From Leptolyngbya sp. CCY15150 (GTDB lineage Bacteria; Cyanobacteriota; Cyanobacteriia; RECH01), in assembly GCF_016888135.1 (NCBI RefSeq), contig NZ_JACSWB010000174.1:62001-126000 (forward strand): a stretch of 64,000 nt of DNA, given 5' to 3'. Position numbers and translations under genes: made by a program. The notes under the pieces were generated by a model. That model saw only the letters and a program-made list of their open reading frames with translations, was not told the origin of the DNA and made no database searches. Positions 1 through 64,000 of this stretch are shown here, one piece after another; within the stretch, counting starts at the first letter, position 1, and every line of letters starts with the position of its first letter.

Positions 1-2081
1 GGGATCACGAGGAAGACGAAGAAGAAACGCCACGGGCAAAGAGTGTCAAGAGCAAGCGCCGCACGCAGCCGCTCATTGACGAAGATGAAGATCTAGATGA
101 AGTGCTCAATGGCGATGAGAATGGCGCCAATCAGGTCAGCCTATCCCTAGCCCGTCCGCCCAAGCCTAAGGGTCGTCCACCGCAGCCCAAGGCTCCAAAC
201 ACAGCCCAGGCTCAGAAGAAGCGGTCTGGCGGCGGTTCTAGGGAAAACTCCCGCAACAACCGACGCGATCGCCGCGAGCAAGAGCAGAAGGACAAGCGGC
301 CAGAACATATTGTGTTGACCGATAGCCTCAGTGTCCACGACCTAGCAGCGGTGATTGGAGTTCCAGAAACCGAAATCATCAAAACCCTGTTCTTCAAGGG
401 CATTGCGGCTAACATCAACCAAATTCTAGATGTTCCAACGGCGATTACCGTCACGGAAGAGTTTGGCATTACGGCAGAAACCGCTGAAGCTGAAGCTGAA
501 GCGAAGAAAGTGACCGACATGATTGATGTGGGCGATCTAGAAAGCCTGCAGCGTCGTCCGCCGGTAGTCACCATTATGGGCCACGTCGATCACGGGAAAA
601 CCACCCTGCTCGACTCTATTCGGAAGACTAAGGTCGCCCAAGGAGAAGCTGGCGGTATCACCCAGCACATTGGGGCTTACCACGTCGATATGGGCGAAGG
701 AGACAACGCCCAACAGGTGGTATTCCTAGATACTCCAGGTCACGAAGCCTTCACGGCTATGCGGGCCCGAGGAACTCGGGTGACTGACATTGCTGTCCTT
801 GTGGTTGCTGCTGATGATGGGGTGCGTCCGCAAACCATCGAAGCCATTAGCCACGCCAAGGCAGCCGAAGTTCCCATCGTGGTTGCTATTAACAAGGTAG
901 ACAAGGAAGGGGCTCAGACCGAGCGCGTCAAGCAAGAGCTCACGGAATATGGTCTGGTGCCGGAAGAATGGGGCGGCAACACCATCATGGTGCCGGTGAG
1001 TGCCATCAATGGCGACAATCTCGACACCTTGCTGGAGATGATTCTCCTCGTAGCCGAAGTTGAAGATCTCTATGCCAACCCCGATCGCCCTGCTCGTGGG
1101 ACGGTCATTGAAGCCAACCTCGACAAGTCTCGTGGGCCAGTTGCAACCCTGTTGGTTCAAAATGGTTCCCTGCGAGTCGGCGATACCCTTGTAGCGGGTT
1201 CGTCCTTCTGTAAGGTGCGGGCCATGATTGACGATCGCCTCCAGCGGGTTGAGGCAGCCTATCCGTCCTTTGCAGTTGAAGTACTTGGCTTAAGCGAAGT
1301 ACCCGCCGCTGGGGATGAATTCGAGGTTTTCCGAGAAGAGAAGGAGGCGCGATCGGTTGCCGATTCTCGTAAGGAACAGCAACGTCAGTCTCGCCTGCAG
1401 CAGGCTATGGCATCTCGCCGAGTCTCCCTGAATACCCTGTCGATGCAGGCTCAGGAAGGCGAACTGAAGGAACTCAACCTCGTGCTGAAAGCCGACGTTC
1501 AGGGTTCCGTGGAAGCCATCTTGGGCTCTCTACAGCAGCTACCTCAGCAAGAAGTACAGCTTCGGGTGTTGCTGGCAGCGCCGGGTGAGGTAACTGAAAC
1601 CGACGTAGACTTGGCTGCGGCTAGTAATGCCGTGATCATTGGCTTCAATACCACCTTGGCAAGCGGTGCCCGTCAAGCGTCTGATGAAGCTGGCGTTGAC
1701 GTCCGCGAATACAACATCATCTACAAGCTCTTGGAAGATATTCAAGGAGCAATGGAAGGGTTGTTGGATCCTGAAATGGTGGAAGAACCACTAGGCCAGG
1801 TTGAAGTGCGGGCGGTCTTCCCGGTAGGCAAGGGGGCTGTAGCCGGTTGCTATGTGCAGTCGGGCAAGGCAATCCGGAACTGCCGTGTGCGGGTACGCCG
1901 AGGCAACGAAGTAGTTCACGAAGGTAATCTCGATTCCCTGAAACGGGTGAAGGATGACGTGAAAGAAGTCAATGCTGGCTATGAGTGCGGTATTGGCTTG
2001 GATAACTTCAACCGCTGGGAAGAAGGCGACATTGTCGAAACCTTCAAGCTGGTGAGCAAGCGACGGACGTTGACGGTATAG
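1..2081 (+). CDS. infB: Translation initiation factor IF-2, 3' part
   Basis: GTPase that brings initiator fMet-tRNA to the 30S subunit and promotes subunit joining. The reading frame is open from base 3, so the gene starts outside the window; about 692 codons are present. An acidic then basic, low-complexity N-terminal stretch is followed by the IF2 N domain, then the G domain with G1 GHVDHGKT (near base 580), G3 DTPGHE and G4 NKVD, and the C-terminal beta-barrel and tRNA-binding domains. An in-frame GTG at 102 is only an internal codon, because conserved linker sequence continues upstream of it. Cyanobacterial IF2 is usually near 1000 residues, so roughly 300 residues are missing at the edge. 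A strong terminator follows directly. Confidence 0.97.
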
Positions 2082-2127
2082 TCGTCAACCCCATAGGCTC
2101 ACGTAGACTCACAACATATTGATATCC

Positions 2128-2155
2128 ATAGGGGGCGATCGCCCCCTATTTTTTT
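2128..2155 (+). terminator. Rho-independent terminator of infB
   Basis: A perfect 22-base palindrome (ATAGGGGGCG paired with CGCCCCCTAT around ATC/GAT) is followed by seven T. The HIP1 octamer GCGATCGC forms the apex of the stem. It lies about 47 bases after the infB stop. Confidence 0.9.
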
Positions 2156-2235
2156 GGCCGTCATTACTGGAACATGCCTACACCCTGCTCTATTTGCTCA
2201 GGCTTGGCATGAATCCCACAGCGACAGGGGACAAC

Positions 2236-3042
2236 CTAAGCTCCCATACCCGAGTAATGCTTGAGCCCCCTATGCCACAGCCAGCGATTCAGCAGCCAGA
2301 AGATGGCAATCCACCCGAAGGTGACCAGAAACGCCTGGGTCAGATTTACCGGCAGCCCTACGATCAGGCTGGCTGGAATACTAATCAAGTAGGGAAACGG
2401 TGTCCACAGGACAAGCGATCGCACCATAGGCGGAAAAACCTCAAGGGGGGCGACCATACCCGAGAGAAATAGATAGAGCAAAAACCAGAACTGCTCAATG
2501 GCAACAGCCCGCTCCATCCAAAAGGCAAACATAGCAAAGGTGTATTGGATTAAGAAGCGCAGGATAAAGGCCAGCACGGTCATCATCAAGCCCAGACCTA
2601 GGTTAGCAAGATCGGGCTGCCAGAGAGCATCGGGGTAGAGGGTGAAGAATAGCACCATCATGCCGATGACCAAGGGAAGTCGCGCTAGCCGTTCTGCCGT
2701 GTGGGAGGCGAAATGATGCCAGCCAGGATCCAAGGGCTGCAATAACTTAGCGGAAAGCGTTCCTTCCACCACCTGCCGTTCAAACTCCCAAATCACCCAA
2801 ACGACGGTCAGTTGGCGCACGAGGAAGACCGCGAAGAAATAGCGGACAAACTCTAGGGAGGACAGGGCAAACTGTCCGGTCTCAGACGCCTGCACCCAAA
2901 CCCCCATGAGAATCAGCGGTAGGCTACCCGAGAGCACCCAAAACAACAGCTCTGCCCGGTATTCCAACATGTAGGCGTAGTACACCACCATCAACGTTCG
3001 AGCAATATGCCAGGGACGCCGCCCCTGAAAGAGGGTTGTCAT
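2236..3042 (-). CDS. ABC-2 type exporter permease
   Basis: Integral membrane permease of about 268 residues with roughly six hydrophobic segments, of the ABC-2 type found beside NatA-like ATPases (COG4587/COG3694 group). Its ATG overlaps the stop of the upstream ATPase gene by four bases (ATGA), which implies translational coupling and a shared transporter. These exporters usually have two different permeases; only one is here, so the second may lie elsewhere or this one may form a homodimer. The substrate cannot be read from the sequence. Confidence 0.85.
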   Translation of the reverse strand: MTTLFQGRRPWHIARTLMVVYYAYMLEYRAELLFWVLSGSLPLILMGVWVQASETGQFALSSLEFVRYFFAVFLVRQLTVVWVIWEFERQVVEGTLSAKLLQPLDPGWHHFASHTAERLARLPLVIGMMVLFFTLYPDALWQPDLANLGLGLMMTVLAFILRFLIQYTFAMFAFWMERAVAIEQFWFLLYLFLSGMVAPLEVFPPMVRSLVLWTPFPYLISIPASLIVGLPVNLTQAFLVTFGWIAIFWLLNRWLWHRGLKHYSGMGA

Positions 3043-4046
3043 GACGCTACATGTCCTTGCTGAAAAACTCGGCCAATCACATCTTCAACCGGTGGATCGG
3101 TGACCGTGAGATCAATCACATCCAGATCGGCTAGCAAACGAGCAATCACGGCAGGGAGCTGGTCGCGATGCACTAGAAACCTGGCAACACAGCCTTCAAC
3201 TGCTTCTAGCTCTCCGTAGGACTGGAGGCGATCGCTTAAGGACTGCGGCGCAAGCGAGGCAGACTGCTCACCCAGTTCCACCGTCACCTCTCGATAAGGT
3301 GCGAACTTCTCCAATAAGTTCTCTAAGCCGCCATCGTAAATCAAGCGCCCGGCATGGATCAGCATCACCCGCTGACAGAGGGCCGTAATATCAGCCATGT
3401 AATGACTGGTCAGCAAAATCGTGGCACCATAGCGCTGATTATACTCCCGCAAAAAGTTACGGACGCTCACCTGAGCATTCACATCTAGCCCTAACGTCGG
3501 TTCGTCTAGAAACAACACCTGAGGACGATGCACCAAAGCTGCCAGCACTTCTGCCTTCATCCGTTCCCCCAAAGACAGCTTGCGCACCGGTTGAGTCAGC
3601 TTGCCCTCCAGGGACAGCATCTCCACCAGCTCACCAACTCGATGGCGAAACTCTCGTTCCTCAATGCCATACACAGCGGCATTAATCCGCAGAGAATCCA
3701 TAGCAGGCAGATCCCAAATGAGCTGCTGCTTCTGCCCCATCACCAGAGTAATGCTTTGCAAAAAGGAGCGATCGCGTTGATAAGGGACATGGCCAGCCAC
3801 CCGTATATCCCCGGTCGATGGATGAATCAAGCCCGTGAGCATCTTCAGGGTCGTCGTTTTCCCAGCTCCATTGGGGCCTAGAAATCCCACCACTTCCCCC
3901 GGCTCAATGGTGAAAGAAACATCTTGTACAGCATTGACCTGGTGGTAGGTGCGCTTGAACAAATGCTGTAGCGTTCCCCGCAATCCCGGCTGCTTAACGG
4001 CAACCGGATAGGTCTTGCTGAGATGGTGGACTGAAATCATTGACAT
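3039..4046 (-). CDS. ABC transporter ATP-binding protein (NatA-like)
   Basis: ATPase subunit of the exporter whose permease follows it. Walker A GPNGAGKTT, Q-loop GQKQQL, signature LSLGERMK (an unusual form of LSGGQ) and Walker B VLFLDEPT are all visible, followed by an H-loop TSHYM. The 335 residues include a C-terminal extension of about 90 residues after the nucleotide-binding domain, typical of COG4586 exporters. A second ATG two codons downstream (MISVHHL) is an alternative start. It is divergent from the GT2 gene across about 490 bases. Confidence 0.9.
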   Translation of the reverse strand: MSMISVHHLSKTYPVAVKQPGLRGTLQHLFKRTYHQVNAVQDVSFTIEPGEVVGFLGPNGAGKTTTLKMLTGLIHPSTGDIRVAGHVPYQRDRSFLQSITLVMGQKQQLIWDLPAMDSLRINAAVYGIEEREFRHRVGELVEMLSLEGKLTQPVRKLSLGERMKAEVLAALVHRPQVLFLDEPTLGLDVNAQVSVRNFLREYNQRYGATILLTSHYMADITALCQRVMLIHAGRLIYDGGLENLLEKFAPYREVTVELGEQSASLAPQSLSDRLQSYGELEAVEGCVARFLVHRDQLPAVIARLLADLDVIDLTVTDPPVEDVIGRVFQQGHVAS

Positions 4047-4533
4047 GTAGCAGAACTGGGCTAAAGACCTTGAACAGAGAACCAGCGCCGCTCTATACCC
4101 TCAGACTCTTCTCAGAACCCTCTCATCTCAGCGGCTGGCCCATCTCTTACTAATAGAAGAGTAGCGCGCCAAGCCTACATTTGCCGGAGATATCCAGCCT
4201 CAGTCTAGACAGCAGGATTGCCTAACCCATGACAGACCTAACCGAGTCAGGCCTCAGCGTTCCCCCGAGATCCCGATGGGATCTAGACGTCCTGATCCTC
4301 CATCTATGATTTGCATCAATCCAAGCAGGGCTACAATCCGTAGCTTAAATAAAGCCAAACGTCGTTGGCGAGGTTACACACCTTGAGGTGGTTGCCCTAG
4401 GCAGTCTGTTTTTTCGAAAAAGCAACTAGACTGTTTACAAAACTAAATATTAGTCAACATCTGCGGTATAGCCTCAAGCAAGCGGTATCTACTTCTCAGT
4501 CCCTAGCTTTTGTCCATCATTTGAGTCTTGTTT
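4047..4533. other. Divergent intergenic region
   Basis: No gene seen in 487 bases between two divergent genes. It holds an inverted repeat AGATCCC-GAT-GGGATCT at 4268-4284 and an A/T-rich stretch at about 4420-4455 that probably carries promoters for one or both sides. No recognised operator was found. Confidence 0.5.
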
Positions 4534-6978
4534 ATGACCCCTCCTTCACTGCAGAATCATCGCTCCGCACGCGTCCAGGCGCGCTGGCATGTCTACCCTG
4601 CCACGCTCATAGGGTTTGGGCTGATGGTCAGTGTGGCATTCGTGATGGTGGCATGGCTAGGAGGGCATGGCCCGACCCAGCAAATTGCTCAACAAATTCA
4701 ATGGTTTCAACAGCATCCGCCCACTTGGGTGCAGGCTCCTGCCCTATCCTTAGAGCACCTCCTGATTCCCACGATCGCTCTCTTGGGGACAGTGCTGATC
4801 ACCATGAAGCTGTCGCCCCAGCCGAATACATGGTCACGGGGCATTGTTGTCGGTACCTTGGCGATATTGACCCTGCGCTACCTTCTCTGGCGATCGCTCT
4901 CCACGTTGAACTTCGGCACTCCCCTATCCGGATTGCTGAGCGTGGGTCTGCTGGGTCTGGAGTTACTTACCCTGAGCGCCAGCACGATCCAACTCTTCTT
5001 ACTCTTCAAGGTGCGCGATCGCCGGCGAGAGGCCGATGTCCTATCCGTCGATGTCCAGTCGGGTGACTACCGGCCCTCCGTTGACGTCTTGATCCCCACC
5101 TACGATGAACCCGAAGCCATCCTGCGGCGCACCGTCATTGGCTGCCAGGCCATGGACTATGCCAACCATCGGGTCTATCTGCTAGACGATACCTGCCGCC
5201 CTGGAGTACAGCACTTGGCCCAAGAACTCGGCTGTGAGTACATCACCCGCCCCGACAATCGTCACGCCAAGGCTGGCAACCTCAACCATGCGATCGCCCA
5301 AACCACAGGAGACCTGATCGTGGTCTTCGATGCGGACTTCGTGCCCACCACTAATTTTCTAACTCGCACCCTAGGCTTCTTCCAAAAACCCAATGTGGCC
5401 CTGGTGCAAACCCCCCAATCGTTCTATAACCCCGATCCCCTAGCCCGAAATCTCCGCCTAGAATCGGTGCTGACCCCAGAAGAAGAAGTCTTCTATCGGC
5501 AAATCCAGCCCATGCGCGACGGCACCCGCAGCGTCACCTGTTGCGGCAGTTCCTTTGTGGTGCGGCGTAGTGCCCTAGAACCTCTGGGTGGATTTGATAC
5601 TGAATCCATTGCCGAGGACTATTTCACCGGCGTGCGCCTGTCGGCATTAGACTATGACTTGGTCTATCTCAATGAAAAACTCAGCGCCGGTCTAGCGCCC
5701 GAAAACATGGCCGACTATGCCACCCAGCGAATTCGTTGGGCGCGAGGCACCTTGCAAGCCCTGTTCATCCAAGCCAATCCCCTAACTCTGCCAGGTCTCA
5801 CCTGGGTTCAGCGCTTAGTGCATCTAGAGGGATTACTGCACTGGTTTACCAACCTCTCCCGCATTGGATTTTTGCTGATGCCCTTGGTCTACGCCTTTAT
5901 GGGGATCATTCCCATCTGGGCCACGCCAAGCGAACTGGTCTATTTCTTTCTGCCCTACTATGCCGTGCAGATGGTAACCTTTGCTTGGCTCAACGATCGC
6001 TCCCGCTCAGCCCTGCTGTCAGATCTATACTCCATCGTCCTTTGCTTTCCCATTGCCCTGGCCGTTCTGCAAACGCTCATCCGTCCCTTTTCCCGTGGCT
6101 TCAAGGTCACACCGAAGGGAACCGAGAGCGATCGCTTTCGGTTTAATTGGGTCTTAGCCAGTCCGCTAATCCTATTGTTCATCGCCACGGCTGCCAGCCT
6201 CTGGGTCAACGTTGGCATGTACCTCATGCAGCGCTTTTGGGTGCATCACATGATGGCGGATGGCGCAAATGCCATGAAGAGCTATGGGCTAGGCTGGATC
6301 TGGAGTGCCTATAACTTAGTAATGGTGGGTCTAGCGCTGTTAATTCTGCTGGATGTGCCGCGTCCTGATTCCCATCCCTGGTTCCCCCTGCAGCGCACCG
6401 TGCGGTTGACCATGCACCTTCCCAGCAGCGTATCCCAGCTTCCTCAACTAGCTCTGCACCATGTAACCGACGACCAAAGCAGATTGCCTGGATGGTCTCC
6501 AGTTCGGGCCGAGGAGTCGTCATCCGTGTCGCCTGCCCATCTGCCAAAGCCAACCTTTTGGGGAACAACGACCTTACTCTCCCAGGTGGGCATGGAAGTC
6601 GCCCTGCCCAAGCTTGATCAACAGCCCCACATCCCTGGCGGTGACTTAGCCGTCACCCTAGAGATGGTGGAAGAACAACTGGCGATCGCTGGTCAGATTA
6701 CTCACATGGGCGATCGCCATGGGATACCGGTGGTGCAGATTCGCTTTGATGAGCTGACCCTAGCCCAACAGCGACAAATGATCCAACTCCTCTTTTGCCG
6801 ACCAGGACAGTGGCAGCGCCATCAAACGCCTGGCGAGTTGGAAACCCTGTGGTTGCTGACCCGCACGCTGCTACGCCCCCATGCTCTACTTGCAGCAGGA
6901 GAGCCTCGAACCATCGCCGTGTCCAGCGTTAGACGACGTAAAGGTGGTCGGCCTGCTGACGAATGGCGGCTAAGTTAA
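4534..6978 (+). CDS. Cellulose-synthase-like GT2 glycosyltransferase
   Basis: Inner-membrane processive family 2 glycosyltransferase resembling BcsA, predicted to polymerise a beta-glucan from UDP-glucose. The protein is 814 residues from ATG 4534 (a TTG two codons upstream is less likely). Transmembrane helices at about 25-45, 75-95 and 103-155 precede the catalytic domain, with YDEP, LLDDT, DADF, QTPQSFYNPDP, an AED in place of TED, and QRIRW (about residues 188-402). Four or more membrane helices follow. The C-terminal 170 residues look like a degenerate PilZ domain: an SQVGMEV stretch resembles the second PilZ motif, but the RxxxR arginine pair is not clear. No bcsB-, bcsC- or HlyD-type partner is adjacent. 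The 3' end overlaps the convergent SRPBCC gene by 50 bases. Confidence 0.85.
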   Translation: MTPPSLQNHRSARVQARWHVYPATLIGFGLMVSVAFVMVAWLGGHGPTQQIAQQIQWFQQHPPTWVQAPALSLEHLLIPTIALLGTVLITMKLSPQPNTWSRGIVVGTLAILTLRYLLWRSLSTLNFGTPLSGLLSVGLLGLELLTLSASTIQLFLLFKVRDRRREADVLSVDVQSGDYRPSVDVLIPTYDEPEAILRRTVIGCQAMDYANHRVYLLDDTCRPGVQHLAQELGCEYITRPDNRHAKAGNLNHAIAQTTGDLIVVFDADFVPTTNFLTRTLGFFQKPNVALVQTPQSFYNPDPLARNLRLESVLTPEEEVFYRQIQPMRDGTRSVTCCGSSFVVRRSALEPLGGFDTESIAEDYFTGVRLSALDYDLVYLNEKLSAGLAPENMADYATQRIRWARGTLQALFIQANPLTLPGLTWVQRLVHLEGLLHWFTNLSRIGFLLMPLVYAFMGIIPIWATPSELVYFFLPYYAVQMVTFAWLNDRSRSALLSDLYSIVLCFPIALAVLQTLIRPFSRGFKVTPKGTESDRFRFNWVLASPLILLFIATAASLWVNVGMYLMQRFWVHHMMADGANAMKSYGLGWIWSAYNLVMVGLALLILLDVPRPDSHPWFPLQRTVRLTMHLPSSVSQLPQLALHHVTDDQSRLPGWSPVRAEESSSVSPAHLPKPTFWGTTTLLSQVGMEVALPKLDQQPHIPGGDLAVTLEMVEEQLAIAGQITHMGDRHGIPVVQIRFDELTLAQQRQMIQLLFCRPGQWQRHQTPGELETLWLLTRTLLRPHALLAAGEPRTIAVSSVRRRKGGRPADEWRLS

Positions 6979-7528
6979 GCATAAGATTCTTGCGAAGATG
7001 GCGCTCGATCAACCCAATGGGCATCAAGCGCGTCGGTTCAATCTGCACCACATAGTGCAGATGGGTACCTGCCTGGCCAGCTTGCTCTTGGGGCCGTAGA
7101 TTCCAGCTTCCCGAGAAAGCACGAAAGTCTCCTTCAACCATCTGAAAATCAATGCGGTGGGGGAATGACTCGGCCATATCTAGCACCACCCGAGCACAAA
7201 AGCGAATCGCCAGAAAGCACTCGGCACCAATTTGCTCAATCCGCGTGGTATGGGCATCAGGACTGGCCAGGATACGGCTTTGGTCGAGGTTGGGAATGAA
7301 GTCTGCCAGGTGATCGTAGTCGGTTAAAAGCTGCCAGATTTGCTCTAGGGAATGGGGTAGCCAGATCTCTGCCGTAATCCGGCGCGATCGCTGCCCCAGG
7401 GTTTCCGTTGCAATCTCTATTCCTGCACTGCTGGACAAAGCCTCGACGTCTGGCTCAGTTACGCCTAGATCCACAGCCTGAAGCTCAGGCGTCAGGGTCT
7501 CACTTTCTTCAGAATAGGATTGATTCAT
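6929..7528 (-). CDS. SRPBCC (START/polyketide cyclase-like) family protein
   Basis: Soluble protein of 199 residues with an acidic, probably disordered first 40 residues and then a helix-grip fold domain of the Coq10/cyclase type: EIWLPHSLEQIWQLLTDYD is the typical opening strand and helix. Such proteins bind hydrophobic ligands; the ligand here is unknown. The ATG at 7528 is the first start. Its last 50 bases overlap the 3' end of the convergent GT2 gene, so the two transcripts are complementary there. Confidence 0.75.
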   Translation of the reverse strand: MNQSYSEESETLTPELQAVDLGVTEPDVEALSSSAGIEIATETLGQRSRRITAEIWLPHSLEQIWQLLTDYDHLADFIPNLDQSRILASPDAHTTRIEQIGAECFLAIRFCARVVLDMAESFPHRIDFQMVEGDFRAFSGSWNLRPQEQAGQAGTHLHYVVQIEPTRLMPIGLIERHLRKNLMLNLAAIRQQADHLYVV

Positions 7529-7579
7529 TGATAACCTCTAATGCTCGACCAACTGAGATCTGGTTCTTGAGTCTTGTAG

Positions 7580-7609
7580 GGTGCCGTTAGGCGTAGCCGT
7601 AACGGTACC
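7580..7609. repeat. Short palindromic repeat
   Basis: GGTGCCGTTA at 7580-7589 and TAACGGTACC at 7600-7609 form a 10-base stem with one mismatch around a 10-base loop. The sequence resembles the dispersed GTAGGGTGCGTTA-type intergenic palindromes common in cyanobacterial genomes (recalled, not searched). It sits about 50 bases upstream of the SRPBCC start. Confidence 0.6.
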
Positions 7610-7816
7610 TGTACCTTGGATGCATTACCTACTTGAGCAGAGCCATGCCAACGTCTCTACACATCCCACCAATTGCTCACCTGAGAGTTTTTGAGCTCAG
7701 ACACCTCCTATGAGGCACCTGCTAGGGCATGGGCCGACGGTGAACTCTTCAGACCATGAGTATATTTCTCTACCTATCACCCATCTATCCTACCCAATTT
7801 CTTGTACTAAGCAATC

Positions 7817-9907
7817 CTATGCTTGGGGAAGCGTCAGCACAAAACAGGTTTCCCAATGGGTACGAGGCTCAGCCTGATCACGATCCCCATCCCCTGCCCT
7901 CACTGGGGCCGAGATGGGCTGGCTCGATACCTCAATCGTGCCATTCAGATGTTCAACCAGCCCTTTAACCAGTGCTAGACCCAGACCTGTTCCTGGAATT
8001 GCCTTTTGCGTAATGCCTCGACCACGCCGGAATTTATCAAAGATATAGGGCATATCCTCAGCATCAATGCCTTCGCCCACATTACAAAGCGTGACGCGCA
8101 GCAGGGGTAACCCGGCAGGCGATCGCTCAGACATGACCTGCAAATGGACATCTGTACTCACCGCCGCATATTTTTTAGCGTTGGTTAACAGCTCGGTCAA
8201 GATACGCTGCAAACTGTCCGTATCCGTACGAATACTGAGATTTTGCTTAGGTATATCTACGGCAAATCGAATATCGCGGCTGGCAAAATCATCATCAAAG
8301 GACTGGGCAATGCCACGAATCATGCTGTAAACGTCGATTTTGTGGCGATAGCTCGATGCGCTCCCCGTTTCGATTTTTTGCAGGGCAAGCAAGTCATTAA
8401 TCAGACTTGTTTCCTGAGCACATTGCTCTTCTAAAATATCCAGATACTTCTGGCGGCGCTCCTCCGACAGATTGGCTTGACGCAACATGCGAATGGCCAA
8501 GGTCATGCTGGTGAGGGGCGTACGCAGTTCATGGCTCATGGTGCTGAGAAACTCATCCTTAAGCTGATTAAGCTGCTGCAGCTGCTCAATTTGCTGACGA
8601 GTTTTGGCATAAAGCTTAGCCTGCACATCTAGACTATGCTTCAGTTGTGCCGTGCGCTCTTCCACCAACGACTGCACCTGTTGGAGCGTATGAGATTGAA
8701 TAATAGCCGTACCCACTTGAGCTGCCACCAGCTTCAGGAAGTCTAGCTCTTCCGATTGCCATACACAAGGTTGGTGATGTTGAATCGCCAAGTAGCCCAG
8801 CACCTTACCGTGGCTCTCTAAGGGCACCAGCACCAACGATGGCATGATCGAACTATCGAGGGGAGAGGCGTGGAGAGAGCAAGCATCATTCTCGACCCTG
8901 ACCGCACTCAATGAAGAGGCTAAGGAACTGGGAAGTGCTAGAACATCTTGGGGATGGAGATACAGGTGTTGACAAGACGGACAATCCGACAGCGCGAAGG
9001 AGTGATTGATCCAAGTGCCCGCATGACGATCATCGCCATCGAAGGCGATCGCTAGCGCCTCTGGTTGAGGGAGTTCACAGGTTTGAGGCCACTGATGGGC
9101 AACAGAGACCCGCACACCTACGATGGCCGAGCGAGCCTGGCGCTGGTAGGCCGGGTCGGAATACTTCAGGAGCAAAATAAACCCACGGCTAACCTGAAGC
9201 GTCGATACAACCTCGCTCAGAGCCTGCTCAAAAATATGTTCTAGCGTTTCCGTATGGCGAACAGCGGTCACCAACTGTCCAATCACGCCCTGGTAGCGGC
9301 GCTGTTGCCGCACCTGCTGCTGAAATTGAGCGTGGGACATGGCGATCGCTAAGGGTTCTGCCAAATCATTTAGTAGTTGCACGTCTGCCTCCATCCATTG
9401 GTAAGGCTGCGATCGCATCACAGCAAAGACTCCATTGACACAGTGATCCAAACGGGTCACCACAGCTAGCAAGGAACGGGGCTGGTTCCATGATGCCGTG
9501 GACTGTCCGGTGCGATCGCTTAAAACAGAAAGCCATTCTAGGATGTCTCCCGTGAGCCAGTGTTGGCTGGCTTTGGCGGTAAGGTCTTGAATAGCCAGAA
9601 CATTTGACTTGGCAAACAAGGTGGCGATCGCTGGGTGCTCTAGGATATTCAGCAAGCAAGGGGAACGATAGCCAGGACATGGGTTGTGAATTCCTTGCTT
9701 GTGCCAGTACAGAGTCTGCAGCCCCGATTGTCCTGGAATGGCTTGAATCAGGGCTACGGCATCTGCGGAAACGAGGGCTCCAAGGGCTTGGGCAAACCGG
9801 CTCAACAGATCGTGAGGATGTTGATCTGACAGCAAGCCTTGAGTCAATTGCTTCAATAGCTCTGACGCAGTAGCAATAGGAGTATGGGGGACTGACGTAA
9901 TGTTCAA
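7817..9907 (-). CDS. GAF-domain sensor histidine kinase
   Basis: Cytoplasmic two-component kinase of 696 residues with no membrane segment. Two GAF-like domains (about 20-195 and 205-400) precede a coiled coil (about 400-450), a HisKA dimerisation domain with the phospho-acceptor in MSHELRTP (about 460), and a HATPase domain with N-box ELLTNAKKYA, an F-box-like FDKF and G-box GTGLGLALV. No response regulator is adjacent, so it is an orphan kinase. The second GAF has SxxCPSCQHL, which could bind a metal or cofactor, but it lacks a recognisable bilin-binding context. The start is a TTG without a good Shine-Dalgarno site, so the exact N terminus is uncertain. Confidence 0.88.
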   Translation of the reverse strand: MNITSVPHTPIATASELLKQLTQGLLSDQHPHDLLSRFAQALGALVSADAVALIQAIPGQSGLQTLYWHKQGIHNPCPGYRSPCLLNILEHPAIATLFAKSNVLAIQDLTAKASQHWLTGDILEWLSVLSDRTGQSTASWNQPRSLLAVVTRLDHCVNGVFAVMRSQPYQWMEADVQLLNDLAEPLAIAMSHAQFQQQVRQQRRYQGVIGQLVTAVRHTETLEHIFEQALSEVVSTLQVSRGFILLLKYSDPAYQRQARSAIVGVRVSVAHQWPQTCELPQPEALAIAFDGDDRHAGTWINHSFALSDCPSCQHLYLHPQDVLALPSSLASSLSAVRVENDACSLHASPLDSSIMPSLVLVPLESHGKVLGYLAIQHHQPCVWQSEELDFLKLVAAQVGTAIIQSHTLQQVQSLVEERTAQLKHSLDVQAKLYAKTRQQIEQLQQLNQLKDEFLSTMSHELRTPLTSMTLAIRMLRQANLSEERRQKYLDILEEQCAQETSLINDLLALQKIETGSASSYRHKIDVYSMIRGIAQSFDDDFASRDIRFAVDIPKQNLSIRTDTDSLQRILTELLTNAKKYAAVSTDVHLQVMSERSPAGLPLLRVTLCNVGEGIDAEDMPYIFDKFRRGRGITQKAIPGTGLGLALVKGLVEHLNGTIEVSSQPISAPVRAGDGDRDQAEPRTHWETCFVLTLPQA

Positions 9908-10270
9908 CGCAGGAAAGGGTTACTAATGCGAAGATGAATGACTCAAATCCAGACCTGGGCGATCGCGTTCAAGAGATGCTGATCATCATAGATTGGCCTT
10001 AGCCTACACGGTTATTCCCCCCAACAGAATCCGTGAATTCCCTACGATTCTGGGCAGTGCGGAAAACTAAATTGCCTTTCTTCGATTATGGTCTCGGTAA
10101 TCTTGATGACCATTGCTTGATCTACCATGAGGAGGGATTTTTTGCGGTGCATGGGATCCAGCAACACCGTTCAAACCTAACAGCGATCGCGTCAGCCAGC
10201 TTGAGATATGTCAGGATAGAAGCACGTCTAGTTGATATCTCCTGGTTGTTGATACTGAAGTGAGCAGACA
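9908..10270. other. Intergenic region without a supported gene
   Basis: 363 bases between the divergent histidine kinase and rnz. A 76-codon open frame at 10033-10263 has no recognisable features and was not called. Presumably holds both promoters; no operator was recognised. Confidence 0.4.
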
Positions 10271-11224
10271 TTGCAATTAACGTTTTTAGGCACTAGTTCT
10301 GGGATTCCGACGCGATCGCGTAATGTGTCGAGCATTGCCCTGCGATTGCCTCAGCGCGCTGAAGTGTGGCTGTTTGACTGCGGCGAAGGAACTCAACACC
10401 AAATTTTACGCAGTGACATCCGCATCAGCCAAATCACCCGAATTTTTGTGACCCACATGCATGGGGATCACATCTATGGGCTGATGGGGCTCTTGGCAAG
10501 CTGCGGGCTGGCGGGCAATCCTAGCCGGATTGATATCTACGGCCCTCCCAAGCTAGACGACTACCTGAGAGCCTGCGGCCGCTATTCCCAAACTCACTTT
10601 TCCTATCCCGTGAAGGTGCATACCGTCACGCCTGGGATCCTGTACGAAGATGATGAGTTTGTGGTGAGCTGTGAGGCGCTGACCCATCGGGTACCAGCCT
10701 TTGGCTATCGGGTGGCCGAAAAAGATCGCGCTGGACGGTTTAACGTCGATCGGGCCACAGCCTTGGGCATTCCGTCGGGGCCCTTATATGGCAAGCTGAA
10801 GCGTGGCGAGTGGGTGACGCTGCCGGACGGACGGCAGATTAACGGAGCCGATCTCTGCGGGCCCACGGAAATTGGCCGCAAATTTGTGTACTGCACCGAC
10901 ACCATTTACTGCGACAATGCCGTGACCCTAGCCCAAGATGCCGACGTGCTTGTCCATGAAGCCACCTTCTCCCACCACGACGCGGAGATGGCTTATCAGC
11001 GTCTGCATTCCACCTCCACCATGGCGGCTCAAGTGGCTCTATCTGCGCAGGTGCAGCAGTTGGTGATGACCCATTTCAGCCCTCGCTATGCGCCGGGCAA
11101 TGCGGTTGATCTCGGAGATTTATTGGCAGAAGCTCGGGCCATTTTTCCCAACACCGTCATGGCCCATGATTTCATGGTGCATGACATTCCTCGACGGTTG
11201 CGGGAAGCGATCGCTTCTCGATAG
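10271..11224 (+). CDS. rnz: Ribonuclease Z
   Basis: Zinc-dependent endonuclease that trims the 3' trailer of tRNA precursors. The 317-residue protein has the short-form RNase Z order: [18 protein letters not shown], the metallo-beta-lactamase metal motif THMHGDH (near residue 63), then [10 protein letters not shown] and MTHFSPRY with the remaining metal ligands. The start must be the TTG at 10271: an in-frame stop (10256) lies four codons upstream, no other start codon lies between, and the conserved MQLTFLG begins exactly there. It is convergent with the EamA transporter, with nine bases between the stops. Confidence 0.95.
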
Positions 11225-11233
11225 TCCCAAGTC

Positions 11234-12292
11234 CTACCTAGGATGCTCCTGCTCCTGAGGTTGGGCGATCGCTAAATCGGCGGTTGGTTCCTCAGAGGCC
11301 TGCTTGGCCTGCAGCCAGCGGCCCAGGCGCATTTTGGTGGTCAGCACATCCCGTTGATTAATCAGATAAATGCTCGCCAGGGTGAAACCAACCCCTACCC
11401 ACTGAATCGAGCTTAAGACCTCGGATAGAAACAGGTTGCCAAACACCAAGGCAAAGACGGGGGTGAGGAAGGTGAGAGAGCTAAAGCTGGTCAAGTTGCC
11501 GCTCGATGCAAAGTAGAAGAACAATCCATAGGCGATCGCACTCCCAAAGATAGTCGCGTAGCTTAAGGACAGCCAATCACCGCCATCCAGCAAGCTCCAC
11601 TGCTGAGTTTCTAGACCAGACGACAGGGCAAACAGGGGTAATCCCCCCAGAATCATATGCCAGCCGGTTGCCGTCACGGGATCAGCATAGCGACAGACCC
11701 AGCGCACCATCACCGTTCCCACCGCCATCGACAGGGCAGCCATGAGCATCAGCCACTGACCGCTTTGGAACAGATTGCCCAGCGCCTCTGGCCACGACGC
11801 AACGCTAACGTCCTGCAAACCAGACTGCCATAGATTAACCAGCCATTCATCCGGCAGTCCCAACAGGCTGATCCCCAAGATCCCCAAGGCCAAGCCCAAA
11901 CCACCCCAGAGGCCAATGCGTTCGCCGAAAAACCAGCGCGCCATCAAGGCCACCGCCAAGGGTTGGGAGTCGATCATCACAGAGCCAAGCCCCGCGCCTG
12001 TCCGGGTGAGTCCCTGGGCCAAAAACCCTTGAAACAGCGCACCATCCACCAGCCCAAATAGCCCAATCCATAGCCAAGCCATCCATCCCTGAGGCTGCGG
12101 ACGCTTCATCCAGGCGGCAGCCAGCAAAATTAATCCGCCCGCTGGCACCAGCCGCACACCCGCCATAAAAAAGGGCGTGGTGTGGGGCAAGGTTCCCTTC
12201 ATGGCCACCATGGCCGTTCCCCACAAAAAGAAGGGAGCAATGAGCAGCAGGGGCAGAAAGGGCGATCGCCCTAGGGAAGTGTTAGACGCCAT
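11234..12292 (-). CDS. EamA/DMT-family transporter
   Basis: Inner-membrane protein of 352 residues with ten predicted transmembrane helices in two EamA repeats, the drug/metabolite transporter layout. FFLWGTAMVAMK in helix 1 and SAIAYGLFFYF late in the second repeat are typical. The C-terminal 30 residues are hydrophilic and acidic. The substrate is not predictable. The nearest upstream gene is the divergent sppA. Confidence 0.88.
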   Translation of the reverse strand: MASNTSLGRSPFLPLLLIAPFFLWGTAMVAMKGTLPHTTPFFMAGVRLVPAGGLILLAAAWMKRPQPQGWMAWLWIGLFGLVDGALFQGFLAQGLTRTGAGLGSVMIDSQPLAVALMARWFFGERIGLWGGLGLALGILGISLLGLPDEWLVNLWQSGLQDVSVASWPEALGNLFQSGQWLMLMAALSMAVGTVMVRWVCRYADPVTATGWHMILGGLPLFALSSGLETQQWSLLDGGDWLSLSYATIFGSAIAYGLFFYFASSGNLTSFSSLTFLTPVFALVFGNLFLSEVLSSIQWVGVGFTLASIYLINQRDVLTTKMRLGRWLQAKQASEEPTADLAIAQPQEQEHPR

Positions 12293-12597
12293 GAAGCAAC
12301 AAAAATAGTTACGTTTCTTAAAGTATTACTCACAATTGCCCATTTATAGGTTTAAAAAGTAGTGCATTTTCTTCCCCGAACATTCCCTAGCGATCGCGGG
12401 ACAAGGGACTTGCACCTGAAACCTCAACATAGGGCACACTAGAGTATGGCTGCATCCAACTCTCATATCTCTCATGTATGGAGGATCATGACGTCTATAG
12501 AGGCGTGGGTGATCCATGAGACTTGAATCAGCAGTTCCCATCGATTGTTAGGTCACGGGAACTCCTAGATACCATTTTTTCTGGATTTGAACTGCTC
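12293..12597. other. Divergent intergenic region
   Basis: About 305 bases between the EamA transporter and sppA. A TTG-started extension of sppA at 12523 was rejected because the conserved protein begins at ATG 12598. An A/T-rich stretch at 12300-12360 probably carries the transporter promoter. Confidence 0.4.
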
Positions 12598-13419
12598 ATG
12601 GTCTGGCCGTTTTCTAGACGTTTTCGCAAACAAATTGCCCGCATTGAAGTTACAGGGGCGATCGCTTCTGGAACACGCAAGCAGGTTCTCAATGCCCTCA
12701 AAGTCGTTGAAGAGCGAAAGTTTCCAGCGCTGCTGCTGCGCATTGATAGCCCCGGCGGCACCGTCGGTGACTCCCAAGAGATCTACCAAGCATTGATGAA
12801 GCTGCGGGACAAGGTCAAAATTGTTGCGAGCTTCGGCAACATTTCTGCCTCCGGCGGCGTTTATATTGGCATGGGTGCAGAGCACATCGTGGCCAATCCG
12901 GGCACCATTACCGGCAGCATTGGCGTTATTCTGCGGGGCAACAACCTAGAGCGGCTGCTGGAAAAAATTGGCGTATCCTTCAAGGTAATCAAGTCAGGCC
13001 CCTACAAAGATATTTTGGCCTTTGACCGTGAGCTGACCGATCCAGAGAAAGACATTCTGCAAACCTTGATTGACACCAGCTATCACCAATTTGTCCGCAC
13101 GGTTGCCGAAGGACGTAACCTGACGATTGAAGCCGTCAAAAGTTTTGCCGATGGGCGCATCTTTACTGGAGAACAGGCCTTAGACTTAGGCGTTGTCGAT
13201 CGCTTAGGAACAGAGGAAGATGCCCGCCGTTGGGCCGCCGAGCTAGCGGGTCTAGATCCAGAAAAAACGCCCTGTTTTAATCTGGAAGAGCCGAAAAGTT
13301 GGACGAGCCGCTTATTTTCTGGGCGAGCCTATGCCCAGTCTCCGTTGGCAATCGGGCTAGAATGGCTGGAGTTTGAAGCCTCAACCAGTGGGCTACCCCT
13401 TTGGCTCTATCGTCCTTAG
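12598..13419 (+). CDS. sppA: Signal peptide peptidase SppA (short, S49 family)
   Basis: Serine protease that degrades cleaved signal peptides or membrane protein fragments. This is the short cyanobacterial form (273 residues, one S49 domain, no clear N-terminal membrane helix): LRIDSPGGTVGDS, the nucleophile serine in SASGGVYIG, and the general-base lysine in KSGPYKDI. I start it at ATG 12598 (MVWPFSRRFRKQIA), where family members usually begin, rather than at an upstream TTG. The chorismate mutase gene follows on the same strand. Confidence 0.9.
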   Translation: MVWPFSRRFRKQIARIEVTGAIASGTRKQVLNALKVVEERKFPALLLRIDSPGGTVGDSQEIYQALMKLRDKVKIVASFGNISASGGVYIGMGAEHIVANPGTITGSIGVILRGNNLERLLEKIGVSFKVIKSGPYKDILAFDRELTDPEKDILQTLIDTSYHQFVRTVAEGRNLTIEAVKSFADGRIFTGEQALDLGVVDRLGTEEDARRWAAELAGLDPEKTPCFNLEEPKSWTSRLFSGRAYAQSPLAIGLEWLEFEASTSGLPLWLYRP

Positions 13420-13577
13420 GCGATCGCTCTGGCTGTTGGACGGGTACCATACGGAACATGATGGCGTCTATCAATACAGAACTGGAGCTGGAACAACGAG
13501 GTATCCCTGAGGATCAGAGCTTGGAGCGATCGCCCTGGTTGACCCAGGCAGCATAGCAACACACATATCAAAATCAT

Positions 13578-13582
13578 GGAGG
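13578..13582 (+). promoter_or_regulatory. Shine-Dalgarno site fixing the aroH start
   Basis: GGAGG eight bases upstream of GTG 13591. It lies over an in-frame ATG at 13576, which would put the site inside the gene; the GTG is therefore the better start. Confidence 0.7.
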
Positions 13583-13590
13583 ATTTCGCC

Positions 13591-13998
13591 GTGGAGTGGA
13601 AGGTTCGGGCAATTCGTGGGGCAACTACCGTTTCAGAAAACTCAGTGGAGGCCATTCAAGATGCGGTGCATGAGTTGCTTGATGAATTGGAATCGCTGAA
13701 CCAGCTAGATCCATCCGATATCATCAGCGCCATGTTTTCGGCTACTCGCGATATTGATGTGGTGTTTCCAGCAGCGATCGCGCGATCGCGTCCCCGTTGG
13801 GATAATGTGCCGCTGTTGGACGTCCAACAGATGCATGTGGAAGGCGGGCTAGAACGCTGCATCCGGTTTTTAATCCATGTCAATACGCCCCATCCCCAAG
13901 TGCATCATCCCTACCTGAGAAATGCCAAAAATCTGCGTCCCGATTGGGGCGTTGCCCCTGTGATGCCTTCTCCCTCCACCGTGCAGTCTCATTCCTGA
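13591..13998 (+). CDS. aroH: Chorismate mutase, AroH type
   Basis: Converts chorismate to prephenate for phenylalanine and tyrosine synthesis. The 135-residue protein is a trimeric AroH-type (Bacillus-like) mutase, seen in VRAIRGATTVSENS, the SATRDIDVVFPA stretch, PLLDVQQMHV, and the catalytic R in LERCIRFLIHV. The GTG start gives MEWKVRAIRGATT, matching the family N terminus, and is preceded by GGAGG at ideal spacing. It lies about 170 bases after sppA and converges on recG. Confidence 0.93.
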   Translation: MEWKVRAIRGATTVSENSVEAIQDAVHELLDELESLNQLDPSDIISAMFSATRDIDVVFPAAIARSRPRWDNVPLLDVQQMHVEGGLERCIRFLIHVNTPHPQVHHPYLRNAKNLRPDWGVAPVMPSPSTVQSHS

Positions 13999-14098
13999 TG
14001 CACCTCACCGTCCTGAGACGGCGGGCAGTCAAACTAATGGGATAACGAGACGATCGTTTGCAGCCAGGGTGCTGGGAACGCGATCGCCCCCAATGCAC

Positions 14099-16561
14099 CT
14101 AATTCATCATGGCTCCACCCATGAGTTTTCGGTAGCGATAGGCCAGCTCCTGCCGCATGGCATCCCAGGGTTCTAGGGTAGGATCCTGCTCCATCAACGT
14201 CTTAGCAGCATTGCGGGCCACCTCCAAAACATCTTGGTCATCCACTAAGCTGGCCAAGGCAAAATCTGGCAGGCCTGACTGTCGTTTGCCTAAGACCTGG
14301 CCTGGCCCCCGGAAGCGCATGTCCATTTCGGCAATAAAAAATCCATCCTGGGACTGCTCCAGCACCTTCAGTCGTTGACGAGCCGTTTCGGCCTTAGACG
14401 TACTCATCAGCAGACAAAACGATTGATCGGCACCCCGCCCCACCCGTCCCCGCAGTTGGTGGAGCTGGGATAGACCAAATCGCTCCGCATGTTCAATCAA
14501 CATCACGCTGGCATTGGGGACGTCTACCCCCACCTCCACCACCGTGGTCGAGACCAAAATCTGGGTCTCATTGTGGCGAAACTGTTGAATCGCCTGATCT
14601 TTATCCGCTGACGACATGCGACCATGCAGCAGCCCTACCGCAAAGTCTGGAAAGACCGTCTCGCTGAGACGCTGAAATTCTTCAATGGCCGATCGCAAAT
14701 CTAGCTGTTCCGACTCATCCACCAAGGGCAATACCACATACACTTGGCGACCTTGGGCAATTTCCCGGCGCATCAAATCGTAGGCATGGGCGCGATCGCT
14801 CCCGGTCAGCAGCGTGGTTTGAATGGGTTTGCGTCCAGGCGGCAGTTCATCAATTTGGCTAACGTCCAAATCGCCATGCAGGGTCAGGGCCAGGGTACGG
14901 GGAATGGGCGTTGCCGAAAGGGTGAGCACGTGGGGATTATCGCCCTTACGGCAAAGGCGGGCCCGTTGCTCCACCCCAAAGCGATGCTGTTCATCAATCA
15001 CCACCAGACCCAGCTTGCTGAAGCGCACCGGATCTTCAATTAGGGCATGGGTGCCCACCAACAGCGGCAGTTCACCGGTTTCTAGCTGAGTATGAATTTG
15101 TCGGCGTTTGGAGACTTTAGTAGATCCCGTGAGCAGTTCCACCGGTAGGTGCAACAGGTTAAACCAGCCCACCAGCTTGCGATAATGCTGTTCCGCTAGC
15201 ACTTCCGTGGGAGCCATCAGGGCCACTTGATAGCTCGACTGAATCGCCGCTAGGGCAGCAATCACCGCCACAACCGTTTTTCCCGATCCCACATCCCCCT
15301 GCACCAAGCGATTCATGGGCATGGGATGTTCCAGATCCTGCAAAATATCGCTGACCACCCGCTGCTGAGCCTGGGTGAGAGGAAAGGGCAAGACCTCGTA
15401 AAATTGCTCAATCAAGGCACCCTGGGGCGTGAGAATCGCTGAGGTTTGGGCCTGACGCTGGCTCTGGCGACGCTGCAGCAGCCCCAACTGTAGGTAGAAG
15501 AATTCATCGAAGACCAGCCGACGGCGGGCTTGGCTGAGGCGATCGCTATGGTCGGGATAGTGGATCTGGGCGATCGCCTCCGATAAGGTCATCAGCTCAA
15601 ACTGATCGCGCAGGGGCTGGGGCAAGGGATCGACCAACTGTGCCGCTGCTGGAATTGCCTCTAGCATGGCCCGGCGCAGGAGATTGGCATTCACGCCATC
15701 CGTGAGCGGGTAAATGGGCACCACCCGCCCCACAGTGAGGGAATCGATCGGGTCATCGGGGCCCGACAGGACTTCGATTTGCGGATCATCCAGCGTGGTG
15801 CCGTACTTGTTCACCTTCACCAAGCCCGACGCGGCCACCCTGGCACCAATAGGATATTGGCGTTTTTGCTGCTCTTGCCAACCCCGATTGCTGTAGCGAC
15901 TGCCGGGGAAAAAGCGATTCAGCTTGATCTGACCGGTGCGATCGCGCAGCACCAGTTCAAAAATAGTCAGCTTAGGATTGCGGGGACTGGTGAAACACAT
16001 ACAGCGCTTGACCGTTCCCAGCAAGGTGACCGTTTCCCCCGCCTCCAGATCGCGGATGTTCACCTCGCGGGCATAGTCCAAATAGTCGCGGGGATAGTAG
16101 TAGAGCAGATCCCGCACGGTATAGATGCCGAGCTTGGCTAAGCGATCGCTGTTCTTGGGGCCCATGCCTTTCAGATAGGTCACCGCTTGGTCGAGGTCAA
16201 GCTGGGATGACGTACCCACCAGTTCGGTGATCGACTTGGTGTGGGGCGATCGAGCTTTGGGTGCAGCAGTCACCTCCGGGGGAGACTGATGGGCCGTTTC
16301 TAATAAGCGCCGGCTTTGCAACACAAACCGCCGAGTATCTGCCACCAAATGTCGGCGTTGGGCCAGGGTCATGTCTCCATAAACCCGGTAGCGATCGGCT
16401 ATGTCTCGGCAGCGATTGCGATCGTCCTCCGGCAGGTCAACCGATGGCTCCCGAAGACTGAGATGTAAAAATTCACTGAAGCGATGGGCCTTGCCCTGGC
16501 GATCGTTGAACGCCCCCTCCGCTTCATAGGACAGTGCTTTTTGCAGACGCTCCCAATCCAT
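14099..16561 (-). CDS. recG: ATP-dependent DNA helicase RecG
   Basis: Superfamily 2 helicase that remodels stalled replication forks and Holliday junctions. The 820 residues comprise an N-terminal extension of about 110 residues, a helix-hairpin-helix-like stretch (YLKGMGPKNSDRLAKLG), the wedge OB-fold, and helicase domains with Walker A GDVGSGKT, DEQHRFG, TATPIPRT and the C-terminal QLRGRVGRG arginine-finger motif. Its ATG overlaps the stop of the upstream gene (TGATG, one-base overlap), so the two are translationally coupled. Confidence 0.96.
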   Translation of the reverse strand: MDWERLQKALSYEAEGAFNDRQGKAHRFSEFLHLSLREPSVDLPEDDRNRCRDIADRYRVYGDMTLAQRRHLVADTRRFVLQSRRLLETAHQSPPEVTAAPKARSPHTKSITELVGTSSQLDLDQAVTYLKGMGPKNSDRLAKLGIYTVRDLLYYYPRDYLDYAREVNIRDLEAGETVTLLGTVKRCMCFTSPRNPKLTIFELVLRDRTGQIKLNRFFPGSRYSNRGWQEQQKRQYPIGARVAASGLVKVNKYGTTLDDPQIEVLSGPDDPIDSLTVGRVVPIYPLTDGVNANLLRRAMLEAIPAAAQLVDPLPQPLRDQFELMTLSEAIAQIHYPDHSDRLSQARRRLVFDEFFYLQLGLLQRRQSQRQAQTSAILTPQGALIEQFYEVLPFPLTQAQQRVVSDILQDLEHPMPMNRLVQGDVGSGKTVVAVIAALAAIQSSYQVALMAPTEVLAEQHYRKLVGWFNLLHLPVELLTGSTKVSKRRQIHTQLETGELPLLVGTHALIEDPVRFSKLGLVVIDEQHRFGVEQRARLCRKGDNPHVLTLSATPIPRTLALTLHGDLDVSQIDELPPGRKPIQTTLLTGSDRAHAYDLMRREIAQGRQVYVVLPLVDESEQLDLRSAIEEFQRLSETVFPDFAVGLLHGRMSSADKDQAIQQFRHNETQILVSTTVVEVGVDVPNASVMLIEHAERFGLSQLHQLRGRVGRGADQSFCLLMSTSKAETARQRLKVLEQSQDGFFIAEMDMRFRGPGQVLGKRQSGLPDFALASLVDDQDVLEVARNAAKTLMEQDPTLEPWDAMRQELAYRYRKLMGGAMMN

Positions 16562-17481
16562 CAGCCTTCATACCAACTCGACCGCCAGGCAGCTTCAGCT
16601 TCAGCGATCGCCTTCTCTCGATGCACCCGCTGATAGTCGTGCCCAATTTGACTCACTTGGGCAAACAGCTCACGAATTTTGGCCCGCTTCAGGGAAAAGA
16701 TGGGATCACTAAACTCAATTTCCGACAGCCGCAGATGAATGACCACCAGTTGCGCCGTTTCCGACTCATTCTTATTCTCGCTCTCCGCCTCAATGCGCAG
16801 CTTCAACAAATTGGGCGGCCCGCTAGACGCATCTGCCAGCATATCGGCCTTAGAGGCTACCTCCAAGACCGGCTCCGGCAAAGCACTCGATAGCATATTC
16901 ATGCGCTGCAGCAGTCGGTTCGCTTCATGGGACATGTCTTGCAACAGTTCAGCGATCGCATCTTCCAAGGCATCGCGCCACTGCACGACGTCGTAGGGCG
17001 TGAGCGAGGCAGATAGATCCTCTAGATCAGCGATCGCCACATCGCCAGTGCCATCGTCTTCTAGGGACAGATGATCTAGACCTGCATCTTCCAGCAGCAC
17101 ATCATCAGGTAGATCACCGGACAGATCACCAGACAAATCACCACTGACCATCGCCTCTAGTAAGCTAGGCGGCTTGGGCACAGCCTTGGGCATCGGACGG
17201 GGCGGCGTCAGGAACTGGAGCAATTGCTGCTGCGATCGCTGCCCCAGGTGACGGAGTTCCTGCTGCAATGCTTGGCGCTGGCTGAGGGATAGGGCCAAAA
17301 ATCGATCAGGATAGCCTTGGGTGCAGAGGTGATAGCTAGCCAAAACAAGCTGCTTGCGCAACGACTCTCCCAAGCTTTCTATATACGTTTGATAGGCCCC
17401 ATGCAGCTCCTGCGCGATCGCCTCCAGAGCTTCATCCAAACGTTGAATATCCTGCTCAATGTTTTGCACCGCACGAACCAT
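16561..17481 (-). CDS. Coiled-coil protein coupled to recG, function unknown
   Basis: Not recognised as a named family. From ATG 17481 the protein has 306 residues, beginning MVRAVQNIEQDIQRLDEAL, largely helical with heptad-like stretches, an acidic Asp/Leu-rich middle (repeats of SGDLSGDLSGDL about residues 115-130) and a C-terminal helix of about 75 residues rich in Glu/Lys. A TTG at 17649 would add 56 residues that look non-conserved. It overlaps recG by one base, so a role with RecG is possible but is an inference from position only. Confidence 0.65.
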   Translation of the reverse strand: MVRAVQNIEQDIQRLDEALEAIAQELHGAYQTYIESLGESLRKQLVLASYHLCTQGYPDRFLALSLSQRQALQQELRHLGQRSQQQLLQFLTPPRPMPKAVPKPPSLLEAMVSGDLSGDLSGDLPDDVLLEDAGLDHLSLEDDGTGDVAIADLEDLSASLTPYDVVQWRDALEDAIAELLQDMSHEANRLLQRMNMLSSALPEPVLEVASKADMLADASSGPPNLLKLRIEAESENKNESETAQLVVIHLRLSEIEFSDPIFSLKRAKIRELFAQVSQIGHDYQRVHREKAIAEAEAAWRSSWYEG

Positions 17482-17911
17482 AAGCGCCACTATTCCCTGC
17501 TTGTCCAATACATTTACCGTTGACTCCCGCGCGATCGCCTCGATGACCTCTACATGCAATCGGTAGTACAAGTCTATCCTATTGATGCTTGCCCCTAGGA
17601 TAGGCCAAGTATCTTCCCAGCATCTTCCCCGCGATTGCCCAACAGACAACTTATTCCCCGTTGGATATCAAGCATGACCTGATCATCAACGGGTTATCAA
17701 GGAGCGATCGCCCTGGTTGCACGGGCCGACTCACCTCGACCCTCTCGATCCAGCCAAGGGTAACCCTGCCCTTGTTGGACAAGCACCGTAGCTCCAGCCT
17801 ATGTATACTTCAGCACCAGCAACTTCAGAAATACCCCTGAGTACCCTGAGGCAGACGTAACCCGCCTAGTTGCTGAAGTGGGAAACCTTGTGTGTCCTGG
17901 ACTTCCTTTTC

Positions 17912-17953
17912 ATTCTTCTGTCTTCATTCTTCCGTCTTCGTTCTTCCGTCTTA
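17912..17953. repeat. Tandem 14-bp repeat, three copies
   Basis: ATTCTTCTGTCTTC, ATTCTTCCGTCTTC and GTTCTTCCGTCTTA follow one another without gap. The tract is pyrimidine-rich on this strand and lies five bases from the stop codon of the MFS transporter gene. The 310 bases between here and the coiled-coil gene hold no gene. Confidence 0.85.
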
Positions 17954-17958
17954 CGGCC

Positions 17959-19206
17959 CTAGTCCACCGCATACATATCCCGTTCTCGTCCGGTGGCAAA
18001 GCGTAGGGAATGGGCCACATCTTTGCTAGAAAACAGGAGAAATACCAGAAGACCCACAAAGGTCATACCACCACAGAGACCAAACAGGGCCGTAATGCCC
18101 GTCTGATCAGCGATCGCCCCTAGAAACGGCCCAGCGAGGGCAATCCCTAGGTCAAACCCTGTCATACAAACACCAAAAATACGTCCCCGTTCATCCGCAT
18201 AGGAGCGATCGGCCATCAGCGCCGCCACCATGGGAATCAAGGTTCCCGACCCGGCCCCCTGCAGCACCGCAGCCATCAAAAACATCGTGTCATTTTGGGT
18301 CTGCCAGAGCATCAGCATCGACGCTGTGTAGAGAACCACGCTGAGGGTAATGAACACCCCCCGTCCATAGCGATCGGAGCCGGGCCCGGAGATCAAGCGA
18401 ATGGAAAAACTCGCGATCGCCGCCGCCGTGTAGAACAACCCCACATTCACCGAAATGCCCACCTCTCTCACGTAGAGCGGCGCAAAGGTGCTGAGGGTGC
18501 CAAAGGCTAGCCCCACCATCAGCATGATCAACGCGGGCACCCGCACCCGATCGCTCACCAACAGCCGCCAAAACGCAGCCTTTTTCCGCTCCGCCGCCTG
18601 GGCAGCGATCGCCGCCGTAGGCGATACCAGATGGGGCGCATCTTGCACATAGGCCGTACAGATCAGACCCACTATTCCCATGGCAAACGACATGATGAAC
18701 ACGGCGTCGTAATTGAGCCACTCCTGTAAATAGCCCCCTAGGGCCGGCCCGATCGCCAAACCCATGGGATTCACCAAACTCATATAGCCAATAAGTTCTC
18801 CCCGCTGATGGGGTGGGGAAAAGTCAACCACGAGGGCGCTATAGGCCAGGGCAAAGGCAGCAATGCTCAACCCATGAAAGGCACGAATCACAATCAATAG
18901 GGGAATCGATCCAGTGGCCAAATATCCCAAGGGCGCAAAGGCGATCGCTGCCATGCCAATGAGCAGCACCACCTTACGACCACGGGCATCGGCCAAGCGG
19001 GCCAAGCTAGGACGCGAGGCCAATAAGCCAATGGCAAAGGCTCCCATGACAATGCCCACCTGATGGCGATCGCCGCCAATATCCTCGATATAAAGCGGCA
19101 GAGTGGGCAACAAGGAAGCCAGACCAGCCCAAAATAAAAGACCTGCTGTAAATAAAATCAGCAGGTTGCGTCGTAACAACGGGTCAAGTTGGGAAAAAGC
19201 ACTCAA
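17959..19206 (-). CDS. Major facilitator superfamily transporter
   Basis: Inner-membrane transporter of 415 residues with twelve predicted helices. The MFS motif A appears after helix 2 as RPSLARLADARGRK, and a second-half equivalent as SGPGSDRYGRG. It resembles the MFS_1 drug/metabolite antiporters; the substrate is unknown. The start is TTG 19206, supported by GGAAGG at 19215-19220 with eight bases of spacing. It is not in an operon with its neighbours. Confidence 0.88.
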   Translation of the reverse strand: MSAFSQLDPLLRRNLLILFTAGLLFWAGLASLLPTLPLYIEDIGGDRHQVGIVMGAFAIGLLASRPSLARLADARGRKVVLLIGMAAIAFAPLGYLATGSIPLLIVIRAFHGLSIAAFALAYSALVVDFSPPHQRGELIGYMSLVNPMGLAIGPALGGYLQEWLNYDAVFIMSFAMGIVGLICTAYVQDAPHLVSPTAAIAAQAAERKKAAFWRLLVSDRVRVPALIMLMVGLAFGTLSTFAPLYVREVGISVNVGLFYTAAAIASFSIRLISGPGSDRYGRGVFITLSVVLYTASMLMLWQTQNDTMFLMAAVLQGAGSGTLIPMVAALMADRSYADERGRIFGVCMTGFDLGIALAGPFLGAIADQTGITALFGLCGGMTFVGLLVFLLFSSKDVAHSLRFATGRERDMYAVD

Positions 19207-19332
19207 GGGTCAATCCTTCCAGACGGTATCCATAGAAACAATGGCGATCGCCACTGCTCTTATCATGACCAAATCTGGAAAAAATTGCAGGCTTCTTGAG
19301 CCTCAATTGAAGATGACGAACAATCGCATCGC

Positions 19333-20067
19333 TTAGCTGGCCAGCACAATAGGCGTTGGCAAGATCACGCCGGTGAGATTTGCCTCTTTCATTTGGGTGC
19401 CCACCAAACTAGCGCCGGTGATATCAGCCCCGCGCAAATCTGCACCCGAGAAATCTGCCCAGTCAAACGTGGTTCGCACCCCAATCACCTCTCTAAGGTT
19501 AGCGCGGCTCAAGTTGGCATGGGTGCAGTCAGCATGAACTAAACTAGCGCGATTTAGATTCGCGCCAACTAAGTTAGCCTGGCTGACATCCGCTCGATAC
19601 AGATTAGCATTGTTTAAGTTAGCTTCAATCAAGTAACTCTGGTTAAGATGGGTTCCGGCCAGCATGGCATCCATTAAATCAGCTCGGCTGAAGTTGGCCA
19701 TACAGCAGGTCGCCTCAGCTAAGTCTGCTCCCCGCAACATCGCCTTAATCAGCGTTGTGCCCACCAAATCAGCACCTATCAGCCGCGCACGAATCAAATA
19801 GGCACCGCTCAAGTCTGCGCCGCTTAAATCAGTACCAATCAAATTAGCACCAATCAGATTCATGCCAGATAAGTTGATGCCCGCTAGGTTGCGAAGACTC
19901 AAGTTGGCATTACTTAAATCTGGCTTACCCTTATAGGTTTTGCGAAATTCATTCCAAACCTGAGTACCGCGTTGGATCACATCAAGACAAGTAGGGTCTG
20001 CCATAAAAGTCGGTAATGGTTGCGCTGAAGGATTGAACAAGGATTGACCATTGAGGTAACGGGTCAT
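19333..20067 (-). CDS. Pentapeptide-repeat protein
   Basis: Protein of 244 residues. After about 50 non-repetitive residues, roughly 35 A(D/N)LXX-type pentapeptides follow (GANLIGTDLSGADLSG and similar), which fold as a right-handed quadrilateral beta-helix. Such proteins are very common in cyanobacteria and mostly have no known function; some mimic DNA against gyrase. No signal peptide or membrane segment is visible. An alternative start is ATG 20004 (MADPTCLDV). Confidence 0.9.
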   Translation of the reverse strand: MTRYLNGQSLFNPSAQPLPTFMADPTCLDVIQRGTQVWNEFRKTYKGKPDLSNANLSLRNLAGINLSGMNLIGANLIGTDLSGADLSGAYLIRARLIGADLVGTTLIKAMLRGADLAEATCCMANFSRADLMDAMLAGTHLNQSYLIEANLNNANLYRADVSQANLVGANLNRASLVHADCTHANLSRANLREVIGVRTTFDWADFSGADLRGADITGASLVGTQMKEANLTGVILPTPIVLAS

Positions 20068-20227
20068 CTAAAACTGTCCATGACCTAACGTTCCTGTCAT
20101 TCCTTCTTTCAGGCGATCGCCCCCCAACCCGCAGTTCCTACATAAAGAGTTCTTTAAGTCCTGTTAAATCTATGACGTAGCCATGACTGGCACACTAGTG
20201 AATATACATAGTCATCTCAAATCCCAA

Positions 20228-20250
20228 GGATGCACCCATCCGGTGCATCC
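20228..20250. terminator. Hairpin downstream of prfC, possible terminator
   Basis: GGATGCACC and GGTGCATCC form a perfect 9-base stem with a 5-base loop, 22 bases after the prfC stop. The following T-tract on the minus strand is weak, so terminator function is uncertain. Confidence 0.5.
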
Positions 20251-20272
20251 ATCTCCCAAGTCCCCCAAGCGC

Positions 20273-21901
20273 CTAGAGATCCTCCGGCTCCTGTCCAGAT
20301 ACCACCGGCGCGATCGAACGCAGATCTAACGAGGGATGCTCACCCTCCACCTGCCGACAGTTCCACTCATTCCGGAAAAGCAGCACAGGACGTCCCCAGC
20401 TATCTTTCACCGTCACCGTGTTGAACAATCGTCCGATCTTGTCCAACACCTCCCAACCGCCGCCCACCCAGCGGGCTACACTGAAGGGCAAGGGTTCTAA
20501 TCGGGTTTCCACGCCATATTCATTCTGCAAACGGAACTGCACCACCTCAAACTGCAGTTGTCCAACGGCGGCCAAGATCGGATCTCGCTTAGCATCATCC
20601 GCAGAATACATAATTTGCACCGCCCCCTCTTCCCGCAATTCTTTCACACCCTTCCGGAACTGCTTGAACTTGGAGGGATTAGGATTTTTGAGGTAGGCAA
20701 ACAACTCCGGTGAAAAGCAGGGAATCCCTTCATACTCCAGCTTCTTGCCCAGGTAGATCGTGTCGCCAATGGCAAATACACCGGGATTATTGAGACCGAT
20801 CACATCCCCCGGATAGGCTTCTTCCAAGGATTCTCTTCCTTGCCCAAACAGCTTTTGAGGATGGGAGAGCCGCACGTTTTTGCCCGATCGCGCATGGCTA
20901 ACGATCATGTCTTTCTCAAACTTGCCCGAACAAACACGAATGAAGGCAATGCGATCGCGATGTTTCGGATCCATATTCGCCTGCAGCTTAAAGACGAATC
21001 CCGAAAAATCTGGATGCGTGGGCGCAATCTCTCCTTGATTACTACGGCGAGACCCTGGCTTGAGGGCATAGTCTAGGAACGACTCTAGAAATAGCTTGAC
21101 CCCAAAATTAGTCATCGCACTGCCAAAAAAGACTGGCGTCATCTTGCCTTGATGCACAAGGTCTAGATCCAGGTCATCGCCGACTTCTTCCAAGACATCC
21201 AGCTCTTCCTTGAGTTGGTAGTATAAATCCGGCTCTAGCAGATCTTCAATACGCGGATCGCCTAGCTCCACCACCGTATCTTGCGCTTGGAAACTGCCGT
21301 GGACTGTGCGCTGAAATAGGTGAATCTGCCGCTTACGACGATCAAACACGCCCTTAAAGCGATCGCCCGTACCAATGGGCCAATTCACCGCATAGGTTTT
21401 CAAGCCTAGCTCCTGTTCAATTTCATCCATCAACTCCAGCGGATCACGAGACGGGCGATCCAGCTTGTTGAAGAAGGTAAAAATCGGCAGCGATCGCATC
21501 CGACAGACTTCAAATAGCTTACGGGTTTGCGGCTCTAACCCCTTAGCTGCATCTTCCAGCATGACGGCATTATCGGCCGCCGCTAGGGTGCGATAGGTAT
21601 CTTCACTAAAGTCTTGGTGCCCCGGCGTATCTAGCAGGTTAATCCAAAAGCCATCGTACTCAAACTGCATCACGGTGGAGGTGATGGAAATACCACGCTG
21701 CTGCTCCATTTCCATCCAGTCGGAGGTGGCTTGGCGCTGCGATCGCTTGGCCTTCACGGCACCCGCTTCATGAATAGCCCCTCCGTAGAGCAGCAGCTTT
21801 TCAGTCAGGGTGGTTTTACCCGCATCCGGGTGGGAAATGATGGCAAAGTTGCGACGGGTTTCCACCGCCGATTGCAACTCGCCCTGAAGTTCTGTGGACA
21901 T
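20273..21901 (-). CDS. prfC: Peptide chain release factor 3
   Basis: Translational GTPase that recycles RF1/RF2 from the ribosome after peptide release. The 542-residue protein shows G1 [10 protein letters not shown]2 ISITST, G3 DTPGHQDF and G4 NKLDR, then the RF3-type domains II and III. I use ATG 21901 (MSTELQGEL), since the 22 residues from an upstream TTG are not part of the conserved protein. It is divergent from the membrane protein gene at 22229. Confidence 0.95.
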
Positions 21902-22021
21902 ACTCAAGGCCTTTAGTCGAATCTCCATTATACGAAGCCACGGGACGGGCCAGACGGATTTGTTCAAATCATCCTCTAAACAATCACCCCAAGAGGGATT
22001 GACCTTAGCAAGGCTGCAACG

Positions 22022-22069
22022 TTAATGTCTAATAAACAAAAGGTTAACAACAGATTAATAAAAAGTTAA
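22022..22069. promoter_or_regulatory. 11-bp-phased TTAA array, Pho-box-like operator
   Basis: TTAA occurs at 22022, 22044, 22055 and 22066, with TAAA at 22033: five units at an exact 11-bp period. This is the 8-plus-3 spacing of PhoB/SphR binding repeats, but the bases next to TTAA do not fully match the cyanobacterial Pho-box consensus. It lies 160 bases upstream of the unknown membrane protein and about 120 bases from the prfC start. Confidence 0.5.
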
Positions 22070-22228
22070 TAACTGGCTCTAGTCATATGGCTTAGAGCAT
22101 TAAGAAACCAACGTTCAAACCTTGGAAGGCTCCATCTAGGCCATGTCTCAACCCACCTGCCACAGCTATACCAAGGGTCAGACAAGGCTCGCGCGTCTCT
22201 ACACCATGCGTCTTGGAAAAGAACAACT

Positions 22229-23029
22229 ATGATTCACCTATCCCCAACGCGAATTACTAAGTTTCTCGTCTATGTTGTTATAGGGTTAGCGTTGGCTAGT
22301 TTGCTAGGGCAGTACTTCAAGTTCTATCTTGGGGATGACATGATGTTTGGGTTTGTACCCCGCTTTGATGTCAATACCGAGCAGAGTATCCCCACCTGGT
22401 ATTCCTCCATCACCCTGCTGTTGTGCTCAGCTCTGCTAGCTACAATTGCGATCGCCAAACACACCGCAGGCGATCGCTTCCGGTATTACTGGACGGGTCT
22501 GGCGATCGCCTTTCTATACCTATCCGTAGACGAAGCGGCTAGCCTACATGAGCTGCTCAACCATGTAACGCCGAAGGTGTTGCCTGATAGTCAAGCCTTC
22601 AGCCAGCCCTGGGTGATTCCTGCAGCCCTTTTCGCCCTGGTGTTTGGCATCGCCTACATCAGGTTTTTGTTGCACTTACCCAAGAAAACCCAGCGCTTTT
22701 TCGTAGCCGCCTTCGTTTTATACGTAGGTGGCGCAGTTTTGATGGAAGTGGTTGGAGCCCTGCATTGGCAAGCTGCCAGTTCAACCGGAGAGTTATCAGC
22801 CGATCAAAATATGATGATGGCCGTCATGCTGACCATTGAAGAAGTGTTCGAAATGCTGGGCGTGCTGGCTTTTGTCTACGGGTTGCTAGATTACATCGCT
22901 ACGCAATTCCAACGGTTGGCGGTCTCTGTAGGATCATCCAAATCTCCAGCATCGGCAAGACCAGCTCCCGCCATGTCCCAGATGATAGGACATAGCTTTG
23001 AAGACACCATAGACTCCCAAGATATATAG
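22229..23029 (+). CDS. Multi-spanning membrane protein, function unknown
   Basis: Not recognised as a named family. The 266 residues form about six hydrophobic helices (about 10-28, 57-76, 88-104, 128-148, 156-176, 190-222). Acidic and histidine residues lie in or next to helices: LSVDEAASLHE near residue 100 and LTIEEVFEMLG near 200; such paired motifs suggest a metal or proton site but no function is established. The C-terminal 40 residues are polar. The phased TTAA array lies upstream. A hairpin separates it from the convergent obgE. Confidence 0.75.
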   Translation: MIHLSPTRITKFLVYVVIGLALASLLGQYFKFYLGDDMMFGFVPRFDVNTEQSIPTWYSSITLLLCSALLATIAIAKHTAGDRFRYYWTGLAIAFLYLSVDEAASLHELLNHVTPKVLPDSQAFSQPWVIPAALFALVFGIAYIRFLLHLPKKTQRFFVAAFVLYVGGAVLMEVVGALHWQAASSTGELSADQNMMMAVMLTIEEVFEMLGVLAFVYGLLDYIATQFQRLAVSVGSSKSPASARPAPAMSQMIGHSFEDTIDSQDI

Positions 23030-23039
23030 AGAGCAGGAT

Positions 23040-23061
23040 CTGAGGGATCCTAGTCCCTCAG
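23040..23061. terminator. Hairpin between convergent genes
   Basis: CTGAGGGA and TCCCTCAG form an 8-base stem with a 6-base loop just after the membrane-protein stop. It has no clear T-tract on either strand. Confidence 0.4.
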
Positions 23062-23118
23062 ACTCTCAGACCTTGGAGATGCTAGGCATCGGAGTAGCAG
23101 CTCTAGCGGGCTCTTGCG

Positions 23119-24201
23119 CTAAACCGGAATATGAAATTCACTAGCCGTCTGAGCCAGAATCGGCGGAGGTATGGCGGGCGGCTCGGCAGGTAGAGCAGCC
23201 AGTTGTTGCCACACATGTTCCATCAGCGTATCCAGACCCGCACGAGTTCCCGAAGAAATCAATTGGACGGGAGCAATGCTGTGGGGTTGAAGCTGTTGGA
23301 TGATGTCCTGCACGGTATCGTCAACCGGATCGTCAGACGAGAGCCCCAACACATCAATCTTGCTGAGGGCGATGACCTGGGGGCGATCGCTTAAGCCATG
23401 GCCATAGGCCTGCAGCTCAGCCTGAATGGTACGAAAATCGCCAACGGGATCCGCAGCCGTCAGATCTACTAAATGCAGCAGCAGGCGAGTCCGCTCGATG
23501 TGGCGCAAAAATTCATGGCCCAGCCCAGCCCCGGCATGGGCTCCTTCGATCAGCCCTGGAATATCGGCAAAGACGGTACCATCCCCCGATGGCTTACGCA
23601 CCACACCGAGGTTGGGCACGAGGGTGGTGAAGGGATAATCCGCCACCTTAGGACGAGCCGCCGACAGGGCAGAAATTAGGGTGGATTTGCCCGCATTGGG
23701 CAGACCAATAATGCCAACTTCCGCCAGCAGCTTCAGTTCCAGCTTGATGACGCGATGCTCACCGGGCAGACCGGGCAAAGCATGTTCTGGAGCGCGGTTG
23801 TGGTTGCTCAAGAAGCAGCGATTTCCTAAGCCACCTTTGCCGCCCCGCGCCACATAAAGGGTTTGGCCGGGCGTTACTAGATCTCCCAGCAGTTCCCCCG
23901 TTTCCACATCGGTAATCACCGTACCGCAGGGTACTTCAATGACGCGATCGCTGCCATTGGCACCGGTCTTATTGCTCGACCCGCCGCGCTTACCCGGTTC
24001 TGCCTTAAACTTATGGGCATAGCGGAAGTCCAAGAGGGTCTGTAAATTTTCATCAGCCACTAAAATGACCGATCCGCCCCGACCGCCATTGCCCCCCGAG
24101 GGACCACCAGCCGGAACATACTTTTCGCGGCGGAAGGCGGCCATGCCGTCCCCTCCGTCTCCCGCAAAGACTTCAATCTGGGCCTGATCAATAAACTGCA
24201 T
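23119..24201 (-). CDS. obgE: GTPase ObgE/CgtA
   Basis: Ribosome-assembly and stress GTPase. The 360-residue protein starts [14 protein letters not shown] at ATG 24201 and has the glycine-rich Obg fold ([22 protein letters not shown] region), then the G domain with [19 protein letters not shown] and SKID. The C-terminal tail after the G domain is short. A TTG nine codons upstream was rejected. It is divergent from the LpxB-like gene with 130 bases between. Confidence 0.96.
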
Positions 24202-24331
24202 TGCTGTGGGTGAGAGTACCTGGATCAATCCTAGGCGATTTTGGAGGAATCTTGGGGACTTTTGTCCGGATTGACCGCTAGCGGGTGCGGATTCCTCAGA
24301 CCCATGTCAAGCCCCCGCCATCAAACTATCC

Positions 24332-25621
24332 ATGACTGAACCGATTGACTCAACGATGGACCCACCCGGCCAACTGGTCGATATCCTGATTCTGTCCAAC
24401 GGCCCGGGCGAAGTGGCCACCTGGGTGCGGCCGGTGGTGCAAGCTCTCCGCCAGGCTTGGGGGGGCGATCGCTCCACCCTGCGCCTGTCCGTCATCCTCT
24501 CGCCCTGTGCCAATGCCAGCGGACGAGAAGCCGCTATTGTTCAGAGCTATCCAGAGGTGGATCGGGTGCAGGGAGCAACGGACTTTTTTCCGTTTTTACT
24601 TTGGGGTAAGACGGCAGAGAACTGGGACTGGCGCGATCGCGGCGTAGTGGTCTTTCTGGGTGGCGATCAGATTTTTCCGGTGATCATCGGTCGCCGTCTT
24701 GGCTACAAAACCTTGATCTATGGTGAATGGGACACCCGTTGGCATGGCTGGATCGATCGCTTTGCCGTCATGAAAGCAGATTTGTGCCAGCGTGCTCCCG
24801 TACGCCATCGCCCTAAATTCACCGTAGTGGGAGACCTAATGGCGGAAGCTGGGGCGGTGCCAGCGTTAGAAACACTTGATACAGAGCACATTGGTTTATT
24901 ACCCGGCTCCAAACCCGCCAAGCTAGCCCAGGGCGTACCCCTCTGTTTAGCGATCGCCCAACAGATTCACCGCCAGCGCCCCCATGCCCGCTTCATCCTG
25001 CCGGTTGCGCCTACGTTGGATCTGGAGACCCTAGCCCACTTTGCCGACCCAGCCCAGAATGCGATCGCCGCGATCTTCCAGTTCACCGGCGCGACCCTGC
25101 ACTCTGGTGATCCGCCCTATTTAGAAACTCGGGATGGCCTGCGAATCACCCTCATCCGCAGCTTTCCCGCCTATGAAACCCTCGCCCAATGCCAGCTTTG
25201 CCTAACCACTATTGGAGCCAATACCGCCGAATTGGGAGCCCTCACCATCCCCATGATCGTCATGCTTCCCACCCAGCAGTTAGACGCCATGCGTGCCTGG
25301 GACGGCATTCCGGGGCTATTGGCTAACCTACCCGGCGTCGGCAGCCTCATGGCCAAGCTGATCAACGGCTGGTTTCTCCGCAAGCCGCGCCTGTTGGCCT
25401 GGCCCAACATCTGGGCCGGCAAGGAAATTGTTCCAGAACTCGTTGGCAGCCTAGAGCCCCAGCAGGTAGCCAAGGTGGCGTTGTCGTATCTCAATGATCC
25501 CCAGCAGTTGACCCACATGCGCCAGCAACTACGAGCAGCTCGGGGTAAACCGGGAGCCGCCGCTGCGATCGCTCACCTCACCCTAGACTTGCTTGAGAAC
25601 CCATTGCCAACGTCATCTTGA
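24332..25621 (+). CDS. Lipid-A-disaccharide synthase-related protein
   Basis: GT-B-fold glycosyltransferase-like protein of 429 residues, of the cyanobacterial and plant LpxB-related family rather than LpxB itself. The opening VDILILSNGPGEVATWV, the VFLGGDQIFPV stretch, and LLPGSKPAK and TTIGANTAELGAL in the second half mark it. Members are usually annotated only as LpxB-related; the acceptor is not known, and cyanobacteria make simplified or no lipid A. No signal peptide; probably membrane-peripheral. Not in an operon. Confidence 0.82.
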   Translation: MTEPIDSTMDPPGQLVDILILSNGPGEVATWVRPVVQALRQAWGGDRSTLRLSVILSPCANASGREAAIVQSYPEVDRVQGATDFFPFLLWGKTAENWDWRDRGVVVFLGGDQIFPVIIGRRLGYKTLIYGEWDTRWHGWIDRFAVMKADLCQRAPVRHRPKFTVVGDLMAEAGAVPALETLDTEHIGLLPGSKPAKLAQGVPLCLAIAQQIHRQRPHARFILPVAPTLDLETLAHFADPAQNAIAAIFQFTGATLHSGDPPYLETRDGLRITLIRSFPAYETLAQCQLCLTTIGANTAELGALTIPMIVMLPTQQLDAMRAWDGIPGLLANLPGVGSLMAKLINGWFLRKPRLLAWPNIWAGKEIVPELVGSLEPQQVAKVALSYLNDPQQLTHMRQQLRAARGKPGAAAAIAHLTLDLLENPLPTSS

Positions 25622-25697
25622 CAGACCCTTCAACATCCGGCACTTGCGCAGAGAAGGCGATCGCTCACCCTAGGCTGCTAAGCAATCCACATCTAAA

Positions 25698-26084
25698 CTA
25701 ATCCGCATCCGACTGCACGCTGCGTCGCCCCAGTTCATAAATCCCGCAGCCGATGCAGGCAATCATGCCGACACTCACCGACCAACTGCGCCCTAGCCCG
25801 ATCTCCACGCCGTAGTTACACAGCCCACCAGCTCCCAGGAAGGGCACAATGCTGAACACTGAGGCGTAGAGGGCGTTCAGGGATTCTCGTCCAGACCGAG
25901 TGCGCTCAAACTCAGCCGGGGTATAGAGCGATCGCTCAGCATAGTTGAACCAGCGCCCCAGTTGCACCGTGACCCATTCACCTACGGGAAAGAAGCCTAG
26001 ATACAGCGCCAGCGCCCAAAGGCTAATGCCTGCCAATGTCGTTGGATCAAGATGTAGGCGGAAGGGAAAGATGTCCGTCACCAT
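25698..26084 (-). CDS. Small membrane protein, function unknown
   Basis: Not recognised. From ATG 26084, with GAAGG seven bases upstream, the protein has 128 residues and three hydrophobic segments (about 18-45, 78-98, 105-120) separated by a polar loop containing YTPAEFERTRSGRES. It lies alone between the LpxB-like gene and aroE, with about 135 bases to the aroE stop. Confidence 0.65.
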   Translation of the reverse strand: MVTDIFPFRLHLDPTTLAGISLWALALYLGFFPVGEWVTVQLGRWFNYAERSLYTPAEFERTRSGRESLNALYASVFSIVPFLGAGGLCNYGVEIGLGRSWSVSVGMIACIGCGIYELGRRSVQSDAD

Positions 26085-26220
26085 GAGCGCGCCTTCGTTT
26101 ATTAACAATTCTCCATATATTGTAATGGGAATTGCAGTGGGAATCGCCTAGGACTATGACCGGGGATCTAAGACCGTGACACAGTAGATGACGTAGATGA
26201 CGCAGGGCTTGACGTTGCCT

Positions 26221-27090
26221 TTAAGGTAATCCTAAAGCATCCTTCAACGTCCGTCGCATAACGTCCACCGGAGCCCGTTGACCAATCCATAGTTCCAAAG
26301 CAGCCGCCCCCTGCTGCACCAGCATTTCTAAGCCATCTAGAGCGATCGCCCCTAACTCCCGCGCTTCTGAGAGCAACCGGGTGGGATTGGGAGTGTAGAT
26401 CAGGTCATACACAATGGCTCCAGCCGGTAGTTGCTGCAGATCCGTCCGGCTGAGGGGAGAGCGATCTTCTTGGGGATGCATGCCCAAGGGCGTGGAATTG
26501 ACCACCAGGGTGGCAGAGGGTAAAAGCTGGGGCAGATCGTCCCAGGAATGCACAGAAAGCCGGGACGTGAGGGGCACCGATCGCCAACTCTCCATGAACT
26601 CTCGACGCTTGTCGGCACTGCGTCCCACGACGCAAATCTGGCGATAGCCCAACTGGTCACAGCCGGCCACCACCGCCCGCGCCGCGCCGCCGTTACCCAG
26701 GATGACAACCGTTTCTGAAGCACTCACCGGCGATCGCTCTCGCAGGGGAGCCATGAAGCCCAACACATCCGTATTGGTGCCCAGCCAACCGTCTGCTGTG
26801 CGGCACACCGTATTCACAGCGCCCACCGCCCGCGCATCAGCCGTCACGGTGGTCAGCAACGGCATAATCGCCTGCTTGTGGGGGATGGTGACATTGAACC
26901 CTTGCACCCCCATCGCCTCAAAGCCAGCGATCGCCACCGCCAACCGCTCCGGCGCAATGGCAAAGGGTAGATAGACATAATCCAGCCCTAGGTGAGCGAT
27001 CGCTGCATTGTGCATCGCTGGAGACAAGGTATGGGCAATGGGATGGCCAATCACACCCAGCAGTTGAGTCGTACCACAAATCTGAGTCAT
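26221..27090 (-). CDS. aroE: Shikimate dehydrogenase
   Basis: Reduces 3-dehydroshikimate to shikimate with NADPH. The 289-residue protein starts MTQICGTTQLLGVIGHPIAH at ATG 27090; a GTG 12 codons upstream is less likely. Substrate-site SLS equivalent appears as TLSPAMHN, the catalytic lysine in NVTIPHKQ, the nucleotide-binding loop in VILGNGGAARA, NSTPLGM, and the aspartate in DLIYTPNPT. It is a stand-alone gene, away from the chorismate mutase gene at 13.6 kb. Confidence 0.95.
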   Translation of the reverse strand: MTQICGTTQLLGVIGHPIAHTLSPAMHNAAIAHLGLDYVYLPFAIAPERLAVAIAGFEAMGVQGFNVTIPHKQAIMPLLTTVTADARAVGAVNTVCRTADGWLGTNTDVLGFMAPLRERSPVSASETVVILGNGGAARAVVAGCDQLGYRQICVVGRSADKRREFMESWRSVPLTSRLSVHSWDDLPQLLPSATLVVNSTPLGMHPQEDRSPLSRTDLQQLPAGAIVYDLIYTPNPTRLLSEARELGAIALDGLEMLVQQGAAALELWIGQRAPVDVMRRTLKDALGLP

Positions 27091-27281
27091 AGTAGGTTTA
27101 AGAGTTTGAGTCTTGTCACGTTCCACCCCTCTAGCCGATAAGATAGAGTATCCTGTAACAAAACTAGAAGATGACTAGCTCCATCAGGGGTGTCCATCAT
27201 TGTGCCATCATCAGCTCTCAATAAACGTTGCAGGGATCTTGCGGCCTTGAAGTACTTAGTCTCGACGTTTGACTAACCACT

Positions 27282-29429
27282 ATGCTCGATACGTTGATCG
27301 GTGGGCGATACAAAATTATAAGGCTACTGGGTTCCGGTGGATTTGGCCGCACATATTTGGCGCAGGATATTCAGCAATCAGAGCCGTTTTACTGTGTCAT
27401 CAAACACTTTCAGCCCATCAGCCAAGACGAGCGCACCCTCAGTGTGGCTCGCCGCTTGTTTGAAACCGAGGCACGCATTTTAGAGCGCCTCGGGCAACAT
27501 GAACAAATTCCCCGATTAATAGACTTTTTTGAAGAAAATCAAGAGTTCTACATCATCGAGGACTTCGTAGACGGCCATGCCCTCAGCGATGAATTTTCTA
27601 GAGACAACTGTCTCGACGAAGGGCAGGTGATTGAATTCCTGCGGGACGTCCTACAAATCCTAGCCTTTGTCCACGAGAGCCGGGTGATCCACCGCGACAT
27701 TAAACCCGGCAACTTAATTCGTCGCCCCGATGGTCAAATTGTTCTAATTGACTTTGGGGCCGTGAAAGAACTGGGCACCCAACTGCTCGGGGGAGAGAAA
27801 AGCGGCAACACGCAGTTCACTGTAGGTATTTGCACTCATGGCTATACCCCCGGTGAACAGCTTGCTGGCAGCCCGCGTTTTAGCAGCGATATCTACGCCC
27901 TCGGGATGACCGCGATTCAGGCGCTCACCGGCCAACAACCCACAGAACTACCGGTTGATCCCGATACCTCCCAAATTCTCTGGAAAGATGTGGTGCGGGT
28001 GAGTCCTGGCTTGAGTCTGATTCTCGATCGCATGGTGCGCTACGAATTTCGCACCCGCTTCCAATCTGCAACAGATGTGCTGCGGGCCTTAGATAAGCTA
28101 TCTGAGCTGCCCACCAATATTACAGAAGTGCCGCCATCCATGCTGCTGCCAGAGTCCATGCTGCGGCTGCCCCTAAATGCTGATGCTCGACCAGGCCCTG
28201 GTTGGCGAGGGCAATTGCGATCGGGCTTCGGGGTGGCGATCGCGGCATCCGTGGCGATCGCATCAGGCGTCATTGGTCTTCAGTCTCTAGGCTGGCTAGA
28301 GCCGCTAGAACTATCTGCCTATGATCACATGGTGCGTTTGAAACCCAGCCTAGACCCAGATCCACGCTTGCTGATTGTTCAGATTACTGAAGCCGATCTG
28401 CAGCGCCTGCAGCGCGTGACGCCCTCAGATGCCACCTTGTCCGACGTCTTAAGTACGCTGCAAGAGTACTCCCCCCGAGTTATCGGTTTAGACCTGTATC
28501 GGGATATTCCTCAGGATCCCGGTCGAGATCTACTCCTTGAACAGCTCCAAGCCGATAACGTGATTGCCATTACCAAAATGGGAGACGTGGCAGGGGGGCA
28601 CATTCCTGCACCACCGGGCGTTCCAGACGAACGCATTGGCTTTAACGACTTTCCCATTGATGCCGACGGTATTGTCCGTCGCAATCTGATCTTTGCATCC
28701 TACGAATCTCAGGTTCTGCATTCCTTTGCAACCCGGGTAGCCTTGCTCTATCTCAAAGAAGATGGCATTGTCCCTGTCAATGGGGAAAATAATCTAGAAC
28801 AGCTTAACATCGGCCAGAGTCGCCTCATTCCCCTAGAGTCCTACTCTGGAGGCTACCAATCTGTAGATGCGGCTGGATATCAGATCTTGCTGCGGTATCG
28901 ATCGCCCCATCACCTTGCCCAAACCATCACCGTCAGCGATATCCTCGATGGCAACTTTGAGCCAGATTGGATCCGCGATCGCATTGTCCTGATTGGCACC
29001 ACAGCCCCCAGTGCCCGAGATCTATTTGATACTCCCTATACCGCCAGCCTAAAAGAAGACCATCAAATGGCTGGGGTGATCATCCATGCTCAAATGGTCA
29101 GCCAGCTTTTGACCGCGGCAACCGACGGCAATGCGTTGTATTGGTTTTTCCCCGCCAAAGCTGAAATGGCTTGGATTTTGCTGTGGGCCCTCGTCGGTGG
29201 TGGACTCACCTGGTATGTTCGTCATCCCCTTTCGCTAGGCTTAAGCAGCGCCTCAGTGTTGGTGATTATTGTGGGCACCAGCATCCTGCTGTTTATCAAT
29301 CAAGGTTGGTTACCTGTCGTTGCGCCAGTGCTTGCCTTTGTCATCACCGGTAGTGTCATTGTTAGCTATCGATTTTATCGTCTCCATCGCTATCAACAGG
29401 CGATCGAAACCATGATGTGGACAGAGTAA
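27282..29429 (+). CDS. Ser/Thr protein kinase with CHASE2 sensor domain
   Basis: Membrane-bound Hanks-type kinase fused to an extracytoplasmic sensor, 715 residues. The kinase domain comes first: LGSGGFGRTY (17-26), lysine 41 in VIKHF, HRDIKPGN (137-144) and DFGA (157-160) instead of DFG followed by an ordinary activation loop. A transmembrane helix at about 312-328 leads to a CHASE2 domain (about 335-620), including VIGLDLYRDIP and VLIGTTAPSARDLFDTPY. Three helices at about 625-700 return the chain to the membrane. The kinase-CHASE2 order is a known cyanobacterial architecture. The signal is unknown. An 86-bp repeat abuts its stop codon. Confidence 0.92.
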   Translation: MLDTLIGGRYKIIRLLGSGGFGRTYLAQDIQQSEPFYCVIKHFQPISQDERTLSVARRLFETEARILERLGQHEQIPRLIDFFEENQEFYIIEDFVDGHALSDEFSRDNCLDEGQVIEFLRDVLQILAFVHESRVIHRDIKPGNLIRRPDGQIVLIDFGAVKELGTQLLGGEKSGNTQFTVGICTHGYTPGEQLAGSPRFSSDIYALGMTAIQALTGQQPTELPVDPDTSQILWKDVVRVSPGLSLILDRMVRYEFRTRFQSATDVLRALDKLSELPTNITEVPPSMLLPESMLRLPLNADARPGPGWRGQLRSGFGVAIAASVAIASGVIGLQSLGWLEPLELSAYDHMVRLKPSLDPDPRLLIVQITEADLQRLQRVTPSDATLSDVLSTLQEYSPRVIGLDLYRDIPQDPGRDLLLEQLQADNVIAITKMGDVAGGHIPAPPGVPDERIGFNDFPIDADGIVRRNLIFASYESQVLHSFATRVALLYLKEDGIVPVNGENNLEQLNIGQSRLIPLESYSGGYQSVDAAGYQILLRYRSPHHLAQTITVSDILDGNFEPDWIRDRIVLIGTTAPSARDLFDTPYTASLKEDHQMAGVIIHAQMVSQLLTAATDGNALYWFFPAKAEMAWILLWALVGGGLTWYVRHPLSLGLSSASVLVIIVGTSILLFINQGWLPVVAPVLAFVITGSVIVSYRFYRLHRYQQAIETMMWTE

Positions 29430-29515
29430 CTAGGGCGTGTTTTAAAACTCATCCAAACCCTGATTCTCTCGTACGAAAAATCAAGGGGTTTAGCAGGTTT
29501 TAAACCAGAGCCTAG
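29430..29515. repeat. 86-bp palindromic element, copy 1
   Basis: Begins at the base after the kinase stop codon. It runs from CTAG to CTAG, has near-perfect terminal inverted repeats (CTAGG...TGTTTTAAAAC) and is an imperfect palindrome centred on CGTACG (29470-29475). It equals the reverse complement of 33504-33589 at 83 of 86 positions. TA at both ends could be a target duplication. It has no coding capacity, so it is a MITE-like element. Confidence 0.92.
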
Positions 29516-29599
29516 TTGTCACCCATGGTGGACAAAACCGTCATCCATGACAGTCGTTGTCTGCATCAATGCCACAGGTTAATAGCAGTTGCGAATGGG

Positions 29600-30058
29600 C
29601 TAAGGTGACGGAGATTGAGCGACCGCATTCCAACCCTGCTGAGCATTCATCAACACATAGGTAGCAATGTTCTCCAGTTGCTCTGGGCTGAACTGATCGC
29701 CAAACGCTGGCATGATGTTTTTGCCATGACGAATTTGATGGGCGATCGCCTCCACAGAATTCATCTGATAGGTTTGCAGCGTGTCGTACTGCAGGTTCTT
29801 GTCCGGCAAAATTAAATTCTGTCCATTAATATGGCAGCGGGCACAGTTGCTGTTAAACAACTCAGCTCCCTGGGGTACGTTGATGGCTAGGGCGCGATCG
29901 GGAACTCCCACCATGCAAACCGCCAGCCCAGCCGCCCACCACCACCGGAGCGATCGCCCTCCCATGCCCTTGCGTGAACTTAATCGTTCCCATTCACGTC
30001 TGATCCAGGGAATTGACTGGGATGTCATCCACTCCCAAACTTGCACAAGTCGGCTCAT
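29600..30058 (-). CDS. petJ: Cytochrome c6-like protein with long N-terminal extension
   Basis: Lumenal or periplasmic electron carrier with one c-type heme. The mature part (about 90 residues) has the heme site CARCH, the c6-typical NGQNLILPDKNL, QTYQMNSVEAIAHQIRHGKN and the axial methionine in IMPAF, and ends in a typical terminal helix ATYVLMNAQQGW. From ATG 30058 the precursor carries about 60 residues before the mature domain, much more than usual; a start at ATG 29965 would give an ordinary signal peptide ending in DRALA. A phased TACATT array lies upstream. The exact c6 subclass cannot be assigned without alignment. Confidence 0.82.
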   Translation of the reverse strand: MSRLVQVWEWMTSQSIPWIRREWERLSSRKGMGGRSLRWWWAAGLAVCMVGVPDRALAINVPQGAELFNSNCARCHINGQNLILPDKNLQYDTLQTYQMNSVEAIAHQIRHGKNIMPAFGDQFSPEQLENIATYVLMNAQQGWNAVAQSPSP

Positions 30059-30093
30059 GACGTGATTCACACTCAATTAGAATTAATGTTGCA

Positions 30094-30121
30094 GATACAT
30101 TTTTTTACATTTTCCTACATT
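30094..30121. promoter_or_regulatory. 10-bp-phased TACATT array, HLR1-like (RpaB-type) site
   Basis: GATACATT-tt-TTTACATT-tt-CCTACATT: TACATT at 30096, 30106 and 30116, an exact 10-bp period. The middle unit matches the HLR1 half-site (G/T)TTACA(T/A)(T/A), and the 8-plus-2 spacing is that of HLR1; the outer units deviate. It lies 36 bases upstream of the cytochrome ATG on the opposite strand. Confidence 0.5.
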
Positions 30122-30311
30122 CTCCAAGATTTAGACACCAAGGTTGACCTGCGTTTCAGTTTTTTCAGACCTTATTCCAAACCTGAGTAGGACAAACCCC
30201 AGCCCCAACAAGATGCTGTTCGCCCGGCTGCCATCCGCAACCTTCCGTCAGCGCTTTGAAGGTAGTCTTATCCCCCACGTTGATTGACCAAGAGATTTGG
30301 ATCCGAATGCT

Positions 30312-30713
30312 ATGAAATTGTTTAAGTTCGCCAGTTTACTTCTAGGTGCATCCTTAGTAGGGTTGGGAGGTGCCATGGTGATCACCAATCCCGGACAAGA
30401 GGCCTATGAAGACTATGCCACCCAGCAACTCACTCTCTACCTCGAAACCCGTAGTGATGAGATCTGCCAAGACACCCCTGGTTTTTTGCAAGACCTGCTG
30501 CAGGATCAATGTGGCACGCTCTTGCGATCGCTCCTAGACAGCAACCAAAACCAAGTTCGCCAGATCATCTCCAGAAGCACAGAGCGCCAAAACTTCTACG
30601 TGCTCAGCATTTATAAGACCAATCTCCAAATACACGACATGCTGCCGTCGTACTATGTGGAGTCGGTGGGCGTGTTTCAAAATTTCTACATTTACACCGC
30701 AGAGCAACGCTAG
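30312..30713 (+). CDS. DUF4359-like membrane-anchored protein
   Basis: Small protein of 133 residues from ATG 30312. An N-terminal hydrophobic segment (about 5-25) ending MVITNPGQEAYEDYATQQL is typical of DUF4359, as is the later FYVLSIYKTNL...GVFQNFYIY. It is probably anchored in the membrane with its C-terminal part outside the cytoplasm. Two cysteines (ICQDTPGF...DQCGTLL) could form a disulfide. Function unknown. A TTG five codons upstream is less likely as start. Confidence 0.72.
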   Translation: MKLFKFASLLLGASLVGLGGAMVITNPGQEAYEDYATQQLTLYLETRSDEICQDTPGFLQDLLQDQCGTLLRSLLDSNQNQVRQIISRSTERQNFYVLSIYKTNLQIHDMLPSYYVESVGVFQNFYIYTAEQR

Positions 30714-30970
30714 AATGCCGGTTGGAAATTGCCGCATCAAATCATCGCCAAACAATGCCGGCGACTCCTGTTGATTCAGGCTGACGGCGGTGGAAGTCTC
30801 ATGGTAATCTCGTAGATGGCAAGCTGAACATATTGCAAGCCTCCGGTGTTGTCATGTTGCAGTCATCTTCAGCAGCATGTTGCCGGGCCAGGTTTGTCCA
30901 TGGCTTTTAACCTGTCTTTGTCTGAAGTTCACGTCAACATTTAGCAGAACCTTTAGGAGCGATCGCAGTA

Positions 30971-31348
30971 ATGGGTTTTATACAGAAGATTTTTGGCGGC
31001 ATCTTTGCGTTTTTGGGCGGCATTCTCAAGATCTTTGGCATTGGTAAGTCGGCTTATTACATGGAAGCAGAGTCTACCCCCAAACCTGCAGCCTCCTCCA
31101 AGCCAGCCCCAGAGGCTGCACCTGCACCAACATCACCTTCCCCAGAAGCTGCTGCACCCAAGCCAGCCCCAGCACCAGTGGCTATGTCTCCTGCGCCGGC
31201 TACTCTCAGTAAACCCAATCCATCTCCTGTCCTCGAAAACTTTGCAACGAAGTTTTCGACCTCACCTAGCACCAAGCGTCGTCGTCCCGGCCCCAGCCTC
31301 ACTCCCTTTATGGATATGGCCCGCCGCGTCAAAACCCCCACTGCTTAG
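30971..31348 (+). CDS. Small Ala/Pro-linker protein, function unknown
   Basis: A 125-residue protein in three parts: an amphipathic, glycine-bearing N-terminal helix (MGFIQKIFGGIFAFLGGIL, suited to lie on or in a membrane), a low-complexity Ala/Pro/Ser linker (about 38-85), and a basic C-terminal motif KRRRPGPSLTPFMDMAR. The conserved ends with a variable linker suggest a tether between membrane and a partner; this is inference. AGGAG lies 11 bases upstream of the ATG. A hairpin with a T-rich tail follows about 90 bases after the stop. Confidence 0.75.
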   Translation: MGFIQKIFGGIFAFLGGILKIFGIGKSAYYMEAESTPKPAASSKPAPEAAPAPTSPSPEAAAPKPAPAPVAMSPAPATLSKPNPSPVLENFATKFSTSPSTKRRRPGPSLTPFMDMARRVKTPTA

Positions 31349-31436
31349 GCTACAGATTCTCTAGTAGGCTCTCAGGATGACGTGCTCAACGGTTCTCATT
31401 GTTCACGTGGGTAGCTGAGCTAGCAAGACCCTTCAC

Positions 31437-31475
31437 AACATCTCTCATCCAACCGGGTGGGAGATGTTTGTTAGA
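31437..31475 (+). terminator. Terminator after the Ala/Pro protein gene
   Basis: AACATCTC (31437-31444) pairs with GAGATGTT (31461-31468), and inner bases ATCC/GGGT extend the stem. TTTGTTAG follows. Confidence 0.6.
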
Positions 31476-31498
31476 GGGGCTATGACCTGCTAGATAGG

Positions 31499-32146
31499 CT
31501 ATGAACGGACAGCAACAGCTTCGCTCGAAAAGACCAGCTCATCTAAGGTGAACTGCCCGTTAAACGCGTGGAACACGATGCGAGTAATAGCTTGACCTCG
31601 CACGCTTAACTGAAGATTGGGCGGATACACCGATGTAGCATCTAGTAAGTTTGCGCTAGGAATCTCAGACTTAGCAACCAATTGATCCGCCGCATTATAG
31701 GCAGACAGCGCCAGTTGGCGTGAACTGGTGACAAATCCACTCACGTAGCTAACAGGACGATGGAACTGTACCCCAATCCAGCTACTGTGGGGTGCGCCGG
31801 TTAAGACCGTCTTGCCGGCACGGGTAGGAAAAGCAGGATTGGATGGATGAAGAGCGATCGCATTTTTAAACACAATTCCCCAAGCGTCAAACTGACGTTC
31901 TACACGCTCAAAGCACTGTAGATCTTCCATATCCAACCGCACACAAACCGGCGGATTATCCTGAGCCCGGGGTAGTAAGATAGCAGAGGTAGGTGACAGT
32001 TGGGGCAACAGGGATGTCTGTTTCGCCAACAACGAGGGTGATCGAAGGGGCAGCTCTGGGGCCGCGCGGTTAAGAAACTTAGCGGAAGAGGAAGGAATCA
32101 TGAGGGCTGGTTGCAAATGCATATAAGGAGCATGACCCAAACACAT
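31499..32146 (-). CDS. Conserved-looking beta-rich protein, function unknown
   Basis: Not recognised as a named family. The first 60 residues are low in conservation features; from LDMEDLQCFERVERQFDAWGI onward the chain alternates short strands in a pattern like a jelly-roll carbohydrate-binding domain: GIVFKNAIALHPSNPAFP, IGVQFHRPVSYVSGFVTSSR, FNGQFTLDELVF. No signal peptide or sorting tail is visible, which is unusual if it binds glycans outside the cell. Starts at ATG 32146, 32122 or 32101 are all possible; none has a clear Shine-Dalgarno site. It converges on the Ala/Pro protein gene. Confidence 0.6.
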   Translation of the reverse strand: MCLGHAPYMHLQPALMIPSSSAKFLNRAAPELPLRSPSLLAKQTSLLPQLSPTSAILLPRAQDNPPVCVRLDMEDLQCFERVERQFDAWGIVFKNAIALHPSNPAFPTRAGKTVLTGAPHSSWIGVQFHRPVSYVSGFVTSSRQLALSAYNAADQLVAKSEIPSANLLDATSVYPPNLQLSVRGQAITRIVFHAFNGQFTLDELVFSSEAVAVRS

Positions 32147-32775
32147 CTATGCACCACAGACGATGGATGGAGAGAGCAAGGTACCCTGAGTGACGTAGAT
32201 ACTCCCAGCGGGGAACGTTCTTCTTGCTACCTCAGTCATACTGTTGGGCAGTGAGCGTCAGTCATGCGTGAACACCTGATCTGTGCATCATCGCGTTGGA
32301 TGTGCGATACACCTGATAAAGACGACGTAGAATCCTATCGTGCAGTTGCAGACCCCTGATGGAGCGTAATCTTAACACGCGGTTCGTTGCTCCCGCCCCC
32401 TCTGTGCCGAATCATCCTTATGCCTAGTTTCTAGTGCCAATACCCAATCAAGATATCCCTGAGATATCCCTGAATAGTTGTGATCAACGATTGCTTCACC
32501 ACCAGGATCTCACCGATAGGATTGGAAGGATGGACGCTAGGGCAGTCCGCTGTTAACGCTGAGGGGTTTAACCCCCCACTAGCATTATTACTGATCTCGC
32601 CAAATCTGCAAAACTACGGTTATTTCCCATATTCGCTGGCTATTTTAAGACTCAAGCCTTGAAAACGACAGCATAGGTGCTCATGAGCCACATCTGGGAA
32701 GCATCAACCTAGTCAGAAATCATCATCAAAACTTCGTATAAGAGCGATAGATTTCACAAAAACATCATCTAAGCC
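32147..32775. other. Gene-free divergent region
   Basis: 629 bases without a supported gene. It contains an 11-bp direct repeat in tandem (AGATATCCCTG twice, 32451-32472) and a GGGGTTTAACCCC near-palindrome at about 32563-32577. Both flanking genes read outward, so promoters for both should lie here. Confidence 0.5.
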
Positions 32776-33507
32776 ATGAAAAGTCCGTTGAATGTCATTT
32801 GCCGTCTCCGCAATTCCACTAGCTTCACCCAAGCGCTAGGTAGCAGCCACAACACTTCACTTAAGAAAGATATCCGTCGAGGAATGGGACTCTGGATGTC
32901 TGTCACCACAGCCTTACTCTGGGTAGGCGGGGCATCGGTTGCGCCCTTACGTGCAGATCCGGAAGCCGGCTGGGGCGAATGGCAACGTCAAACACCTCAA
33001 ACCGAGACCAGCTTTGGCTCCGGCTTCTTCAACCAAGACCTCCGGCGCTTCGCTGCTTTTGAACAGGCCTGTCAGACTGCTCTAGGAGAGACTGCCCCAT
33101 CGATTGACTATTGGTTTCGGCTCAGCACCCTCGTCTCCCAATTAGGCACTGGACTGGTGGAGTATGGCTGTCGGGATGCAACCGGAGCATTTGTCCGCAC
33201 CACCACCATGACAGCGATCGCCACTCAGATTGAGCCGGTCGAGTGCCTGCAGGTCAATTCGCCCATTAGCAGTGGGCTGAATGTACGAGCTTGGCCCGGG
33301 GAGGCAGAGCAGATTGTGGGAGGTGTAGCCAATGGCACCCACCTGGATCCCGGAGGCTTTCCTGCAACCATCACCGAAGTCGATGGCCGCAACTGGGTGG
33401 CGATCGTTTCCCCCCTGACGGGATGGGTTTCTAATGGTCAGCCCGGCAGCGAGGGCAACTTGAGCCTTTGTTCCATTGATGGGTCAGCTCCACGCTCTCC
33501 AGGCTAG
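32776..33507 (+). CDS. Secreted SH3-domain protein
   Basis: Exported protein of 243 residues of unknown role. A long N-terminal extension leads to a hydrophobic signal segment (about 37-60) ending APLRA. The C-terminal half is a bacterial SH3 domain: SSGLNVRAWPGEAEQIVGGVANGT followed by WVAIVSPLTGWVSN. Such domains bind peptidoglycan or other wall ligands. ATG 32884 inside would give a standard 24-residue signal peptide. The last base pairs including the TAG stop belong to the CTAG end of an 86-bp repeat. Confidence 0.75.
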   Translation: MKSPLNVICRLRNSTSFTQALGSSHNTSLKKDIRRGMGLWMSVTTALLWVGGASVAPLRADPEAGWGEWQRQTPQTETSFGSGFFNQDLRRFAAFEQACQTALGETAPSIDYWFRLSTLVSQLGTGLVEYGCRDATGAFVRTTTMTAIATQIEPVECLQVNSPISSGLNVRAWPGEAEQIVGGVANGTHLDPGGFPATITEVDGRNWVAIVSPLTGWVSNGQPGSEGNLSLCSIDGSAPRSPG

Positions 33508-33589
33508 GCTCTGTTTTAAAACCTGCTAAACCCCTTGATCTTTCGTACGAGAGAATCAGGGTTTGGATGAGTTTTAAAACACTCCCTAG
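33504..33589. repeat. 86-bp palindromic element, copy 2 (inverted)
   Basis: Inverted relative to copy 1 at 29430-29515 and identical at 83 of 86 positions. Its first four bases, CTAG, overlap the TAG stop of the SH3 gene. The palindrome is centred on CGTACG at 33544-33549. Transcribed, it would fold into one long hairpin right after the stop codon. Confidence 0.92.
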
Positions 33590-33674
33590 GAGTTTGAGGC
33601 TACGGCATACGATCTATCTGAACGGTGGCTCTAGGGTAGCAACTAGCCCTAGGGGCATGAACGAACCCTTGATA

Positions 33675-35087
33675 TTAGGGTTGCTCCGAGGACGGTACAG
33701 GTTGGGCATGGGTTGCCGCTTGAATATCCGACTTGAGACGGGCAATCACGGTATCTGCATCCACCTGGCTCAGAATATCTTGCAGCACCGTGCTGGCCCC
33801 CTGAGGGCCCCAAGAACAGCCCTGTTCTAGATAAATTTGGGCGGCTTTACCCACTTGATAGGAACCATAGCCAGCGATCGCTGCCTGGGCTGCCGCCGCC
33901 GTACCGTAGGCTGCAAGACTACTACCACCATCCCATAGACTAGCCATGGCTGCCCCGCTCTTGCCCGCTCCCAACAGCACATTGGAGGCAAATTCCCCGA
34001 GTACTAAACGTCCACCGCTCCAGACGATAGCATTCAGCAACTTACCGGCTTCATAGCGAGTCATGGGTAGCCCGTAGAGGCGGGCCAAGGCGCGGATCAT
34101 CGCGAGGTCGGCGATCGCTCCTCCGGCAATATCCAATACGGCAATCGGGTTAAGCGCTACGGCCAACCCTTTCCACTTGGCAAAGCTCCAAATTAACTGT
34201 TCAGCATCAGCATCCCGCTGCGCCACAATGGTTTGAGCGATCGCCGCCTCGGTGAGTTCCGCCTGGCGCATGGCGTTCAAAGCCAGCAATGACTTGCCTT
34301 CTCGATTCAGGATCGCCAAGAGCCGCTGGGTCAAGGGCGTAATCTGGGCGGGTGGTGCTTCCCATTCTTGGGTGATGCGTCCGTCGGGCCATTCCACACG
34401 CACCTCCATAGGCGCTGGCTCGGCAGCCACGAGCACAACGTCGTCTAGGGTCAAATTGGGATCAGGGCAGTTCAGGTGACCGGAGTTCAGCCGCGCCCGA
34501 AGCTGTTGAAAAATCACGGTGCGATCGCGGTTGGGATACAGATCGGTTTTGTTGAAGACCACAATCAAGGGCTTGTGCGCCGCCAGCAGATCGTGCAGCG
34601 CTTGGTATTCCGTGCGGGTCATGTCCCCAGCGATCACAAACAAGATTAGGTCAGCCTGCTCAGCAATCTCGCGGGCCATATCCGCCCGAGCCTGACCGTC
34701 CACTTCATCCAAGCCCGGTGTATCAATCAGCTCAATCACGGCCTTGCCCATAGCCGTCTCCAGCGACCAAAAGACCGACCGCGGCCATTGGGTCACGCCA
34801 TGAATGGGCCCTGTGGGCAGCACCTTTTGACCAATCAGAGCATTTAACACCGCCGATTTACCACGACTGACCAGGCCAAACACCGCCACCCGGACGAGGT
34901 AGCCGTTCAGTTTATCCAAGGCACCGGCAAGCTGATCCAGCCTTGGCTTAAGGGCCGCCTGGAGTTCGGTAGAGGATCGCGATCGCCCCTGACGACCATA
35001 GCGATTCAGCAGTTGCCGCAGACTGGCGCGCGCCCGATTGAAGTGGGTGTCGGCAAGCTGGGGGCGAACTAAATCAGAGCGAGACAT
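33675..35087 (-). CDS. Membrane-associated GTPase with DUF697-like tail (A)
   Basis: Dynamin/Era-superfamily GTP-binding protein of about 470 residues. G1 GLVSRGKS (near residue 67), G3 DTPGLDEV and G4 NKTD are intact. The C-terminal half is helical and rich in Ala/Gly (GGAIADLAMIRALARLYGLPMTRYEA), as in DUF697 proteins, and probably associates with membrane. ATG 35096 and 35087 are both possible starts. It follows GTPase B on the same strand with about 20-30 bases between, and shares its layout, so the pair looks like an old duplication forming one operon. Function unknown. Confidence 0.82.
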   Translation of the reverse strand: MSRSDLVRPQLADTHFNRARASLRQLLNRYGRQGRSRSSTELQAALKPRLDQLAGALDKLNGYLVRVAVFGLVSRGKSAVLNALIGQKVLPTGPIHGVTQWPRSVFWSLETAMGKAVIELIDTPGLDEVDGQARADMAREIAEQADLILFVIAGDMTRTEYQALHDLLAAHKPLIVVFNKTDLYPNRDRTVIFQQLRARLNSGHLNCPDPNLTLDDVVLVAAEPAPMEVRVEWPDGRITQEWEAPPAQITPLTQRLLAILNREGKSLLALNAMRQAELTEAAIAQTIVAQRDADAEQLIWSFAKWKGLAVALNPIAVLDIAGGAIADLAMIRALARLYGLPMTRYEAGKLLNAIVWSGGRLVLGEFASNVLLGAGKSGAAMASLWDGGSSLAAYGTAAAAQAAIAGYGSYQVGKAAQIYLEQGCSWGPQGASTVLQDILSQVDADTVIARLKSDIQAATHAQPVPSSEQP

Positions 35088-35116
35088 AGGCAGCATCACC
35101 AAGTAATCGATCGGCC

Positions 35117-36571
35117 CTAGGCAGTGGGAGCAAGACGCCGCAAACCTTGATCCACCAAAGCCCGCACCTGGCCCAGCGGCTGCATCTGTTGGAAGACATC
35201 GTTCAGCCGTTGTTTGAGCGCCTCAGGCTGGAGCGAGAAGGGGGTGCGATCGCTGGGATCCACTATGCTCTGGGCTTGGAAATAGTCTACTAGGCTCAAG
35301 CCAGCCAATCGGGTTAGATAAGCAGCACTCATGCCCTGTAGCGCACCACCCGCGGCAAAGGTCAGAGCATGGGTTTTGAGCAGGGGAGCGATCGCCTGGG
35401 TGGACAGTTCCACCACGCCCATTTGCACCATCAGCTTGGCCATGGTTCCCGCCACCGCCTTAGCCTGCTCCATGGAGAAGGATTGCTGATACACCTTGCC
35501 CAAATCGAGCACCAACTGAGCATTCACCGCTGCTGTGGCCAGCAAATCAAGGCTCGGCACCGGATTGGCAAAAGCAGCAGCACCGGCAATCCACTGAGCT
35601 TGCTCAATCAAAGGCATGGCCCGTTGGCGGCGATAGCGATTCAGTTCCGCTAGGGTAGCTACGCGCACCTGATGCACCTGGCGGGCCACCGTAGCTAGTA
35701 CCAGCGATCGCCCTTGGGGGATCAGGGAGGTGAGAGTCTGGCTCAGACTAGCTAGATCAGCTTCGGACTGCTGCCACGATTCCTGCACCGTGCCATCCTC
35801 TAGATGCTTGCGTACCTTCATCGCGGCTGGATCGGCAGCGATCGCCACCACATCCGCCGACGGAACATAGGCCGCCACCCGTTGGCGCACCTGATGCAGC
35901 AGCAGCGATCGCTCATCCAAGGGATATTGGTCTTGCTTATTGAACGCCACCAGCACCCGTTGCCCAGCCGTCGCATAGCCGACCAGCGCTTGGTAGCTAG
36001 ACTCCGTCAAATCACCAGGGGTCACCAACAGCACCAGATCGGCATCCTTGAGCACCGATTCCGATTCCTCCAGAGCGATCGCTTGGGACGACACGTCGCT
36101 GATCGCTACCGCAGTTACATCGGTAGGCCAAGAGATCTTGGGTAACCATTGCTGGGTAAGCTGTTGGGCGATCGCCGTTTTGCCCACGGCAGCTTCCCCG
36201 ACAATCGCTAGGCGCAGCGTAGAACGATCCAGTTCACCCTGTAAGTGCTCCAGTTGCGATCGCAGATGATCGACGATGCCAGGGGTTGCAGCAGTCGCCT
36301 CCTGTTGAAGTTCCGCTTCAAGCTGATCGATCAGGGCGATCGCCGACTGAATCGCAGCTTCCACCGCCGGGCGATCCTTGGGTAGGGTAGTGGGTTCAAC
36401 AGCCGGACTGCGGCGATGGCGCATCCACCAAATGCCAGACCCAAGAGCGATCGCCCAGACCAGATTGTCTCCCAGCCCCACCACCGAGGCACCCAGGCTA
36501 TCAAGGAGCCAAATACTTGCGGTCAAGCCCAATCCACCAATCAAAATGGGGCGCTGCAACGTTATTGCCAT
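35117..36571 (-). CDS. Membrane-anchored GTPase with DUF697-like tail (B)
   Basis: Paralogue of the next gene downstream, 484 residues from ATG 36571. Unlike its partner it has N-terminal hydrophobic segments (about 6-45) that should anchor it in the membrane. G1 GEAAVGKT and G4 NKQD are present, but the G3 region lacks DxPG: the corresponding stretch reads SESVLKDADLVLLVTPGD. It may bind nucleotide without ordinary hydrolysis, acting with GTPase A. The C-terminal helical DUF697-like domain (about 320-480) matches the partner. A GTG nine codons upstream is a weaker start. Confidence 0.8.
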   Translation of the reverse strand: MAITLQRPILIGGLGLTASIWLLDSLGASVVGLGDNLVWAIALGSGIWWMRHRRSPAVEPTTLPKDRPAVEAAIQSAIALIDQLEAELQQEATAATPGIVDHLRSQLEHLQGELDRSTLRLAIVGEAAVGKTAIAQQLTQQWLPKISWPTDVTAVAISDVSSQAIALEESESVLKDADLVLLVTPGDLTESSYQALVGYATAGQRVLVAFNKQDQYPLDERSLLLHQVRQRVAAYVPSADVVAIAADPAAMKVRKHLEDGTVQESWQQSEADLASLSQTLTSLIPQGRSLVLATVARQVHQVRVATLAELNRYRRQRAMPLIEQAQWIAGAAAFANPVPSLDLLATAAVNAQLVLDLGKVYQQSFSMEQAKAVAGTMAKLMVQMGVVELSTQAIAPLLKTHALTFAAGGALQGMSAAYLTRLAGLSLVDYFQAQSIVDPSDRTPFSLQPEALKQRLNDVFQQMQPLGQVRALVDQGLRRLAPTA

Positions 36572-36822
36572 GCCAGTCTCACTTAATTCTGTCGTCACGT
36601 TAGAGGGATCGAAGCACTCGCTGATATCCTTGCTCTAAAGACCCAGTCAGGGATTGGTCAGGATGCAGGAGCTATGAGTCTCGTGACCCGGTTGTTCTCT
36701 TGGTGAACAACCACCCCAAAATTCTCGGGTGAATGCTTCAGTCCTACTTTATCCTATCGAGTCCTGACACAGTCCACCGGTGTGCCAAACACTCCATCAG
36801 GTCACAAACCATGGGGATCATC

Positions 36823-36859
36823 AAAAATCCCCGCCGCCAAAAAGGCAACAGGGATTTTT
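36823..36859 (-). terminator. Terminator of the initiator tRNA gene
   Basis: On the minus strand AAATCCCTGTTGCC pairs with GGCGGCGGGGATTT around TTTTT, followed by more T. It ends the transcript about 14 bases after the tRNA. Confidence 0.85.
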
Positions 36860-36872
36860 GAGTCTTACAAAG

Positions 36873-36949
<77 letters not shown>

Positions 36950-37358
36950 TCGCGTTTGTTTTTTTGTCACTCTATCGAGTATAGCAGAAGGTATCTCATC
37001 TGCGCAACAAATTTGTTTTGTGATCGCAATTCTCAGGTTGAACATCTTGCCCGAGCTTGCTAAGAACCGTTCGTAGGGTGCCAACGCTTCCGCCTTGACA
37101 CCTGTCTTGGTCGCTCCTGCGGCTGGGTCTGGGTGCAGGAGCAACCCTGGGAGCATTCCCACGCTCGCATAGGTCCCACGCTCGCACAGAAACGATATCG
37201 TCTAGCCCGAGCTTGGTGAAAACAGGCTGACGAGATGGGTTGCAAAAGCTGATGCTTGCGTTCCGGATCGGGTGAATTGGACAAGCTACTGATCAAAACG
37301 AGGATTGCTATTTTGCGATCGCGTCGGCAACCTAGACCTCGTCTCAAGCAACCGCGCC
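36950..37358. other. Gene-free stretch with a short direct repeat
   Basis: About 410 bases. TCCCACGCTCGCA occurs twice (37157-37169 and 37174-37186, period 17), within a GGGAGCATTCCCACGCT context that resembles dispersed cyanobacterial repeats. Several open frames here lack codon character and were not called. Confidence 0.5.
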
Positions 37359-38312
37359 CTACAGCATCGCTAGTTCGCCGATAATATCCAGCCGCTTGAA
37401 TGCACCAATGGTCATGTGAACATCCGACAAGGTCTCGGCGATCGCTGGCGTGATCCATCCCAGTTGCTTCAGCAGGTGAATGGCAACAGCATACTTAGCC
37501 CGCCGCGATCCATCCACACACTTGATCGCAAGCCCCATGCCTTCTCCGACCCGGGCAATGCATTGAACACCCTCCGCTCCCGATTTGCTGACGATTTCGC
37601 CTTCCGTCAAGCGCATCACCTCCGTATCAAACTGACCGGGGCCGGCAATCATCTCCGGATAGTGGGTCATGGCGCGAATAATTCGCTCCATATCCACGCT
37701 GCTGCCCGAGGCTAGCAGGGCATAGAGGGTAGCCATTTGCCGAAGCTGCATAAAGTAGGTGGGTGCGCCACAGTCATCATGGGCTCCGATGAATTCTTCT
37801 GCGGGCATCTGCAACAGATCAGCTACCTTTTCCAAGATCAGCCGCTGCACCGGATGGCTAGGCTGGAGATAGCTGCCTAGAGACCAATTGCGCTGCTTAC
37901 ACACCGCCAACATGCCCGCGTGCTTACCAGAGCAATTATGCTCCAGCGGGCTTTGCTTATCGGCAGGGATGGGGCATTGCAGAGCTGAGGGCTCCACATC
38001 ACAGCGCCATAAAATGTTGAAGGCTTGGCGCGCTTGCTCGATCGCCCCTTGATGGGAAGCGCAAATAATCGCCAAGTCGCGATCGTTGAGGTTGTAGGTT
38101 TCCAGCGTTCCCGTGGTGGTCACCGCTAGGGCCTGAAATGGCTTTAGGGCTGAGCGAATGAACGCCGCCGCCTCACCGCTACCAGCCAGGGACAGCATTC
38201 GCCCCCGCTCATCACAGACCACCGCTTGCACTTGGTGGGTTGATTCAACAATTCCTTCTCGCAAAAGCCGAACTTCGAGTTCTGCCGTTTGAGTGCGTTT
38301 TCCCCTAGTCAT
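37359..38312 (-). CDS. Asparaginase (AnsA/COG4448 family)
   Basis: Predicted L-asparaginase of the thermolabile Rhizobium-type family (not the ordinary bacterial type I/II fold), 317 residues from ATG 38312. Marks include ASHQGAIEQ, NCSGKHAGML (serine/lysine catalytic-site region), the metal-site-like HDDCGAPTY, and VSKSGAEGVQ. It would release ammonia from asparagine in the cytoplasm. A TTG six codons upstream is less likely. It follows the Ycf36 gene on the same strand after about 65 bases. Confidence 0.85.
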   Translation of the reverse strand: MTRGKRTQTAELEVRLLREGIVESTHQVQAVVCDERGRMLSLAGSGEAAAFIRSALKPFQALAVTTTGTLETYNLNDRDLAIICASHQGAIEQARQAFNILWRCDVEPSALQCPIPADKQSPLEHNCSGKHAGMLAVCKQRNWSLGSYLQPSHPVQRLILEKVADLLQMPAEEFIGAHDDCGAPTYFMQLRQMATLYALLASGSSVDMERIIRAMTHYPEMIAGPGQFDTEVMRLTEGEIVSKSGAEGVQCIARVGEGMGLAIKCVDGSRRAKYAVAIHLLKQLGWITPAIAETLSDVHMTIGAFKRLDIIGELAML

Positions 38313-38376
38313 GATTAGGCAATATCTCAACTAAACAGCGATCGCCCGTCAAACCCCAGAGTTGTACTTGCCTGGG

Positions 38377-38874
38377 CTAAAGCAAGCCCCATACTAAACT
38401 TTCCCCTAACCCCAAAAGCAGAAACAAACCAAAGGTTTGCTGCAAGCGCTGGAGAATAGGCTGAACTTCGTGGCTCACCAACAGGCGATCGCGGGTGACC
38501 ACCGTATCTGGCTTCGTCCAAAGCTGACCGTCATACCAGCCCGACTCTTCGTAGGAAATCGTCTGTTTGTGAAGGCGATCGCGAATATACATCCATCCTA
38601 AATACAGGCGGGCTAGGGTCAAAGCCGGAATAATACAGGCCCCGGTCGCCGCTGCCAGGAAAAACTGTAGCGGCACCTTGGCTGGCACAAAGCTGACCGC
38701 CGCCACGGGGCCAGCGATCGCCCAACTCAAAAGCCAGAGCACCACGATCGGCGCAATATAGCCCCGGAGGTTGCGAGTTCCCCAGCTATAGAACCACGAT
38801 GCTCGCAGCTCTTGGTACTCATTAATAGGTTGTTGTTCGTGAGGAACTGGACAGCGGGAAACAGGAGACTTCAT
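38377..38874 (-). CDS. ycf36: Ycf36 / CGLD27 (DUF1230) membrane protein
   Basis: Protein of 165 residues with the family opening CPVPHEQQPINEYQELRASWFYSW and the later YEESGWYDGQLWTKPD. Two or three hydrophobic segments (about 40-60, 68-92, 145-163) place it in a membrane. The family is limited to cyanobacteria and plastids; CGLD27 homologues of algae have been tied to iron homeostasis, but the biochemical role is not settled. ATG 38874 is the clear start. Confidence 0.88.
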   Translation of the reverse strand: MKSPVSRCPVPHEQQPINEYQELRASWFYSWGTRNLRGYIAPIVVLWLLSWAIAGPVAAVSFVPAKVPLQFFLAAATGACIIPALTLARLYLGWMYIRDRLHKQTISYEESGWYDGQLWTKPDTVVTRDRLLVSHEVQPILQRLQQTFGLFLLLGLGESLVWGLL

Positions 38875-39143
38875 TCGAAAAACAGGCGTAGTTAAGTGGC
38901 GGATGGGGATTGCTCCTGCCCCTAGTGTAAACCCCCCAAAGCATTCTGCTCAAAGGAACTTTGAGGGGTAGCCTATCGGTTGAAAAATGGGCATCACCAT
39001 CCGGTAAGATGACCTCCACAGACTAAGCCCATCTTTCACATCTTCCCTACACATTTTCAGCCCCTAGACTCTACACCGCACCATGAGTGTTCATGCTGAG
39101 GGTGTGCCCTAGGATGTTCAGCCTTGAACCTGTTGTGTCCAGG

Positions 39144-39632
39144 TTAAGCAGGGGTGACTTGTACAATCAGCGCCCGCCGATCAAAAGACTGTACCTTGGC
39201 TGATTCACCTAAATCGGTCACAACCCGCTCTAGTAGCTCAGCGGCGCGATCGCGATGCTGGTGTTCCCGTCCCCGTAATCGCACTTGGAATTTGACAGAA
39301 TCACCTTTGTCTAGCCATTCAACAGCTCGCTTAATCCGAAGGCTGTAGTCTGATTCACCCACATTGGGGCGCAGCTTCACTTCCTTGACCGTGGGCTTAC
39401 TGGTATTCTGACGATGGCGTTTCTTTTGTTGGTATTGATGTTTACCGTAGTCCAGGATTTTAGCAACTGGAACATCCTTGGACTCAGAAACCAAGACTAG
39501 ATCCAACCCCACACTCTCAGCAAGCTGCAGGGCATCGCGGGTCTCAGTTACGCCACGGTTGGTGTTTTCATGGTCAATCAGCAAAACACGCGGCGATCGA
39601 ATGCGGTGGTTAATGAGTTGCTTATTAGCGAT
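39144..39632 (-). CDS. infC: Translation initiation factor IF-3, AUC start
   Basis: Binds the 30S subunit, keeps it free of 50S and checks the start codon and initiator tRNA. The conserved N terminus NKQLINHRIRSPRVLLIDHENTNRGV continues upstream of the first conventional start codon (TTG 39584). In that frame an in-frame TAA at 39645-39647 leaves no ATG, GTG or TTG, so initiation must use a rare codon. ATC at 39630-39632 is best, seven bases after AGAGGA (39640-39645). It gives 162 residues, starting MANKQL. E. coli infC uses AUU for self-regulation; a similar control is inferred here. KILDYGKHQYQQKK and the C-terminal ribosome-binding domain are intact. Confidence 0.9.
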   Translation of the reverse strand: MANKQLINHRIRSPRVLLIDHENTNRGVTETRDALQLAESVGLDLVLVSESKDVPVAKILDYGKHQYQQKKRHRQNTSKPTVKEVKLRPNVGESDYSLRIKRAVEWLDKGDSVKFQVRLRGREHQHRDRAAELLERVVTDLGESAKVQSFDRRALIVQVTPA

Positions 39633-39914
39633 AGCTCTATCCTCTTAAAACTCAACATGTTTGACGGTAGTCGGAACCCTACCGATGGCCATCTCGACAC
39701 AAATTGGCTTCATGGCTCGAAGCTAGCCTGAGCCGCTGACTCGTTGCTTCGGCACGATGCCTAGGTGCGGCGAGATACTGGTTCAGACTTGGACATTCGC
39801 ATCAGATTACTCTACTTCTAGAGTAACCTTATCAAAGCTTGGATCCAACATCATCGAACCAGAGTTGGATCTGAAATTCACGAAACTTTGCATCGCTACT
39901 CCCCCACATTGCCT

Positions 39915-40571
39915 ATGACTTCACCATCTGACCATCGTCAATATGCGGCGGCCACCGATCGCAACCGTGAGCCAATTTTGGCTGTATTGCAAGATGTGCT
40001 GCCTGAAACGGGCACCGTGCTAGAAATTTCCAGCGGCACCGGGCAACATGCGGTCTTCTTTGCGCCTCGTCTTGCACCCCGCCGCTGGCTGCCGTCCGAT
40101 GCCAATCCTCTAGCGATCGACAGCATTGCCGCTTGGCGATCGCACCACCCCTGCGAAACCCTCTATCCGCCCATTCTCCTCGATGCCGCCATCAGTCCTT
40201 GGCCCGTGGAACAAGTTCCGTTGCCTGCCAGCTTGGCTGACTCAGGATTTGAACCGGGGGCGATCGCTGCCCTAGTGAATATCAATATGATTCACATTTC
40301 GCCATGGAGCGCCACCCTAGGGCTGTTTGCCGGAGCCGAGCGCCTCTTACCACCGGGGGGCGTGCTCTACCTCTATGGCCCCTACAAACAGCAGGGACAG
40401 CATACCGCACCCAGTAATGCAGCCTTCGATGAAAGTTTGCGCGCCCAAAATCCTGATTGGGGCGTGCGCAACTTGGAAGATGTGGTTGCCGTGGCGATCG
40501 CCCACCAGTTGCAGTTGGTCAAAACAGTGCCCATGCCCGCCAACAACCTCTCTGTGGTGTTCCAGCGCTAG
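39915..40571 (+). CDS. DUF938 SAM-dependent methyltransferase-like protein
   Basis: Class I methyltransferase-fold protein of 218 residues from ATG 39915. VLEISSGTGQHAVFFA is the SAM-binding motif I, and LVNINMIHISPW is the family's motif IV region. The YAAATDRNREPIL opening and the GPYKQQGQHTAPSNAAFDESLR stretch are typical of DUF938. The substrate is unknown. It precedes map by about 240 bases on the same strand, but no common operon signal is evident. Confidence 0.85.
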   Translation: MTSPSDHRQYAAATDRNREPILAVLQDVLPETGTVLEISSGTGQHAVFFAPRLAPRRWLPSDANPLAIDSIAAWRSHHPCETLYPPILLDAAISPWPVEQVPLPASLADSGFEPGAIAALVNINMIHISPWSATLGLFAGAERLLPPGGVLYLYGPYKQQGQHTAPSNAAFDESLRAQNPDWGVRNLEDVVAVAIAHQLQLVKTVPMPANNLSVVFQR

Positions 40572-40809
40572 CTAGACTAGACAATCCCCGCGAGATTGAT
40601 GGGATAGTCCCGAGCCATGAGCCTCACAGATCTCGTATCCCTGAGGCAGAACCGAGCAGGCAACGGTATCCTAAAACAAGCAGGGTTGAATCGAGGTTGC
40701 AGGTGCTGCATGGCCTCTTGAGGCATGGACAATCCAGATTCCCAACCGCTCTACGACCTCAAGCCTGCATGACTATGTCAGGATTAGAGACTGTAACCCT
40801 TAAGATTTC

Positions 40810-41589
40810 ATGAATACCGAAGCGATCGTTTTATTATCAAGCCGTGAAGTAGACAAAATGCGAGCTGCCGGCCAGCTTGCCGCCCAATTGCTCGATCATC
40901 TAGCACCCATGATCAAACCTGGGGTGAGCACCCTAGACCTCAATGATGAGGCAGAACGCTGGACTCAAGCCCACGGTGCCAAAAGTGCGCCCCTGGGCTA
41001 CCACGGGTTTCCTAAATCGATCTGCACCAGCGTCAACGAAGTGGTTTGCCACGGCATCCCCAATGCCAAACAAATTTTGCGGGACGGAGACATTATTAAT
41101 GTAGACGTCACTCCAACGGTGGATGGCTACCATGGCGATACCTCCCGCACCTTTTTTGTCGGAGAACCGTCGGCGATCGCTCGACGCTTAGTCGAAGTGA
41201 CCGAGCAATGTCTGGAGCTTGCCATTGCCGAAGTCAAGCCAGGAGCCCGCATTGGAGATATCGGTGCCGCCATTCAAGACTATGCCGAAGCCCAAGGGTT
41301 TTCGGTGGTGCGTGACTTCGTGGGTCACGGCGTCAGCCGGATTTTTCACACCGCGCCCCAAGTGCCGCACTACGGCCGACGAGGGCGGGGCAAGAAGCTG
41401 CGCCCCGGCATGGTGTTTACCATCGAACCGATGATCAATGAAGGGACGTGGGAAGTGGACGTGCTGGAGGATGGCTGGACAGCAGTCACCAAAGATCGCA
41501 AGCTTTCAGCCCAGTTTGAGCATACCCTCGCGGTCACCGAAGAGGGCGTGGAAATCCTCACGCAGCATCCCGAGTTGGTCGTCGCCTGA
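40810..41589 (+). CDS. map: Methionine aminopeptidase type I
   Basis: Removes the N-terminal methionine from nascent proteins. The 259-residue protein carries the type I pita-bread fold with the five metal ligands: D in INVDVTPT, D in GYHGDTSR, H in GHGVSRIFH, E in TIEPMIN and E in QFEHTLAV. No N-terminal zinc-finger extension is present. The ATG is at 40810. A terminator-like hairpin for the opposite strand follows. Confidence 0.95.
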   Translation: MNTEAIVLLSSREVDKMRAAGQLAAQLLDHLAPMIKPGVSTLDLNDEAERWTQAHGAKSAPLGYHGFPKSICTSVNEVVCHGIPNAKQILRDGDIINVDVTPTVDGYHGDTSRTFFVGEPSAIARRLVEVTEQCLELAIAEVKPGARIGDIGAAIQDYAEAQGFSVVRDFVGHGVSRIFHTAPQVPHYGRRGRGKKLRPGMVFTIEPMINEGTWEVDVLEDGWTAVTKDRKLSAQFEHTLAVTEEGVEILTQHPELVVA

Positions 41590-41628
41590 CCATCAAGGCT
41601 CTTTCTAGACCAGGGATCTAGGGATCGT

Positions 41629-41660
41629 AAAAAAAGAGCGACAGTGCATGACTGTCGCTC
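41629..41660 (-). terminator. Terminator downstream of rlpA
   Basis: GAGCGACAGT and ACTGTCGCTC form a perfect 10-base stem with a 5-base loop; on the minus strand seven T follow. It is about 130 bases after the rlpA stop and may also slow map transcripts. Confidence 0.88.
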
Positions 41661-41790
41661 GATGTTCCATAGAAGGGGAGAGGGTTAGATCGGTCTTAAT
41701 CGGTTAACACAGTAAACCGTTGAAGCGATCGCCCTCCATGTCCGAATCAGAGAGTAAATCTGCGGAGAGTTGGGAAAGCTGGCGTCATGC

Positions 41791-42885
41791 CTAGTTATTG
41801 CCTAAAACATCTAGGCTAACGGGCGCAACACCCGAACTCACCAGGCCAATCACCTGGGCGGCACCTGCCGACAGGTCAATCACGCGTCCATGGGCATAGG
41901 GGCCGCGATCGTTAATACGAACGACCACAGATAGCCCCGTATCTAGATTGGTGACGCGTACCTGGGTGCCAAAAGGCAGGCTGGGGTGAGCCGCCGTCAT
42001 GGCATTTTGGTCAAAAATTTCACCACTGGCGCTGTAGTTGCCGTGGAAGCCTGGGCCATACCAGGATGCCATGCCGCTAAGGGTACGCAGAACAGCATGG
42101 TAGGATGCGCTAGGAGCAGGCTCAGGGGCAGGCAAGCCATAGACTTCACCCAAGGGTTCAGCTCCTCCCAAGAGGCGACGAAGCCGGTTCGTGGCCTGGA
42201 GGGCATCTTCTGCAGGATTTCGGGTCGTATCAGGCAGAATCGTCGTTTCGTTGATCTCAGTTAGCTCACGATCGCCCACCTGAATGACGAGGCGATCGCC
42301 TTCATCGTCCCAGATAGCCGTGATCGAAGATGGATCAACGCCACTGCGATAGAGCTGGTTGAGGTTAGCAGCAATAGCGGTAGCACGCCAAACAGGATCT
42401 TGAGCATAGTCATCAACATCAGACGATGCTGAAGCCTGGGCAAGCACAACGCTTTCTTGAGATCCTGAAACTTTTACGTCTGCGCTCGCGTCATCGGTAG
42501 TAGCCGAGCCACCCTCATCAAGGGGAGCCAAGAACGTGATGACGGGAATGTCTCGGATATAGAGGGTCGCAGCTTGCCGATCATCGAGTTGATGGGGCAA
42601 AATGCTAGCGATCGCCTCACTCTGAGAGAGTTCAATGGAGTTACGAGAGTGATATTCACCGACCTTCACAACATCTTCAGTGGAAGCTGTCGTCAGGGCC
42701 TCGGTGCTGACACCGTCGTTTGCGATGTGATTAGGCGCAGACTCTGCGATCGCAACGTTGGCGTCTGAGTCATTATCTGCGGTTCCGGCGACACTAGCAT
42801 GTCCAGAAGACGAGGTCGCTAGCGTTCCGATAACGAGTGCAGCAGTCATCAGACTACTCCAAAGCTGTTGATTGTTTTGAGCCAT
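41791..42885 (-). CDS. RlpA-family protein (double-psi beta-barrel)
   Basis: Exported septal-ring lytic-transglycosylase-like protein, 364 residues. A signal peptide (about 1-30, ending GHA) precedes a long low-complexity acidic region (about 30-255). The C-terminal double-psi beta-barrel begins MASWYGPGFHGNYSASGEIFD and holds DQNAMTAAHPSLPFG and VVVRINDRGPYAHGRVIDLS; the aspartates and histidine used by lytic transglycosylases are present. No SPOR domain. It probably acts on peptidoglycan between cells or at the septum. Confidence 0.88.
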   Translation of the reverse strand: MAQNNQQLWSSLMTAALVIGTLATSSSGHASVAGTADNDSDANVAIAESAPNHIANDGVSTEALTTASTEDVVKVGEYHSRNSIELSQSEAIASILPHQLDDRQAATLYIRDIPVITFLAPLDEGGSATTDDASADVKVSGSQESVVLAQASASSDVDDYAQDPVWRATAIAANLNQLYRSGVDPSSITAIWDDEGDRLVIQVGDRELTEINETTILPDTTRNPAEDALQATNRLRRLLGGAEPLGEVYGLPAPEPAPSASYHAVLRTLSGMASWYGPGFHGNYSASGEIFDQNAMTAAHPSLPFGTQVRVTNLDTGLSVVVRINDRGPYAHGRVIDLSAGAAQVIGLVSSGVAPVSLDVLGNN

Positions 42886-44052
42886 ATACCCTTTATAAAA
42901 GGAATGTGTGGAACGAAAATGATGTCCTAACGATGGAAAAACCTAGGTATCTAGGTCATACCCATTAGGAGAAGTGCAGAGCACCAGTCCATACTCGTTA
43001 CGCGTTCACCCTTCTGTGTTCGGAACTGCAACAGCCTAGCATGAAGGTTCTAGCTTGGGGATCAGGGGATCACACGGAAGACCTATCCCTCTCGACTAAG
43101 ATTTAGATCTGCTTATCAATGGGCGATCGCCCTTGCCATACAAGACGTTCAGCGCTCCATACTCCACAAAAGTGCCGCTGAAGCATCAAATGGCAAGTTT
43201 ACATTTGTTCATACTGCCTGATCTCGATCGCCAGCACGAGTCTCATGCCATAACAGCCTACTCCTGAAGGATCACAGCGATCGCTCAGGGGTATAAATCT
43301 GGCTCTGGCATATCATTAGGCGCTACATAGATAGGACTTCCTTATTGATTCAGGGGTCTCAGGTAGGGGTCTGAGACTGGTTTTAGCCTGATCGAAGGCA
43401 GTTTTTTCGAGTCACCTGCTTTAAAACCGTGTCGAGCGCACCTAATTAGCGTGCGCTCGATCACACCAAGGAGGTCAAGAGAATGCTGGACGAGTCCCTT
43501 CCAGCCCCAGAGCATCGAGTTCCTACGTCATAAAGATTACAGGCGATCGCATCTTCTCTAAAATCGGCAGTTCAACCCAGCCCAGATATGGAGAAATACA
43601 CCCCAAGACGATCCCGACTCAAATGGCTCATCAAACCTACTAATCTAATGTCTCACAGGCAGCATACTAAGACTTAGAGTGAGACTATCAATCATCCCAG
43701 ACTATCATTTCACTAGATTTATTGAGTTTCATCTTATACAACCTAGGCGATCGCCATGGATTTCAGCGATCGCCTAGGGAATTCATGGCCGACAGTGGGA
43801 AAATCGAAGAGCGCGATCGCTGGCCGAATCACCCGACTCGGGGCTAGGCAGCATGTCCTAGTGCTGGTTGACGGACACAACTTGAAGACCTTCACCCCAA
43901 ACCCCTCTCCCAGAGCGGGCGGGGGGCTTTGAAAACACCTATTCTTGTTCTCCTTGTGGGAGAAGGGGCTGGAGGATGGGGGGAAAGATGGTTCAGCCAA
44001 TCAGGTCTTAGCGATGCGTGAGTCCTAGCTTGAAGCATTAAGAGAGAAGCCT
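42886..44052. other. 1.2-kb region without a gene
   Basis: The longest gene-free stretch in the window. It holds hairpins at 43356-43377 (GTCTCAG/CTGAGAC) and 43432-43460 (perfect 10-base stem TCGAGCGCAC/GTGCGCTCGA with a 9-base loop, without a T-tract), a small CCTAG-GTAT-CTAGG palindrome at about 42943, several HIP1 sites, and a dispersed repeat at 43889-43984. No reading frame has coding character. An unrecognised RNA gene is possible between 43300 and 43470. Confidence 0.55.
43889..43984. repeat. Dispersed inverted-repeat element, related to 54067-54153
   Basis: C/T-rich left arm (CACCCCAAACCCCTCTCCCA) and G/A-rich right arm (GGGAGAAGGGGCTGGAGGATGGGG) can pair across a central spacer. 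The same layout occurs at 54067-54153. An 85-codon frame through it (43743-44000, minus) is repeat-derived and not a gene. Confidence 0.8.
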
Positions 44053-45381
44053 ATGTCTACGCAACCCAAAATTATTGTGCTGGATGATGATCCCACCGGA
44101 TCTCAAACCGTGCATAGCTGTCTCCTGCTCACCCGCTGGGATGAAGACACCCTCAAGCTGGGCTTACTGGATGATGCTCCCATCTTTTTTATCTTGACTA
44201 ACACCCGCGCCCTGCCCCCTGAGCAGGCCAACCAGATCACCCGTGAGGTATGCCAAGCCCTCAAGCGGGCGATCGCTCAGGTGGGGCTCCAAGACTTTTT
44301 GATCGTGAGCCGCTCTGATTCCACCCTGCGCGGTCACTACCCGATTGAAACCGATGCGATCGCCGAGGAGCTGGGCCCCTTCGATGCCCATTTCCTCACC
44401 CCCGCCTTTTTTGAAGGTGGACGCATCACCCGCGACAGCATTCACTACTTATTAATAGATGGCGTCGAAACACCGGTACACACCACCGAGTTTGCGCAGG
44501 ACTCTGTCTTTGGTTACCACCACAGCTATCTCCCCGACTATGTCGAAGAGAAAACCAAAGGCCGCATTTCCAGTGAGAATGTGGAACGATTTTTGCTGGC
44601 TGATATCCGGGGCGGTACGGGCGATCGCCTCCTGGCCCTCCGTGATAACCAATGTGGCGTGGTAGATGCCGAAGAGCAGGCGGACTTGGATCGATTTGCC
44701 CAGGATGTTTTGGCTGCTGCCGCCCAGGGAAAGCGCTTTCTGTTTCGCAGCGCCGCCAGCTTACTGACCGCCTTGGCAGATCTTCCCCCCCAGCCCACCC
44801 CCGCCGACCAGATGGGAGCCTACACTCGTCACGGGCAACCCGGTGCCGTCTTGGTGGGATCCCACGTCAAGAAAACAACAGAGCAACTGAACGAACTCCT
44901 GAAGGAACCCGGTGTTGCTGGGGTTGAGATTGACGTCGCCCACTTACTCGACGCCAGCGATCAACAGCGCGCCGACCTGCTGACCAATATTTGCGATCGC
45001 ATTCACACCGTCCACAGCGCTGGTCAAACACCCGTAATCTACACCAGCCGCGAAGAGCTTACGTTTGATAGCATCGAAACTCGCCTAGCGTTCGGGGTAG
45101 CCGTCTCGGATCTACTCATGGATGTGGTGCGCCACCTGCCAGACAACCTAGGATTCTTGATTAGCAAAGGCGGGATCACCTCCAATGACGTCGTCAGCAC
45201 CGGTCTAGCCCTCACCGCAGCTAGACTCCTCGGGCAAATTCTACCCGGCTGTTCCATCATTCGCACCCCCGCCGATCATCCCCAGTTCCCGAACCTGCCG
45301 GTGGTTCTCTTTCCCGGCAACGTGGGCGATCGCACCTCCCTAGCTGAAGCCTATCGCCGCCTAAATCGTTCTGGAACCTGA
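44053..45381 (+). CDS. Four-carbon acid sugar kinase family protein (DUF1537)
   Basis: Predicted sugar-acid kinase of 442 residues. The N-terminal domain opens IIVLDDDPTGSQTVHSC and contains SRSDSTLRGHYPIE, as in DUF1537/OtnK-type kinases that phosphorylate 4-carbon acid sugars; the C-terminal nucleotide-binding domain has KGGITSNDV and ends VVLFPGNVGDRTSL. The usual catabolic partners (aldolase, dehydrogenase, isomerase) are not adjacent, so the substrate here is uncertain. It is a single gene. Confidence 0.85.
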   Translation: MSTQPKIIVLDDDPTGSQTVHSCLLLTRWDEDTLKLGLLDDAPIFFILTNTRALPPEQANQITREVCQALKRAIAQVGLQDFLIVSRSDSTLRGHYPIETDAIAEELGPFDAHFLTPAFFEGGRITRDSIHYLLIDGVETPVHTTEFAQDSVFGYHHSYLPDYVEEKTKGRISSENVERFLLADIRGGTGDRLLALRDNQCGVVDAEEQADLDRFAQDVLAAAAQGKRFLFRSAASLLTALADLPPQPTPADQMGAYTRHGQPGAVLVGSHVKKTTEQLNELLKEPGVAGVEIDVAHLLDASDQQRADLLTNICDRIHTVHSAGQTPVIYTSREELTFDSIETRLAFGVAVSDLLMDVVRHLPDNLGFLISKGGITSNDVVSTGLALTAARLLGQILPGCSIIRTPADHPQFPNLPVVLFPGNVGDRTSLAEAYRRLNRSGT

Positions 45382-45450
45382 TGATCCTGGAAGCTGATGA
45401 TCCCTAGAGATCTAGTAGGCAGGGTTGGTAGCATCCCCATGGAATCCGCC

Positions 45451-45936
45451 CTACCCTGCCGCCATCAATCCTTGAAGCGACTTAAACCAAGACGGCAGCA
45501 CCGGCCCCACAGGCATGAGGGTAGCCAAACGCTGATCATCATGGGTGATCGATAGCTGAATATGGAGGGCTGGCTCAGGCCATTGGAGCAAGCGATCGGG
45601 CCACTCGATGGCCACTAATCCCAAGGGATACTCCACCCCTTCCCAATACAAATCAATATAAAGCGAGGCCACCGCCTGGGTGTCTAGGCGATAGAGATCA
45701 AAATGGTAGAGCGGCAGCCGACCGTCTAGATACTCATTGACCAAGGTAAAGGTGGGGCTGACAATCGGTTCGGAAATCCCTAATCCATGGCCTATACCCT
45801 GAACTAAACTGGTCTTGCCGCTGCCTAAATTTCCGTCTAGTAGCAAAATTGTTCCAACCGGAAGCGATCGCCCTAGAACTTGTCCTAGGCGATGGGTGGC
45901 GGCGGGATTGGGTAACAATAATTCCATCACATCCAT
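45451..45936 (-). CDS. tsaE: tRNA threonylcarbamoyladenosine biosynthesis protein TsaE
   Basis: P-loop ATPase needed with TsaB and TsaD to make t6A37 in ANN-decoding tRNAs. The 161-residue form from ATG 45936 has Walker A GNLGSGKTSL, switch I SPTFTLVNEY, YHFDLYRL, and AIEWPDRL (Walker B-like). An internal ATG at 45927 and an upstream GTG at 45966 are alternative starts. tsaB and tsaD are not in the window. It converges on the DUF1537 kinase. Confidence 0.93.
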   Translation of the reverse strand: MDVMELLLPNPAATHRLGQVLGRSLPVGTILLLDGNLGSGKTSLVQGIGHGLGISEPIVSPTFTLVNEYLDGRLPLYHFDLYRLDTQAVASLYIDLYWEGVEYPLGLVAIEWPDRLLQWPEPALHIQLSITHDDQRLATLMPVGPVLPSWFKSLQGLMAAG

Positions 45937-46075
45937 GGATGAGCGTCGTGCTAGCCTTGAGATCACGGTGAAGCGTCGTCAGATCTTCTGAACAAAAAAC
46001 AAGGGGATCACCCATGCGATCCCCACGTTGATTTGAAACACGTTCATAGTCTGACTACTGGGCCCAGCAATTGGC

Positions 46076-46300
46076 TTAGTTGTCGTAGACTCTGCACTCA
46101 GCAGCTTCAGGGTTCTCGTCGCAATATTGATCAAACGAGGTTTTGGGCTGTTCTTTGCTCTTTTTGTGGGCTGCTTCAGCCTGCAGTTCTTCTACAGCAT
46201 CCCATGCAGCAGCACATTCCCCAGAGGAAGCACCTTCAGTGCTGCATACGGCCCGTGCCTGTTCACGTTCTTGCTCAATTTGGTTGTGGATATCGCTCAT
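46076..46300 (-). CDS. cp12: CP12 regulator of the Calvin cycle
   Basis: Intrinsically disordered redox switch of 74 residues that binds GAPDH and phosphoribulokinase and shuts down the Calvin cycle in the dark. Both disulfide-forming pairs are present (CSTEGASSGEC and CDENPEAAEC), as is the core AWDAVEELQAEA (PRK-binding) and the C-terminal YCDENPEAAECRVYDN that enters GAPDH. It is therefore a canonical full CP12. It stands alone about 140 bases from tsaE. Confidence 0.96.
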   Translation of the reverse strand: MSDIHNQIEQEREQARAVCSTEGASSGECAAAWDAVEELQAEAAHKKSKEQPKTSFDQYCDENPEAAECRVYDN

Positions 46301-46746
46301 AGCTTTTCGTTATGGTTATGACTTATCTCAGTACATTCGGGTGGTCTACCCTGGACTATCTTAGTCTGAAACCTTCGAGGTCGTGAATGGGAAAACCCCG
46401 AACCCTGCCATGCAACGGCTGACCCTGAAGCCCATTCACGCATTTAGCCCCCATAAATGCCAAACCTATTATCTTTAGATTTGCCGTGGCTGGAATCTAG
46501 ATCATCCACATAGACAGAGAGACCCAAACCTTCCCAATCCCTATGCTACTGTGCGATCGCCCTTGTTCTAGTCAACAATGTTACCAAACTCACCGGAAGG
46601 CGATCGCTGAAGAAGTCTGGATCTTGAACAATGTTGACCAAGATTGAGCAACGCCTCACAGCTCTTAACTTCTCTGTTGACCCGTTTTCCTAGAGAATAG
46701 GGAGAACGCTACGACAGTTCGTATTGTGACTCGGCGAACTAGTACT

Positions 46747-48000
46747 ATGACTGACCCTATGAAATGGGCTAACGCCCTCTCCACTCTCCCATCTCTTGAA
46801 GCCGCTATTCAAGACGTGGTTGATAACGCAACTCAGCAGTTGAATGCTCCAGCCGACCTGGCGATTGTGTTCATCTCATCTGCCTATGCCAGTGAATTCC
46901 CGCGCTTGATGCCGCTCCTGCGCAATTACCTCGATGTAGCCACCATTGTGGGCGGCAGCGGCGGTGGGGTGATTGGGCAAGCCAGCACCCGCGATGCAGC
47001 GCAGGAAGTGGAAGGGGAAGCCGCCCTCAGCCTCACCTTAGCCCACCTACCCGGCGTCAAGGTGGAAGCCTTTCACCTTGATTCTGAACTCTTGCCTGAC
47101 CCAGATGCCGCACCGGATGCCTGGGTGGATCTAGTCGGAGTATCGCCTGCAGATCAACCCCAGTTCGTTTTGCTATCAGAACCTTTTGCACCGGGGATCA
47201 ATGACCTATTGCAGGGTTTAGACTTTGCCTACCCAGGCTCCGTGAAAATTGGGGGGCTGGCCAGCACTGGCTCGGTCACCGGGCAATGCGGGCTGTTTTG
47301 CAACTACGAATTCTATGACGAGGGCATTGTGGGGTTAGCCCTCAGCGGCAATATTGTCATCGATGCCATTGTAGCCCAGGGTTGTCGCCCCATTGGCTGT
47401 CCCTATCGAGTTGTGCAGGGCGAGCGCAATATCGTTCTAGAGCTGGAGGCTGATGAAATGGCCGGAGTCTGCGAGGTCGGCAAGACGCCCCTCGAAACCT
47501 TGCAGATGCTAATCCGGGATCTGAGCGAGGATGATCAGATGCTGGCGCAGAATTCCCTTTTTATCGGCATTGCCCAGAATGAGTTTAAGGAAAAGCTGGG
47601 CCAGGGTGATTTCCTGATCCGCAACCTGATTGGCGTCGATCCCAAGGTGGGGGCGATCGCCATTGGGGATCGGGTACGGCCAGGGCAACGGGTGCAGTTT
47701 CATCTACGGGATGCCCAAACGTCGATTGATGACATGGAAGGTCTATTCACCCAATATCAAAACCAGGATCATCAAGGTAGTTCGCCCATCGGCGCACTCC
47801 TCTTTGCCTGCCTCGGCCGCGGGGAGGGGCTATACGGACAGCCCAATGTAGATTCTCGGCTCTTCCATCGCTACCTCGTTGATACGCCCCTAAGTGGCTT
47901 TTTCTGCAACGGCGAAGTCGGGCCTGTGGGTAATACCACCTTCCTCCACGGCTATACCTCAGTGTTCGGTATCTGCCGATCGCCGGATCCAAGCCGCTAG
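46747..48000 (+). CDS. FIST-domain sensory protein
   Basis: Protein of 417 residues with an N-terminal FIST domain (DLAIVFISSAYASEF, then VGGSGGGVIG) and a C-terminal FIST_C domain (NEFKEKLGQGDFLIRNLIG, ending FFCNGEVGPVGNTTFLHGYTS). FIST proteins are thought to sense small ligands, perhaps amino acids, usually joined to signalling output domains; no output domain is fused here. It is followed by the LapA-like gene on the same strand after 29 bases, so the two probably share a transcript. ATG 46747 is preferred to a GTG at 46726. Confidence 0.85.
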   Translation: MTDPMKWANALSTLPSLEAAIQDVVDNATQQLNAPADLAIVFISSAYASEFPRLMPLLRNYLDVATIVGGSGGGVIGQASTRDAAQEVEGEAALSLTLAHLPGVKVEAFHLDSELLPDPDAAPDAWVDLVGVSPADQPQFVLLSEPFAPGINDLLQGLDFAYPGSVKIGGLASTGSVTGQCGLFCNYEFYDEGIVGLALSGNIVIDAIVAQGCRPIGCPYRVVQGERNIVLELEADEMAGVCEVGKTPLETLQMLIRDLSEDDQMLAQNSLFIGIAQNEFKEKLGQGDFLIRNLIGVDPKVGAIAIGDRVRPGQRVQFHLRDAQTSIDDMEGLFTQYQNQDHQGSSPIGALLFACLGRGEGLYGQPNVDSRLFHRYLVDTPLSGFFCNGEVGPVGNTTFLHGYTSVFGICRSPDPSR

Positions 48001-48029
48001 ACTGGAACTAGTTGTGATGATGCAGGGGA

Positions 48030-49295
48030 ATGGTCACGTTTAATCGATTGCTAGGGCTAGGACTAGGGGCTGGGTTGATCCTGTTTGCGGTGCAAAACTG
48101 GTCGTACTCCGTGCCGCTGATTGTGCTAGGCCGCATCTCTCTGGCCATGCCCCTATCGGTGTGGATCTTAGGAGCCTTGGGCTGTGGCGTGGCGACAGCT
48201 CTCATTCTCATGGGGCTTTTTCAGGCGGATGCAAAGCGGCCGACGGAACGCTGGACAGCGGCCAATGAGCCTGCTCCCCGGCGATCGCCACCCTTTTCAC
48301 GCTGGCGTCAAGAACCGAGGGATCGGGCCGGCAGTCCGCCTTCTGAACCACGAGCAACAAAGCGCGATCGCACTTCTCAAGCATCCCAACGATCCTCTCA
48401 ACCTGCTTGGGGAGAAACCTGGGATACCCCTTGGCAGCGATCCAAGGAAGATTGGGAGTCGTGGGAATCTTGGCAGGGTAGTATCCCCAAGGGCGATCGG
48501 CGGGAGCCCCTGGTAACGGATGCGGAAGTCCTGCGCAGTACAGCCGAGCCATCGGCGTCCCAGCCGTCCTATGGTCAGCCGCCCGAGAATCGCGACTATG
48601 GTCGGCCAACCTACACCTATGTGACCCCTGATCCCGAGCTGGATCAGCCGGTGGAAGAATCTGCCGTCTGGGACGACTGGCAGGCTGAGGAGGACGACCC
48701 GCGCGCGGTCTATCCAGAACCAGGTTACGACAACTTGGATGACGACATCTTAGACCTAGACGACGACGCAGCTTACTACGAGCGTGAGGCAGACTCCCCA
48801 TACGACGATCCATCCCAGGATGTCTCCCCGAGCGTCTCCGTCTACGATGACCCGCGCTTTGATGACTATGACCGAGATCGGGCTGCTGCCTGGCAAGCTT
48901 GGCGCGATCGCCATGCCGATGATCCAGACGTTGACGATCTAGGCTTTGACGATCCAGATCGTTCAGATAGCGATGTAGACAACGACCTAGGCGACTTAGA
49001 CGACTGGGATGATTGGGACGACGATGCCGATCAGGAGAGCGATCGCCCCGAGGAAGTTGCGCCATCTATCTACGAAGTCCAGCGAGATCCGGTACGCCGT
49101 CAGCAAAGCGGCACCCTTTATTCCTACAGCTACCGCAACGAGGAAGAGACTGCTCCAGGGTCTCCGTCGTCAGATCCATCCTCTGAGTCACCCAACACCG
49201 TCCTTCAGCCAGACGGGGTAGATCCCGACGCCCCTCGGATCTTGATCCCGCCCTATTCATCGGCGGATGGCGACGACCCACCCCCTCAAATCTAG
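48030..49295 (+). CDS. LapA-like membrane protein with long acidic tail
   Basis: The first 65 residues hold two transmembrane helices (LGLGLGAGLILFAVQNW and PLSVWILGALGCGVATALILMGLF) with a short PLIVLGRISLAMP loop, the DUF1049/LapA layout. The remaining 350 residues are highly polar: first Arg/Ser/Pro-rich, then strongly acidic with many Asp (DLDDWDDWDDDAD and similar) and Tyr, probably disordered on the cytoplasmic side. Ordinary LapA proteins are about 100 residues, so the tail is an unusual addition. It overlaps no neighbour and is close behind the FIST gene. Confidence 0.7.
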   Translation: MVTFNRLLGLGLGAGLILFAVQNWSYSVPLIVLGRISLAMPLSVWILGALGCGVATALILMGLFQADAKRPTERWTAANEPAPRRSPPFSRWRQEPRDRAGSPPSEPRATKRDRTSQASQRSSQPAWGETWDTPWQRSKEDWESWESWQGSIPKGDRREPLVTDAEVLRSTAEPSASQPSYGQPPENRDYGRPTYTYVTPDPELDQPVEESAVWDDWQAEEDDPRAVYPEPGYDNLDDDILDLDDDAAYYEREADSPYDDPSQDVSPSVSVYDDPRFDDYDRDRAAAWQAWRDRHADDPDVDDLGFDDPDRSDSDVDNDLGDLDDWDDWDDDADQESDRPEEVAPSIYEVQRDPVRRQQSGTLYSYSYRNEEETAPGSPSSDPSSESPNTVLQPDGVDPDAPRILIPPYSSADGDDPPPQI

Positions 49296-49444
49296 TCAAT
49301 CCATTAGACTCCTCATCGGCAATCGGCCCGAACGTGTAGCCGACAGCTTAACGTTTCGTAAACCGCCATGCCATGTTGGGGCGATCGCTCAGTGATAAGC
49401 TAGCAAATGCGTTTAAAAAGACTACGTTAAGAATTGGAGTCGAA

Positions 49445-50506
49445 ATGAGCGGATCGAATCAGGTTCCCTATTTGTTGCGGGCGGCTCGGGGCGAAGTGTT
49501 GGATCGTCCTCCCGTGTGGATGATGCGTCAGGCTGGGCGCTACATGAAGGTTTACCGTGATCTGCGCGAAAAATACCCCTCATTTCGTGAACGATCTGAA
49601 AATCCAGACATTGCCATCGAGATCTCGCTGCAGCCCTGGCGGGCTTTCCGTCCCGATGGGGTGATCATGTTCTCCGATATTTTGACGCCCCTGCCTGGCA
49701 TCGGTATTCCCTTTGAAATCATCGAGAGCAAGGGGCCGATCATCGACAATCCCATCCGCACCCTAGAGCAGGTGAATCAACTGCACACCCTAGAGCCGGA
49801 TGAATCCACCCCCTTTATCCGCACGATTCTGCAAACCCTGCGCCAAGAAGTAGGCAATGAAGCCACCGTGCTTGGCTTTGCTGGATCGCCTTGGACGTTG
49901 GCCGCCTATGCCGTGGAAGGCAAAAGCTCCAAAGACTATGCGGTGATTAAGCACTTGGCCTTCACCCAGCCCGAGATTCTCCACGCCTTCCTCGGTAAGT
50001 TGGCAGATGCGATCGCTGTTTATCTATGCCATCAGATTGACTGTGGCGCTCAGGTGGTGCAGTTGTTTGACTCCTGGGCTGGTCAACTGAGCCCGCAGGA
50101 CTACGACGTCTTTGCCCTGCCCTACCAGCAGCAGGTCATCCGTCAGGTCAAAGCGGTTCACCCCGATACGCCCATGATTCTCTACATCAGCGGTAGCGCT
50201 GGCGTTCTAGAGCGCATGGGTCAATCGGGCGTTGATATCGTCAGCGTAGACTGGACGGTGGACATGGCCGATGCTCGCCGCCGCCTAGGGCCCAACATTG
50301 GCGTTCAGGGTAATATCGATCCTGGCGTGCTGTTTGGCTCCAAAGCCGTCATCCGCGATCGCATTATTGACACCATCCGCAAGGCCGGCAACCGGGGTCA
50401 TATTCTCAACCTTGGTCACGGCATCCTCCAGCGCACCCCCGAAGAAAATGCCGCCTTCTTCTTTGAGACGGCGAAGCAAGCGGATCAACTGCTCGCAGCC
50501 ACCTGA
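49445..50506 (+). CDS. hemE: Uroporphyrinogen decarboxylase
   Basis: Decarboxylates uroporphyrinogen III to coproporphyrinogen III in heme and chlorophyll synthesis. The 353-residue protein has the substrate site [13 protein letters not shown], the catalytic aspartate in MFSDIL, the [11 protein letters not shown] loop and the FNLGHG-like ILNLGHGI. I start it at ATG 49445, with GGAG five bases upstream, instead of an earlier in-frame codon. A strong hairpin terminator follows. Confidence 0.97.
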
Positions 50507-50533
50507 TGGTGACCCTAGGGGTTGAATAATGCT

Positions 50534-50574
50534 ATGGATGGCGATCGCTCGGTCGCCATCCATACTTGTTTTGG
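50534..50574 (+). terminator. Terminator of hemE
   Basis: ATGGATGGCGA and TCGCCATCCAT form a perfect 11-base stem with an 8-base loop (50534-50563), followed by ACTTGTTTT. Confidence 0.85.
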
Positions 50575-50608
50575 CGTATGCTAGCGTGGTCTGCGTAACG
50601 GATAATCT

Positions 50609-51598
50609 ATGACCTTTTCAGCAACTCCTAAATCTCCTGCACCTCAACGGATTTTTATCACCGGCGCGAGTGGCTGCATTGGGCACTACATTACCGAACT
50701 GTTGATTCAGCAAACCTCCCACGAGCTTTTTCTGCTGGTGCGGAATCCAGCTAAGCTCAAGCTGAATCTAGAGGCGCGATCGGGCATTCATGTGATCACC
50801 GGCGATCTCTACGAGATCGAAGACCATCGCGCGCTGCTCAGCACCATCGATACCGCCATCCTGATTGCGACGGCCTGGGGTGGCGAGCAGCGCGCCTACG
50901 ACATTAACGTCACCAAAACCCTGCAACTGATGAGCTTGTTGGATGCCCAGCGCTGCCAGCAGGTGATTTATTTTTCCACTGCCAGTATCCTAGGTCGCGA
51001 TCATCAGCCCCTGCCCCAAGCGGGACAGATGGGCACTGGCTACGTGCGATCAAAATATATCTGTCATCAGCGACTGCCCCAATTAGCGATCGCCCCCAAG
51101 GTCACCACCCTCTTCCCCACCCTCGTCTTCGGTGGCGATGGGCAAAAACCCTACTCGCAGATTTCCGCCGGACTGCCCGAGGTGATTCAATGGATGGGAC
51201 TAATTCGCTTCCTGAGTGCCGACGGCAGCTTTCATATCACCCATGCCCAGGATATTGCCCAAGTTGTCACCTATTTAGTAGACCATCCGCCTGAGCCTGG
51301 CGAATCCCGCGAATGGGTGCTGGGCAACGATCCCCTCACCGCCAATCAAGCGATCGCCCAAATCTGTCGTTATCTGAACCAGCGTATTTATTTCCGCATT
51401 CCCCTTTCGATTCACCTGGCCAATATCATCATTCGGGTTTTTCGTATTCAGATGGAAGCCTGGGATCGCTTTTGCCTAGACTATCGCCACTTTGTCTATC
51501 AAAATCCCATGAATCCCACGGTTCTAGGATTACCCCACTACTGCACCAGCATTGCCGACCTATTGAAAATCAACGGCATCGATCCAAAGCGCACCTAG
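50609..51598 (+). CDS. NAD-dependent epimerase/dehydratase family protein
   Basis: Extended short-chain dehydrogenase of 329 residues. The Rossmann motif FITGASGCIGHYI, the catalytic serine in FSTAS and the YxxxK motif in YVRSKYI are present. The C-terminal 90 residues are more hydrophobic and basic than typical sugar-nucleotide epimerases (LSIHLANIIIRVFRIQMEAWDRF), so membrane association or a lipid-linked substrate is possible. The substrate is not predictable. It converges on glnB. Confidence 0.85.
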   Translation: MTFSATPKSPAPQRIFITGASGCIGHYITELLIQQTSHELFLLVRNPAKLKLNLEARSGIHVITGDLYEIEDHRALLSTIDTAILIATAWGGEQRAYDINVTKTLQLMSLLDAQRCQQVIYFSTASILGRDHQPLPQAGQMGTGYVRSKYICHQRLPQLAIAPKVTTLFPTLVFGGDGQKPYSQISAGLPEVIQWMGLIRFLSADGSFHITHAQDIAQVVTYLVDHPPEPGESREWVLGNDPLTANQAIAQICRYLNQRIYFRIPLSIHLANIIIRVFRIQMEAWDRFCLDYRHFVYQNPMNPTVLGLPHYCTSIADLLKINGIDPKRT

Positions 51599-51618
51599 AG
51601 CAACGGCTACGCACCCAA

Positions 51619-51647
51619 CGAAAAAACCAGACCCGTGGGGTCTGGTT
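51619..51647 (-). terminator. Terminator of glnB
   Basis: AACCAGACCC and GGGTCTGGTT form a 10-base stem around GTG. On the minus strand six T follow. It may serve the convergent epimerase gene too. Confidence 0.88.
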
Positions 51648-51712
51648 GGCTTTAACCCATATTGCCTGAGGACTGGCTAGCGGCGCAACCCTTCCTCAGA
51701 AATACTGGACGG

Positions 51713-52057
<345 letters not shown>

Positions 52058-52296
52058 TCAATGACTCCTAATCAAATTCTCAAACAAGGTTATGCCACCG
52101 AGGATCATGAGCTACCTGCCTTCATGGAGAAGATAGGTTCTATCAGCTTTCCTGCCCATGCAGAAGAGCGATCGACCCTTGTGCGCACAAGAACCTCATT
52201 GTTACCCTAAACAGCGGTGACGAAACCACTCAACCGTACCGCTTACCCACTGCGATAGCAAACCTAGAGGATGCCCAGTGACTTGACTGGTTGTAG

Positions 52297-52314
52297 CACC
52301 GTGCGCTCACGGTG
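52297..52314. other. Hairpin in the glnB upstream region
   Basis: CACCGTG and CACGGTG form a 7-base stem with a 4-base loop, followed by TTTTGT on the plus strand. It sits directly beside the NtcA-type site. It resembles a small terminator reading away from glnB, but no gene precedes it on that strand. Confidence 0.45.
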
Positions 52315-52318
52315 TTTT

Positions 52319-52332
52319 GTAGTCATTGATAC
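52319..52332 (-). promoter_or_regulatory. NtcA-type binding site upstream of glnB
   Basis: Exact match to GTA-N8-TAC (GTA GTCATTGA TAC on the plus strand; the consensus is palindromic). NtcA is the nitrogen regulator known to control glnB in cyanobacteria. The predicted -10 element at 22-24 bases is poor (TACAAC), so the match is good but activation geometry is not confirmed. The rest of the 567-base gap between glnB and the AlkP gene shows no gene. Confidence 0.6.
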
Positions 52333-52618
52333 GGTTTGCTCTCCTTTGTATTCTCTCATCAAATTCTCCTAGCTCAACCATCTCGATTTCAGCGTTTGGT
52401 GACCTAGGGCGATCGCCTGATTGACTGACCAATCTTGTTCCGTAGGCTGGTTCGAGCAACGGGAGGCCCAGCGCCAGCTCAGAGTCCGTTGGGTTATGCC
52501 GACGCTAGCTCAACCTAGGTGAGAATCAGGGTTACAGAAGTTTGGTCGATCCATCCGGGGCGATCGCACCCCTATGGGTTCACCTAGCTCATCGGTTGAA
52601 GCTGAGGTTGGCATCGGT

Positions 52619-54016
52619 CTAAACCGGCAGCACCTTGCCCCGTAGCTTAGGCGGAGCCGTGAGCTGATAGCGATCGAGCAGCGTGGGCAAAATGTCATAA
52701 ATCTGGGCTTGATCGAGCACCTGTCCCCCCTTAGGCTGTTGGGGATCATGGAAAATCATGAGGCCATAGCGGGCATGGTTGGCATCATCGGGGCCGGTGT
52801 CGTTATTAGTGGTGTAGAGCTCGGCATGACCCACCGTACCAATCGATCGCCAGGCCAGTTCATCAAAATAGGCCAGCAGGTCAGGCGCAATCCCACGCAC
52901 CCGTTGATAGACCTCCTGGGGCTTGTAGACCCGGTTATCCATGGGTGTCCCATCCGGGGCAGGAATCCTAGCCAGTTTCTCGGCCAGTTCCGTACGCAGG
53001 CGCTCATAGTCAGCTAAGGGCACAATGCCATTGGGTTCACGCCCTTTGACATTGAGGAAAATCCGGGCATAGTAGCCCCCCGCGCCCCAGGCTTGGGTAT
53101 GCTCCCAGTCAATGGTCAACTCATCCAACGATGTGGGCGTGGTGGGTGATTCGACCACGCTGAGGTAGCCTTGCTCGATCAGCCATTGGTTAATACAAAT
53201 CCCTCCCACCAGCGGTCGGGCCCCGTGATCGGACACGATCAGCACAGCGGTTTGGTCGTCGCAATCGTTCAGCAGTTGCTCCACCCGCTGGTCGATATGC
53301 ACGTAGTAGTCATGGATGGCGTTGGCATAGGGAGAGCCCGGCTCATATTGAGGATGGGCGGGATCCATGGGCTTCCAGAAGGAATGGTGGATGCGATCGA
53401 CCCCCATGTCTACCAGCATCAGAAAGTCGGGATGGTCTTCAGCAATCAGCTTCTCGGCTAGGGTAAACCGCTGGTCACAGAGCTTATGGATATTGCCAAG
53501 GATCTCGGCCTTATCCTCAGACCGAAAGTGGGGCACATCTAGCAAAAAATCGCTGATCCAGCTCTGGATGCGATCGCTCAACTCGGGTGGATAGGTGTAG
53601 GGTACGTCGGTACTCGGCGTGAGAAAGCAGGAGACCATGGAGCCCTGCACCGGGTAGGGGGGCGAGGTGCCCGGTACGCCTAAGACCGCCACCTGCCATC
53701 CGGCATCCCCCAAGATGTCCCATAGCCGTGGCTCCTTGACGGCACGACCATCGCTGATCGCCATACTTTGGTAGCTACGGTTTTGGCGATTGCGGAAGCC
53801 ATAGATACCTAATTCTCCCGGATCGCGACCGCTCATCATACAGCTCCAGGCGGGCACGGTGATGGCGGGAATGCTGCTTTCCAGGCGGCCATAGCTACCG
53901 GCCGCCATCAGCCGCGAGAGGGTCGGTAGATCATCGCGCCACTGATCGAACACGAGGGAGGGCTCCATGCAGTCAAGCCCAATGATCAACAGACGCGGGG
54001 CAGATCTAAGAGACAT
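52619..54016 (-). CDS. AlkP-superfamily phosphohydrolase (phosphodiesterase/pyrophosphatase type)
   Basis: Metal-dependent hydrolase of 465 residues in the COG3379-like AlkP group. Metal and catalytic residues: D in IIGLDCMEP, the threonine nucleophile in AITVPAWSC, D and H in VDMGVDRIHHSFW, and DH in VSDHGARPLVGG. The substrate is unknown. I use ATG 54016 (MSLRSAPRLLIIG); the open frame extends to 54157, but those extra 47 residues are translated from a MITE. It follows lgt on the same strand. Confidence 0.83.
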   Translation of the reverse strand: MSLRSAPRLLIIGLDCMEPSLVFDQWRDDLPTLSRLMAAGSYGRLESSIPAITVPAWSCMMSGRDPGELGIYGFRNRQNRSYQSMAISDGRAVKEPRLWDILGDAGWQVAVLGVPGTSPPYPVQGSMVSCFLTPSTDVPYTYPPELSDRIQSWISDFLLDVPHFRSEDKAEILGNIHKLCDQRFTLAEKLIAEDHPDFLMLVDMGVDRIHHSFWKPMDPAHPQYEPGSPYANAIHDYYVHIDQRVEQLLNDCDDQTAVLIVSDHGARPLVGGICINQWLIEQGYLSVVESPTTPTSLDELTIDWEHTQAWGAGGYYARIFLNVKGREPNGIVPLADYERLRTELAEKLARIPAPDGTPMDNRVYKPQEVYQRVRGIAPDLLAYFDELAWRSIGTVGHAELYTTNNDTGPDDANHARYGLMIFHDPQQPKGGQVLDQAQIYDILPTLLDRYQLTAPPKLRGKVLPV

Positions 54017-54045
54017 AGGCACGAGGATGAGAAGGACAGTTAGGA

Positions 54046-54179
54046 GGGTGCATCCCACTTTTATAGCCCTCACCCTAAATCCCTCTCCCAAGTTGGGCGA
54101 GGGACTTTGAATCCGGCTCCCTTTTTTTGGGAGAAGGGGTTGGGGGATGAGGGTCAACTTGCAAAACTGGGATGCACCC
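54046..54179. mobile_element. 134-bp MITE with inverted termini and target duplication
   Basis: Ends are perfect 12-base inverted repeats, GGGTGCATCCCA (54046-54057) and TGGGATGCACCC (54168-54179). The flanks are an identical 8-base direct repeat AGTTAGGA (54038-54045 and 54180-54187), a target-site duplication; the right copy includes the end of lgt. The interior carries the C/T-rich and G/A-rich arms also found at 43889-43984. No transposase is encoded. Confidence 0.9.
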
Positions 54180-54181
54180 AG

Positions 54182-55009
54182 TTAGGAGGCTTGGGGGCGG
54201 CGACGCAGGTACAGGGCAGCGGCAGATCCGACAACAGCGATCGCTGATAGGAGATGCACGACATTAAACGGGGTACCGGCAAAGAACCAGGAATCGGTGC
54301 GCAAAAATTCGATAAAAAAGCGCCCGAGGGGATACCAAATCAGATACAGCAGAGTGATATCACCCGGCCGCCACTGTTTTTCAAAACGACGGGATAGCCA
54401 GAAAATAATGGCAAACCCTAGAACATTCCATAGAGATTCGTAGAGAAACAGGGGATGGAAGCGGGTGCTATCGGGATAGGCGCTGAGGTCGTTGTAGGGA
54501 GCGATGCGATGGATGGGGTCGATGCGCAATCCCCAGGCTAGATCCGTCGGCGGGCCGTAGAGTTCTTGGTTGATAAAATTTCCCCAGCGGCCGATGGCTT
54601 GGGCCAGGGGCAGGGCCAGGGCGATCGCATCCAGAAAAACCAACGCCGGTAAGTGACGAAGTTTGGTGAACAGCCACAGGGCGATGGTGCCAAAGATAAA
54701 TCCCCCAAAAATGTGGATGCCGCCGCTCCATACTTTAAGAATTTCACCGGGATGATCGAGGTAATAGCCCAAACCCTGGGGGCCACGGGGGGACTGGATG
54801 AACACATAGTACAGTCGCGCCCCAATAAAGCCAGGAATGACAATCCAGATCAGCATATCCCAGAAGTCATCAGGATCCTGTCCTTGGCGTTTCACCTGTT
54901 GGCTAGCAACCTGGGCACCGATGAAAATGGCGCTGACCATCAGCAGTCCATACCAGCGCACGGCAATGGGGCCAAACTCAAACAAAATTGGATCAACGGG
55001 TGGATACAT
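54182..55009 (-). CDS. lgt: Prolipoprotein diacylglyceryl transferase
   Basis: Membrane enzyme that attaches diacylglycerol to the lipobox cysteine of prolipoproteins. The 275-residue protein has seven predicted helices, the RWYGLL region near the N terminus, IGRWGNFINQE (Lgt signature, about residues 138-148) and a C-terminal R-containing GRFFIEFLRTDS. The sulfatase-like gene lies 20 bases upstream on the same strand. A MITE was inserted at its stop codon, whose TAA is in the target duplication. Confidence 0.95.
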   Translation of the reverse strand: MYPPVDPILFEFGPIAVRWYGLLMVSAIFIGAQVASQQVKRQGQDPDDFWDMLIWIVIPGFIGARLYYVFIQSPRGPQGLGYYLDHPGEILKVWSGGIHIFGGFIFGTIALWLFTKLRHLPALVFLDAIALALPLAQAIGRWGNFINQELYGPPTDLAWGLRIDPIHRIAPYNDLSAYPDSTRFHPLFLYESLWNVLGFAIIFWLSRRFEKQWRPGDITLLYLIWYPLGRFFIEFLRTDSWFFAGTPFNVVHLLSAIAVVGSAAALYLRRRPQAS

Positions 55010-55029
55010 GATGCCTAGAATAGGAACTA

Positions 55030-56571
55030 TTAATCTTCGAGGTAGCCGAGGTCGCGCAGACGGCGCTGCACCTCAGGATCGTCAAAATCGGACGCGCGTT
55101 CGTTGGTAACCGTGGCGGTCATCGTTCCAGCAAAGGACTGGAGGCAGTCTTGCAGCACTTCTACATTTTCCGGCAGAATGCTGCTGAGGTTCAGGCTTTC
55201 CCCAGGATCGTCGAGGCAATCGTATAGCTCAAGCTGGGTATCGCCGGTCTCAATCAGCTTATGGTTTCCTACCCAAACGGCGCGGCGCGGTTGATCACAG
55301 GCGCGATCGCGCACCAGTTCGGGCTGACGTTTTTGCAGCAGATTCAACACATTTTGGGGAGGAATGGCTTCGGAGAAGACCGGAACAGCGGCTGGTGTAG
55401 CATTCAGTTCCTGAAACAGGCTCAGGGCGGCTTCCGCCTCACTCGCCAGACCAGCGGCCGTCAGCACGGTGTGAAACAGTCGCCGAGTCGAGACGGTGCG
55501 ATCGCTCGTTTGTCCTTTAGGCAACTGACCGCTGGGGTCGTGAATAATCAGCGGCACCTGCACCAATTCGTTGTACACCGATAGGGAATGGCCAATGAAC
55601 TGCTTTTCACCCAAATGTTCACCATGGTCGGAGCAGATGATCACCAAGGTGTCTTCAAGCCGTCCCGACGTCTGCAATTGCTGGAAGAACTGCCCTAGGA
55701 GTTCATCCTGGCAGGCCACCTCCGCGTCATACATGCCGTCTAGGGTGGCCTTTTGCTGATCATCCAATGCTCCGGCCAACGGGGCCAGCCAGCCATACAC
55801 ATCGCTATTAAACTGACGCAGATAGTGCTGGGCAGAGCGATCGCTCAACACGTGGGGCGCAAATTTCTCAATGTAGCGGCGGGGAGGATGGTAGGGCATG
55901 TGGGTGCCCATCAGGTTCACGAAGGCGAACACCGGCTGCTCATCGTCCACGTTGCGCCGCTGGATCAGCAAGCTGGCCGTATCCTCCAAAGACTTGGCTG
56001 TATTGCCCTTAAAGCTCAGAGCTGTTTGCCACAGGGGCACCATCAACGGCGAAAACGAGAGGGAGAGCAGAGCATCCGAACGGGCAAAGGCATCCTGCAC
56101 CTGGCTTAGAAGACCCGCCAGGACGCGCTTAAAGACTTGCCGGTAGCGACTAATCAACCCCGGCGAGGCCCCGGCTTGGTTGGGGCGGGAGGTGAGCAGA
56201 CCGCTGTAGTTCAAAAAGCTATGGAACCCACGCCGCAGACCATTGTTGATCACTCCGACCAGGGGATTGTTGCAAAAGCCTGCTGTGTAGTAGCCACCGT
56301 CCCGCAGACGTTCTGCCAGGGTGGGAATGGTTTTAGGCAGCACCGAGTAGGACTGGAGGGTTTGGTGCTCCGATGGATAGAGCCCGGTAAACATCGACGC
56401 ATGGGACGGCACCGTCCACTGAGCAGCAGCGATCGCCCGTTCAAAGCGAGTAGCGTTGGCGGCAAAGTCATCTAGATTCGGCGACGTGTTCACCGGATAC
56501 CCATAGCATGAGAGGCGATCGGCACGTTGGGTATCCAGAACAAGAAAAACAATGTCAGGGCGGCGGGTCAT
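55030..56571 (-). CDS. Sulfatase-like AlkP-superfamily enzyme with Thr at the nucleophile site
   Basis: Hydrolase or transferase of 513 residues. Metal sites are present: LVLDTQRADRLSCYGY at the start and CSDHGEHLGEKQFIGHS later. The sulfatase CxPxR motif is replaced by TVPSH in WTVPSHASMFTG, so no formylglycine can form. That makes a sulfatase unlikely and a phosphatase, phosphodiesterase or phosphotransferase (threonine nucleophile, as in LtaS or NPP enzymes) more likely. No membrane helix is seen. It is 20 bases upstream of lgt, so probably one operon. Confidence 0.82.
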   Translation of the reverse strand: MTRRPDIVFLVLDTQRADRLSCYGYPVNTSPNLDDFAANATRFERAIAAAQWTVPSHASMFTGLYPSEHQTLQSYSVLPKTIPTLAERLRDGGYYTAGFCNNPLVGVINNGLRRGFHSFLNYSGLLTSRPNQAGASPGLISRYRQVFKRVLAGLLSQVQDAFARSDALLSLSFSPLMVPLWQTALSFKGNTAKSLEDTASLLIQRRNVDDEQPVFAFVNLMGTHMPYHPPRRYIEKFAPHVLSDRSAQHYLRQFNSDVYGWLAPLAGALDDQQKATLDGMYDAEVACQDELLGQFFQQLQTSGRLEDTLVIICSDHGEHLGEKQFIGHSLSVYNELVQVPLIIHDPSGQLPKGQTSDRTVSTRRLFHTVLTAAGLASEAEAALSLFQELNATPAAVPVFSEAIPPQNVLNLLQKRQPELVRDRACDQPRRAVWVGNHKLIETGDTQLELYDCLDDPGESLNLSSILPENVEVLQDCLQSFAGTMTATVTNERASDFDDPEVQRRLRDLGYLED

Positions 56572-56698
56572 ACGCAGTTTTGGTGACAACCTGGATTATG
56601 CTCCTCCCCATTGTGCCGTGTGGTGGCCAAACTGGGGCATGGGTCTCCACAAAATCCAGCCCCGGTAGCCCTTCTCTCATCCATAATGCAGACTAGCT

Positions 56699-58486
56699 TT
56701 AACGAGCATCGCTTTGACGTTGATAGGCCACATAGAGCGCTTCTAGAAACTGATCGGCGCTGACGCCCTCCGGCACTTGCTCTAGCTGAACCAGTTCCTT
56801 CGCCTGACGAGCAAGCTCCAGGCGTAGCTCTTTCTGGATCTGGGTATCGATCATCAAGCGTCGCTGCAGATACTCTCGTAGGGTGACAAACTGATCCGGA
56901 GAGAGGCGATCCAGGTGCATCGACGGAGACAATTTGCGGGCAAGGGTGCCGGCCGATGGGGAGATCTCCAGTTTCAGACGTGGATCGGCATAGTCTTCTT
57001 GAATCACCTGGGTACCAGCAACCCAATCTCCAAGCCGTTTTTCCCGTTTTCCTAGGGCAATGAATAAGGCTCCTATCAGCAACAGGTCATCAACCGGACG
57101 CAGAAGGGCGCGCAGGGTGGTTTGCCCAAGGGTGACCGGCTGCCCATTATCTTGGATCACCCGGATGTGCATAATGCGTTTGCCGGGGGTTTGCCCCTGC
57201 CACAGGGTTTCAAACAGCACAAAGTAGCCGGTGAAGATGATGAAGGTGATCAGGAACGCGATCGCCAAGACCCAAATCCAAGCGCTGTCATAGGCAAAAC
57301 CTAAATCCTCTATCCAGTCCAGCAGGGCCGTGGACATCCAGCCCCACAGGAGCCAAAACATCATCAGACCACCGACGAGGAAAATGTAGTCCAATACCAG
57401 GGCCCAACTGCGATTGCCCACACCTGCTAGGGTGAAGTCTAGCTCAACACTTTCAGGGGTCAACAGGGTGATGTGGTTGAGCCATGGCTGCACAGATGGT
57501 GTACCAGGGCGATCGCTCACGCTTAAGTCTAGAGAACGTCCCTCTCGCCGTTCTGTTAAGTCGTAGTACAACACTGCCTTGATGGCCTGCCACAGGGGCA
57601 ACAGCACCACACTCACACCAATACTCAGGCTGTAGGAAACGAGCATCAGCAATGGCGTGTAGGCGATCGCATCATCTGGTAAGGCTAGGGTGAGTCCAGC
57701 CGAGGCTGCACCAATCAACAGTTGCAAGACAACCTGGATGGGTAAGCTAGCCAAAAAGACCATCATGATGCCCAGCATAATGCGCCGAGCATTACGGCGG
57801 GTTAGTCGCCAGCTCCGCCCCAGAGACGACAAGGCTGGGGTGTCTTCTTCAACGGCATAGCCCATCTCAGAGATCATAAATCGAGCCGTTAGCCAGGCCA
57901 ACAAATATCCCATGCCAGCCAACAGCACGACAAAGAAGACAATCGAGATCAAGCCAATGAGCATGGCGGTTTGAGGATCACTGAAAGCCTCAGGATCACC
58001 TTGAAAAATGCTGGCACCGCCTACGCCAAAAAGAACGAACACCAGCAATAGTGCGGTAAAAATATAGACCCCGATGACAACAGCTAGAAATAGCAGCGAT
58101 TGAAAAAACGCGATGCGCCAAAATCCCCACATCCGCCTGTCAACATAGCGCCTAGTGTCATCGATCGATTCAGCTTGTTGGTTGAGGTAGCAAAAACTGC
58201 GCCGCGAGATGGCGGCAGAGATGGCTAAATATTTAGCTGCTCCATAGGTGAATCCGGCTGCACCAAGCACGATCGATAGGACAATCAGACCAGGGCTTTG
58301 CCCTTGAGACGCCACAATCAAAACGCCAATTGTGCCGACGAGGGGTAGGAGCAACCATAGGATCGCCATCAGACCCAATTTTAGATATTCCCTAGCGTGG
58401 CGGAGATAGAGCTGCAGCCCGATGGTGACTACGTTGCCCATGGTTAGCAGGGTTGAGGTTCCTGAGGATGGAAGATTGGGTGCCAT
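56699..58486 (-). CDS. DUF975-like / RDD fusion membrane protein
   Basis: Membrane protein of 595 residues with two parts. The N-terminal half (about 1-320) has six hydrophobic segments with polar loops, resembling DUF975 or GDPD-membrane-domain proteins. The C-terminal half holds an RDD domain (about 350-490): NRSWALVLDYIF, the conserved arginine/aspartates, and GKRIMHIRVIQDNGQPV. The last 100 residues are soluble and helical. In many cyanobacteria the two parts occur as separate proteins; here they are one chain. RDD proteins are linked to ion or stress transport; no exact role is known. Confidence 0.8.
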   Translation of the reverse strand: MAPNLPSSGTSTLLTMGNVVTIGLQLYLRHAREYLKLGLMAILWLLLPLVGTIGVLIVASQGQSPGLIVLSIVLGAAGFTYGAAKYLAISAAISRRSFCYLNQQAESIDDTRRYVDRRMWGFWRIAFFQSLLFLAVVIGVYIFTALLLVFVLFGVGGASIFQGDPEAFSDPQTAMLIGLISIVFFVVLLAGMGYLLAWLTARFMISEMGYAVEEDTPALSSLGRSWRLTRRNARRIMLGIMMVFLASLPIQVVLQLLIGAASAGLTLALPDDAIAYTPLLMLVSYSLSIGVSVVLLPLWQAIKAVLYYDLTERREGRSLDLSVSDRPGTPSVQPWLNHITLLTPESVELDFTLAGVGNRSWALVLDYIFLVGGLMMFWLLWGWMSTALLDWIEDLGFAYDSAWIWVLAIAFLITFIIFTGYFVLFETLWQGQTPGKRIMHIRVIQDNGQPVTLGQTTLRALLRPVDDLLLIGALFIALGKREKRLGDWVAGTQVIQEDYADPRLKLEISPSAGTLARKLSPSMHLDRLSPDQFVTLREYLQRRLMIDTQIQKELRLELARQAKELVQLEQVPEGVSADQFLEALYVAYQRQSDAR

Positions 58487-58619
58487 GGAAAATAGAAGGG
58501 TGAAGGAATGCGATCGCAGTTCACGACTAGCCTAGGCTACAGGGCCATAGACAGCAGCTACGGACAAGTCGTAGGTCTTAACATCCTAGCGATGCCTTAC
58601 CTATGATTATTGAGGATGG

Positions 58620-59558
58620 CTAGTGGGTAGAATTAGGTAAGCTAGATGACGAGATTTTGTGATCGTTAAACGTTTGCTGATCAAAGAAATAAACGCTTCG
58701 AATAGGATAAGGAATACTCAGATCGGCTGCATCACAGGCGGCCTTGAGCGCCATGATAACCTGCGATCGCGTTTGACGCATATGTACCGCTTGGGGCAAC
58801 GACCAATAGCGCACCACCAGGTCAATAGAACTATCGCCAAAGCCCACTAAGTCAACCTCTACTGGCGGATGATTCAGCACACCCTCCACCTCAGCTAAGG
58901 CCGTCTGGAGAAGTTGCCGGGCTCGGGGCAGTGGGGTGTTGTAATCGAGCCCAATGGCTAAATCCGTGCGGCGTGCGGGGCGATCGGTGAGCACCTGAAC
59001 AGCGCTGGTAAACACGATCGCATTGGGAATCACCACCCGCTCTCCTTGGTAGGTACGAATTTCGGTAGATCGCACATTGATAGCTTCCACCGTGCCTTCA
59101 AAATCCGCCACAATAATTTGATCATTCAAACGAAACGGCTCATTGAGCAGCAGCAGCACCCCAGCCAGAAAGTTCTTAAAAATATCCTGGAAGGCAAACC
59201 CGATGGCCACGGATCCTAAACCTAACAGGGCAATCAGATCACCTAAGCCTAGGTCAGGAAAGAGCAAGATACAGGCAACCAGGATGCCCGTTCCCCAAAG
59301 CGCCACGGACACAAGCTGAATGAACAGGGCCCGCAAGGATGGACTGCTCACCAGTTTTTCTAAGGTAGCTTTGGTGACGCGCTTGATGGGGATTGCACCA
59401 TAGCGCGTTGCCAATAAAACGGCGATCGCTGCAATCAGGGCAGGAATAATCTGCACACCGCGTCCCACGAGGGCTAGCAAGCTTGATTGGATGGTTTGAA
59501 TCAGATCAGACACAGGACTATCTCTATTTCTACACGGGATTATTACTGGACTGGACAT
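58620..59558 (-). CDS. Small-conductance mechanosensitive channel (MscS family)
   Basis: Pressure-relief channel of 312 residues from ATG 59558. Three or four N-terminal helices (about 30-135) include the pore helix region GDLIALLGLGSVAIGFAFQDIFKNFLAG, followed by the beta domain FRLNDQIIVADFEGTVEAI and the alpha/beta cage. This is the compact type without extra sensory domains. It is a single gene, separated from the RDD gene by about 130 bases. Confidence 0.93.
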   Translation of the reverse strand: MSSPVIIPCRNRDSPVSDLIQTIQSSLLALVGRGVQIIPALIAAIAVLLATRYGAIPIKRVTKATLEKLVSSPSLRALFIQLVSVALWGTGILVACILLFPDLGLGDLIALLGLGSVAIGFAFQDIFKNFLAGVLLLLNEPFRLNDQIIVADFEGTVEAINVRSTEIRTYQGERVVIPNAIVFTSAVQVLTDRPARRTDLAIGLDYNTPLPRARQLLQTALAEVEGVLNHPPVEVDLVGFGDSSIDLVVRYWSLPQAVHMRQTRSQVIMALKAACDAADLSIPYPIRSVYFFDQQTFNDHKISSSSLPNSTH

Positions 59559-59674
59559 GAACAGCAAGCAGCCATCCCTATGCTAAGGCGTCTGTGCTCC
59601 ATGGCACGGTCTTTTGCGCACGCGCTAGCAGGAATTCGTTACACTGACGTTGGAACGCGACGCCAGGAGTACCC

Positions 59675-60469
59675 ATGATTGAACTGTACCAATTTGAGCT
59701 ATCGCACTACTGCGAAAAGATCCGCTTGATCCTCGACTACAAAGGGCTAGAGTATCGCAAGGTTGAGGTGACGCCCGGCGTGGGGCAGTTGGATCTATTT
59801 CGTCTATCTGGCCAACGGCAGGTACCGGTGTTAAAGGATGGCGAAACGTTGGTTGCAGATTCAACCGCGATCGCCCTCTATCTCGATCGTCAGTATCCCG
59901 ATCGCCCAATTGTGCCAATTGACGCCAGGCAGCGGGGGCTTTGCCTGATGATGGAAGAATGGGCAGATGAGTCGATTGGCATCAACGCCCGCAAGGTGAT
60001 GCTCAGTGCCTTCAGCCAAAATGCCGACCTGCGAACGGCAGCGTTGCCCAAGACAACACCAGATTTCTTGAAAACCATTGTCGGGGCTGTGCCCCATGAG
60101 GTGCTGGATGTTCTCAGCTTTGGGGTGGGCTTGGGGCCCGAGACGGTGAAAGCTGCTCGGGATGCCATGCGGCAGAACCTAGAGGCGCTGTGCCTGTTGT
60201 TGACCGATAGTCCCTACCTGCTGGGAGATACGCCTAGCTTGGCAGACTTTGCCGTGGCCGGTCTGTCGATGTATGTGAAGTTTCCCGCAGGCGACTACGT
60301 GAATCTGCCCGATTCTCTCAAGGGGCGGGGAGTGCCAGGGTTGGCCGATAGTGCCGAGTATCAGATCTTTTGGGACTGGCGCGATCGCCTCTATGCCAGT
60401 TTCCGTAAGGCAGGGGCTCCTCAACCGTCGGATGGAGGCGCAGGGCCCACGCGGATTAGCATCGACTAG
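59675..60469 (+). CDS. Glutathione S-transferase-like protein
   Basis: Thioredoxin-fold N-terminal domain (IELYQFELSHYCEKIRLIL, residues 1-80) with a Cys in YCEK where Omega-class and other Cys-GSTs have their active site, then VPVLKDGETLVADSTAIALYL, the glutathione gamma-glutamyl site. The C-terminal helical domain (about 90-245) contains a hydrophobic DTPSLADFAVAGLSM. The 264-residue length is near the usual range. The substrate is unknown. A bidirectional hairpin follows. Confidence 0.85.
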   Translation: MIELYQFELSHYCEKIRLILDYKGLEYRKVEVTPGVGQLDLFRLSGQRQVPVLKDGETLVADSTAIALYLDRQYPDRPIVPIDARQRGLCLMMEEWADESIGINARKVMLSAFSQNADLRTAALPKTTPDFLKTIVGAVPHEVLDVLSFGVGLGPETVKAARDAMRQNLEALCLLLTDSPYLLGDTPSLADFAVAGLSMYVKFPAGDYVNLPDSLKGRGVPGLADSAEYQIFWDWRDRLYASFRKAGAPQPSDGGAGPTRISID

Positions 60470-60535
60470 GTGAACCAGAGGGCGATCGCTGTTGGTTGTC
60501 ACCGATCGCCCTTGATGGTGCATGAATACTCGCTA

Positions 60536-60568
60536 CAAAGCCCCTCATCCGCAAGACGAGGGGCTTTG
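60536..60568. terminator. Bidirectional terminator between GST and thiOG
   Basis: CAAAGCCCCTC and GAGGGGCTTTG form a perfect 11-base stem with an 11-base loop. Short T-runs appear on both strands. It lies between two converging genes. Confidence 0.8.
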
Positions 60569-60592
60569 ACTGTCAGGTTCTATAGTCGCAGA

Positions 60593-62554
60593 CTAGCTAA
60601 TCGTGCCGGTAACGGGAGAGCTGGCGATCGCGTAGGTTTGCACCGGAATCCGTCCCGCTAGGTAGGCCATGCGTCCTGCCTGGGCGGCCATGCCCATGGC
60701 TTGCCCCATGAGCGCCGGCTGGTTGGCTTGGGCGATCGCTGTATTAATCAGCAGCGCATCCGCTCCCATTTCCATGGCTTGGGCCGCTTCGCTGGGGGTG
60801 CCAATCCCCGCATCCACAACCACGGGAATGGAAGAGTTTTCGATAATGATCTGAATATTGGCCGCATTACGGATGCCTTGCCCAGAGCCAATGGGAGAGC
60901 CCAGAGGCATGACCGTAGCGCAGCCGGCTTCTTCGAGGCGCTTGGCGAGCAGTGGGTCGGCATTGATGTAGGGCAAGACAGCAAATCCTTCTTTCACCAG
61001 TTGTTCTGCTGCTTCTAGGGTGCCAATGGGGTCGGGTAGCAAATATTTGGCGTCGGGAATCACTTCTAGCTTGACGAAATTATTATCCTCTTGTCCCAGC
61101 AGCTTGGCCATTTCCCGCCCCAGACGGGCTACGCGAATGGCATCTTCGGCGGTTTTGCAGCCGGCGGTGTTGGGCAACATCCAAATGCGGTTCCAGTCAA
61201 TGGCTTCGGCCAGACCTTCATGGCCTGGAGCATTGGTTTGCACCCGCCGCACCGCCACGGTCACGATATCGCAACCGCTAGCAGCGATCGCCCCTTGCAT
61301 ATCCTGAAGGCTGCGATATTTGCCGGTGCCGGTCATTAAGCGTGATTGAAAGCTGCGACCGGCAATCACTAGGGGACTGTCGATAGTGGCATTGAGGGTA
61401 GGAGATTGGGAGGGAAGGGTCTGCACAGAAGACTTCACAGTAATAGAGGGTGGAGTGGTTGAGGGTAAGGGGGGGCGATCGCGATCTGGAGTCACAAATC
61501 GCTGCCAGCTAAAGTGGGGTAACAAATCATGGGCGCGGCGGTGCAACACCCAGTCGGCCAGCAGTGTGGCGGTGGCGGGGGCTAGCAAAACGCCATTGCG
61601 ATGGTGCCCCACGGCCAGGCTGAGGTTGTCCCAAGGACTTTCGCCCAGGAGGGGCTGTTCATCAGGAGTGCTGGGGCGAAATCCCCACCAGCTTTCCTCC
61701 ACACACCAGCTAGCCAGGGTCGGAAACAGGCGAATGGTGCGTTCCAGCAGCGACTGGAGACCGCTGGCCGTATTACCAGGGGTGAAACCTACCTGTTCGC
61801 TGGTCGCTCCGATGACCATTCGTCCATCCTGGCGCGGCACAATGTAGATGTCATCTCCAAATAATACCCGCCGTAGGGGCAGGCGATCGCCCTGGGGTGG
61901 CTTGAGGGAAAGCATTTGTCCTTTGCTGGGCTGAACGGGAATAGGCAGTAAATCTGCCGCCCAAGCCCCGGTGGCTAGCACATATTGCCCAGCACTCCAG
62001 GCTCCCTGAGACGTCTGTAGGGTGGTGATCTGTCCCTGACGCTGGGGCAGGCTAGCGATCGCCACGCCAGTATGCATGACCACGCCCAGAGCTTCTGCTG
62101 CCGCGACTAAACCGCACATCAAAGCCCGATTATCCACCTGGCCATCTTCAGGAAACCACCAGCCACCAGCCACCGCCTCTCCTAAGCCAGGCTGGGCTTG
62201 ATGAATAGCGGTGCGATCGAGCCAGAGGTCGGAGGATGGCGTCAGCGCAGGCGCAGTATAGACAGGACGCAGAATGCCGCAGGGCCAATAGCCGACGGAT
62301 TGACCGCTCAAATTTTCCAGCTTGCTCACCCACTCCGCATACTGATCTCGACTCCAAAGACAGAGATCCAGAAGGGGGCCAGGGGGTAAGGCTTCTGCTT
62401 GGGGGGCCAGCATCCCCGCTGCAGCATAGCCCGCCGCCTGTTGGCGATCGCGCTCTAACACCGTCACCGATGCCCCCTGTCGTTTTAGCTCAATGGCGAT
62501 CGCTAGGCCAATCAGCCCGCCGCCAATGATCACAATGTCGCTGGTTGAAGTCAT
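60593..62554 (-). CDS. thiO/thiG: Bifunctional glycine oxidase / thiazole synthase (ThiO-ThiG)
   Basis: One chain of 653 residues for two steps of the thiamine thiazole pathway. The N-terminal ThiO domain (about 1-365) has the FAD motif [15 protein letters not shown] and oxidises glycine to iminoglycine. A short linker leads to ThiG (about 395-650), with TGKYRSL, the Schiff-base lysine in [10 protein letters not shown], and [15 protein letters not shown]. The fusion is a recognised cyanobacterial arrangement and can pass iminoglycine directly between sites. ThiS is not adjacent. No TPP riboswitch is visible in the 47 bases upstream. Confidence 0.95.
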
Positions 62555-62601
62555 GCTTGCTCGTCAATCCTCAAATCTCTCAGGCTCGTTCCTACTGGGG
62601 G

Positions 62602-62964
62602 CTACCACATCAAGTTGGCATCATCATTTGCGGCGCGGTTAGGACGCTGTCTCGGGGGACGTTCGTCTTCAGGGGTTGCTCCAGTTCCAGCCGTGTCGCT
62701 TTCTTCAGCGTTCCCTGAATCATCAGCATTTGCGGGATCGGTGGCTCCTCCAGCCGGGGCAACACCCACGTCCTCGCGAGCAATTCCGCTGTCATCCACA
62801 TCGCTGCGATCGCTTTCCTCTTCATCGCCAGAAAACAGACGTTGGAGCTGAGCGATGGGCCCCGATCGCTCACCCTCCTCCTGAGCAGTGTCCTGCTGGA
62901 GAGCCCGCACGGTTACACTTATGAAAAAACCAATTAAGAGCAGAAGTCCTAGGCGTTTTAACAT
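62602..62964 (-). CDS. Small acidic membrane-anchored protein, function unknown
   Basis: From ATG 62964 the protein has 120 residues: one N-terminal hydrophobic helix or uncleaved signal (MLKRLGLLLLIGFFISVTV), then a soluble, strongly acidic and Ser/Asp/Ala-rich chain (about 25-105) and a basic Arg/Pro stretch PPRQRPNRAA near the end. GAGG lies nine bases upstream. It is 47 bases upstream of thiOG on the same strand and may be cotranscribed. No family recognised. Confidence 0.65.
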   Translation of the reverse strand: MLKRLGLLLLIGFFISVTVRALQQDTAQEEGERSGPIAQLQRLFSGDEEESDRSDVDDSGIAREDVGVAPAGGATDPANADDSGNAEESDTAGTGATPEDERPPRQRPNRAANDDANLMW

Positions 62965-63039
62965 CACGCTTGTCCTCAAGAGATGGATCAATGTCACACA
63001 ATGTCACAGGAGCGATCGCCCCAATAGCAGCCCTAGGGA

Positions 63040-63378
63040 TTAGGACTCAGGCTTCCATAGAATGGTGTCGCCCTGGCCCCAAAAACCATCAAACTTTGTG
63101 ACAGACACGTCTCCCAAGACCTGGGTTTGACAAGCAAGACGGCGGTGGCGATCGGGGGTATGGGGCGGCAAGGAACGACGGGTGCGATCGCGCCAATTCG
63201 CCTCAGATACCTCCCCTTCCACCTGCACAGCACAGGTGCCGCAGGTGCCAATGCCATGGCAGTTGATCCACTGGGCATTGCCGTTGTAGAGTACAACCCC
63301 GTGCTGCATGAGCACCTGCCGCAGATTTGCGCCGCGATCGCATTCAAGCTCATGTCCCTGGACAAAAATCTTTGGCAT
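63040..63378 (-). CDS. 2Fe-2S ferredoxin (plant-type, divergent)
   Basis: Small electron carrier of 112 residues with the cluster ligands C, C, C in CHGIGTCGTC and the fourth in RLACQTQV. The loop CxxxxxCxxC is one residue longer than in photosynthetic PetF (CxxxxCxxC), as in chaperone-type or adrenodoxin-like ferredoxins. The C terminus is longer than usual and tryptophan-rich. No redox partner is adjacent. It may supply an oxygenase or a cluster-assembly reaction. Confidence 0.88.
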   Translation of the reverse strand: MPKIFVQGHELECDRGANLRQVLMQHGVVLYNGNAQWINCHGIGTCGTCAVQVEGEVSEANWRDRTRRSLPPHTPDRHRRLACQTQVLGDVSVTKFDGFWGQGDTILWKPES

Positions 63379-63769
63379 GATGGTAGTCCTCGTATCGTGA
63401 AACCGGTCGATGATGGATAGCCAACCTCTTTGATTCTAGGTTGATTTTTGGTGCAAAATCCTTAATATGCTCTGTCATGATGGTAGAAGGGTGAGCCTGC
63501 CCATTCCAACCGCCTTTAGGATGAACAATCCTAGGACACCCGTGAGCGATCGCCCTTTTGCCTATGATGGACAGCCGGTCTCCCTCTCCTTTGAGCACAA
63601 GACATGAATCTAGGGACGGGACATCCGAGCCATTCCCTGTAGACGATCAGCCACCTTGGACAATCAACCGTCCGCTCTGCAGCCCACTTGGGTAGGATAG
63701 ATCCATAGCCTGGGTTGTCTGGGCCATCCGTCGTACCACCCTTAACCCATCCGTCGAGCGCATCCTTCC
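63379..63769. other. Divergent intergenic region
   Basis: 391 bases between the ferredoxin and cimA genes. Two open frames on the minus strand have no coding character. No hairpin or operator was recognised; both promoters presumably lie here. Confidence 0.4.
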
Positions 63770-64000
63770 ATGACTTTAGACCGTTTGGCATCCCCAACAA
63801 AACTCTGGATCTACGACACCACCCTGCGAGATGGAGCCCAACGCGAAGGGCTCTCGCTGTCCATTGAAGACAAAATTCGCATTGCTCGCCAGTTGGATCG
63901 CCTCGGGGTGCCGTTTATTGAAGGAGGATGGCCCGGTGCCAATCCCAAGGATGTGCAGTTCTTCTGGCAGCTTCAGGAAGAACCCCTCGCCCAGGCAGAA
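63770..64000 (+). CDS. cimA: Citramalate synthase, 5' part
   Basis: First 77 codons. [18 protein letters not shown] is the HMGL-like catalytic motif; [12 protein letters not shown] distinguishes citramalate synthase from 2-isopropylmalate synthase (EAGFP type). CimA condenses pyruvate with acetyl-CoA for isoleucine synthesis. The gene runs off the right end. Confidence 0.9.

Follow-up and report, generated by a model that had tools for sequence, protein, structure and literature searches.

The window analysed here, a stretch of 64,000 nucleotides from Leptolyngbya sp. CCY15150 (genome G000, contig C174, positions 62001-126000), contains a gene on its minus strand at 39144-39632 that encodes a complete IF-3. 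On sequence grounds this is not an ordinary infC; it is a member of a separate and divergent IF-3 lineage, here called type 2. Initiation of the window gene at an AUC codon is strongly supported by its conservation among relatives, and it is probable that type-2 infC is under translational feedback by IF-3 through its AUH start (AUC, AUU or AUA), as is infC in E. coli.

The minus strand from 39660 to 39600 contains TTTTAAGAGGATAGAGCTATCGCTAATAAGCAACTC. Before the conserved amino terminus, the IF-3 frame reads TAA GAG GAT AGA GCT ATC GCT AAT AAG CAA, and its translation around the ATC is stop-E-D-R-A-I-A-N-K-Q-L-I-N. The in-frame TAA at 39645-39647 bars any upstream start, and from there down to the TTG at 39582-39584 no ATG, GTG or TTG occurs in the IF-3 frame. 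The ATC at 39630-39632 is preceded, with a spacing of 7, by the Shine-Dalgarno (SD) sequence AGAGGA at 39640-39645, and directly by a T at -1 (39633). Counted from this codon, the gene has 162 codons including the AUC start, plus the stop. Its product, which we infer to begin with fMet, would be 162 amino acids long, versus 146 from the TTG. The 16 residues that use of the TTG would drop belong to the conserved part of IF-3, with the Pfam IF3_N match beginning at residue 7 and the TIGR00168 match at residue 3, and with a profile alignment to the solved N-domain structure of IF-3 (1tif) that begins at position 3. The protein also scores over the curated cut-offs of TIGR00168 (153.3 bits vs 60), PF05198 (85.7 vs 26.9) and PF00707 (73.4 vs 34.8). 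The earlier note had described conserved IF-3 sequence upstream of the first usual start codon, a TAA followed by no usual start before the TTG, an ATC with AGAGGA seven bases before it, and a shortening by 16 residues if a usual start were used; the profile alignments, the reading of the frame and the computed lengths agree with it on all these points. A sequencing error is unlikely, since two other genomes of the same genus (G001 and G002) share the identical ATC with slightly different leaders. The ATC is the only plausible start of the window gene.

The same note had taken the gene for the infC of this genome, and here it was mistaken. The canonical infC of G000 lies on the same contig at 209.7 kb, about 108 kb away from the window gene; it is ATG-started (MVLTKKNRNRDLPTINERIRFP), and it scores 240 bits with TIGR00168. 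Its product is about 42-44% identical to the window protein, which itself shares 63-100% identity with the type-2 genes found in other cyanobacteria. Canonical cyanobacterial infC genes (L001, L122-L151) belong to the same IF-3 family and have both domains, but they are only about 38-48% identical to type 2 and fall into a separate clade. A tree was built from 103 type-2 and 22 canonical proteins together with E. coli IF-3, whose sequence agrees with the PDB chain aligned. In it type 2 forms one clade, with the type-2 and canonical sets on opposite sides of the branch (SH-aLRT 99 and 96, by a quick method). Among 145 sampled genomes (G000 included), 37 have a gene of the window's type at >220 bits, and the canonical copies there score ~115-130 bits. 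In a phylum-wide draw of 386 genomes with a completeness of at least 95%, 25 have a type-2 gene, all of them within the window's class. Three IF-3 genes are found in Phormidium sp. LEGE 05292 and likewise in Phormidium tenue FACHB-886 (L152 and L153 for the two strains), the third being a divergent canonical-like copy.

The upstream regions of the relatives tell the same story as that of the window gene. ATC, ATT or ATA is found at the AUH place in all of 30 loci and in all of a further 80 loci from named genomes, which span Leptolyngbya, Nodosilinea, Phormidium, Calothrix, Nostoc, Scytonema, Brasilonema, Richelia, Spirulina and Coleofasciculus. After removal of redundancy, starts were also scored by a rule that chose freely among ATC, ATA, ATT, ATG, GTG, TTG, CTG and ACG according to SD quality. 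This gave ATC in 82, ATT in 23 and ATA in 8 of 113 distinct type-2 genes, and no other triplet; clustering at 90% identity leaves 63 clusters with ATC in 54, ATT in 3 and ATA in 6. In nearly all type-2 genes the codon chosen by the rule is the homologous one. One locus (L079) fell outside the rule, with ATT ATC after AAGGGGA. As the arrangement is present in all 30 and all 80 relative loci and in 113/113 rule-scored genes, it is not due to chance. Many type-2 genes (L006, L011, L026, L044 and others) have a tandem ATT ATC, so that the triplet just before the start might also serve as an AUH start, with a tighter SD spacing.

A 4-nt SD core at -16 to -4 occurs in 107/113 type-2 genes, in most of them with the same core and distance as in the window gene, versus 0/34 canonical infC genes, although the type-2 count is partly circular because the start-picking rule itself used the SD. 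The core is also found in just 3 of the 22 ATG-started reading frames of at least 180 aa in the window, so that the strong SD is special to type 2 and does not reflect a general habit of this genome. A profile of the type-2 leaders has (A/G)GAGG at -13 to -9 and T at -1 as its prominent elements, the latter in 99/113 type-2 genes vs 9/34 canonical ones (p 2e-11). A T-rich tract stands before the SD in the window (39647-39655) and in relatives, its conserved positions being -23 (T), -20 (A) and -17 to -15 (TTT). The canonical genes start with ATG or GTG, save for one unclear case (L169) in which the nearest candidate is TTG. Every GTG start shown for canonical infC has CCT or CT directly before it.

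Constraint on the encoded protein sets in at the AUH codon. Within type 2, dN/dS is 0.14 for codons 2-16 and 0.04 for codons 17-40, versus 0.69 for upstream pseudo-codons, and this step points to coding that begins at the AUH and to translation of the stretch before the TTG. A start at TTG 39584, giving a shortened protein, is therefore highly improbable: no usual start codon precedes it in frame, but it would cut off part of the N-domain and leave the purifying selection on codons 2-16 unaccounted for. Nor is there a conserved downstream start among the relatives, as their first usual start ranges from 4 to 106 codons in. The start triplet is also not simply an isoleucine codon, because its usage differs from that of the internal isoleucine codons of the same genes (ATT 576, ATC 349, ATA 33; chi-square p 8e-15). 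An upstream start with the AUH as an internal isoleucine was considered and rejected, with an in-frame ATG, GTG or TTG between the stop and the AUH in only 30/113 genes and an ATG in 6; the least clear type-2 case is L114, with an ATG two codons before the ATC. Parsimony finds only 7 codon changes within type 2, none of them to G (p about 0.06). Taken alone this count is weak support; the absence of a usual start in all 113 genes, the onset of constraint at the AUH and the difference from canonical infC are stronger.

In the window the type-2 gene is flanked by genes for an asparaginase II, a CGLD27-like protein, a DUF938 protein and an M24 peptidase, and among the other type-2 loci these neighbours were found only in the near-identical L042. 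Operon structure or translational coupling was rejected for want of shared gene neighbours, and coupling to an upstream gene is for the same reason not the cause of the unusual start. The leader RNA gave no Rfam match and no excess folding (mean z +0.57); two of the three leaders from the window's genus form a fold that covers the start codon, but this is not general in type 2. Scans for promoters and terminators yielded no hit better than chance. A phage or virus origin was rejected too, with no relative in viral contigs.

We take the C-domain arginines R99, R131, R147 and R168 (E. coli numbering) to have a functional role, and the window protein has all four. R99, D106, R131 and R133 are kept in 103/103 type-2 proteins, R147 in 98/103 and R168 in 91/103. 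The N-domain positions R25, Q33 and R66 presumably bear on activity and do not define the family. In nearly all type-2 proteins they are replaced by L/F, N and K, and R116 is mostly E or Q but also others; at all four, most canonical copies have the same residue as E. coli. Because of these changes in the N-domain and at R116, the activity of type-2 IF-3 may differ. The isolated C-domain of IF-3 is reported in a review to reject non-canonical complexes like the whole factor (PMC4611024), which makes it plausible that type-2 IF-3 discriminates between start codons.

In some genomes type 2 seems to be the only IF-3. As an example, searches with IF3_N and with the canonical protein found only type-2 matches in five genomes that are 95-100% complete (G046, G070, G102, G140 and G133). 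Only type-2 IF-3 was likewise found in Richelia HH01, a second Richelia, strain ESFC-1, Kaiparowitsia and several others. Some of the genomes with type 2 alone are drafts. In Nodosilinea nodulosa PCC 7104 and relatives there are two type-2 copies, and a canonical copy was not found. The second copies (L154-L162, from Nodosilinea and relatives, L156 being from the filamentous cyanobacterium CCP5) mostly begin close to IAKKQKAIVNRDIRDPEVLL, and their apparent start is again ATC. Since IF-3 is essential in bacteria (PMC5472188) and type 2 is the sole IF-3 found in some genomes, it very likely works as IF-3 in the cell. A report that P. pseudopriestleyi lacks infC (PMC10812107) may reflect gaps in the assembly, or a species whose sole IF-3 is of type 2 and was overlooked in annotation.

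How might such a start codon act? The strong SD would recruit the 30S subunit to type-2 infC, and perhaps so would the U at -1, which might pair with A37 of the initiator tRNA as a fourth base pair. The AUH codon, whose third base is not G, would then expose the initiation complex to rejection by IF-3. With free IF-3 plentiful, complexes would be rejected and less type-2 IF-3 made; with IF-3 scarce, the AUC would be used. It is known that IF-3 discriminates against AUU, AUC and AUA and spares the G-ending AUG, GUG and UUG (PMC4611024), and the start codons seen in type-2 infC are precisely the AU-N triplets that are discriminated against, with G never at the third base. These IF-3 genes have the start site expected of an infC-type autocontrol, with AUU, AUC or AUA in 113/113 and an SD in 107, and we infer that feedback by IF-3 operates on type-2 infC. 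Pure self-control would be confined to genomes with type 2 only. In genomes with both genes, including that of the window, feedback would act on the type-2 copy and its output would be set by total IF-3; both proteins may drive it there. The self-feedback in the earlier note therefore holds in part: initiation at AUC is strongly supported and feedback is the likeliest reason for it, but the gene is a second IF-3 and not an ordinary infC.

A conserved AUH codon would also serve plain low expression without feedback, and this counts against the feedback reading. The codon might merely limit the dose, holding a second IF-3 at a low fixed level with no control by IF-3 concentration. Near-cognate starts are generally weak, and the genome already has a canonical IF-3 started at AUG. 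We nevertheless regard dose limiting as unlikely: the weak codon is accompanied by a conserved strong SD and U at -1, so that the site looks tuned rather than weak, and the AUH is kept even in genomes where no IF-3 but type 2 was found and the whole supply must come from it. Moreover, GUG, UUG, CUG or a poor SD would also lower expression, and yet these are not found. Another possibility is that, where both IF-3s are present, the canonical one represses an AUH-started reserve, while type 2 discriminates poorly and there is no true self-feedback. The design of start and SD differs between the two genes, and the N-domain residues are changed in type 2, as such an arrangement might lead one to expect. 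However, the C-domain residues are kept, and type-2-only genomes keep the AUH where repression by a canonical IF-3 cannot apply, so that this is rather improbable as well.

Feedback by IF-3 on type-2 infC may also be part of a larger picture, offered here tentatively and with considerable doubt. Type 2 could be an ancient additional branch of IF-3 in which the start is always AUH and the N-domain has been remodelled; with the AUG-started, SD-less canonical IF-3 it would form a two-factor control loop, and it would have replaced that factor altogether in Nodosilinea, Phormidesmis-like cyanobacteria and Richelia, possibly with a changed selection of start sites across the cell. It is worth noting that an IF-3-sensitive start codon has been kept without one usual start in 113 genes, while canonical infC uses AUG, and that the second IF-3 is apparently able to substitute for the canonical factor. 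A gene finder that accepts only ATG, GTG and TTG would, absent an upstream start, truncate type-2 genes by 4 to 106 codons, and this may be why the lineage has attracted little notice. Cyanobacteria, which may have either IF-3 or both, offer a natural setting in which to ask whether AUH starts are a gauge of IF-3 activity.

The open-access literature searched gave no account of cyanobacteria with an additional IF-3 that starts at AUH. An arXiv survey by Gvozdjak and Samanta from 2020 (cited in PMC9845219) reportedly treats genes that prefer non-AUG starts, and may cover part of the finding. Traces are seen in two IF-3 BLAST hits in Geitlerinema PCC 7407 and strain JSC-12 (PMC4971617). The AUH-start trick itself is known from E. 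coli; it is the second cyanobacterial IF-3 lineage that seems not to have been described before.

Among known systems, E. coli has one IF-3, and in Myxococcus the dsg gene starts at AUC. PMC2268962 cites dsg as an IF-3-like gene. In Streptomyces, sigR has a GTC start and is repressed by IF-3 (PMC5472188); it has, as is proposed for type 2, a non-canonical start under IF-3 restraint, but the target is a sigma factor and not IF-3. Streptomyces infC starts with ATC and is said to be often misannotated (PMC5472188). Here the likeness is closer, an IF-3 gene with the same start codon, in a different phylum and with one infC described (PMC5472188). In E. coli, infC has an ATT start and IF-3 autoregulation (Butler et al. 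1986, 1987, cited in PMC5472188). Both this gene and type 2 are IF-3 genes with an AUH start, autocontrol being shown in E. coli and proposed for type 2, whereas in G000 the gene with the AUH is an additional, divergent IF-3, and its canonical infC has an ATG without an SD.
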